Positions 1 through 34,189 of a stretch of 34,189 nucleotides of DNA are shown here, one piece after another. The position numbers were made by a program, and so were the translations under genes. The first letter of the stretch is position 1, and the number at the start of each line of letters is the position of its first letter. The stretch covers positions 1-34,189 of the forward strand of contig JAKITK010000033.1 of the NCBI GenBank assembly GCA_021648125.1, read 5' to 3'. A model generated the notes under the pieces. It was not told where the DNA came from. It saw only the letters and a program-made list of their open reading frames with translations, and ran no database searches. Source of the stretch: Lysobacterales bacterium (lineage in GTDB: Bacteria; Pseudomonadota; Gammaproteobacteria; Xanthomonadales; SZUA-36).

Positions 1-1048
1 TAAAGCTTGACCCCAGGTCCAGGGCGCGCGCTGCGGCAAACGAGATGAGTCTGCGCGCCTCTTCGTGCCACAGCTGAAGCTTTACGCAGGCGAAACTTTT
101 CCTCAGCGTCAACCGCTTGACCTCTTTAAGCCGGGGGTGATCCTTCAGCACATCCTGCAGACGATAGTAGGGGATGCGGCTGGATAAGTGATGCACATGA
201 TGCACCCCAATGCTGGCGGTCATCCAGCGCAGGATAACCGGCAGGTCATAATGAGAACTGCCGTAGAAGGCAGTTTCGTGTAAATCCCAGTTTTCCTGCC
301 TGTCCCAGACCATGTCTTCAAACTGATGCTGCACGTAAAACATCCACACGCCAATGGAAGAGGCAATAATCGTCATGGGAATTTGCAGCATTAAAAACTG
401 CTTCCAGCCCACGAGATAAATCATGACGCCCCAGACAACTATAATGGCCATGTCAGTGCCCAGAGCACTGGCCCAGAAGCGCCAGCCGGCACGCTCAAGG
501 CCCGAAGGCCAGCGCTGCTGGATCAAAAACACATACGCCGGTCCAATGCCGAACAAGATGATTGGGTGGCGGTAAAGCCGGTATTTAAAGCGGCCCCAAC
601 GCGAAGCATTCTGATATTCGCGCACTGTTAAAGTGTCAATGTCGCCGATGCCGCGCTTGTCAAGATTACCATGCGTGGCGTGATGGATGGCATGGCTGCG
701 CTTCCAGTAATGATAGGGCGTCATGGTCATTACACCAAGAATGCGCCCGACCCAGTCATTGACGGCCTTGCTGCGGAAAAACGAGCCATGGCCACAATCA
801 TGCTGGATCAAAAACAGTCGTACGAGAAAGGCTGCGGCAGGCACGCAAATGGCCAGAGCCAGCAGGTAGCTGATTGAAAGCGCCTGCCAGGCCGCCAGCC
901 ACAGCAAAATAAAAGGAACCCCTGTAATCACTATTTCCAGCACGCTGCGCCAGTGATCCGGCTTGCGATAAGGCGCGAGCTTCCCGATCCAGTCACCTGC
1001 CGGAGTTTGCGTTGCTTCGGATTTATTCGTATGTGCCGTCGTTTTCAT
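1..1048 (-). CDS. Fatty acid desaturase, membrane di-iron type (3' end outside window)
   Basis: This reading frame is open from an ATG at 1048 to the window edge (349 codons), so the C-terminus is missing. It encodes a membrane-bound acyl-lipid or acyl-CoA desaturase, which would put a double bond into a fatty acyl chain using a di-iron centre. All three histidine boxes are visible: HDCGH near residue 81, HAIHH near residue 117 and HHVHH near residue 283. Hydrophobic stretches between the boxes fit the usual four-helix membrane topology. A His-box set of this kind is typical of the delta-12/FADS-like family, but regioselectivity cannot be read from the sequence. An AAGGA about 11 bases upstream of the ATG can serve as ribosome binding site. 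The gene follows pnp on the same strand after a 53-base gap; I see no functional link to it. Confidence 0.88.
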   Translation of the reverse strand, partial: MKTTAHTNKSEATQTPAGDWIGKLAPYRKPDHWRSVLEIVITGVPFILLWLAAWQALSISYLLALAICVPAAAFLVRLFLIQHDCGHGSFFRSKAVNDWVGRILGVMTMTPYHYWKRSHAIHHATHGNLDKRGIGDIDTLTVREYQNASRWGRFKYRLYRHPIILFGIGPAYVFLIQQRWPSGLERAGWRFWASALGTDMAIIVVWGVMIYLVGWKQFLMLQIPMTIIASSIGVWMFYVQHQFEDMVWDRQENWDLHETAFYGSSHYDLPVILRWMTASIGVHHVHHLSSRIPYYRLQDVLKDHPRLKEVKRLTLRKSFACVKLQLWHEEARRLISFAAARALDLGSSF

Positions 1049-1101
1049 CCGAAAGGGATCCTTTTATTTATTTGCCGTGGCTGAAAAGATAACCTTACCG
1101 A

Positions 1102-3228
1102 TCAATCATCGCCTTGATTGGGATCAATTTCTTCTCCGGTTTCCTGATTAACAACTTTCATGGAAAGTTTAACTTTACCGCGATCATCGAAGCCCAGAAG
1201 CTTGACCTTTACCTTATCACCTTCATTGACAATGTCAGTCACTTTTCCAACACGTTGTGGTGCCAGTTGAGAAATATGAACCAGGCCGTCTTTGGGGCCA
1301 AAAAAGTTCACAAATGCGCCAAAATCGACAACTTTAACAACCACGCCGTCATAAATAACACCGGCTTCAGGTTCGTCCGTTATACTTTTGACCCACTTGA
1401 TAGCTGCTTCAATCGACTTGGCATCGCTGGAAGAAATATTGACGGTGCCATCATCTGTGATGTTGACTTTGGCTCCGGTTTCTTCAACGATCTGACGGAT
1501 AATCTTGCCGCCTGTGCCAATAACTTCGCGAATTTTATCCACGGGTATTTTAAGCGTTTCGATGCGCGGGGCATATTCGCCCATCTCTTCACGAGATTCG
1601 GTCAGGGCTTTTGCCATCTCACCCAGAATGTGCACCCGGCCGCCTTTGGCCTGATCGAGAGCAATCTGCATGATTTCTTCGGTAATCCCGGTGATCTTGA
1701 TATCCATCTGCAGCGAAGTGATACCTTCTTCAGTACCGGCCACCTTGAAGTCCATGTCGCCAAGGTGATCTTCATCGCCAAGGATGTCGCTCAGTACTGC
1801 AAAGCTATCGCCTTCTTTAATCAGGCCCATGGCAATACCGGCAACCGGTGCTTTAATTGGCACACCGGCATCCATTAATGACAATGAAGTACCACAAACG
1901 GATGCCATTGAGCTGGAACCGTTAGATTCGGTGATTTCAGATACAACCCGCAGTACATACGGGAATTCTTCAGCACTCGGCATTACTGCCATTACGCCAC
2001 GCTTAGCCAGTTTGCCGTGTCCGATTTCGCGACGCTTAGGGCCACTCATAAAACCGGTTTCGCCAACAGAGTATGGAGGGAAGTTATAGTGCAACATGAA
2101 AGGGTCTTTGTGCTCGCCTTCAACTGCATCGATAATCTGTGCATCGCGGGTTGTTCCCAGGGTAGTTAATACAATTGCCTGAGTTTCACCACGCGTGAAT
2201 ACGGCAGAACCGTGAACCCGTGGCATAGTGCCAACATTAACGGTAATTGGGCGAACGGTGGTTAAATCACGACCATCAATTCGTTTGGCTGTAGTTAATA
2301 CGCTCATGCGTACAAAGTTCTTTTCAACTTTCGAGAACAGATCTTTTACATCGCCTGGTGCTGGTGAATTTTCATCATCAGCATCGCAGAGCGCATCAAT
2401 ACAGGCTGAACGCGCTGTAGAAAGTGCCTCGCGACGATCCATTTTATCGGTAATAGTATAGGCAGCAGCGATGGAATCAGATGCGGCGTCTTCTACTTTC
2501 GCCAGCAAATCAGCATTGACTTCAGGAGCTGACCATACCCAGCGTTCTTTACCACACTCGGCAACCAGTTCGTTGATAGCAGTAATGGCGACCTGCATCT
2601 GCTCATGACCAAAGCTAACCGCGCCCAGCATGATAGATTCAGACAGCAGTTTGGCTTCTGATTCAACCATTAATACAGCGTTGGCTGTTCCGGCAACGAT
2701 CAAATCCAAATCAGACTCTTCCAACTGACTGGTTGAAGGGTTAAGCACATACTCTTCATTGATATAACCCACACGGGCTGCACCAATAGGGCCAGCAAAT
2801 GGTAGTCCGCCGACTGCCAAGGCAGCTGAGGCACCTATAAGTGCCAGGATATCGCCATTAACTTCAGGGTTGCACGACATCATCGTTGCAACAACTTGTA
2901 CTTCATTCAGAAAACCTTTCGGGAACAGCGGACGCAACGGGCGATCAATAAGCCGTGATGTCAGTGTTTCTTTTTCAGTTGGACGGCCTTCGCGTTTGAA
3001 GAAACCACCTGGAATACGACCGGCGGCATAGAATTTTTCCTGGTAGTTAACCGTTAATGGAAAAAAGCTTTGCCCTGGTTTGGCTTCACGCCGGCCTACA
3101 GCGGTTACCAATACTTTGGTATCTGCCGATGAAACCATAACTGCGCCATTTGCCTGACGGGCAATATCGCCGGTTTCGAGGGTGATTGTGTGTTCGCCGT
3201 ACTGAAATGTTTTAGTAAATTTTTGCAT
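1102..3228 (-). CDS. pnp: Polynucleotide phosphorylase
   Basis: This 708-aa protein is a full-length PNPase, the 3'-to-5' phosphorolytic exoribonuclease of the RNA degradosome. It contains two RNase PH-like domains (about residues 10-230 and 310-545) joined by a helical linker. A KH domain follows with the motif [12 protein letters not shown] near residue 565. A C-terminal S1 domain (about 620-690) carries [15 protein letters not shown]. The length matches the family. The ATG has AGGA six bases upstream. It lies downstream of rpsO with a hairpin in between, the standard rpsO-pnp arrangement. Several long plus-strand frames across it are antisense shadows. Confidence 0.98.
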
Positions 3229-3312
3229 GGGTTTTCCTGTAAATAAAATTATCTGTTCCTGCCAATGATTAACTACTTAATATGTTCTCTTAACTATTGC
3301 CTTGCTTAAATA

Positions 3313-3346
3313 AAGACGCTTCGGAGGATAACCTGCGAAGCGTCTT
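3313..3346 (-). terminator. rpsO-pnp intercistronic hairpin
   Basis: An 11-bp perfect stem (AAGACGCTTCG with CGAAGCGTCTT) encloses a 12-base loop. Read on the minus strand it is followed by TATTTAAG, a weak U-tract. In enterobacteria the same interval holds an attenuating terminator and an RNase III site that controls pnp. Here it is probably a partial terminator or processing hairpin downstream of rpsO. Confidence 0.75.
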
Positions 3347-3365
3347 ATTTTCTCGACTACTGCTC

Positions 3366-3635
3366 TTAGCGACGCAGACCCAGTCGTTTAATCAATTCCC
3401 GATAACGCTCAATATCTTTACCTTTGAGGTAATCTAGCATACTGCGACGCTGGTTTACCAGACGCAGCAGACCGCGGCGGGAATGGTGATCATGTTTGTG
3501 TTGTTTAAAGTGACCGGTGAGATCGTTAATACGATGTGTCATCAGAGCAACTTGAACTTCCGGTGAACCGGTGTCGTTTTCTCCGAGACTGTAGTCGGCG
3601 ACAACTTTCGCCTTATCAGCAACTGTAAATGCCAT
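3366..3635 (-). CDS. rpsO: 30S ribosomal protein S15
   Basis: This 89-aa protein is S15, which binds the three-way junction of 16S rRNA early in 30S assembly. It has the family length and the conserved [12 protein letters not shown] region, followed by [12 protein letters not shown] and the basic C-terminus. The ATG is preceded by GGAG. Normally rpsO follows truB in one operon. Here truB is about 5.8 kb away, with oppositely oriented genes in between, so rpsO depends on its own promoter. Confidence 0.98.
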
Positions 3636-3643
3636 GGTTTATA

Positions 3644-3664
3644 CTCCACTTGCGAAGCGCCAAG
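3644..3664 (-). promoter_or_regulatory. Hairpin touching the rpsO ribosome binding site
   Basis: On the minus-strand transcript, CTTGGCG pairs with CGCAAG (one bulged G) across a CTT loop. The stem ends directly against the GGAG ribosome binding site at 3647-3644. S15 is known to repress its own translation by binding leader structures in several bacteria. A structure in this position could serve that purpose, but I have not shown a 16S-like binding site. Confidence 0.35.
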
Positions 3665-3773
3665 TCTGAAATTAATGACCCGACACCCGTGCTTTCCATT
3701 AAAATAATTAAAATATGAACATGTTGATAGTGCCCACCAACACACCAAACCGAAAATATCCGGCTAGCCCGAC

Positions 3774-3802
3774 ATTGTACAGCCCACCACCCGCATTAAC
3801 AA
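3774..3802 (-). promoter_or_regulatory. Sigma-70 promoter for rpsO-pnp
   Basis: On the minus strand there is a -35 TTGTTA (3802-3797), a 17-base spacer and a -10 TACAAT (3779-3774). This predicts a start near 3767 and a leader of about 130 nt before rpsO. The retained promoter explains how rpsO-pnp can work after separation from truB. Confidence 0.6.
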
Positions 3803-3836
3803 GCAGTTGCCTTATACAATGGCCATAGTTGGAGGA

Positions 3837-3869
3837 CGACTTTAGGCTTCGTCATATTCGTTAAAGTCG
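3837..3869 (+). other. Inverted repeat upstream of the 3945 gene
   Basis: CGACTTTA and TAAAGTCG form perfect 8-bp arms separated by 17 bases, in the divergent interval between rpsO and the 3945 gene. It may be an operator or a leader hairpin. There is no U-tract, so it is not a terminator. I see nothing else distinctive between 3803 and 3944. Confidence 0.3.
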
Positions 3870-3944
3870 ATTTGACGACACCTGTTAAAAGAAGCTCTTA
3901 AATCGCCAGAGAGAAGAAGAGATCATTGTACTCCGAAAAGCTCA

Positions 3945-4724
3945 ATGGCTTTTGACGAATTTGGCGTAAAGAGGGGACAACAAAGTAATAGTACAACACA
4001 TTTGAGCCTCAAAGCCATATACTCAGATATTGATATAACTGGAACACCTGAAATTATGTTTTTTAACAAAAAACCAAAATACCTTATAGCAACACCTACA
4101 AGCGCATACTATTTTACGCAGAATAATATGAGACAGTGGCAAAAGGATGTATTAACAAGGTTATTTTCTTTGCCAAAGAGTCCAGCATTGAATGATAAGA
4201 CCTTGTCAGCGTTATTTCTTACTAGTAATAGTGCGCAAATAGAATATAAACTCAATGAGTGTATCAAGCTGAAAATATTACAGATTGTTACTAAAGAAGT
4301 AGCCGCCCCGGCAGATCAGCTGGAAAACAACCTCAAGAGCTTAATTCAGGCTCTCTCACAAAAAGAAAAAGCGTTGTTATCTGACTCACAGGGGCTTTGT
4401 ATTGTTAACCACGGCTTTACAGACGCAATGAGTGAGGAAATATCAGCGTTATCAGTTGAAGTTGCCATTTTACACGGACGCCGGGCTGTTGGTATTTGCA
4501 CAAAGCTGAAGATTAATTCAAAAGCCTGGGCCATAACCGACATATCCGGTAAAAGTTGCCTGGGCTTCTGGCCGTTAGCCATTGGCGAGGAAGTGTTTGT
4601 TCTTGTGATTGAAGGCGAGCCAAGTTTGCAACACCCTGCTATGACTTCTTTGGTTTGGATGCTATATTCACGCTACGGGAAAAATAAGCGCAAGTCTAGA
4701 TGGCGCAGGCAAGGGCAAGCGTAA
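3945..4724 (+). CDS. Protein with winged-helix-like region and divergent Roadblock/LC7 domain
   Basis: This 259-aa protein is not one I can name. The C-terminal half (about residues 140-245) has the order of a Roadblock/LC7 domain: a strand with SDSQGLCIVNHG, a helix EEISALSVEVAILHGRR, a strand pair, then EEVFVLVI. It is divergent from the two typical Roadblock proteins in this window. Residues 85-120 (LTSNSAQIEYKLNECIKLKIL) resemble the recognition helix and wing of a winged-helix domain. There is no signal peptide and no membrane segment. The C-terminus is strongly basic (KNKRKSRWRRQG), which would suit nucleic-acid or membrane contact. The ribosome binding site before the ATG is weak. It is the first gene of accessory block 1, 700 bases ahead of the typical Roadblock gene. 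The LC7 assignment is an inference from pattern. Confidence 0.7.
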   Translation: MAFDEFGVKRGQQSNSTTHLSLKAIYSDIDITGTPEIMFFNKKPKYLIATPTSAYYFTQNNMRQWQKDVLTRLFSLPKSPALNDKTLSALFLTSNSAQIEYKLNECIKLKILQIVTKEVAAPADQLENNLKSLIQALSQKEKALLSDSQGLCIVNHGFTDAMSEEISALSVEVAILHGRRAVGICTKLKINSKAWAITDISGKSCLGFWPLAIGEEVFVLVIEGEPSLQHPAMTSLVWMLYSRYGKNKRKSRWRRQGQA

Positions 4725-4925
4725 GAAGCATACTCAATACCATCCCGCCTTCTATCTTTGGTCAAGCATAAATTTAGCCAGCTGACGCCTATAGTCAAAC
4801 TTTGACAAAATTAGTCACTTATTTAACACCAATCAACTCGAAGGTTCCTTCAACACCAACCATAAACTATTTAAAACTACGCTAGTCTATGCTAATCTCC
4901 AACATATTCGGCTTTGCTTAGATGA

Positions 4926-4941
4926 TGGCATGATAATTGCA
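4926..4941 (+). promoter_or_regulatory. Sigma-54 (RpoN) -24/-12 promoter candidate
   Basis: The sequence TGGCATGATAATTGCA has GG and GC dinucleotides exactly 12 bases apart and agrees with the TGGCAYG-N4-TTGCW consensus. Transcription would start near 4952, pointing toward the Roadblock gene with a leader of about 475 nt. I did not identify an enhancer site. Confidence 0.5.
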
Positions 4942-5361
4942 TTTTATTCTGTAGGTTTATCAAATATATCAGCTTTTGTGAAAGAGTATAATTTTACTAC
5001 TTCGGTGCGAGTATAGTACGCTCGCAAGCGATGGATGAATCTAAGCTAGTTTGAAGCTACTACAATCTGCAATCATTTCTACCGCAGGGGAAAGCAAAAC
5101 TGGTCAAGGAAGGAAGTGGCAGAGGTGAGAAATATACTGACCGAGCTAAGACTATGGTTAGTGTATAGTCAAGACAAGCTACACTAGTTCAAAGGTAATG
5201 AAAAGGTAATAAATTAACCGTTGCTGGTTGAGTGCTTTGTAGTACCACTGACAATAGTGTCTGCCACATATCAGGTATGGATACCCGATATTGCCAGAAG
5301 ATTAAAAAAACAAAGCTACGGCAAAATCGCTGTGCAAAGTAAAAAAATAACTTAATGTATA

Positions 5362-5378
5362 GCGATACTATATATCGC
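5362..5378 (+). other. Leader hairpin 1 before the Roadblock gene
   Basis: GCGATA and TATCGC form a 6-bp stem around a CTATA loop, 50 bases upstream of the start codon at 5429. Confidence 0.4.
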
Positions 5379-5390
5379 ATCTTGTATTTT

Positions 5391-5409
5391 TCATCGGATA
5401 CACCGATGA
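5391..5409 (+). promoter_or_regulatory. Leader hairpin 2 next to the Roadblock ribosome binding site
   Basis: TCATCGG and CCGATGA form a perfect 7-bp stem around ATACA. It ends eight bases before the AGGAG (5417-5421) that serves the ATG at 5429. The position suits control of translation or mRNA stability. Confidence 0.45.
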
Positions 5410-5428
5410 ATATTTTAGGAGTAGGGTC

Positions 5429-5791
5429 ATGCGTACAGAAATGTTAGATAATGTATTAAACGAATTAAATAGTTCCTCAGCTGATGTAGAAGCTTCAGCT
5501 ATCATTTCTACCGATGGATTGGTAATGGCAGCGCAACTACCATCCTCAGTTGATGAGGATGGCGTAGGTGCAATGAGTGCTGCAATGCTATCACTGGGTG
5601 ATAGAACAGCCCAGGAATTATCCAGGGGTGACTTGGACCAAGTATTGATTAAAGGCGGCAGTGGGTATGTTTTAATGGTAAGAGCTGGTGATGATGCTGT
5701 GTTAACACTAATGGCAAAAGCTAACGCCAAGTTAGGCTTGATTTTTCTTGATGTAAAACGAGCTGCAAAGAAAATATCTGAATTAATCTAA
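5429..5791 (+). CDS. Roadblock/LC7 domain protein (MglB-like)
   Basis: This 120-aa protein is a single Roadblock/LC7 domain. The family includes MglB, the GTPase-activating partner of the polarity GTPase MglA, and the CvnB proteins of actinobacterial conservons. Visible elements are the first strand AIISTDGLVMAAQL, the helix VGAMSAAMLSLGDRTAQEL, the strands QVLIKGGSGYVLMVRAG and AVLTLMAKANAKLG, and a C-terminal helix. There is no signal peptide. The start is fixed by AGGAG seven bases upstream. The protein at 16900-17262 is a clear paralog of the same length, with GDLxQVLI followed by GYVLMV or GFVILV in both. No GTPase lies in this block, so its partner is probably the GTPase encoded at 19740-20291. 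It precedes the PAS gene by 18 bases and is probably co-transcribed with it. Confidence 0.9.
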   Translation: MRTEMLDNVLNELNSSSADVEASAIISTDGLVMAAQLPSSVDEDGVGAMSAAMLSLGDRTAQELSRGDLDQVLIKGGSGYVLMVRAGDDAVLTLMAKANAKLGLIFLDVKRAAKKISELI

Positions 5792-5809
5792 TCTACAAAG
5801 GGCTCTACA

Positions 5810-6268
5810 ATGACTAAAGTGCAAATTAATTACCATGATGGCTCCCAGAGTGAAAAGACTCTGACTGATGAAGAGATCCCATTTCCAGAGGGCAAATTAA
5901 TTGTCTCGCGTACTGATATCGACGGAATCATTACGCACTGCAATCAAGCCTTTGTAGAGATGTCCGGTTTCGAGATGGGTGAATTAACCGGAAAACCTCA
6001 TCACATTCTACGCCACCCTGATATGCCTAGTGCGGCTTTCAAAGATCTATGGGATACCGTAAAAAACCAAGGAAAGAAGTGGCGTGGATATGTCAAAAAC
6101 CTGAGAAAAGATGGCTCTTTTTACTGGGTATATGCCGTTGTTGTTCCTAATGTGCGCGACGGCAAAACTGTTGGTTTTGCTTCAATTAGAAGAAAACCCT
6201 CAAGAACCAAAATTAAAGAACTAACCGAGATCTACAAGGACATGTTGGCAGAGGAGAAAAAAGCATGA
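5810..6268 (+). CDS. Stand-alone Aer-type PAS domain protein
   Basis: This 152-aa protein is a single PAS domain of the Aer aerotaxis-receptor type with short tails and no output domain. In Aer this domain binds FAD and reports redox state. The residues important for FAD binding in Aer have counterparts here: N45 in THCNQAF, R68, H69 and D71 in RHPDMP, F77, W81, W91 and N97 in YVKN. FYWVYAVVVPNVRDGK closes the fold. The last 25 residues are charged and helical. There is no membrane segment, so it should be a soluble sensor. Its final codons overlap the start of the next gene by four bases (ATGA), which implies translational coupling and joint action with the PhnD-like protein. FAD binding is an inference from these residues. 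Confidence 0.9.
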   Translation: MTKVQINYHDGSQSEKTLTDEEIPFPEGKLIVSRTDIDGIITHCNQAFVEMSGFEMGELTGKPHHILRHPDMPSAAFKDLWDTVKNQGKKWRGYVKNLRKDGSFYWVYAVVVPNVRDGKTVGFASIRRKPSRTKIKELTEIYKDMLAEEKKA

Positions 6269-7011
6269 CTTACACAATGACGGTAAGCCCCGATTTCTCA
6301 CCTGACTACATCGCTGGCTGGTATATTTTTAATACCTGGCTACAGAAAAAGACCGGTGATGGTATCCACCTGGAACTTTATGATTCATTTGATTTACAAA
6401 GAAAAGATATTATTGATGACAAAATAGATATTATCTTTGCAAATCCTTATGAGGCTGCCATGTTAATCCGGGAAAAGGGTTTTTTAGCGATTGCAGCACC
6501 GGCAGATAAGCCAGATGAGGCTGTGATTTGTGTCAAAGATGATTCCGATATTCAATCTGTTGAGGATTTAAAAGAAAACTGCACCATCGCCATGGCGGAT
6601 GATCCACAGGTTAATAGTGTGGGTATGATTATGCTTGAACCTGCTGACTTAAGCGTAAAAAATATAACCATAGAAAAACAAAAGAACTATGTGCTGGTTG
6701 CTAAAAACCTTATCAACGAGAGCGCAGATGCAGGCTTTTTCCTACTGGATGCCTATGATGACATGTCTAAATTCGTCAAAAGCCAAATCAGGCCAATTAT
6801 TACTAGCCAAATATCTGTGATTCGACATATTTTCCTGGTCGGCCCAAAATTATCGAATAAGGCTGAAGATATTAGGGGGTTACTCAACGATATGCACAAC
6901 GAAGATAAAGGCCTGAAGATCCTGCAGTCACTCGGTTTTGAGTCATGGGAAAACCAAACCCAAGAAGACTCAGAGTTTATGTTAGACCTGATAGACACAT
7001 TGTCAGGCTGA
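6265..7011 (+). CDS. Cytoplasmic PhnD/type 2 periplasmic-binding-fold protein
   Basis: This 248-aa protein has the fold of substrate-binding proteins of the PhnD/phosphonate-type family. Features are the opening strand TYTMTVSPDFSPDYIAGWY, the hinge segment IDIIFANPYEAAMLIREKG (compare the DxxxxxPxxY segment of PhnD proteins), IQSVEDLKENCTIAMADD and SADAGFFLLDAYDDM. It lacks a signal peptide or lipobox, and no ABC permease is nearby, so transport is unlikely. It probably works as a ligand-sensing or partner domain in the cytoplasm. It starts inside the end of the PAS gene, so the two products may form a sensor pair. The ligand is unknown. Confidence 0.8.
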   Translation: MTYTMTVSPDFSPDYIAGWYIFNTWLQKKTGDGIHLELYDSFDLQRKDIIDDKIDIIFANPYEAAMLIREKGFLAIAAPADKPDEAVICVKDDSDIQSVEDLKENCTIAMADDPQVNSVGMIMLEPADLSVKNITIEKQKNYVLVAKNLINESADAGFFLLDAYDDMSKFVKSQIRPIITSQISVIRHIFLVGPKLSNKAEDIRGLLNDMHNEDKGLKILQSLGFESWENQTQEDSEFMLDLIDTLSG

Positions 7012-7059
7012 GTATTGGGAATTCCTTAAATAAAAAGGTTCATGACAGTACATAGCACC

Positions 7060-7089
7060 AGCTCTTGATCCCACTGTGAAACCAATATC
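7060..7089 (+). repeat. Copy 1 of a 30-nt element shared by both accessory blocks
   Basis: This stretch matches 15845-15874 at 27 of 30 positions and includes the identical run GTGAAACCAATATC. Weaker similarity continues about 60 bases downstream on both copies, ending in AGGGT...AATTT. Here it lies between the PhnD-like gene and the pseudo-receiver gene at 7230, in noncoding DNA. Confidence 0.6.
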
Positions 7090-7229
7090 ATGCGCTCAGT
7101 ATCCGTCAGAACCTACGCATCCAAGTAGGGTTAACTAATTTGTGATTGGAAGCCCATAAATAAAATGGTAGCATGGATCATGTTGTTAGAAATTTAACAC
7201 TCAATAGAAAAACTAAAAAAGAGTAAAAC

Positions 7230-8402
7230 ATGAATGTATCATCTAAATTACAAGTTGGTTTAAAAGACTTAGACAACATCACTAGGGCCTCATTGAGATA
7301 TTTCTTTAACTCCGGTTTATGCCCTAATGCTGAGTTATGTAAGATCAACAAGGAGGCCGAACTACTGATACTAGACCATAGTCCTAATATCACTAAAGAT
7401 TTCCTTGAAACCTTAGAAAACCATAATAAATATGCCATCATACTGCATGCGCCGACAGAAGAGTTTATTGATGGCACAGGCGAAAACCGCCTTTTTGGCC
7501 TGGTAAAGCCAATACAACAGAATGACTTAAAAAAGGTTATTGATAAGATATTCAAACTCGTCAAACCAGTGGAAGAAAACCTAACAACTGTAACAATACC
7601 AAAAATCACGCGAGGTTCTGACAGCCAGAACCTTAATACAGCCACTACCAGTTACGGTAACTCAGGTTCAGCGTTAAGCCCTGACAACAGCAATAACCCG
7701 GCAAGCGGTGATCTCGAATCGCACCACCGGTTTAAACTGCGTAAATACATAGGTTCTAACGAGGATGTAGACTTAGACGACCCCAGTAACTTAAGACAAA
7801 TATATATTACGCCAGAGAAATACCTATACCATTATTTATCCAAAGCTATAAATGTGGCAAAGTTCAGTAAGACGGATGTGATCATCACAACCACTGCTGG
7901 CAGAGTTTTATATGAGCTCAGCAGTCAGAACTTTTATTGTTTTGATTGGAGTAAGCTGAAGCATGCTCAAGCTAACCCAACATTTAATGATACCAAGCTA
8001 GCGCAGGTTGGCCCTAACTCCGACTTAGTCAATACTGCTGCTCTAAACGCCACAGAAATAGTCTGGGAAGCTGCGCTACTTGCCAGCAAAGGCCGCTTAC
8101 CTGCGGGCACAAGCCTAACGAATGAGATAGGAATAATTTACTGGCCGGATTTATCAAAATTAACTGTATTTGAGCATGTAGACCAAATAGTCGCTACTTG
8201 GGCACTAAACCCAATATCGATAGGCGCTACCACCAAACAGCTGAAAATACCACAAAGGTATGTATTTACATTATTTTGTGCCATGCGCGCAATAAGCAGT
8301 GTGTATGTTGAATCAGACGAAAGTGCTGTTGAGGACTCCCCTAAGGCAAGTAAGAAGAGTTTGTTGTCTAAATTATTTGGTAATATTGCAATCCACCCGT
8401 AA
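7230..8402 (+). CDS. Pseudo-receiver protein with C-terminal helical/winged-helix domain (paralog of 20291-21499)
   Basis: This 390-aa protein matches no family I can name. Residues 5-113 read like a degenerate response-regulator receiver: AELLILDHS at the phospho-acceptor strand, YAIILHAP at strand 4, and FGLVKPIQQNDLKKVIDKIF, where the K-P and last helix normally sit. The acidic pocket is incomplete, so phosphorylation is doubtful. A Ser/Asn-rich linker follows (about 125-170). The C-terminal half (about 190-370) matches the protein at 20291-21499 in order and motifs: LPAG then IIYWPDLSKL here, LPEG then LLNTWPNFTQY there. Both then have a helix-turn-helix-like segment (QIVATWALNPISIGATTKQLKI). 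There is no signal peptide or membrane helix. The role is unknown. As one paralog sits in each block, a scaffold or adaptor for the GTPase/Roadblock proteins is a reasonable guess. Confidence 0.75.
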   Translation: MNVSSKLQVGLKDLDNITRASLRYFFNSGLCPNAELCKINKEAELLILDHSPNITKDFLETLENHNKYAIILHAPTEEFIDGTGENRLFGLVKPIQQNDLKKVIDKIFKLVKPVEENLTTVTIPKITRGSDSQNLNTATTSYGNSGSALSPDNSNNPASGDLESHHRFKLRKYIGSNEDVDLDDPSNLRQIYITPEKYLYHYLSKAINVAKFSKTDVIITTTAGRVLYELSSQNFYCFDWSKLKHAQANPTFNDTKLAQVGPNSDLVNTAALNATEIVWEAALLASKGRLPAGTSLTNEIGIIYWPDLSKLTVFEHVDQIVATWALNPISIGATTKQLKIPQRYVFTLFCAMRAISSVYVESDESAVEDSPKASKKSLLSKLFGNIAIHP

Positions 8403-8449
8403 CTCGAAAAACCAGCCACACTACGAGTAGCGAGCTATGCTGACTTCTG

Positions 8450-8593
8450 GTGTATGAGTTAAATTAAAAAGCGGTGTATCCTGTTGATTGACCTTGGAGG
8501 ATCAACAACCAACAGGAGATACACCACATGAAAGATAATAATAGTGTTTCACTGAAAACACCAATAGAAAACCCATTGCCGGCGACGGCTTAA
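8450..8593 (+). mobile_element. Remnant of the 5' end of an IS256-like element
   Basis: An ATG at 8528 with a strong AGGAG opens a frame of only 21 codons (MKDNNSVSLKTPIENPLP...). It looks like the N-terminus of IS256/mutator-type transposases and then breaks off. Upstream lies an AT-rich stretch and a hairpin over the ribosome binding site. The left boundary is approximate and I could not identify a terminal repeat. The family assignment rests on this short N-terminus only. Confidence 0.4.
8473..8525 (+). promoter_or_regulatory. Nested inverted repeat covering the remnant's ribosome binding site
   Basis: GGTGTATC plus CTGTTG (8473-8486) pairs with CAACAG plus GAGATACACC (8510-8525, two extra bases). 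An inner pair GTTGAT/ATCAAC (8483-8488 and 8501-8506) competes with it. The AGGAG lies in the 3' arm, so the hairpin would hide it, a known way to restrain transposase translation from readthrough transcripts. Confidence 0.5.
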
Positions 8594-8678
8594 ACGACCA
8601 TACAGCAGATTTGACTATCGCTCATGCCAGTGTCATATCAGCTGTTTATTTAGAATTTTCTACTTGAAATAACAAAAA

Positions 8679-8696
8679 CATCAACATTATTTGATG
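8679..8696 (+). promoter_or_regulatory. Inverted repeat upstream of the OmpW-family gene
   Basis: CATCAA and TTGATG are perfect 6-bp arms separated by CATTAT, 90 bases before the start codon. The arm order is opposite to an FNR/ANR box (TTGAT-N4-ATCAA), so it is not a standard FNR site. It may be an operator. Confidence 0.3.
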
Positions 8697-8785
8697 GATT
8701 TATAACCCAAGTCAAACTGCATTAAGCAGGAAAATATAAAGTTCCACCAAAGCAAATAAATTTACTATAAATAGGAGAGTACAAT

Positions 8786-9382
8786 ATGAAGTTCACTAAA
8801 ACCATACTTGCTAGCAGTTTAATATTAGCATCAGGACTTGCTGTAGCAGAAACTGACTGGATCGTTCGCGCAGGCTTTTCCGTGATTGCCCCAGACTCCA
8901 ACAACAACCCTGTTGTAGCCGTTGAAGATGCCACATCGTTTTCCTTCACATTGGGTAAAATGATGACACAAAACATCGAACTGGAAGTACTGGCGGCCTG
9001 GCCGTTTGAGCATGATATTACACTAGCTGATGGTGGCGCTACAGTTGGCTCTGCCAAGCACTTACCACCTACCGTTAGCCTGAATTACCATTTTATGCCT
9101 AAAGCCACTTTCGACCCCTATATAGGCTTAGGCATTAACTACACTTTTTTCTGGGATGAAAGCACCAGAGGCGCGCTGGATGGTACTCGCTTAAGCCTTA
9201 GTGATTCATTTGGTTTCGCGCTACAGGCGGGTGCAGATTTCAATTTATCGAATAACTGGTTGATTAACGCAAGTGTTCGTTATGTTGACCTTTCTAGCAA
9301 AGCGAGACTAGATGGTGTTTCACTGGGGAATGTAAATATTGACCCAATTATATACAGTTTAAATTTTGGTAAACGCTTCTAA
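8786..9382 (+). CDS. OmpW-family outer membrane protein
   Basis: This 198-aa protein is an eight-stranded beta-barrel porin-like protein of the OmpW family. It begins with a signal peptide (KFTKTILASSLILASGLAVA, cleavage before E22). Mature features include the opening strand DWIVRAGFSVIAP, LPPTVSLNYHFMP, DPYIGLGINYTFF, and a C-terminal strand ending in aromatic F (IIYSLNFGKRF), the usual BAM signal. Length is close to the family's 200-215 aa. TAGGAGAG upstream of the ATG gives a good ribosome binding site. OmpW proteins pass small hydrophobic molecules and are often redox- or oxygen-regulated, which would suit a block with sensor domains, but membership of that system is not shown. The gene converges on truB. 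Confidence 0.9.
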   Translation: MKFTKTILASSLILASGLAVAETDWIVRAGFSVIAPDSNNNPVVAVEDATSFSFTLGKMMTQNIELEVLAAWPFEHDITLADGGATVGSAKHLPPTVSLNYHFMPKATFDPYIGLGINYTFFWDESTRGALDGTRLSLSDSFGFALQAGADFNLSNNWLINASVRYVDLSSKARLDGVSLGNVNIDPIIYSLNFGKRF

Positions 9383-9403
9383 GCTTTAGCGGCTGCAACA
9401 TAG

Positions 9404-9436
9404 CCCCGTAAATCGAAGGATTTACGGGGTTTTTTT
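9404..9436 (+). terminator. Rho-independent terminator of the OmpW gene, overlapping the truB stop codon
   Basis: CCCCGTAAATC pairs perfectly with GATTTACGGGG around a GAAG loop and is followed by seven T on the plus strand. The truB stop codon TAA (9424-9422, minus) lies inside the 3' arm, and the T-run encodes its last lysines. On the minus strand there is no T-run after the stem. Confidence 0.92.
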
Positions 9437-10408
9437 ATGCTGGATTCCGGTTTGTGCGGGAGTGGCCAAACCAGGAAACAAGCGCACGGATTTAAGTTTT
9501 TGATCTTCGATTTTAGCCATCCCCATTAAATAGCTGCGGCCATGTTTATCCACGGTATAGATGCGTATTAAATCGGTATTTGAAATATTAGAAACCTTGA
9601 TATCAAGAATATCCAGCGGCCTACCGTGGTGAATTTCAAGCGCTTGTTGCGGGCTTAAGTCAAGCCGCGAAAAGTCCTGTAATGCAGCATCAACAGGCAA
9701 TAATAAGTTATCCAGTTGTGTTTCTGACTCATCCTCCCTCAGCAATAGTTCCAACTGTTCAATGCTGAGGGCGTGCTCCACATTGAAGTCCCCTGCCCGC
9801 GTGCGCCGTAGATCAGTAAGATGGGCGCAGCTCCCTAATGCAATAGCAATGTCTTCGGCAAGCACGCGAATATAAGTCCCTTTCGAGCTGCAAACATCGA
9901 AAACAAGTTGAGGTTTATTCCACCCACAAAGCTCAAGCTTATGGATAAATAGTTTGCGTGCAGGTCGCTCTACTTCTATTCCCTTACGGGCCAGCTCATA
10001 GAGTTTTTTGCCATCCATTTTAAGCGCTGAATACATCGGTGGGATTTGTGTTTGTGGGCCATGAAAACCAGCAAATACTGCATTAATTTCAGCATCGCTT
10101 AAGTCTGGCACCGGTTGTTGTTCACAAACCTCACCTTCTGAATCTGCAGTCGTGGTTTTTTCGCCCAACTTAGCGGTTGCCCGATAGCATTTATCGGCAT
10201 CCAACATAAAGGCTGACACTTTGGTGGCTTCACCGAAGCAAATGGGTAATAAGCCGGTAGCGAAGGGATCGAGACTGCCGGTGTGACCGGCTTTTTTAGC
10301 CTGGAATATTCGCTTAACGATTTGCAGGGCCCGATTGGAACTGATGCCTGCCGGTTTATCCAGCAATAAAATACCGTGAATATCGCGGCCGCGTCTTTGC
10401 CGAGCCAT
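9422..10408 (-). CDS. truB: tRNA pseudouridine(55) synthase
   Basis: This 328-aa protein makes pseudouridine 55 in the T-loop of tRNAs. The catalytic Asp is D47 in GHTGSLDPFATG. Other family motifs are GILLLDKPAGISS at the N-terminus, PPMYSALKMDGKKLYELAR and CSSKGTYIRVLAED. A C-terminal PUA-like region follows. The ATG overlaps the rbfA stop codon by one base (TAATG). The protein ends in a lysine-rich tail encoded by a convergent gene's terminator, so the last residues are probably not conserved. In most gammaproteobacteria rpsO would come next. Here that link is broken. Confidence 0.97.
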   Translation of the reverse strand: MARQRRGRDIHGILLLDKPAGISSNRALQIVKRIFQAKKAGHTGSLDPFATGLLPICFGEATKVSAFMLDADKCYRATAKLGEKTTTADSEGEVCEQQPVPDLSDAEINAVFAGFHGPQTQIPPMYSALKMDGKKLYELARKGIEVERPARKLFIHKLELCGWNKPQLVFDVCSSKGTYIRVLAEDIAIALGSCAHLTDLRRTRAGDFNVEHALSIEQLELLLREDESETQLDNLLLPVDAALQDFSRLDLSPQQALEIHHGRPLDILDIKVSNISNTDLIRIYTVDKHGRSYLMGMAKIEDQKLKSVRLFPGLATPAQTGIQHKKTP

Positions 10409-10821
10409 TACTTGATATCGTTATCGCTGTCGTTGTCGCTGTTATCAGGATCCCAATCGGGATGGTCGGCATCCTGGTGCAAGGCTTTGGCGATGAGTTC
10501 GTCAATCCGCGCGCCGGTTTCCACTGATGCATCATGTAAAAAGCGCAGCTCGGGCACATAACGCATGCGCATTTTGTGCCCTACTTGTTTGCGAATAAAA
10601 CCAGCGGCTTTATTCAGAGCTTTAATCGAAACAGCAGCTTCTTCGGAGTTAAAAACAGTTACATATACCCGAGCCATGGAAATATCCCGGGTAACAACAA
10701 CTTCCGAGACACTAACAAAACCAACATCGGGATTTTTTACATCCTTTTGAATAATTTGTGCGATCTCGCGGTGCAGCTGTGCTGCAACCCGTTCTGACCT
10801 AGTAAACTCCCGTGGTGTCAT
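10408..10821 (-). CDS. rbfA: 30S ribosome-binding factor A
   Basis: This 137-aa protein has the KH-like RbfA fold and takes part in late 30S maturation and cold adaptation. Conserved parts include REFTRSERVAAQLHREIA at the N-terminus, DVGFVSVSEVVVTRDISMARVYVT, and the C-terminal RMRYVPELRFLHDASVETGARIDELI. The tail after residue 115 is acidic (DNSDNDSDND). It follows infB after 11 bases and overlaps truB by one base. Confidence 0.97.
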   Translation of the reverse strand: MTPREFTRSERVAAQLHREIAQIIQKDVKNPDVGFVSVSEVVVTRDISMARVYVTVFNSEEAAVSIKALNKAAGFIRKQVGHKMRMRYVPELRFLHDASVETGARIDELIAKALHQDADHPDWDPDNSDNDSDNDIK

Positions 10822-10832
10822 TGTCCTACCTG

Positions 10833-13436
10833 TTACTCTTCAGCCGCATCTAGCGTCCGCTGGACTTCGATACGCTCGAAACATTCGATGCTGTCGCCAG
10901 GGCGTACATCATTATATTGTTTAACACCAATACCACATTCGGTACCCGCTTTAACTTCGCTGACATCATCTTTATGTCGCCGCAGGGACTCAAGCTCGCC
11001 TTCATAGATAACGACATTGTCCCGTAGTACGCGAATTGGGTTGGCACTACGCACCACACCTTCGGTGACGATACAGCCGGCAATTGGCCCCATCCGTGAA
11101 GATCTAAATACATCTTTAACTTCTGCAGTGCCAAGAATGTTCTCTTTGGTTTCCGTACCTAAAGTACCGATCAAAGCTTGCTTCACATCATCAATGGCAT
11201 CATAAATAATACTGTAATAACGCAAATCAAGGCCACTGTCAGAAATAATCTTGCGGGCTTTAGCATCGGCACGCACATTAAAGCCAATCAAAATTGCCTG
11301 GGATGCATGCGCCAATGTAGCGTCGGATTCTGTAATTCCGCCAACGCCACTGGAAATAACATTAACTTCAATGTCGTCATTTGACATTTTAATTAACGAT
11401 TCTTTTAGCGCTTCCACACTGCCCTGAACATCGGCCTTGACCAGCACATTCACTTCCAGCTTTTCATCTTTGCCCATATTGTCGAACAGGTTTTGTAATT
11501 TTGCTGCCTGTTGTGCCGCCAGACGGCTTTCGCGCTCATGCTCATGTCTTTCTTGAGCCACTTCGCGTGCGCGCCTTTCATTGGCTGCCACAATCATGCT
11601 GTCACCAGCTTCGGGAACGCCCGAAAGACCCAGTACCGCAACCGGCATGGATGGGCCGGCTTCAGTTACTGTGGTGCCAGACTCATCAAACATAGCCCGA
11701 ACCCGACCAAATTTAGTGCCAGCCAAAATCATATCGCCTTTTTTCAAGGTACCATCCTGAATCAGAATGGTCGATACTGGCCCCCGGCCTTTGTCCAGAC
11801 TGGCTTCAACTACCAGGCCACGAGCCGGGTTTTCTGGCCAGGCTTTAAGCTCCATCAGTTCTGCCTGCACGGTAATGGCATCCAATAAGCTGTCTACGCC
11901 CTCACCTGTTATGGCTGAAACACTCACAAACTGCTCTTCACCACCCCAGTCTTCAGGGATAACTTCTTCGGCTGACAGTTCATTTTTAACCTTTTCAGGG
12001 TCGGCATTTTCCCGGTCAATTTTATTTACTGCAACGATGATTGGTACACCAGCTGCACGCGAGTGTTGAATCGCTTCTTTGGTTTGTGGCATGACCCCAT
12101 CGTCTGCTGCAACCACCAAAATTACAATGTCGGTAGCCTGTGCACCGCGTGCACGCATTGATGTAAATGCCGCGTGTCCGGGTGTGTCGAGGAAAGTAAT
12201 TTGGCCATTATCGGTAGTTACATGATAAGCACCAATATGCTGGGTAATGCCACCGGCCTCGCCCTCGGTCACATGGGTTTTGCGGATATAATCCAGCAGC
12301 GATGTTTTGCCGTGATCAACATGACCCATAATTGTTACTACGGGCGGGCGCACCACTTCTTCGCCAATCGCTTCTATATCATCCCCAAGCACACCCTTTT
12401 CATCATCCGTAGCTTCAAGCGGATGGGCGTTATGTCCCATCTCTTCCACTACCAGGGTTGCAGTATCTTGGTCCAGCGATTGGTTAATAGTTACCATCGC
12501 ACCCATCCCCATTAGCACTTTAATGACCTCAGTTGCCTTAACCGCCATCTCTTTGGCTAGGTCAGAAACCGTAATGGATTCCGGGATTGCTACATCATAA
12601 ATTATCTCTTCTGTTGGCTGAACAAATGCATGCTCACCGGATGCCGCAGCCGCTGGACGGCGTGCAGAATGAGGTTTTTTCCGTGCAGAAGCACCTCTGG
12701 CAACATGAATTTGTTTGCGCCCGTAAGTGGTTTTTGTTTGCTTGCCACCCGGCGCTTTTTCGCCTTTAAGTGCACGCCTTCTTTCTTCTTTTTCACGATT
12801 TTCGCGTGCATCCTTATGCCGCCGTTCTTCCGCAGATACTTTATCGGCTTCTTCTTTCACTTTGGCGTCGGCTTCAGCACGAACTTTTGCATCCACTTCG
12901 TCTTCCCCCGATTGTTGTTCAGCGGCTTCAGCATTTAGCGCATCTTGCTCGGATTTTTTAGCCGCATCTAAAACATCTTGCTCTGCCTGCTTGGCTGCAG
13001 CTTTTGCTTCATCAGCTGCGCGAATTTCTTGCTCCTGAGTCTCCCGCCGCAAGCGTGATTCATCCAGTGCTTTTTGCGCTGCCTCCCGTTCGGCATTGCT
13101 ACCTTGAGCTGCTTCTACATCGGCTCTTTTTACATAGGTGCGTTTTTTACGAACTTCAACATTCACCGTACGCGCGCTGGCACGCGGGCCACTGCCAGAA
13201 ACTTTTAATTCCGAGAAAGACTTGCGTTTGAGGGTAACTTTGCGTGGGGCTTTTACTTCCCGTTCCTGCTTTCCATGGGATGAGCGTAACCAAGTTAACA
13301 GTATGCGTTTACTCTCGTTTGATACCGCCGAGCCAGCACCTTCGGCTTCAATTCCGGCTTCTTTGAACTGTTCTAGCAATTTATCTACACTCACGCCCAG
13401 CACTTCGGCTAGTTGAGCTACTGTAATTTGTGACAT
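10833..13436 (-). CDS. infB: Translation initiation factor IF-2
   Basis: This 867-aa protein is IF2, the GTPase that brings fMet-tRNA to the 30S subunit and promotes subunit joining. The N-terminus has an IF2_N domain ([19 protein letters not shown]). A long highly charged Ala/Glu/Lys linker (about residues 110-260) follows, then a second IF2_N-like region ([19 protein letters not shown]). The G domain has [11 protein letters not shown] near residue 370, DTPGHAAF and NKID. The C-terminal beta-barrels and fMet-tRNA-binding domain are complete. GGGAG precedes the ATG. The repetitive linker produces many shadow frames. Confidence 0.98.
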
Positions 13437-13474
13437 TTGTTTATTCTCCCGACCGTTAATTCAGAAAGACTGAA

Positions 13475-14968
13475 TCAATCCTCGTTTTCAAACCATGGTG
13501 CACGGGCTTTCATAATCAAGGCCGCGGCGGTCTCTTCATCCAATTCTGGAACTTCTTCCAGCTCGTCTGTGGCGCACTCAGCCAGATCTTCCTGGGTAAT
13601 AATGCCGATTGCTGCTAAGCGAAAGGCAATTCCCTTGGTCATCCCTTCGAGATTCAAAAGGTCATCTGCCGGCTGGTTGTCTTCCAGGTCTTCTTCCTGA
13701 GCAATCAACTGGGTTAGCAGCGCATCACGCGCGCGACCCCTGAGTTCAGTAACGATATCCTCATCGAATTCTTCAATGGCGAGCATTTCAGATTCCGGTA
13801 CATAGGCAATTTCTTCAATGTTTGTGAAGCCTTCCTGAACCAATATCATGGCAACATCTTCATCTACATCTAGCTTATCAACGAACACCTGCAAAGTTTC
13901 CTTGGCTTCTTCAGAACCCTTCTCTTCGGCTTCCTCTAAGGTCATTACATTTAGCTTCCAACCGGTCAATTCTGCCGCCAGACGGATGTTTTGCCCGCCA
14001 CGACCAATTGCCTGCGGCAAATTTTCTTCTTCTACTGCAATCTGAATAACATGGTTATCTTCATCAACAATAATTGAAGCGACTTCAGCCGGTGCCATTG
14101 CATTAATTACAAATTGTGCTGGATTCTCGTCCCACAAGATAATATCAATGCGTTCGCCCGCCAGTTCGTTAGAAACAGCCTGTACCCGCGAACCGCGCAT
14201 ACCAACACAGGCACCGATGGGATCGGTGCGTTTATCTTCGGCCCGCACTGCAATTTTGGCGCGACGACCTGGATCACGGGATGCACCCATGATTGAAATC
14301 AGCTCCTGATCTATTTCGGGAACCTCCAGCTCGAACAGTTTAATCAAAAATTCTTTATTAACCCGGCTGACAAACAGCTGTGGGCCGCGGACTTCACTTT
14401 TAATTTCAAACAGATGGCCGCGCAGGCGGTCACCAGGACGGACCGATTCGCCGGGAACCATATGGCGGCTTGGAATATAGGCTTCAGCATTACCGCCCAA
14501 ATCCAGAAAAACACTACCGCGCTCTACTCGCTTAACGATACCGTTAACCAGATCACCCAAGCGTTTCTCGAATTGTTCAACAACTTGTGCCCGTTCGGCT
14601 TCACGCATGCGTTGCACGATAACCTGTTTGGCCGCCTGAGCTGCGATGCGCCCGAATTCTACCGAATCAATGGCTTCTTCCAGATGCCCGCCAATCTCCA
14701 TTTCAGGATCATACTCGTGGGCTTCAGTGAGTCGAATTTGACGCTCCGGGAATTCCAGCTCATCATCATCTTCCATTACTTCCCAGCGGCGAAAAGTCTC
14801 ATATTCACCAGTGGTGCGATCGATTGCAACCCGTGCCTCGATATCTTCTTTATGGCGTTTTTGGGTCGCAGTAGCAAGTGCCATTTCAACAGCATCAAAT
14901 ATAATTTCTTTGCTCAGGCCTTTCTCATTGGCCGCTGCATCTGCAACTAACAGTATTTCTTTAGACAT
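13475..14968 (-). CDS. nusA: Transcription termination/antitermination factor NusA
   Basis: This 497-aa protein is NusA, which binds RNA polymerase and modulates pausing, termination and antitermination. Domains in order: N-terminal RNAP-binding domain (1-125), S1 domain with GIVKRVERGSVFLDLGG (about 137-200), two KH domains with GMRGSRVQAVSNELAGERID and AIGRGGQNIRLAAELTG, and two acidic C-terminal repeats (about 365-490), a feature of gamma- and related proteobacterial NusA. The length equals the E. coli protein within two residues. Confidence 0.98.
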   Translation of the reverse strand: MSKEILLVADAAANEKGLSKEIIFDAVEMALATATQKRHKEDIEARVAIDRTTGEYETFRRWEVMEDDDELEFPERQIRLTEAHEYDPEMEIGGHLEEAIDSVEFGRIAAQAAKQVIVQRMREAERAQVVEQFEKRLGDLVNGIVKRVERGSVFLDLGGNAEAYIPSRHMVPGESVRPGDRLRGHLFEIKSEVRGPQLFVSRVNKEFLIKLFELEVPEIDQELISIMGASRDPGRRAKIAVRAEDKRTDPIGACVGMRGSRVQAVSNELAGERIDIILWDENPAQFVINAMAPAEVASIIVDEDNHVIQIAVEEENLPQAIGRGGQNIRLAAELTGWKLNVMTLEEAEEKGSEEAKETLQVFVDKLDVDEDVAMILVQEGFTNIEEIAYVPESEMLAIEEFDEDIVTELRGRARDALLTQLIAQEEDLEDNQPADDLLNLEGMTKGIAFRLAAIGIITQEDLAECATDELEEVPELDEETAAALIMKARAPWFENED

Positions 14969-15029
14969 TTTCCGACACTCCGTACTCGGTGTTTCAGTTG
15001 TACTTAATTTGTTTTCAGGTTAAAACTGA

Positions 15030-15515
15030 TTAATGTGAACCAGCCTCACGCATAATTTTTTCAAAATCAGGCTCTATTCGAGCTTTCGCAATATCGGTAT
15101 AGGCTATTGTAACGGTATTGGTTTTGTACAATAGCTCTATGCCTTCATCATCGGCGCTTAGTAAATCTGCGACATACTTGCGCCGCCCGGCAACCGGACC
15201 ATAAAGCGACAGACGAACTTTCTCGCCGATTACTGCTTTAAACTGTGCCGAATTAAACAACGGCCTATCCAAACCAGGCGAAGAAACCTCCAGCCGATAC
15301 TTGCCGCTGATAGGGTCTTCCACATCCAGAATGGCAGCTAACTCACGACTGACCTTGGCAATATCATTAATTACCAGCCCAGCTTCGCTTTGGGTATCTA
15401 TATATACCCGTAATATTCGATTGCCCGGTTCTGATGTCATTTCCAGACCGACAAATTCATAGCCCAGCTCTCCAACCAACGGGCCTAACAAATCATTCAG
15501 GCGTGAATTCGACAT
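15030..15515 (-). CDS. rimP: Ribosome maturation factor RimP
   Basis: This 161-aa protein is RimP, needed for 30S maturation. The N-terminal domain shows LGYEFVGLEMTSEPGNRILRVYID. The linker has YRLEVSSPGLDRPLF, the signature of the family. The C-terminal SH3-like domain ends in IAKARIEPDFE. GGAG upstream of the ATG supports the start. It is the first gene of the operon and has its own promoter and a structured leader. Genes often found upstream (secG and tRNA genes) are missing and accessory block 2 is there instead. Confidence 0.96.
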   Translation of the reverse strand: MSNSRLNDLLGPLVGELGYEFVGLEMTSEPGNRILRVYIDTQSEAGLVINDIAKVSRELAAILDVEDPISGKYRLEVSSPGLDRPLFNSAQFKAVIGEKVRLSLYGPVAGRRKYVADLLSADDEGIELLYKTNTVTIAYTDIAKARIEPDFEKIMREAGSH

Positions 15516-15577
15516 ATTCTATAAAACTCCAACCTAAGCTCATAGCAAGTTTCATATGATCTACAGGCACAAAAAAA

Positions 15578-15590
15578 GGGCAAACTGCCC
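15578..15590 (-). terminator. Compact terminator in the rimP leader (possible attenuator)
   Basis: Read on the minus strand, GGGCA pairs with TGCCC around a GTT loop and is followed by seven T (15577-15571). It lies between the predicted rimP promoter and the rimP start, so it would stop part of the transcripts before the operon. A premature terminator ahead of rimP (the rimP leader) has been reported in gammaproteobacteria; this could be the local version. Confidence 0.6.
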
Positions 15591-15767
15591 CTGATTTCTA
15601 TTGATTGTCCGGTTTTAATAACCAGACACAATCAACCAAACACTCCAGCGTTCGCACGCTGAGGACATGAAGGAATCGCTTAAATCATTTCAAGTCGCTC
15701 ATGAGTATCCTACCAAGAACACGCTTCAGCACTATCAAGCCACTGAAACATTCAAATTAACCGACAT

Positions 15768-15797
15768 ATTATAGTCGATATACACTGCTGTTCGCAA
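15768..15797 (-). promoter_or_regulatory. Sigma-70 promoter for the rimP operon
   Basis: On the minus strand there is a -35 TTGCGA (15797-15792), an 18-base spacer and a perfect -10 TATAAT (15773-15768). The -10 is flanked by CGAC and GTCG arms. The predicted start is near 15761, which leaves a leader of about 245 nt before rimP. Confidence 0.6.
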
Positions 15798-15844
15798 AGG
15801 TTTCATATCCTCCAATCCTCAGACAGAAACACAGATACTGCACG

Positions 15845-15874
15845 AGCTATTGATTCCACAGTGAAACCAATATC
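15845..15874 (+). repeat. Copy 2 of the 30-nt element shared by both accessory blocks
   Basis: It matches 7060-7089 at 27 of 30 positions, in the same plus-strand orientation. This copy lies between the last gene of block 2 and the rimP promoter, so relative to its neighbours it points opposite to copy 1. That argues for a mobile or structural element, or for a binding site that works in both directions. Confidence 0.6.
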
Positions 15875-15946
15875 TTACACATCATCTCGCAGCTCCATCT
15901 AGGGATTAGGGTGGTCAATTTAAATTTACACCCTCGTTGAACGACA

Positions 15947-16870
15947 TTAATTATTTGAACAGTTATTACAACAGACCTCACCAGTGCGCAGATGGTAACT
16001 TACCTCCAGACCAGTTTCAATTTCATTATTGCAAATATCACAGATCCCGCCCATATCAAGAACTATTTTTCCAAACCCCGATGCTGGTGTCTCAATATCG
16101 CCCACCATACGCCCCCTTGGCTTGTCCTTTAGAATATCGGGCCGATAAAGCTCTTCAAGCTGTTGCCATTTGTGAATCATTTTTTCACTGAGTCCATGCT
16201 TACGCATGTAGTGCTCCAGTAAATTTTCTCTATGTTCAAATACACTGTTATTGATCACCATCCAATGGTGTGCATTACGAGGGCGGTCTCCAAAGTAAAT
16301 TTCTTCTCCGGTAAAAACACGACGATAAAAAGAATAAACCTTCTCCTTGGCCCGCTGTTTGGTTGAGTTTTTGAAATAAGGTGAAAGAATAGGATCTATG
16401 AATACTGCATCATAAAATTCATTCAGAATTTCATGAAGCAGCTCGCCATTATTTAATGCAGCCCATAGTTCAGGAATTGGTGAAGGATAAGCAACCTCTT
16501 CTGTTTGTTTATTACTTTTAGTAATGCTTTTTAAAGATTGGTCCTCGGATTTTGAATCCCAAGATTCATTTTTCTTATCACTAACTACTGCCGTATTTAT
16601 AAAGTCTGCATCTTGCCGTTCCTCAATAACCAGATCAGTAACGGGATTACATTTGCAAGGTAGAAAATAATTTTTTTCTACTAGCCAATTGTTTAATCCC
16701 TTTTGACTTTCTTCACTTACTTCGCCCACTACTGCCCGAACCAAACAGGTTTGGCAAACACCATTCCGGCAGGAAAATGCTACATCAACTCCATTTCTTA
16801 AAAGAGTATCCAAAACTGTCTCATCATTTTGGTGTTGGTAGGTGTTATTGTTAAATGTCAAATTAACCAT
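15947..16870 (-). CDS. Ferredoxin-globin-zinc ribbon fusion protein
   Basis: This 307-aa protein fuses three modules. Residues 1-85 are a plant-type [2Fe-2S] ferredoxin with ligands C34, C39, C42 and C72 (CX4CX2CX29C). After a charged Ser/Lys linker (about 90-128), residues 133-247 resemble a truncated-type globin: FYDAVFIDPILSPYF in the B/E region and GDRPRNAHHWM, where H201 aligns with the proximal haem histidine. The C-terminus (274-307) has CX2C-X20-CX2C (C277, C280, C301, C304), a zinc-ribbon-like knuckle. There is no membrane segment or signal peptide. The architecture suggests a soluble electron-transfer or gas sensor. No reductase domain is attached. It is the last gene of block 2, 29 bases after the Roadblock gene. 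I chose ATG 16870, with AGG 12 bases upstream. A TTG at 16879 would add three residues. Confidence 0.85.
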   Translation of the reverse strand: MVNLTFNNNTYQHQNDETVLDTLLRNGVDVAFSCRNGVCQTCLVRAVVGEVSEESQKGLNNWLVEKNYFLPCKCNPVTDLVIEERQDADFINTAVVSDKKNESWDSKSEDQSLKSITKSNKQTEEVAYPSPIPELWAALNNGELLHEILNEFYDAVFIDPILSPYFKNSTKQRAKEKVYSFYRRVFTGEEIYFGDRPRNAHHWMVINNSVFEHRENLLEHYMRKHGLSEKMIHKWQQLEELYRPDILKDKPRGRMVGDIETPASGFGKIVLDMGGICDICNNEIETGLEVSYHLRTGEVCCNNCSNN

Positions 16871-16899
16871 ATAAATCAAATGCCTATTAGAGCAATATG

Positions 16900-17262
16900 C
16901 TATAGTAAGTCAGCAATTTCTCGTGCAGATAACCTAGCCTCATGCAATAACATTCCAAGCCTTGAATCAAACGCCGAAATAATTGACAGCACGGCATTAT
17001 TACCAACACCCACCAAGATTACAAAACCCCCAGTTCCATGAATCAAAACCTGCTGTAAATCACCCTTAGACATATCCTTAAGTGCTCTCTCTGCTAGAGA
17101 TAATAACGAGGCCGATATAGCACTCAAGGTGCCAGAGTCCATCTCTGCATCCATTCTTGAAACCAAGGGCATACCATCACGAGTCATCACTGCCACTGCC
17201 TCTATCTGACTAGACTTGCTGATAAGCTTAGTTAATATTGATTTTATTTTATCTTTTTCCAT
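16900..17262 (-). CDS. Roadblock/LC7 domain protein (MglB-like), paralog of 5429-5791
   Basis: This single-domain Roadblock/LC7 protein of 120 aa has AVAVMTRDGMPLVSRM, the helix LSAISASLLSLAERAL, and GDLQQVLIHGTGGFVILVGVG. It matches the block 1 protein along its whole length and in exact size. I chose ATG 17262 because GGA lies eight bases upstream and because the length then equals the paralog. A GTG at 17289 would add nine residues without family support. Roadblock proteins of this type act on small GTPases as activators, dimerisation platforms or adaptors. The GTPase in the same operon is the obvious partner. A near-palindrome around CCATGG lies just upstream. Confidence 0.9.
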   Translation of the reverse strand: MEKDKIKSILTKLISKSSQIEAVAVMTRDGMPLVSRMDAEMDSGTLSAISASLLSLAERALKDMSKGDLQQVLIHGTGGFVILVGVGNNAVLSIISAFDSRLGMLLHEARLSAREIADLL

Positions 17263-17338
17263 TCTAATTTCCGACCTCGCCAAGGCCACCCATGGATGGC
17301 CGATGAGGATATACCCCTGTTAGTTCATTATTATTTTG

Positions 17339-17926
17339 TTAGAGTGCTGCTTCAAGAAGTGGTAGTATTCGGCGCGCTTTGGTTAACACAATCCCCTGGT
17401 TAACAGATTTACGACAGACAAAGGTAACAATGTAGTTATTGTATTTGTTACCACGCAAAAACACATGTAACAAATTATTACTGAGAATGAGTATTTCCTG
17501 AAAATAGTGAAGGTTTTCATCTTCAATACCGCGTGATTTTTTGAAAGTAGTTTCAATCGCAAGCACATTTTCACCCTGGAATAAATCGGCGGTTGCAGCT
17601 GCCAGCATATCCATCACTTCCATTGGATGTGACTTCACTGTTTTTACAGCCAATAGCATACCGGTTTCAAGATCAATGTAGCCCGCAGCAAGACATTCAG
17701 GAATTTCGTTAACTGCCCTCTGAAGTAGCTCCTCGAGCGTCTCCCCTGTGGGCACGCTTGGGTCAGCAGCAGCTTCAGCTTGCGTTTTTGTGTTAGTAGT
17801 ATCTGCTACATTAACTTCAGATTTATTAGTGGACGCCACTATGTTTTTTGATTCACCACCAATATTCACGCTACTGGAATTTTTAAAAATACCAGTAAAT
17901 AATGTTTTTATTTTATCTATATTCAT
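17339..17926 (-). CDS. LC7-fold protein with N-terminal extension, paralog of 17992-18399
   Basis: This 195-aa protein has a low-complexity N-terminal extension (about residues 17-65, rich in Ser, Asn, Thr and Ala) and a C-terminal domain of about 130 aa. The domain is strongly similar to the neighbouring 135-aa protein: IPECLAAGYIDLETGMLLAVKTV, a helix MEVMDMLAAATADLFQG, HYFQEILILSNNLLHVFLRG and YIVTFVCRKSVNQG. Strand and helix order fits the Roadblock/LC7 fold, but I do not recognise the family by name. The extension may be a tether or localisation tail. The pair probably arose by tandem duplication and could form a heterodimer, as Roadblock proteins often do. Confidence 0.75.
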   Translation of the reverse strand: MNIDKIKTLFTGIFKNSSSVNIGGESKNIVASTNKSEVNVADTTNTKTQAEAAADPSVPTGETLEELLQRAVNEIPECLAAGYIDLETGMLLAVKTVKSHPMEVMDMLAAATADLFQGENVLAIETTFKKSRGIEDENLHYFQEILILSNNLLHVFLRGNKYNNYIVTFVCRKSVNQGIVLTKARRILPLLEAAL

Positions 17927-17937
17927 ATTTTAAAACT

Positions 17938-17970
17938 GTCGCCGATCGTTCACTTTAAATAATCGGCGAC
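17938..17970 (-). other. Intercistronic hairpin between the two LC7-fold genes
   Basis: GTCGCCGAT and ATCGGCGAC form a perfect 9-bp stem with a 15-base loop between the stop at 17992 and the start at 17926. On the minus strand it is followed by AGTTTTAAAA, a weak U-tract. It could be a partial terminator or an RNA-stability element that lowers expression of the last three genes relative to the first four. Confidence 0.5.
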
Positions 17971-17991
17971 AAGTTAGCTCCAAATTGTTTT

Positions 17992-18399
17992 TTAAAGAGC
18001 AGCTTCCAGATTAGGCATAACCATGCGTGCCTTAGTGAGTGCCATACCCATATTGACTGATTTACGGCAAACAAAAGTTACAATATGATCCCCATAGTTT
18101 TTGCCGCGAATAAATATATGAAGTAAATTGTCACTCATAACAAGCATTTCCTGAAAGTAATGCAGATCACTATCTTTAATGCCGCGTGCTTTTTTAAAAA
18201 CATCTTCAATGGCGATTACATTTGGGCCCTGAAACAAATCAGATGTTGCTGCTGCTAACAAATCCATCACCTCACTAGGGTGTGAATCTACCGTTTTTAC
18301 TGCCAGCATCATGCCTGTGCTGATATCAACATATCCTGCAGCAAGGCATTCTGGAATTGTACTAATTGCTTTTTGAAGTTCATTATCGAGTGTTGCCAT
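17992..18399 (-). CDS. LC7-fold protein, short paralog
   Basis: This 135-aa protein is close to the C-terminal domain of its neighbour at 17339-17926 and lacks the extension. Shared segments include IPECLAAGYVDISTGM, EVMDLLAAATSDLFQG, HYFQEMLVMSDNLLHIFIRG and IVTFVCRKSVNMGMALTKAR. I chose ATG 18399 because AGGAG (18412-18408) sits eight bases upstream. Frames that begin farther upstream overlap the phosphatase gene without support. The AGGAG lies within the last codons of the upstream gene and only four bases separate the two frames, so translation should be coupled. A scaffold or regulator for the GTPase or the ATPase-phosphatase is plausible but not shown. Confidence 0.78.
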   Translation of the reverse strand: MATLDNELQKAISTIPECLAAGYVDISTGMMLAVKTVDSHPSEVMDLLAAATSDLFQGPNVIAIEDVFKKARGIKDSDLHYFQEMLVMSDNLLHIFIRGKNYGDHIVTFVCRKSVNMGMALTKARMVMPNLEAAL

Positions 18400-18403
18400 A
18401 GTT

Positions 18404-19738
18404 CTATCTCCTAGGTGGGATGGTAAATAAGGGCTTCTTCTTATGGACCCTTGTGGTAAAAACATAAAATGTGGATATAAAATCTTCTTGTACGCTAGAC
18501 TGTATCATACGTGGGTCCTGGCAACGAACTTTTGTTATCGCCTCACCTGCATCCAAACCAGTGAAGATTAAATAACAAGCTAATAATGTACCCGTTCGTC
18601 CAAGCCCAGCTTTACAATGGACTGCTATCGTGTTTCCATTATCTATTAGCAAGCCCATTCGTTGAATCATTTCAACAGTTTCATCAATTTTTGGTACCTG
18701 CATATCTACAATTGGCATTAGCAATAAACCAATATCGTATTGCTTGATAGTCTCAGCTGGATAATGGCAATGCTCTTCCAAAGAAATCAGGTAATTTACA
18801 TTGACTTTTTTTAGCGCCAGCATATCTTCATCAAGACTTCGGCTTAACCCTGGTCGTGGCATAGATGCCAACTTCCCACGCAACAACCAACGAAAACCAC
18901 TTGGTCCAAAAGGAATCAGTTTAGGTTTTTCGAATGGCAAAGTGACCGGCACATACTTCTGTAAATACTCTGGGTCAAGGTCTTCAACTAGTGTGTCCGG
19001 AGCAGGAACCATGCAGGTACCTGTACGGACAAAATCTTTTCCAGCTTCCGACTCTGCTGCGTTTAAAAATGAGTCGGTAGTTTTGCACTCTTGGATACGG
19101 CCGCCTGCGACAAATATTATGTTGCCCCCAAGCTCGCGCGCTTGATTTTGATTATGAAGAATAACGAGGACTGCATATTTTTTTGATATGCAGCTTATTA
19201 CAGCAAGAATTTCTGCAGCCTGCTCAGCACTCAGATCCGCAGTTGGTTCATCTATCATCAATAACGGCGGTGAATTTATCACAGCACTCATAATCGAAAT
19301 TATTCGCTGTGTCATCAGTGGTAGTTCTGTTATTTGCTTGTTCAGTGATCCCTTGATGTATGAAACTCCATATAGATCAAGCATTCGGCAGGCGAGTGCA
19401 GATTGCTGTTGACGGTCCAATGTGTTTCGTCTTTCAAGCCTGTGAATAATGTTGTCCAGCACAGAAGATACCATCAACTTCGGCTTTTGCTGTACCAGAA
19501 TTGGTCGCCCAAGGGTCCCTAAAAGCTCGCCCAGATAGTGCACATCACCCGTCGAAAGAAACCAAGAAGATGCATCGTTGTGCCCTGAAAGTGATCTTAG
19601 TAGTGTAGATTTTCCAGTACCGCAAGGACCCATTATTATCGTTACACCTTGATCGTCCAAGTCAAGATTAAGGCCAACGAGAATTTGACGTTTTCCAAAG
19701 CTTACACAGTAATCACGTAATGAAAGTATCGTATTCAT
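18404..19738 (-). CDS. ABC-type ATPase fused to a dual-specificity-like protein phosphatase
   Basis: This 444-aa protein joins two enzymes. Residues 1-235 are an ABC ATPase with Walker A GPCGTGKST (37-45), Q-loop near Q83, Walker B LLMIDE (159-164) and H-loop H195. The signature loop is degenerate: ITELPLMTQR (136-145) replaces LSGGQxQR. Residues 280-425 are a Cys-based phosphatase with the loop HCKAGLGRTG (374-383, nucleophile C375, R381) and a likely general acid D345 in PIVDMQVP, as in the CDC14-like/dual-specificity group. No permease gene is near, so it is probably not a transporter. It may couple ATP binding to dephosphorylation of a protein, nucleotide or lipid. The ATG comes one base after the GTPase stop codon (TGA-T-ATG) with almost no ribosome binding site of its own, so it depends on coupled translation. 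Confidence 0.9.
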   Translation of the reverse strand: MNTILSLRDYCVSFGKRQILVGLNLDLDDQGVTIIMGPCGTGKSTLLRSLSGHNDASSWFLSTGDVHYLGELLGTLGRPILVQQKPKLMVSSVLDNIIHRLERRNTLDRQQQSALACRMLDLYGVSYIKGSLNKQITELPLMTQRIISIMSAVINSPPLLMIDEPTADLSAEQAAEILAVISCISKKYAVLVILHNQNQARELGGNIIFVAGGRIQECKTTDSFLNAAESEAGKDFVRTGTCMVPAPDTLVEDLDPEYLQKYVPVTLPFEKPKLIPFGPSGFRWLLRGKLASMPRPGLSRSLDEDMLALKKVNVNYLISLEEHCHYPAETIKQYDIGLLLMPIVDMQVPKIDETVEMIQRMGLLIDNGNTIAVHCKAGLGRTGTLLACYLIFTGLDAGEAITKVRCQDPRMIQSSVQEDFISTFYVFTTRVHKKKPLFTIPPRR

Positions 19739-19739
19739 A

Positions 19740-20291
19740 TCAGCGTTTTAATGACAAAGAGGGGTCAATGCGATAAATCAGTGTTTTTACCAGCGTACGC
19801 ACCATATCGCTATTTCTGGCATCTAAAGTGAACACGGGTATAGTGCTATCAGGTGTTTTTTTAAGAAAATTTCGGTAATCAGGCAAACTAGGAGTATCTT
19901 TTACATCCGTAAATGTGATGCCAACAACAATACTCCGGGTCTGCATATGCGCGGAAAATGTCTTCAGGTAGCGGTCAAGCTGGTCCAGTGGGCTCTCAGT
20001 GGCATTGTTTATCAAAATAATCACACCTAGCGCACCCTCCCCAAGAATCTCCCGCATGAACTCAAAGCGTTCCTGCCCAGGGGCTCCATAGAGTTGGATG
20101 GAAGTCGTTTCATCGAGATTCATACGACCATAGTCCATCCCCACAGTTGTTTTTCTCTTCAGGTGCCGGGTTTCATCGGTTGCTATTTCTTCTGTCTGAA
20201 ATGGCTCAATATCACTAACAGCATGAATTGACGTGCTTTTACCGGCACCGACAGAGCCTGCAAAAATAATTTTAAGCTGTGGTAGTTCCAC
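19740..20291 (-). CDS. Ras-like small GTPase (MglA/conservon type)
   Basis: This 183-aa single-domain GTPase has P-loop GSVGAGKST (12-20), switch I TTVGMDYG (48-55) and G3 YGAPGQERF (68-76), with Gln at the catalytic position. The G4 position has TFTD (126-129) instead of NKxD; related bacterial GTPases that pair with Roadblock proteins use a T-x-x-D type motif, so this may be a family trait rather than decay. There is no lipidation site or membrane segment. It starts with GTG at 20291, overlapping the previous gene's stop by one base (TAGTG). Its place beside Roadblock genes suggests a molecular switch controlled by them. It is the only GTPase of this kind in the window. Confidence 0.92.
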   Translation of the reverse strand: MELPQLKIIFAGSVGAGKSTSIHAVSDIEPFQTEEIATDETRHLKRKTTVGMDYGRMNLDETTSIQLYGAPGQERFEFMREILGEGALGVIILINNATESPLDQLDRYLKTFSAHMQTRSIVVGITFTDVKDTPSLPDYRNFLKKTPDSTIPVFTLDARNSDMVRTLVKTLIYRIDPSLSLKR

Positions 20292-21499
20292 TATTTGGTA
20301 TGCCTAAGTTTGGTTAGCATTTTACGGAATATGGTTCTCATCTTCACATTTTTATTTGTTTTTTCCAAAACAAGCTCATTCTTAATATCATTCTTAGCGA
20401 TATCCAGAAAATCACACAGGTAACAGCTAGTCACGAAAGCAGCCAATTCCTTGATAGAGAGGCCAAATAGTTTCGCTAATTCATTTATTGATGCTGGCTG
20501 AGTTACCCAATAGCTTGTCACGGCCAAGAACACAGAGGCTGAGTTATACTGCGTAAAATTTGGCCATGTATTCAATAAAATCTTTTTGTCCTGAGAAAGC
20601 CCCTCTGGAAGGGCCTCCCCAGCGACAAGCGGTGAGATAAGCCATAGAAGATCTTCGATAGAAAGTGATAACTTTTCCTTTAAAACAAATTTTGCCTGTT
20701 CACTTGTAGATAGTACACGCACGGGAATTTCTTTTATCGGCATGACAGTCAGATGGGGTAAAACCCTCTTACTAACATTGGATTTGATGGATTTTTGGCT
20801 CTCATCAACTAAAAGCCACATATCACCCCACTCAAAGAGTTTAATTTTGCCTGAATGTTTTTCTGTAATCACATCTGCCAAATACCCTACGAGATAGCCA
20901 GATGGTGAAAAACGAGCTCTTTTATTAGTTATATGAATAACATTGCCAGGTTTAGTTTTGTTTAAACTGTTTGCTATTTTCGCTCGTCTTTTTGATACAG
21001 GCTTTGCTCCCGAGCGCTTTACTTTAGTCCCTTTTTTAACTCGCGAAACAGTATTCTTAGCTGTTTGTCTGACCGCCTCCTCTATTACCTGCAATATATC
21101 GTCTTCGTAGACCTCACTGGAGCTTACTTTTTCGGCTTTTTCGGCTTTTTCGGCTTTTTCAAGCCTCTCGCTTTCAATTTTTCCAGAAGTTGTTCCCCCA
21201 GTCTGTTTTTCTTCCACTGCGAGAATCAAATTTAACAAAGCTGTGAATTTTACTGGCTTTTCAATTAACAGCGCCTCACCTGGCAAGGCCATAGATGAAA
21301 CAAGTATCGTGGGAAACCCCAGCTTATCGCGAACCTTCTGCCAAGCATCAGCCGGATAGGAATCCACAAAAAGAATTCCTACATCAGCTTCAGATTTTGA
21401 GCTTAAACGACAAGTATCCTGAGCACGATTTTCAAGCGCTATTGCTAGCGCGCGAATATCCGTCTTATTCTTGCTGATAAGACTTATGTTAACTGTCAA
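20291..21499 (-). CDS. Pseudo-receiver protein with C-terminal winged-helix-like domain (paralog of 7230-8402)
   Basis: This 402-aa protein is the first gene of block 2. Residues 1-95 look like a degenerate receiver: VNISLISKNKTDIRAL, then DVGILFVDSYP where the phospho-acceptor strand would be, TILVSS, and LLIEKPVKFTALLNLIL with the conserved K-P. A Lys/Glu-rich linker with an EKA triplet repeat follows, then a basic stretch (about 150-185). Residues 190-385 match the block 1 paralog, including LPEG, TWPNFTQY and a helix-turn-helix-like segment SYWVTQPASINELAKLFGL. The start is TTG at 21499, preceded by GGGAAGGG. An in-frame stop lies two codons upstream, so no longer start is possible. It may link the GTPase to a sensor or to DNA. 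I cannot name the family. Confidence 0.75.
   Translation of the reverse strand: MTVNISLISKNKTDIRALAIALENRAQDTCRLSSKSEADVGILFVDSYPADAWQKVRDKLGFPTILVSSMALPGEALLIEKPVKFTALLNLILAVEEKQTGGTTSGKIESERLEKAEKAEKAEKVSSSEVYEDDILQVIEEAVRQTAKNTVSRVKKGTKVKRSGAKPVSKRRAKIANSLNKTKPGNVIHITNKRARFSPSGYLVGYLADVITEKHSGKIKLFEWGDMWLLVDESQKSIKSNVSKRVLPHLTVMPIKEIPVRVLSTSEQAKFVLKEKLSLSIEDLLWLISPLVAGEALPEGLSQDKKILLNTWPNFTQYNSASVFLAVTSYWVTQPASINELAKLFGLSIKELAAFVTSCYLCDFLDIAKNDIKNELVLEKTNKNVKMRTIFRKMLTKLRHTK
21131..21160 (-). repeat. Nine-base tandem repeat in the linker of the pseudo-receiver gene
   Basis: Three perfect copies of TTCGGCTTT (plus-strand reading) and a partial fourth encode Glu-Lys-Ala repeats. Copy-number change would shorten or lengthen the linker by three residues without a frameshift. 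Confidence 0.85.
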
Positions 21500-21598
21500 C
21501 TTTCAACCCTTCCCTTATGAAAATAAATCAAACTCGGTTAGCACACCTTCACTATTTTCACACTCAATTATCGTTTTTTTTCTGTTATCCAACGGATG

Positions 21599-21628
21599 AT
21601 ATTAGGATACACTTTATAGAATCATCAA
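21599..21628 (-). promoter_or_regulatory. Sigma-70 promoter candidate for block 2
   Basis: On the minus strand there is a -35 TTGATG (21628-21623), an 18-base spacer and a -10 TAATAT (21604-21599), about 95 bases ahead of the TTG start. It is the best match in the gap between recD and block 2. Confidence 0.4.
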
Positions 21629-21639
21629 GTTAGCATAGG

Positions 21640-21668
21640 TTATCATAAATAATAAACCTTTATCATAA
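21640..21668. promoter_or_regulatory. Two TTATCATAA sites exactly 20 bases apart
   Basis: Identical 9-base palindromic boxes lie at 21640-21648 and 21660-21668, spaced by two helical turns, 12 bases upstream of the block 2 -35 candidate. This is the layout expected for an activator or a cooperative regulator. Confidence 0.4.
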
Positions 21669-21754
21669 TTAATCTACTGGAGGCTAAAACAGATACAGCA
21701 TGACACATGCTTGTGGCCATAACGCTAAGAGGCTCTGTGAGCCATTCACACCCT

Positions 21755-23569
21755 CTACCAAAGGGCGGAAAACAAGCCACTGTCGTGCCCACTCTTTTTG
21801 TTCACAGCCTTAGTCAATGCTGTTTCATCGGCACAAACAATCACTTTTTCTTGTGCTCTGGTGACACCAGTATAGAGAAGCTCCCGGGTAACAACTAGGC
21901 TATCGAGCTGAGGTAGAACCAAGATAACTTGATTAAACTCTGATCCCTGGCTTTTATGAATAGTCATGGCATAAACCGTTTCGTGCGACGGTAAGCGACT
22001 GGGTGGGATGCTGCGCACCGAGCCATTTACTGTTAAGAAAAACACTCGTAACTCTCCATTTTCAGCGCGTAACACTAAGCCGATATCGCCGTTAAAGAGT
22101 TTCTGCTCGTAATGGTTGACTGTGATCATCACCGGTTTGCCGTGATACAACTGTCGCTCAGCTATACCTAGATGCTTTTCGAGCTTGCGATTGATAGCTT
22201 TAACGCCTTGCGGGCCTTCATGCACCGCGCAAAGCACGCGTAAATTACTTAACAAAGCCAATGCCTCGACAGGGTTTGTGCTTTGCTGGACTTGTTTAAA
22301 CAGGGGTAATACCTGCTCAAGCAATAAGGCATCAAGACTGGCTTCATCACTGCCCTGCCAGCTGAGTTGACCATCAAACTGATCATCGGCTTGTTCCAGC
22401 GTACTGAATACTTGCTGACTATCACCTGCGTTAATTGCCGCGGCTAAGCGCCCGATACCTTTGTTGGCATCAAATCGACGACTGTGTTGCAAGGTAATCA
22501 CATGATTGCTCATGTTTGTTAGCTGTGTTTGTGCGACGGCTAGGCTATCACCACAAATCGGCGCTAATTCATCCACCAGTTGCTGAGAGTATTCTCGCCC
22601 GCCAGCGCCACAAAGATCCGCCATAATCTGACCGGCCTCAATTGAACCCAGCTGGTAACGGTCGCCTAATAAAATTAAACGCGCATGCTGCGGTAGTGCC
22701 GCCAAAATACGCGCCATCATGGGTAAATCAACCATGGAGACTTCATCAACAATTAAGACATCTACAGGCAGCGGGTTCTCTCGATTAAAGTGTGGCACAA
22801 CCCGCCCGGGCCGCATCTTAAGTAAACGATGTAGCGTTTGGGCTTGTGGGATTTTTTCTAGCAATGTCGCATCGGCGGCTAATATAGACTCTGTAAGCCT
22901 GCCTGCAGCTTTTCCGGTCGGGGCCGCAAGGGCAATACGCAGGGGTTTATCCGCATGAGTGTTTAACTGCTGATCCAGAAGCAGGCGCAAAATACGCGCG
23001 ACGGTATAAGTCTTACCCGTGCCGGGACCACCGCTGATAATACACAATCTATGAATAACTGCGAGACAGGCAGCAGCCCGCTGCCAATCGATACCCGTAA
23101 ATGACTGAGAAAATTGCTTGGCCAATCCTTGCCTTAATATATCCAAATCAACGCTGCTGGGGCTGGATTGCTGCAAGCGCGCCAAGTCAGCAATAATTTG
23201 CTGTTCCCAAGCATAATATCGCGCCAGATACAAACGGTTACCGGCCAAGACCAACGGCTGACCCCCGGCACCCGCTGATGCCACAATAGAAACCGCCGCC
23301 AATGCCTGCAGGTCAACCGACACTGCCAATGCTTCAAGGCCAGCATCAGTTTTAAGTGATAAACAAATTTGCCCCTTCCGGAGGGCGGCACTAGTGAGGG
23401 CAATAAGCAGATCTAGGTTTTCGATAGGTGCACTTTCTAGGGCTAACAGATGTTGTGCCAATTGCTGGTCGGCCCGAGTAATCAATTCTATTTGTAATGC
23501 GGCATTTATAGGGTTAATCATCGCCTTGGATTTCATCCTCACCTTAACGCCCTCTTCCAAAACAGCCAT
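21755..23569 (-). CDS. recD: RecBCD alpha subunit, fast 5'-3' helicase
   Basis: This 604-aa protein is the RecD helicase of the RecBCD nuclease, which processes double-strand DNA ends for recombination and degrades foreign DNA. Walker A is SGGPGTGKTYTV near residue 180, motif II is VDEVSMVD, and motif VI is AMTIHKSQGSEF near the C-terminus. Length is typical for RecD1 (E. coli 608 aa). The start overlaps the end of recB by 26 bases. It is the third gene of a recC-recB-recD operon. I see no strong terminator after its stop, only the small palindrome GGCTCACAGAGCC. Confidence 0.96.
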   Translation of the reverse strand: MAVLEEGVKVRMKSKAMINPINAALQIELITRADQQLAQHLLALESAPIENLDLLIALTSAALRKGQICLSLKTDAGLEALAVSVDLQALAAVSIVASAGAGGQPLVLAGNRLYLARYYAWEQQIIADLARLQQSSPSSVDLDILRQGLAKQFSQSFTGIDWQRAAACLAVIHRLCIISGGPGTGKTYTVARILRLLLDQQLNTHADKPLRIALAAPTGKAAGRLTESILAADATLLEKIPQAQTLHRLLKMRPGRVVPHFNRENPLPVDVLIVDEVSMVDLPMMARILAALPQHARLILLGDRYQLGSIEAGQIMADLCGAGGREYSQQLVDELAPICGDSLAVAQTQLTNMSNHVITLQHSRRFDANKGIGRLAAAINAGDSQQVFSTLEQADDQFDGQLSWQGSDEASLDALLLEQVLPLFKQVQQSTNPVEALALLSNLRVLCAVHEGPQGVKAINRKLEKHLGIAERQLYHGKPVMITVNHYEQKLFNGDIGLVLRAENGELRVFFLTVNGSVRSIPPSRLPSHETVYAMTIHKSQGSEFNQVILVLPQLDSLVVTRELLYTGVTRAQEKVIVCADETALTKAVNKKSGHDSGLFSALW

Positions 23570-26500
23570 CCAGTGTTGTGATTAGTTTCTCATCAGGTCG
23601 TCTAAACCAGATACCATCAGTGCTTCCGGGCTTCATTCCGCGGGTAAATAAGTAATAAACACCACCGAAGTGATCAGTAAAGGAATAACTTGGCAATCGT
23701 TGTTGTAAATATCGATGCAGTGCCAAAGCATAAATCAAACCCTGCAGTGGATAGCGGTGGATTTGCATGGCAGCATCGAGGCTATTTGCAGCATAATCCT
23801 GCAATCTGTTGGATTTGTAATCTGCCAGATAATAACGCCCATTGTGTCGGAAAATAAGATCGATAAAACCGTGCATCATGCCCTTAAAATTAGGGAAATC
23901 AAACTGTGCTGCAGCGTTTTCCCAGGCCGGGAAACCTGCTAAAGCCCGCTGTAGTTTTGCTTGGCTCATTTGCCCCACCGAAAAATAAAACTCCATTTCA
24001 TCAAGACGCTGTTGGCGGTCTAATTGCTCTAGTTTTAAGCCTGCATCGGGCAAGTTCGTGGCCAATACATTCTTAACCATGCTAACTACGGCGTTGCCTT
24101 TATCCGCGTTAATTTCAACCAGGTTGTAACGAGCTGCCAAGTCTTGGATTTGCTTTTGCAAAGCCGCTACCTGATATTGGGTAAAATCCAGGTGCTCGAA
24201 AAGCTCATGTACAAACAAACCAAAACCCGGCCCCGCAGGCAGTGCCTGTATTTCATCGTTACCGGAGGTTAGTATATTAATATTACTAGCATCATAATCC
24301 GGCCGTTCACTGGCTTTCCCCCGGGTTAAGCTGGAATAACTATTCACCCACCAGTTATGTTCGATCCTCGCCTTAAATTGTTTAGCAACCGGTGCACTTG
24401 CAGTATTTGTATTGTATCCCTGCAGCTGTGACATCTCCGTAGGTGGATCAGCGATTTCAATGCTACCCTCTGATGCTATTGCTAGTTCATCCAGCCGGGA
24501 AAATATTTGTTCCTCGGTGTAGCCCCGCATATTACTCACCCCATTTTCAGCGGGGAATAATAACCAGGCGAAGGCTGAATTATTGGTGGTATTAATTTTA
24601 CCCATGCTCATTACACAAAGTTTTGCAGCACGGGTTATGGCAACATAAAACAGCCGAACATCTTCCGCCCGTAACTCTCTTTCCCGTTGTTTGTTTGCAG
24701 CCGCTAATTGTTTTTTATCAGCACAAAACTGCAGGCAGGGTTGCTGGTTTTCATCGTGATAATAAATAGCATTACCGCGGATACCCAATACTGGTGGACT
24801 CCAGGGGAATGGGATATAGACAATGGGATATTCCAAGCCTTTTGAGGAATGCATGGTCACTATTTTCACCAGACCTGCGTCACTTTCTAAGCGTAATTTA
24901 GCGGCATCACCTTCACTGGAGTGTTCGATTTGATCCTGCAACCAACGCCGCAGCTCTTCGACACCCGGGCGTGTTCTTGCGGCTTGCTGACAAAGCTCTA
25001 ACAGTTGCAGTAAATTCGTTAGGCGGCGTTCGCCATCCGAAAATCTAAGCATCCGTGCTGCAAGCTCTTCGCGCTTAAATAGCTGCTGGAAAGCCTGCAT
25101 AAAGCCGTGTTTTTTCCAGCTGTAGCGATAATCAAAAAATCGCCGTTGTAATTGCTCCCAATCGTTAGAATCATCGTTTAAAGCCTGCAGTTCCAGCGCA
25201 CTGTAGCCGAATAAACGACCCGCAAGCACAAAGCGAAGTAATTTACTGTCGTTACATTGCTCAACACTGTGTAAAAGATTTAGCAAAGCACTGGCTTCTT
25301 CAGTTTCAAAAACACTTTTATTAGACAGGGTAACGCTATTAATTCCTTTAGCCCGCAACGCTTTTTGAACTAAAGCCGCCTGTGCATGACTGCGCACTAA
25401 AATTGCAATATCTCGCGCTTTGACCCGCCGATCGCCGATTTGAACTGCGAATGATTCAGCCAATAGCATCAAAATGTGATTGGCACAATGAGCCGCTGCC
25501 GCATCGCGCGCATCACCGATGCGAAGCTTGTCTTTGCTGGAGTTTTGATCCTCCGATTGCAGTTTCCAGATTAAAAACGGAGCGGGTTCTACGCCTGCAA
25601 TTGTTAGCCTTTGTTTGTCAGCCACTGGCGATGCCAGCACTGGGTGGTATTGAATGGCATCCTGAATAAACGCCTCTGGTTGTTGGCTAAACAGACAATT
25701 TACGGCCTCAATTAGACCTGTGCTTGAGCGCCAGTTAACCCCCAATGAGTAGCGTTGATCGGCATCTTTAGCTGCCTGCATATAGGTAAAAATATCGCCG
25801 CCCCGGAAGCTGTATATTGCCTGTTTTGGATCACCAATAAGACACAAACTACCCGCGTTAGTCTGGGTGTAAATCGTTTTGAAAATACGATATTGAATTG
25901 CATCAGTATCCTGAAATTCATCAATCATGGCAACGGGGTAGCGATCGCTCAAATGCTCTGCCAACTGCCTGCCCTGATCACTTTGCAGTGCGTAATCCAG
26001 GTGACTCAGCAAGTCATTAAAGTAAAGCTGTTGTGCCGCTATTTTTGTATCGCTAAGGTGTTGTTTTATAAAACCACGGGCTTCCAGCAGGAAAGCCGTT
26101 TTATATACTGACACGATCTGGTTTATACCCTCAACCTGCTGCTGATAAATAGAACAAATCTCAAAAAACGGATTTTCTGGAGTGACAAACTTAGCTTTGG
26201 TTTTTTCTTGAAGGGTTTCTATAGTCAATAATTCAAATTTAGCACCTAGATTCATGCGCCTGAATGAATTATTTGCTACAGAAATTTCGGTAGCAGATTT
26301 GAGTGCTTTCTCTACTGCGCTTTTGTTGTAACTTTTACGATTAAGAGCACTATCACTTGTCAGGATTTTTTCAACTTCCGTGGCTTCCTGTTGCCAGCTA
26401 CTGGCTAGTTTTTGATGAAGATTTTCTAGTCCAGCAGTTTGTGAGTGCAATTGCTTTTCTAGTTTAGAAACCGACCCAGTCACTGGCAAAAGCGTGACTT

Positions 26501-27122
26501 CATCGAGCTGCAACTGTTCGCTAACTGCCGACAATAAGACATCCGGCGTGTTCCATTGTGCTATAAGCAATCTGTTGATCATCTGATCAGATTGTTTATT
26601 GCCAAACCATTGCCGCCAAAAATCTTCAGCCGCCTGTTGCCGCAGCATGGCCTCATCTTCTATAAAGTCTAGCTCGAAAGCCATACCCGTAGCAAAGGCA
26701 TTGTCCTGCAACATGCGTTGGCAGTAGCCGTGAATAGTAAACACCGCAGCCTCATCGATACTGACCACTGCCGCGCGTAAACGAACTTCATCGATGGTTT
26801 TATATTCCGCACGCTGATTGAGCCAATCAACTAATTCCGGATCATCTTTATAGGTAGTTTCCGTATCTGCTGATTGTAAAATTACCAATGCCTGTTGTAC
26901 CCGCTGACGGATCCGCGAACGAAGTTCTTCAGTGGCATCTTTGGTAAAGGTAACCACCAAAATTTGTTCTACTGTTAACGCTATTTCCAACAACTGACGC
27001 AAATACAAACTGGTAATGTTATAGGTTTTCCCGGTACCGGCACTTGCTTCAATTAGCGTAATACCATCGAGCGGTATGGCAAAGGGTTTGAGCTCTATCA
27101 TTGAATTTCCTGAAGTCACCAT
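23544..27122 (-). CDS. recB: RecBCD beta subunit, helicase-nuclease
   Basis: This 1192-aa protein is RecB, the 3'-5' helicase and only nuclease of RecBCD. Walker A is EASAGTGKTYNI near residue 25. Motif II is MIDEFQDTD near residue 400. Motif III/IV follows as GDPKQAIYSFRGGD. A C-terminal PD-(D/E)XK nuclease domain has HGFIDLIFRH and the catalytic LADYKSNRL. Length is close to the E. coli protein (1180 aa). The ATG touches the stop codon of recC, so the subunits are translated together. Confidence 0.97.
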   Translation of the reverse strand: MVTSGNSMIELKPFAIPLDGITLIEASAGTGKTYNITSLYLRQLLEIALTVEQILVVTFTKDATEELRSRIRQRVQQALVILQSADTETTYKDDPELVDWLNQRAEYKTIDEVRLRAAVVSIDEAAVFTIHGYCQRMLQDNAFATGMAFELDFIEDEAMLRQQAAEDFWRQWFGNKQSDQMINRLLIAQWNTPDVLLSAVSEQLQLDEVTLLPVTGSVSKLEKQLHSQTAGLENLHQKLASSWQQEATEVEKILTSDSALNRKSYNKSAVEKALKSATEISVANNSFRRMNLGAKFELLTIETLQEKTKAKFVTPENPFFEICSIYQQQVEGINQIVSVYKTAFLLEARGFIKQHLSDTKIAAQQLYFNDLLSHLDYALQSDQGRQLAEHLSDRYPVAMIDEFQDTDAIQYRIFKTIYTQTNAGSLCLIGDPKQAIYSFRGGDIFTYMQAAKDADQRYSLGVNWRSSTGLIEAVNCLFSQQPEAFIQDAIQYHPVLASPVADKQRLTIAGVEPAPFLIWKLQSEDQNSSKDKLRIGDARDAAAAHCANHILMLLAESFAVQIGDRRVKARDIAILVRSHAQAALVQKALRAKGINSVTLSNKSVFETEEASALLNLLHSVEQCNDSKLLRFVLAGRLFGYSALELQALNDDSNDWEQLQRRFFDYRYSWKKHGFMQAFQQLFKREELAARMLRFSDGERRLTNLLQLLELCQQAARTRPGVEELRRWLQDQIEHSSEGDAAKLRLESDAGLVKIVTMHSSKGLEYPIVYIPFPWSPPVLGIRGNAIYYHDENQQPCLQFCADKKQLAAANKQRERELRAEDVRLFYVAITRAAKLCVMSMGKINTTNNSAFAWLLFPAENGVSNMRGYTEEQIFSRLDELAIASEGSIEIADPPTEMSQLQGYNTNTASAPVAKQFKARIEHNWWVNSYSSLTRGKASERPDYDASNINILTSGNDEIQALPAGPGFGLFVHELFEHLDFTQYQVAALQKQIQDLAARYNLVEINADKGNAVVSMVKNVLATNLPDAGLKLEQLDRQQRLDEMEFYFSVGQMSQAKLQRALAGFPAWENAAAQFDFPNFKGMMHGFIDLIFRHNGRYYLADYKSNRLQDYAANSLDAAMQIHRYPLQGLIYALALHRYLQQRLPSYSFTDHFGGVYYLFTRGMKPGSTDGIWFRRPDEKLITTLDGCFGRGR

Positions 27123-30100
27123 TACACCTCCTCCTGATGATCAAGAATGGGTTGGTAAATTGCAGCCGCGATACTTTGGAACTCTTGATTTAGAGGCTCA
27201 CGATCCCGGAATAATACTGCGACAGCTTTATCTTCGCGCTCACCGGGACTGGGGAAGAAGTCGGAGCCTAGCCACTTTGTACGCCAGTTTTTATCTTCAT
27301 TACACCAGGCCCAGCTGGTTTTAGGAAAAAAGACTAGGGGTTTTTGCAACCCGTTAAGGTAATAATTCAGCAAAACCAGCATGTGCTTTTCTGCAGCAGC
27401 CGATCCCAAAGGCTTTAAATGCAAGGTTTCATCATCGGCCAGCATTACACTCCGCCCTGAATTTGGCAGACTAATAGCAACCAGCAAATGCTGAATCCAC
27501 AGGGTCAAACGGTCAATGGGGCGTAATTTACCGACCCTATAGGCAATCACTCCATTGGCATTAAACGGCTGAATGTCTCCACTCAGCTGCCAGCGGCCTA
27601 ATTGAATATCGATGCGCAGGGGTTCTATTGCTGGTCTTTCGGCCAACAAAGGGATTAATTTTTGATAAACATTCTGCACTGCCGCTCTGGTGTTTTCGGT
27701 AACAATTTTAGCGGATAAACCGTGCGGTAAACGACCACTACCCCGATATAAACCAAAGGCAATATCTTCTGATTGACCACTAAGTTGATTTTGTAGAACA
27801 TCAGCCTTAAGTTTCCAGTCTTCAAGGTAGTCAAGCTTGAACGGCTCCTGATTTTGAATACTGTCCTCTTCACTCGGCAAGCGCATACCCAATTGGTGGT
27901 GTAAATATGCAGCGGCTGGGTTTTTGAAAAACCGAATCAAGTCAGCAAGCCGGACATCAACAATGTCCGCTGGAATTTCTGGCAAACTTTCGTCATCCAC
28001 CGGATAAAACGCCTGAGCTGATATATTGCCCGGATTAATTGCCCAACTACTATCGTAACTAAACAATTGCGGGTGTTCCGGATTGAAGTAATCCGGATTA
28101 AACGGCTGTAAGGGGTGTTGAGTAAAAACTTGCTTTGATAGGGGTGGCTTAGCGTACGGATAACAAGCATCGAGGTAATCTACAAGTTCGTTAATGGTTT
28201 CAGCTGGCAGGCTTTCTTTGTCGGTGCGTACATTCCGGCTTTGGTAGCTTATAAACAAACACTCCCGGGCGGAGCACAGCGATTCTAGAAAAATATAGCG
28301 GTCGTCCAACCGTCGGGAACGATCTCCGCGCTGTGGGTTTTCCTGCATCAGATCGAAAGCATTAGCCGACTGTCGTCGCGGAAAATCGGCCTCGTTCATA
28401 CCCAGCATATAAATAACCCGGAAAGGCAGGCTACGCATGGGTATTAAATTACTAAAAGTTACCCCGCCGTGAAGAAAACCAGTAGCATTACCGGCATCAT
28501 CCAGGCTTTCGTTCAACAACTGTCGAACTACTGAAAGCGACAACTCTGCACTAAACCCGCCCTGCTCGGCTTCCTTCAAACACTGATCTAGACACCCGGA
28601 GATCAGCCTGAACAAATCATTATCTTCGTCAGTGTCTTGGGTAAAGAACTGTGCAAACATCCGCAATAAATCTATACGCCACTGACTAAGGGAACGATTT
28701 GCAGTCAGCGCTTTACGCCAATGGTCTAGACGATCCAGCAAGCTTTGCAATGCGCCAAGAACTTGTAATTCGTTGGTTTCAATATCCACATACGGAACGC
28801 GGGATGAATACATCAACCCTTCTTCATCCACCGGACTAACCAGACCCAGGAATAAGCGTTGTAGACCAAACTGCCAGCTGTGTAAGCCATCATCACCCGG
28901 CAAGCCTAAATCAATACGGTGGGCCGCATCAGCAGCCCAACGGATACCACTTTCGTGTACCCAGGTGCGAATTCGCTGCAGGTCTTGAGACTCTAATCTG
29001 AAACGCTGCTGTAGTGCCTTTACTTCAAGCAAAGCTAAGATATCGTTGGCACTAAAGCGGCTTTCGGGTAATTTCAATAAATAACGAATGGCTTCCGCAA
29101 GAGCACTATCAGCCCCGTAGGCGCGATCGGCAATACTGAAAGGGATTTTCTGTGATTTTTCTGCATTATCAAAAACTGCCTCGATAAGTGGTACATAGGC
29201 AGCCATATTGGGCGCCATCACTAATATTTCACGCGGTTTCAGGTCTTCCAGCTCTTCAAAGCAGCGTAATAAGTTATCTTGCAAAACCTGAACTTCACGC
29301 CATGGGGTATGCGTGCCATGCAGCTGAATGGATGGCCAAGTCTCTTCGAGGAATTCACGCCCGTTAAGTCTGCCATCTTCAAGTTGTAAGATATCTTTTT
29401 GCAAACCATGAAGAATACCCCCGGCCAAAGGCTCGCGAAAATCATCCTCGGCGGTACCATCCAATTCCAACAGCTGATCAAGATAGGCCTGACCAATATG
29501 CCCCATTGATGCTAACAGGGGATTGCCCAGATCCAAAAACGCGGCAAATGGGTCACTATCTTCGGCGAAAGCTCGCGCCCGTTTGAGTTGAGACTTTTCA
29601 CTGCGGATATCAGCCCAATAGTCTGCGGACAAATTCAGATGTGAAATACTGACATCGAGATACTGCCCCAGTTGTTTTAAAATCCCCATATAAACTGGTG
29701 CAAGTGCATTCAAACCGAAAAAACTTACCCGCTCTGGGAGTATTTCCGGATATTGAGGAGCTTGCTGCATTGCAGCAGACAGTCGCTGTAAAAGGCGCGC
29801 TCGGTGATTATTTTCTGTTTCAGTTAGACTGCGCCAAAGTAGTGCCTGCCAATGGGAATCTCTGCCACCTTCCCATGCCAGCACCATTTCCGGTCGGTAG
29901 ACCAGGTATTGATCAAAGCTATCCGCGGTTCGTTGGCTTAATTGGAACAGGCGTAAAGCTGGATCAGTACCGTCAATATAGTGTTTGAGCTCTGCAAATG
30001 TGGGTTTTTCGAGTAGTGCTGGTAATTTGGCATGAATCCGCCAGAGCAAACTACTGGAATCGAACAATGATTCTTCCGGGCTGGGAAGCCAGGCGCGTAA

Positions 30101-30313
30101 AACACGCCAGAAAAAAGGCCCGGGTGTAAGGAATTCTAAATTGGCGACCACTCCATCCCGAGTGGCTAAATAATGCGATAACCAGCGTCCCATACCGGGG
30201 TTGGGTACAACCACCAACTGGGCACATAATGGATCACCTGTCTCATCGCCAAGCCGAGTAGCCAGCGATTCGGCAAGAACTTCTAGAATATTACTTTGCT
30301 GTAAACTTATCAT
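27122..30313 (-). CDS. recC: RecBCD gamma subunit, Chi-recognition
   Basis: This 1063-aa protein is RecC, which has helicase-like folds that have lost catalysis, recognises Chi and splits the DNA strands. It begins MISLQQSNILEVLAESLA and contains VVVPNPGMGRWLSHYLA, DRYIFLESLCSARECLFISY and MNEADFPRR, all typical of the family. It is slightly shorter than the E. coli protein (1122 aa). It is the first gene of the operon. A 19-base palindrome lies 23 bases upstream of the ATG. Confidence 0.96.
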   Translation of the reverse strand: MISLQQSNILEVLAESLATRLGDETGDPLCAQLVVVPNPGMGRWLSHYLATRDGVVANLEFLTPGPFFWRVLRAWLPSPEESLFDSSSLLWRIHAKLPALLEKPTFAELKHYIDGTDPALRLFQLSQRTADSFDQYLVYRPEMVLAWEGGRDSHWQALLWRSLTETENNHRARLLQRLSAAMQQAPQYPEILPERVSFFGLNALAPVYMGILKQLGQYLDVSISHLNLSADYWADIRSEKSQLKRARAFAEDSDPFAAFLDLGNPLLASMGHIGQAYLDQLLELDGTAEDDFREPLAGGILHGLQKDILQLEDGRLNGREFLEETWPSIQLHGTHTPWREVQVLQDNLLRCFEELEDLKPREILVMAPNMAAYVPLIEAVFDNAEKSQKIPFSIADRAYGADSALAEAIRYLLKLPESRFSANDILALLEVKALQQRFRLESQDLQRIRTWVHESGIRWAADAAHRIDLGLPGDDGLHSWQFGLQRLFLGLVSPVDEEGLMYSSRVPYVDIETNELQVLGALQSLLDRLDHWRKALTANRSLSQWRIDLLRMFAQFFTQDTDEDNDLFRLISGCLDQCLKEAEQGGFSAELSLSVVRQLLNESLDDAGNATGFLHGGVTFSNLIPMRSLPFRVIYMLGMNEADFPRRQSANAFDLMQENPQRGDRSRRLDDRYIFLESLCSARECLFISYQSRNVRTDKESLPAETINELVDYLDACYPYAKPPLSKQVFTQHPLQPFNPDYFNPEHPQLFSYDSSWAINPGNISAQAFYPVDDESLPEIPADIVDVRLADLIRFFKNPAAAYLHHQLGMRLPSEEDSIQNQEPFKLDYLEDWKLKADVLQNQLSGQSEDIAFGLYRGSGRLPHGLSAKIVTENTRAAVQNVYQKLIPLLAERPAIEPLRIDIQLGRWQLSGDIQPFNANGVIAYRVGKLRPIDRLTLWIQHLLVAISLPNSGRSVMLADDETLHLKPLGSAAAEKHMLVLLNYYLNGLQKPLVFFPKTSWAWCNEDKNWRTKWLGSDFFPSPGEREDKAVAVLFRDREPLNQEFQSIAAAIYQPILDHQEEV

Positions 30314-30335
30314 TCATACAAGTTTACCCAATCTT

Positions 30336-30354
30336 ATTCTCAATAATTGAGAAT
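30336..30354. promoter_or_regulatory. Nineteen-base perfect palindrome ahead of recC
   Basis: ATTCTCAATAATTGAGAAT is a perfect palindrome around a central A. Size and AT-rich arms recall Fur-type or other dimeric repressor boxes, but it does not match the Fur consensus in detail. Confidence 0.5.
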
Positions 30355-30701
30355 ATACGAATTAATCTAACTTGGACTGCAAATAGCACATGGGCATTTT
30401 AGGAAAACGGAGCATAAGCCTAGGCCCCTGATTGCTACCGAGTGCCGTCCCTACCTTGAATATAAAATATATGGGAGCGCGACATGAGGATGAGAGCAAA
30501 TGAAGCCTCCTAGCTTCCCAATAACCGTTACCCGTAAATCACTCGCTTAGGTAACTGATGCCGTATTATAGCCTAAATAAAGCTAGGGATAATTGATACG
30601 CATCAGTCAAACCAAAGGTTCATTTGTAGCGTGTTGATATCAGTAACAAGCCTGTGTAGATGTAACACTTACCATTCATCTGAGTTTTGAGGTAAGTTTC
30701 G

Positions 30702-30726
30702 TATAAAATACCTAAGGACTTAGGTA
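30702..30726 (+). promoter_or_regulatory. -10 element followed by perfect inverted repeat before the TPR regulator
   Basis: A TATAAAAT (30702-30709) runs straight into TACCTAAG-GA-CTTAGGTA (30709-30726), an inverted repeat with 8-bp arms. It covers the expected transcription start and ends 32 bases before the start codon. This is a classic position for an autorepression operator. No good -35 box is seen. Confidence 0.5.
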
Positions 30727-30757
30727 GAATAACCACTGTTATTTCTGGATAATTATA

Positions 30758-33052
30758 TTGATTCAATTTCTCGACATTACTGTAGATGCTTCAAAACGGA
30801 GTGTTTGCAAAAACGGTAAAAAAATTCGAACATCATCTCTAAACTTCGACATGCTGGTTTATTTTCTTGGAAACCCAAACGAGATTATCAGTAAGGAGGA
30901 GTTAAAGAGGAATGTTTGGGTCGACCGTGTGGTTTCAGATAATACCGTTTACAAGCAGATTAAACGCTTTAAGGAAGAGTTATTGGTAGTATGTTCTGAT
31001 GAAGAACTATTACAGTCAGTACATGGCCGAGGCGTTGTGTTTACCGCAGAGGTCACGAGGATTAGCAAATCTGAGGATCTCAGCGAGGGAAAAAACAAAC
31101 CTTTAACCGACAAACAATCATTGTTGCTCAAATTGTCTTTGTTGTTAGTGATCCTAGTATTGGTTTTTGTTTTCTTTCAGATAAATTCAATCAAGCAGAA
31201 AAGCGCGAAACTAAGCCAAAAAATTGAACGCTTAGCTATTGTTTATCAGACCGATGGTAATCAAGTCACAACCAACCATCAACGGGCTATTGCTCAAGCT
31301 TTAAAGTCTCAAATGCTAATCAACGACCAATTGAATGTGGGCTTGGAGAAGGATTCTTCTGATGGAGAAACATTTAAACAAATCAGCGCCGCTTTAGTAC
31401 ATGATTTAGGTTATAACCATGTGCTTAATATGCAGATTATTACGCATGAATACGGCATCAAGGCTCTCGTCTATCTTCGCCAAGAAGACTATATCTCTCC
31501 ATTAAAGATATTTGAGGTAGATGGGAGTTATGAGTTGGTAAATAAAGTTTCAGGCTGGGTGTTTAAGCAACTACAGTCAGGCGTATCTGCATCTATCACC
31601 GATATGACAAGCTCTGAGAGTGCTTTTAATGACTACCTGGCAGCAATTAGATGGAATATCGAGAACAAATCAGATTTAGCCATAGAATCACTTGAACGAG
31701 CTGTAGAAAAAGACCCTGAGTTTTTTCGTGCCTGGAATCGACTGGCTGGCGAATATATTAAAAGAGGCAAAGTTGAGAAAGCCGTTACTGTGCTCAATAA
31801 AATTGATTTATCTCAAGCATCTGATCGCTTAAGTTTTGATGTTCTTGGCATGCGAGCCTCTAGTTATTTTTACTTAGGAAATCTCAGCATGGCATCCACT
31901 ACCCAAGATGAAGCCTTGGAATATGCGAAAAAACTCCATGACCCAATGATTCAGGTTATTGCTTTAGTGAACCAGTCGTACATTTATTCCGCTATGTTTT
32001 TGCCCGACGAGGCTCGGAAAAACTTGGAGGAAGCTCTGTTATATGTTGATAAAAACTATCAAAAATCAATATTATCAAAGATATATACTGGTTTATTTGA
32101 CATCTATAATAAAAGCTACGATACGGTTAATGCTTTGCACTATGCGCAATTGGCTTATAAGAGCGCACAGTCAGCTGATAATAAAAGATCCACCAATGTT
32201 GCGCTATCCAACTGGGCAGGTGCGCTAGTAATGAATGCAGAATTTGACAAAGCTTATGCTGCGGCACAAAAGGTTGTCGACTATAGCGAGGCGAACACTA
32301 AAGAGGTTCTGATCGGATCAGCGGCGCTAATACTAATGACCCAGGTTGATCTTATATATGGGCGCTTCAAGACTGCAAGGCTCAAATTAGATGCTTTAGA
32401 AGTAAAGCTGAGAAATTTTGAGTACCCCCCATTGATTATTGAGTATCTGAATTTTGAGCATGTTTATCATCTAAATAGCGGCAATTTATCAACCGCAGCA
32501 GATTTTCTTGAACAGTCAAGAACACTGACTCTTGAGGTTGAAAATTTGGATGTGAGAATTCATTCTGTAATGCTACAGGTAGCTTACGACTTGCGTACCA
32601 AACAGCAAAATATTTCAATAGAACCGCTGTTGATTTATGATCAACCAATGCCATACAGTCCACACTTATATGCCAAAGCACAGGTTTTAGCTCACAACAA
32701 GCAAGGCAAAGAAGCCGAGCTACAATTTGAACAGAGTATGCGCAATTACCAAAAACGCGGCCAAAAATACATATTGATTAATGCGATTAATGCTTATTTG
32801 AGTTTTATGTTAAGTAATAACAACACTTCGCAGCAGGTTTCTAACTGGCTAAATACATTGGATTCAATCTCAGCCCCACCTTACCCCTATCTAAAACATA
32901 AAGCATTGTATCAATCCTTAATTGGCAGCAATAAGAGCGCAGCTGAAACCATGCAACAGCTTAAAGATAGGGCTAACGACTGGTGGAATACAGATGATGA
33001 ACTAACATTGTTAAAATACTCCGAACTTGCTCGCACCCAAACCCAACCCTAA
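30758..33052 (+). CDS. Membrane-anchored winged-helix regulator with TPR-like repeats (CadC/ToxR type)
   Basis: This 764-aa protein has an OmpR/PhoB-type winged-helix domain at residues 1-98, with LNFDMLVYFLGNPNEIISKEEL, VWVDRVVSDNTVYKQIKRF and VHGRGVVF as the wing. A single transmembrane segment follows (about 122-142), and then a long periplasmic helical region with TPR-like repeats from about residue 280 (AWNRLAGEYIKRGKVEKAVTVL, ALHYAQLAYKSAQ). Proteins of this build sense periplasmic signals and bind DNA from the membrane. I use TTG 30758. The winged helix begins right there, and a stop codon lies 11 codons upstream with no ATG or GTG between, so an unusual start seems real. The target genes are unknown; autoregulation is likely from the inverted repeat upstream. 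Confidence 0.85.
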   Translation: MIQFLDITVDASKRSVCKNGKKIRTSSLNFDMLVYFLGNPNEIISKEELKRNVWVDRVVSDNTVYKQIKRFKEELLVVCSDEELLQSVHGRGVVFTAEVTRISKSEDLSEGKNKPLTDKQSLLLKLSLLLVILVLVFVFFQINSIKQKSAKLSQKIERLAIVYQTDGNQVTTNHQRAIAQALKSQMLINDQLNVGLEKDSSDGETFKQISAALVHDLGYNHVLNMQIITHEYGIKALVYLRQEDYISPLKIFEVDGSYELVNKVSGWVFKQLQSGVSASITDMTSSESAFNDYLAAIRWNIENKSDLAIESLERAVEKDPEFFRAWNRLAGEYIKRGKVEKAVTVLNKIDLSQASDRLSFDVLGMRASSYFYLGNLSMASTTQDEALEYAKKLHDPMIQVIALVNQSYIYSAMFLPDEARKNLEEALLYVDKNYQKSILSKIYTGLFDIYNKSYDTVNALHYAQLAYKSAQSADNKRSTNVALSNWAGALVMNAEFDKAYAAAQKVVDYSEANTKEVLIGSAALILMTQVDLIYGRFKTARLKLDALEVKLRNFEYPPLIIEYLNFEHVYHLNSGNLSTAADFLEQSRTLTLEVENLDVRIHSVMLQVAYDLRTKQQNISIEPLLIYDQPMPYSPHLYAKAQVLAHNKQGKEAELQFEQSMRNYQKRGQKYILINAINAYLSFMLSNNNTSQQVSNWLNTLDSISAPPYPYLKHKALYQSLIGSNKSAAETMQQLKDRANDWWNTDDELTLLKYSELARTQTQP

Positions 33053-33120
33053 ACACTGCTTTTGCTCTAAAGTCGTTAGAACCTTCCCCAAAATACCTCT
33101 ATTTAACAAAAATCACAATT

Positions 33121-33140
33121 TGCCAGATTTTGCCAGATTT
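33121..33140 (+). repeat. Tandem 10-base repeat after the TPR regulator
   Basis: TGCCAGATTT occurs twice in tandem, followed by TGCCC, in the noncoding tail of the regulator gene. Confidence 0.7.
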
Positions 33141-33193
33141 GCCCCACTCTTATTCAGTTAGTATGTGTGATGGAATAATAAGAGAGTGATTAC

Positions 33194-33233
33194 ATGAGTA
33201 TTTTTTCGCACAAGGCGTTGTTGTGCATGTTTT
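33194..33233 (+). pseudogene. 5' fragment of a small gene probably cut by the IS66 element
   Basis: An ATG at 33194 with a good ribosome binding site (GAGAGTG, seven bases upstream) opens MSIFSHKALLCMF and reaches the proposed IS66 end within 14 codons. An imperfect inverted repeat (CACTCT...AGAGTG) lies around the ribosome binding site. The rest of the gene would be outside the window beyond the element. Confidence 0.4.
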
Positions 33234-34189
33234 GTAAGCGGTTAATAAACACCGCCCTTTCTCAACCACCCCGGATCTGATCCATGTTGATATTGCCCGG
33301 CAGCAATGCCTCGATGGCTTCCACTGTTTCTGCTTTCGGTAACTCGGTAAACACATACCGCAGATAAGCATACGGTTCCAAGCCATTGGCCTTGGCCGTT
33401 TCGATTAGCGAGTACAGGTTGGCACTGGATTTAACCCCTTTGACCGAAGTACTGAACAACCAGTTTTTCCGTCCCAACACGAACGGTCGGATGGCATTTT
33501 CAGCACCGTTATTGTCGATCTCTAGGCGGCCATCTTTCAGATAAGCGGTCAACTGCTGCCATTCGTTGTGCAGATAGCTCAGCGCCTTGCCGGTAGCACT
33601 CGATGGCGGTATCTGTGGCAGGGTGTCCTCCAGCCAGCTGCGGATTTCTTTTATGATCGGCACCGCCTGTTGCTGGCGCATACTATAGCGTTCTTCTACT
33701 GTCAGTTTACGCGCCAGGGTTTCAACCCGATACAACCTGCGGATTAACGATAAGCCCCGATGCGCCTTGCCGCGCTTCTTATTGCGGCCCTGGGCTTTTA
33801 CAGCATCACTAAATCGCCGCCGGGCATGTGCCATGCAACCCACATGCACCAGCCCATTGGCGGCAACGACTGCATTGTAGCCAGCATAACCATCGGTTTG
33901 CAGATACCCGCTAAAGCCTTCCAATAAGCGTTTGGGTACTTGCGCACTGCGCCCGGGATCGTAGTCATACAGGATAACCGGCTTTGCCGGTGGACCGCCG
34001 CGTTGTAACCAGATATAGGATTTTGATTGTGCTCGTTTGTCCGGTTCTTTCAGTACCTGTACCGGGGTTTCATCCATCTGGATGATGTCGTAATCCAACA
34101 TTTGATCGCGTAGCAGGTTAATCAGTGGCTGGATCAGCATCCCTGAACGGATCATCCAGTTCGATAGTGTCGCACGGGGTATTTCTACA
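33234..34189 (-). mobile_element. IS66-family insertion sequence (transposase-proximal end only)
   Basis: The element reaches the window edge, so only one end is seen. The end begins with GTAAGCGGTTAATAAACACC at 33234, consistent with the GTAAGCG ends of IS66 elements. The adjacent CATGTTTT (33226-33233) would be one copy of the expected 8-base target duplication. Confidence 0.7.
33262..34189 (-). CDS. IS66-family transposase (TnpC, 5' end outside window)
   Basis: This is the C-terminal 308 codons of an IS66-type DDE transposase, open to the window edge. The reading frame continues upstream of the internal ATG at 34155, where EIPRATLSNWMIRSGM is typical family sequence, so that ATG is not the start. 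Catalytic residues are visible: first Asp in DETPVQVL, second Asp in LQTDGYAGYNA, and the final Glu in IDNNGAENAIRPFVLGRKNWLF. The C-terminus ends in LLPGNINMDQ. No frameshift is visible. IS66 elements also encode TnpA and TnpB accessory proteins, which would be beyond the window. Confidence 0.93.
   Translation of the reverse strand, partial: VEIPRATLSNWMIRSGMLIQPLINLLRDQMLDYDIIQMDETPVQVLKEPDKRAQSKSYIWLQRGGPPAKPVILYDYDPGRSAQVPKRLLEGFSGYLQTDGYAGYNAVVAANGLVHVGCMAHARRRFSDAVKAQGRNKKRGKAHRGLSLIRRLYRVETLARKLTVEERYSMRQQQAVPIIKEIRSWLEDTLPQIPPSSATGKALSYLHNEWQQLTAYLKDGRLEIDNNGAENAIRPFVLGRKNWLFSTSVKGVKSSANLYSLIETAKANGLEPYAYLRYVFTELPKAETVEAIEALLPGNINMDQIRGG

Follow-up and report, generated by a model that had tools for sequence, protein, structure and literature searches.

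The window, by which we mean the whole stretch of 34,189 nucleotides analysed here, belongs to a genome assembled in 111 contigs (96% complete) and carries on its minus strand an operon of co-directional, tightly spaced genes, the last of which encodes a ferredoxin-globin protein. The features are given one per line, with the evidence for each in brackets.

15947..16870, minus strand: ferredoxin-globin-zinc ribbon gene, 307 aa, last gene of the operon (open reading frame and translation, Ka/Ks)
16601..16870, minus strand: plant-type [2Fe-2S] ferredoxin module, residues 1-90, with Cys34, 39, 42 and 72 (Pfam Fer2, fold, cysteines)
16475..16600, minus strand: linker, residues 91-132, the site of the missing reductase (alignment; pLDDT <50 at 106-120)
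16121..16474, minus strand: group 1 truncated haemoglobin module, residues 133-250, with Tyr153 (B10), Phe166 (CD1), Lys177 (E10) and His201 (F8) (Pfam, PDB profile, fold)
15953..16048, minus strand: probable zinc ribbon, CxxC-x20-CxxC, residues 275-306, Cys 277-304 (conserved cysteines)
16900..17289, minus strand: Robl3, a Roadblock/LC7 (MglB-like) protein, directly upstream of the globin gene (Pfam Robl_LC7, 1.5e-11)
17339..17926, minus strand: second member of the RoblA family (profile match; 218.9 bits to the RoblA model)
17992..18465, minus strand: RoblA, predicted Roadblock fold; limits are those of the open reading frame and the start probably lies inside (AlphaFold model, pLDDT 77.6)
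18404..19738, minus strand: fusion of an ABC-type ATPase and a dual-specificity phosphatase (Pfam ABC_tran 1.7e-12, DSPc 1.4e-11, PTP-SAK 4.2e-18)
19740..20291, minus strand: small GTPase with Group 3 MglA-like motifs: GAPGQ, G4 TFTD without Lys, G5 DAR (Pfam ATP_bind_1, Ras)
20291..21499, minus strand: first operon gene, 402 aa, positioned where Group 3 MglA systems have their receiver-like/winged-helix protein (excerpt of PMC4316618)
3945..8402, plus strand: detached second cluster of p3945, Robl_LC7 (5363-5788), PAS, phosphonate-binding-like and p7230 genes (profile matches)

The original prediction had placed a plant-type ferredoxin, a truncated-type globin and a CX2C/CX2C knuckle in one 307-aa protein at the end of a GTPase operon, and all of these elements were recovered. 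The open reading frame at 15947-16870 was confirmed and lies on the minus strand, the plus-strand frame being closed by many stops; in an alignment with the 526-aa orthologue P0001 its ATG at 16870 coincides with that protein's start, and the gene comes last, after the GTPase and Roadblock genes. The protein runs from a plant-type [2Fe-2S] ferredoxin through a linker and a group 1 truncated haemoglobin to a CxxC/CxxC tail. An AlphaFold model built with 62 sequences (61 of the 80 loci described below and the window protein) reached a mean pLDDT of 89.3 and a pTM of 0.61, with pLDDT below 50 only at residues 106-120; given the modest pTM and the low-confidence linker, this model speaks to the single modules and not to their relative placement. 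Comparison of the gene with its same-genus orthologue gave Ka 0.14 and Ks 1.5 for the ferredoxin, Ka 0.12 and a saturated Ks for the globin, and Ka 0.16 and Ks 1.2 for the tail. As Ka is far below Ks in all modules, the gene is kept under purifying selection, part of this divergence perhaps predating the loss of a reductase discussed below. No plasmid record covering 80% of the query was found in a search for plasmid-borne copies.

The N-terminal module matched Pfam Fer2 above the cut-off (3.1e-12, residues 10-76) and produced sub-threshold NCBIfam matches to BenC and MmoC. Its part of the AlphaFold model aligned with [2Fe-2S] ferredoxins at a Z of about 13-14, and the CX4CX2C...C motif and ferredoxin fold that characterize Fer2 are both present in the window protein, which is predicted to bind a [2Fe-2S] cluster. 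At the other end of the protein, C277, C280 and C304 were invariant and C301 and H293 nearly so in 62 aligned rows. The C-terminal CxxC-x20-CxxC found no Pfam match above the cut-off; compared with treble-clef/FYVE-like fingers, it shows four conserved cysteines and weak profile matches to FYVE domains (best 4.6e-4). Since the fold comparison scarcely covered the tail, we claim no fold for the probable zinc ribbon. Support for the predicted ferredoxin and globin modules thus comes from Pfam, PDB comparison and AlphaFold, and for the tail from its conserved cysteines.

The globin module matched Pfam Bac_globin above the cut-off (1.6e-6, residues 144-231), and a profile built on the globin and tail of six members found group 1 truncated haemoglobins as its best PDB matches (3aq5 at 5.2e-13). 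Superposition of the globin part of the AlphaFold model on Mycobacterium tuberculosis trHbN (1s56) gave a Z of 16.6 and 1.6 A over 117 residues, and the 2/2 globin fold, His F8, Tyr B10 and Phe CD1 of trHbN are all found in the window globin. Helix positions (B10, CD1, E10, F8) were assigned by us from the profile alignment with group 1 globins, in which H201, the first histidine of AHHWM, aligns with the F8 histidine of the group 1 AHxxM motif. The module is predicted to bind haem, with H201 as the putative ligand.

To place the protein among its relatives, we scanned genomes for the patterns N[AS]HHWMV or PELW.. and kept the best 80 of 130 relatives; these 80 loci, the window protein and three further members made up the 84 rows that were classed by architecture, and a larger, largely overlapping set comprised 88 rows. 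H201, whose loss from homologues had been named as a ground for rejecting the original prediction, was kept in 84/84 and 88/88 rows, counts that are biased because the scan pattern N[AS]HHWMV includes this residue; a fairer count comes from searching 370 genomes of the class with a profile (the class being, to judge by named relatives, Gammaproteobacteria taken broadly), and this search recovered seven family members, all of which keep HHWM. Two of these seven (the window protein and G047) had contributed to the profile, and another two nearly duplicate loci from the pattern scan; the members scored about 228 bits and more versus 84 for the next globin. A single-gene oddity can therefore be rejected, as the family is present in 80 named loci (the best 80 of 130 relatives) and in 7/370 sampled genomes. 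Within the family, Tyr B10 and Phe CD1 occur in 88/88 rows and Lys E10 in 87/88. H202 and W203 (F9 and F10) are likewise present in 88/88 rows versus 0/23 ordinary truncated globins from the same search, taken together without classing by group, and the His F9-Trp F10 pair is likely a signature of the family. Lys E10 was also considered as a signature and rejected: it occurs in 12/23 of the ordinary truncated globins too, which makes it weak as evidence by itself. At position E11 the window protein has Val, as do 18 other rows, and Gln is found there in 66/88 family rows and in 23/23 ordinary globins.

Inspection of the relatives revealed that many carry a reductase between ferredoxin and globin. 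The same-genus orthologue (genome G003, on a contig matching QIKG01000105.1 of Oceanospirillales bacterium SZUA-51 at 100%) has 526 aa, is 72% identical to the window protein and bears FAD_binding_6 and NAD_binding_1 domains at this place, and members from four genomes of other families in the same order align with it across all four modules. Relative to this orthologue, the window protein lacks about 220 aa of reductase in frame (an offset of 219 residues), and a short (a)gaaaaa run lies close to each of the two break points. Across the family, a full-length reductase match (class F) was found in 47/84 rows, and in 49/88 of the larger set; class F includes L100 and L102, in which the reductase was detected and the ferredoxin was not. 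Twelve rows (class H, 12/84) have a stretch of 101-134 residues in place of the reductase, 6/12 matching the reductase profile and the other 6 having been placed by stretch length and alignment. At most a linker separates ferredoxin and globin in class S (11/84 rows, and 12/88 of the larger set), neither ferredoxin nor reductase was detected in class N (12/84), and two rows at contig edges (L089, L094) were labelled uncertain. The flavin motif RxY[ST] is absent from 12/12 H rows; in F rows the flavin motif positions are kept in 45-46/47, and the flavin and nicotinamide positions together (RxYS, GTG) in 45-47/47. The class N proteins (L037, L046 and 10 others) are globin-tail proteins of about 200-300 aa, 9/12 of them in Myxococcota or Acidobacteriota.

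Cys34, Cys39 and Cys42 are kept in 67/68 ferredoxin rows (F 44/45, H 12/12, S 11/11) and Cys72 in 68/68, the single F row without the first three being probably L066, which is cut at a contig end. The CxxC..CxxC pattern occurs in 86/88 family rows, the exceptions being L088, whose frame is broken ahead of the tail, and L095, in which one pair is missing; among the 80 loci the tail follows the globin in 79, again with L088 as the exception. As to the proposed check on whether homologues keep the three modules, these are often conserved; in class N the ferredoxin is not detected. The view of a globin paired with a ferredoxin alone applies to the window protein and 11 other rows of 88, and does not extend to the 49/88 that possess the full FAD/NADH reductase.

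On the 88-row tree (12 S rows), the distribution of the reductase-less form requires 6 changes, at least 4 of them forced by well-supported branches, and a single origin of this form was rejected (AU test, p 2.3e-5). The window protein is sister to its reductase-bearing orthologue (100/96), and both stand beside the F row L028 (98/87). For the second family tree, L093 (a long branch) was left out, the bootstrap values were not yet stable, and near-copies make up at least two row pairs (L036/L109 and L054/L112). The tree alone gives no direction; because the window protein is nested among reductase-bearing rows and H rows exist, the simplest reading is that the reductase-less form would have arisen by loss of the reductase. 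Genes of the S type also occur in the named strains Marinobacter guineae M3B, M. orientalis W62, M. salexigens HJR7 and Pseudomaricurvus sp. HS19, and the Marinobacter clade of the reductase-less form is supported at 100/99. The idea that the window genome had gained a reductase anew was considered and rejected; a search of this 96% complete genome for one family, FAD_binding_6, gave a single match, a 351-aa ferredoxin-FAD protein on contig C109. The reductase-bearing G003 also has a 363-aa open reading frame with a ferredoxin match.

The genes upstream of the ferredoxin-globin gene resemble a known class of bacterial GTPase systems. In Group 3 systems, MglA is accompanied by a receiver-like/winged-helix protein and by one or two MglB proteins (excerpt of PMC4316618). 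The window GTPase has the G4 motif without Lys and the G5 DAR described for this group in the same source, and its G3 motif, GAPGQ, is one substitution from GTPGQ, which Groups 2-5 have in common (10 aligned rows: GTPGQ 7, GAPGQ 3); on the strength of these motifs it resembles Group 3 MglA. The likeness to the systems of PMC4316618, as excerpted, extends to the Roadblock partners and to a preceding protein without a Pfam match, the 402-aa product of the first operon gene having none that was significant; the difference is that the window operon adds the ABC-ATPase/phosphatase, RoblA and the globin, and the words globin, ferredoxin and phosphatase are absent from the main text of that paper. 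Robl3 keeps an Asp-Gly pair that is invariant in 10 aligned rows. No Pfam family matched RoblA. Because its sequence-profile link to Robl3 is weak (hhalign probability 17.8%), its fold was predicted; the AlphaFold model has the Roadblock fold and aligned with MglB at a Z of 14.7 and 2.7 A over 123 residues. The two RoblA-family genes stand in tandem (17339-17926 and 17992-18465), and two consecutive RoblA matches were also seen in L027, L028 and L075. A search of the window for structured RNA or tRNA found none; promoter-like sites (19 versus 15.7, sd 4.1, in shuffles) show no excess, and terminator-like sites numbered 12 versus 5.2 in shuffles.

The surroundings of the operon differ between the window and its closest relative. 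The operon (15947-21499) has moved, with different flanks in the window and in G003 (locus L022): in G003 it is flanked by genes that we take to be pnp and an OmpW-like gene, and in the window it lies behind what, judging from the translations, is presumably rimP-nusA-infB-rbfA-truB. The window gene at 1102-3228, which from its translation we also presume to be PNPase, is 91% identical to G003 in its 5' part, gave no DNA alignment in its 3' part, and has a counterpart in G003 whose frame is split into two overlapping open reading frames. An open reading frame on the minus strand at 33262-34155 resembles an IS66-type transposase. The second cluster at 3945-8402 may belong to the same system as the globin operon; p3945 directly follows the globin gene in 11/71 relatives.

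We then determined how faithfully the globin gene and its neighbours stay together. Among loci with more than 6 kb of upstream DNA, the GTPase was found no more than 6 kb away, to either side of the globin gene, in 22/30 F, 3/9 H, 7/7 S and 0/8 N loci; Robl3, among loci with enough upstream DNA, was found within 1.5 kb in 21/37 F, 3/10 H, 7/9 S and 1/11 N loci. Conservation of a Roadblock neighbour, which had been proposed as a check, was found in part: RoblA is present within 6.5 kb in 55/76 loci with enough DNA and absent there in 21/76. Neighbour counts for the ABC-ATPase and PAS proteins are inflated by unrelated members of these big families and were therefore left unused. A RoblA profile search of the 370 genomes gave matches above 200 bits in 10 and matches at E up to 1e-8 in 27, the sameness of the 370 genomes across the three profile searches being read from genome handles. 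All 7 genomes with the globin family are among the 10 RoblA genomes above 200 bits (hypergeometric 6.7e-13, with kinship ignored and the cut-off set post hoc), and in 6/7 the two genes share a contig at a distance of about 2 kb or less, whereas in G047 they are on different contigs. The remaining 3 of the 10 RoblA genomes have no globin-family member. The GTPase gave matches at E up to 1e-15 in 76/370 genomes, including all 7 globin genomes, and most of the 76 have no globin. The GTPase being commoner than the globin, the latter is an optional member of a broader signalling system, in which its closest tie is to RoblA.

The classical chimeric globins combine a 3/3 globin with a reductase (flavohaemoglobins) or an output domain (globin-coupled sensors). 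Fusions of truncated globins to monooxygenase-like domains also exist, so truncated haemoglobin chimeras as such are not new. Flavohaemoglobins share with the reductase-bearing relatives a haem globin joined to an FNR-type reductase; here, by contrast, the globin is 2/2 and of group 1, not 3/3, the reductase of the relatives is N-terminal to the globin, and a ferredoxin and a zinc ribbon are added. The N-terminal 3/3 globin followed by an FAD/NAD reductase that defines flavohaemoglobins is not seen in the window protein, in which no FAD/NAD domain was found, nor does this protein resemble a globin-coupled sensor, with its 3/3 sensor globin at the N-terminus and an output domain fused at the C-terminus, as its own 2/2 globin lies mid-protein and no known output domain was found. 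With a full FAD/NADH reductase in 49/88 rows, the family is better viewed as a truncated-haemoglobin counterpart of flavohaemoglobin that is reductase-less in some lineages. The Fer2-FAD-NAD order of oxygenase reductases of the BenC/MmoC/T4moF type equals the N-terminal half of the reductase-bearing members; these reductases are without globin or zinc ribbon, however, and the window protein has the ferredoxin only. The nearest solved sequence to the window globin is Chlamydomonas THB1 (4xdi, E 1e-5), which shares His F8 and Tyr B10 and, as published, Lys E10 (excerpt of PMC7082302), but is a single-domain protein without ferredoxin or zinc ribbon; from group 1 truncated haemoglobins at large the family differs in its HHW motif, absent from all 23 ordinary truncated globins compared. 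HGbRL of Methylacidiphilum infernorum also links a globin to a Roadblock and has a Lys E10 able to bind haem, yet it is one polypeptide whose globin belongs to another group, whereas the Roadblock proteins of the window are separate neighbours (excerpt of PMC4476040). A globin census names, in the part available, only flavohaemoglobins and globin-coupled sensors as chimeric classes (PMC1457004), the words ferredoxin, fusion, fused, multidomain and chimeric are all absent from the main text of a survey of truncated haemoglobins (PMC4720485), and among the matches listed in a search of the open-access literature there was no account of the ferredoxin-globin architecture or of the operon.

The conserved haem pocket, the retained Fe-S site and the operon context together suggest a redox- or gas-responsive regulator, and gene order and co-occurrence make signalling from the ferredoxin-globin protein to a Roadblock protein or the GTPase plausible. 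We therefore lean, with somewhat less than even confidence, towards a haem protein that responds to redox state or gas and feeds the MglA/Roadblock-like GTPase system of its operon. In such a scheme the ferredoxin-globin protein would be a cytosolic redox haem protein acting as a regulatory input to that system. The commoner form of the family would be a self-sufficient chain from NADH through FAD and the [2Fe-2S] cluster, ending at the haem of a group 1 truncated haemoglobin, behind which comes the zinc ribbon; with the FAD/NADH module lost, the [2Fe-2S] domain of the window protein would need an outside electron donor or would sense redox itself. The haem would be held by His201 (F8), and Lys177 (E10) may ligate the resting iron as in THB1 and HGbRL: Lys E10 is the sixth haem ligand of THB1, THB2 and THB4 (excerpt of PMC7082302), and in HGbRL, a globin fused to Roadblock/LC7, it binds haem in the closed form with Lys E10-His coordination (excerpt of PMC4476040). 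An E10 ligand can also aid electron transfer (excerpt of PMC11904497). O2, NO or oxidation might then displace Lys177 and shift helix E, and this shift could be read by an operon partner, most likely the adjoining Roadblock protein, so that the GTPase cycle would be altered; in this scheme we infer the lysine ligation, the identity of the ligand, the Roadblock contact and the direction of the signal. A bolder version, in which the haem and [2Fe-2S] module directly gates a bacterial Ras-like GTPase, such that a truncated haemoglobin freed several times from its own NADH reductase became the oxygen, NO or redox input of a Group 3-like MglA/Roadblock pathway, strikes us as less likely than not.

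The main rival of the regulator is an enzyme, a nitric-oxide dioxygenase (or a globin handling nitrite or peroxide) that protects the cell and with which the operon merely co-expresses a signalling system; we give it a real, if minority, chance. Here the reductase-bearing members would be self-sufficient truncated-haemoglobin counterparts of flavohaemoglobin and the window form would use a separate reductase, for which the ferredoxin-FAD protein of the window genome is a possible electron donor. M. tuberculosis GlbN has high NO dioxygenase activity (excerpt of PMC7082302), and Legionella glbN shares an operon with a ferredoxin reductase, FNR-type partners of truncated globins being discussed in the same source, which also describes a raphidophyte nitrate reductase carrying a truncated haemoglobin (excerpt of PMC3820574). 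The invariant Tyr B10 and the Gln E11 of 66/88 rows fit an enzyme, although the window protein, like 18 other rows, has Val at E11; the RxYS and GTG positions, kept in 45-47/47 F rows, look like those of working enzymes and as such count against the regulator. So do the many GTPase genomes without globin, the 3/10 RoblA genomes without it, the 0/8 N and 3/9 H loci with a nearby GTPase, the 21/76 loci without RoblA, and the presence of three Roadblock-type proteins in the window versus one or two in published Group 3 systems (PMC4316618, as excerpted). Against the enzyme stand the frequent linkage to a GTPase/Roadblock operon, which a detoxifying enzyme does not need, and the at least 4 changes between reductase-bearing and reductase-less forms. 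Such repeated origins fit a role in which NADH turnover is dispensable, and they count against an autonomous enzyme, not against an enzyme fed in trans.

Two further explanations touch the operon and the gene itself. The protein could be an electron-transfer accessory that maintains a redox partner of the phosphatase/GTPase complex in its reduced state, or the ribbon and ferredoxin could form a docking platform with the globin in a structural role; this would accord with Fe-S and tail cysteines conserved about as well as the haem site and with a tail behind the globin in all loci except the broken L088, but the near-invariant core residues of the haem pocket imply a working haem site, and we consider it improbable. 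That the short form is a decaying, broken copy of the reductase-bearing gene, or a deletion produced by assembly, is highly improbable: despite the 111 contigs and the (a)gaaaaa run near both break points, the reductase is absent in frame and at module borders, Ka is well under Ks in all modules (partly, perhaps, for reasons older than the loss), and the same architecture is found in other genomes, including Pseudomaricurvus sp. HS19 and the named Marinobacter strains with their well-supported clade.

The family thus joins a 2/2 globin to a ferredoxin and a probable zinc ribbon, and most of the relatives seen add a complete NADH reductase. It often accompanies a small-GTPase/Roadblock operon, and we found no description of that operon's input. 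The repeated reductase-less origins, with Fe-S and haem sites kept, would offer a natural experiment on whether such a protein serves as enzyme or sensor, and the input of such bacterial GTPase systems would become testable in named Marinobacter strains.
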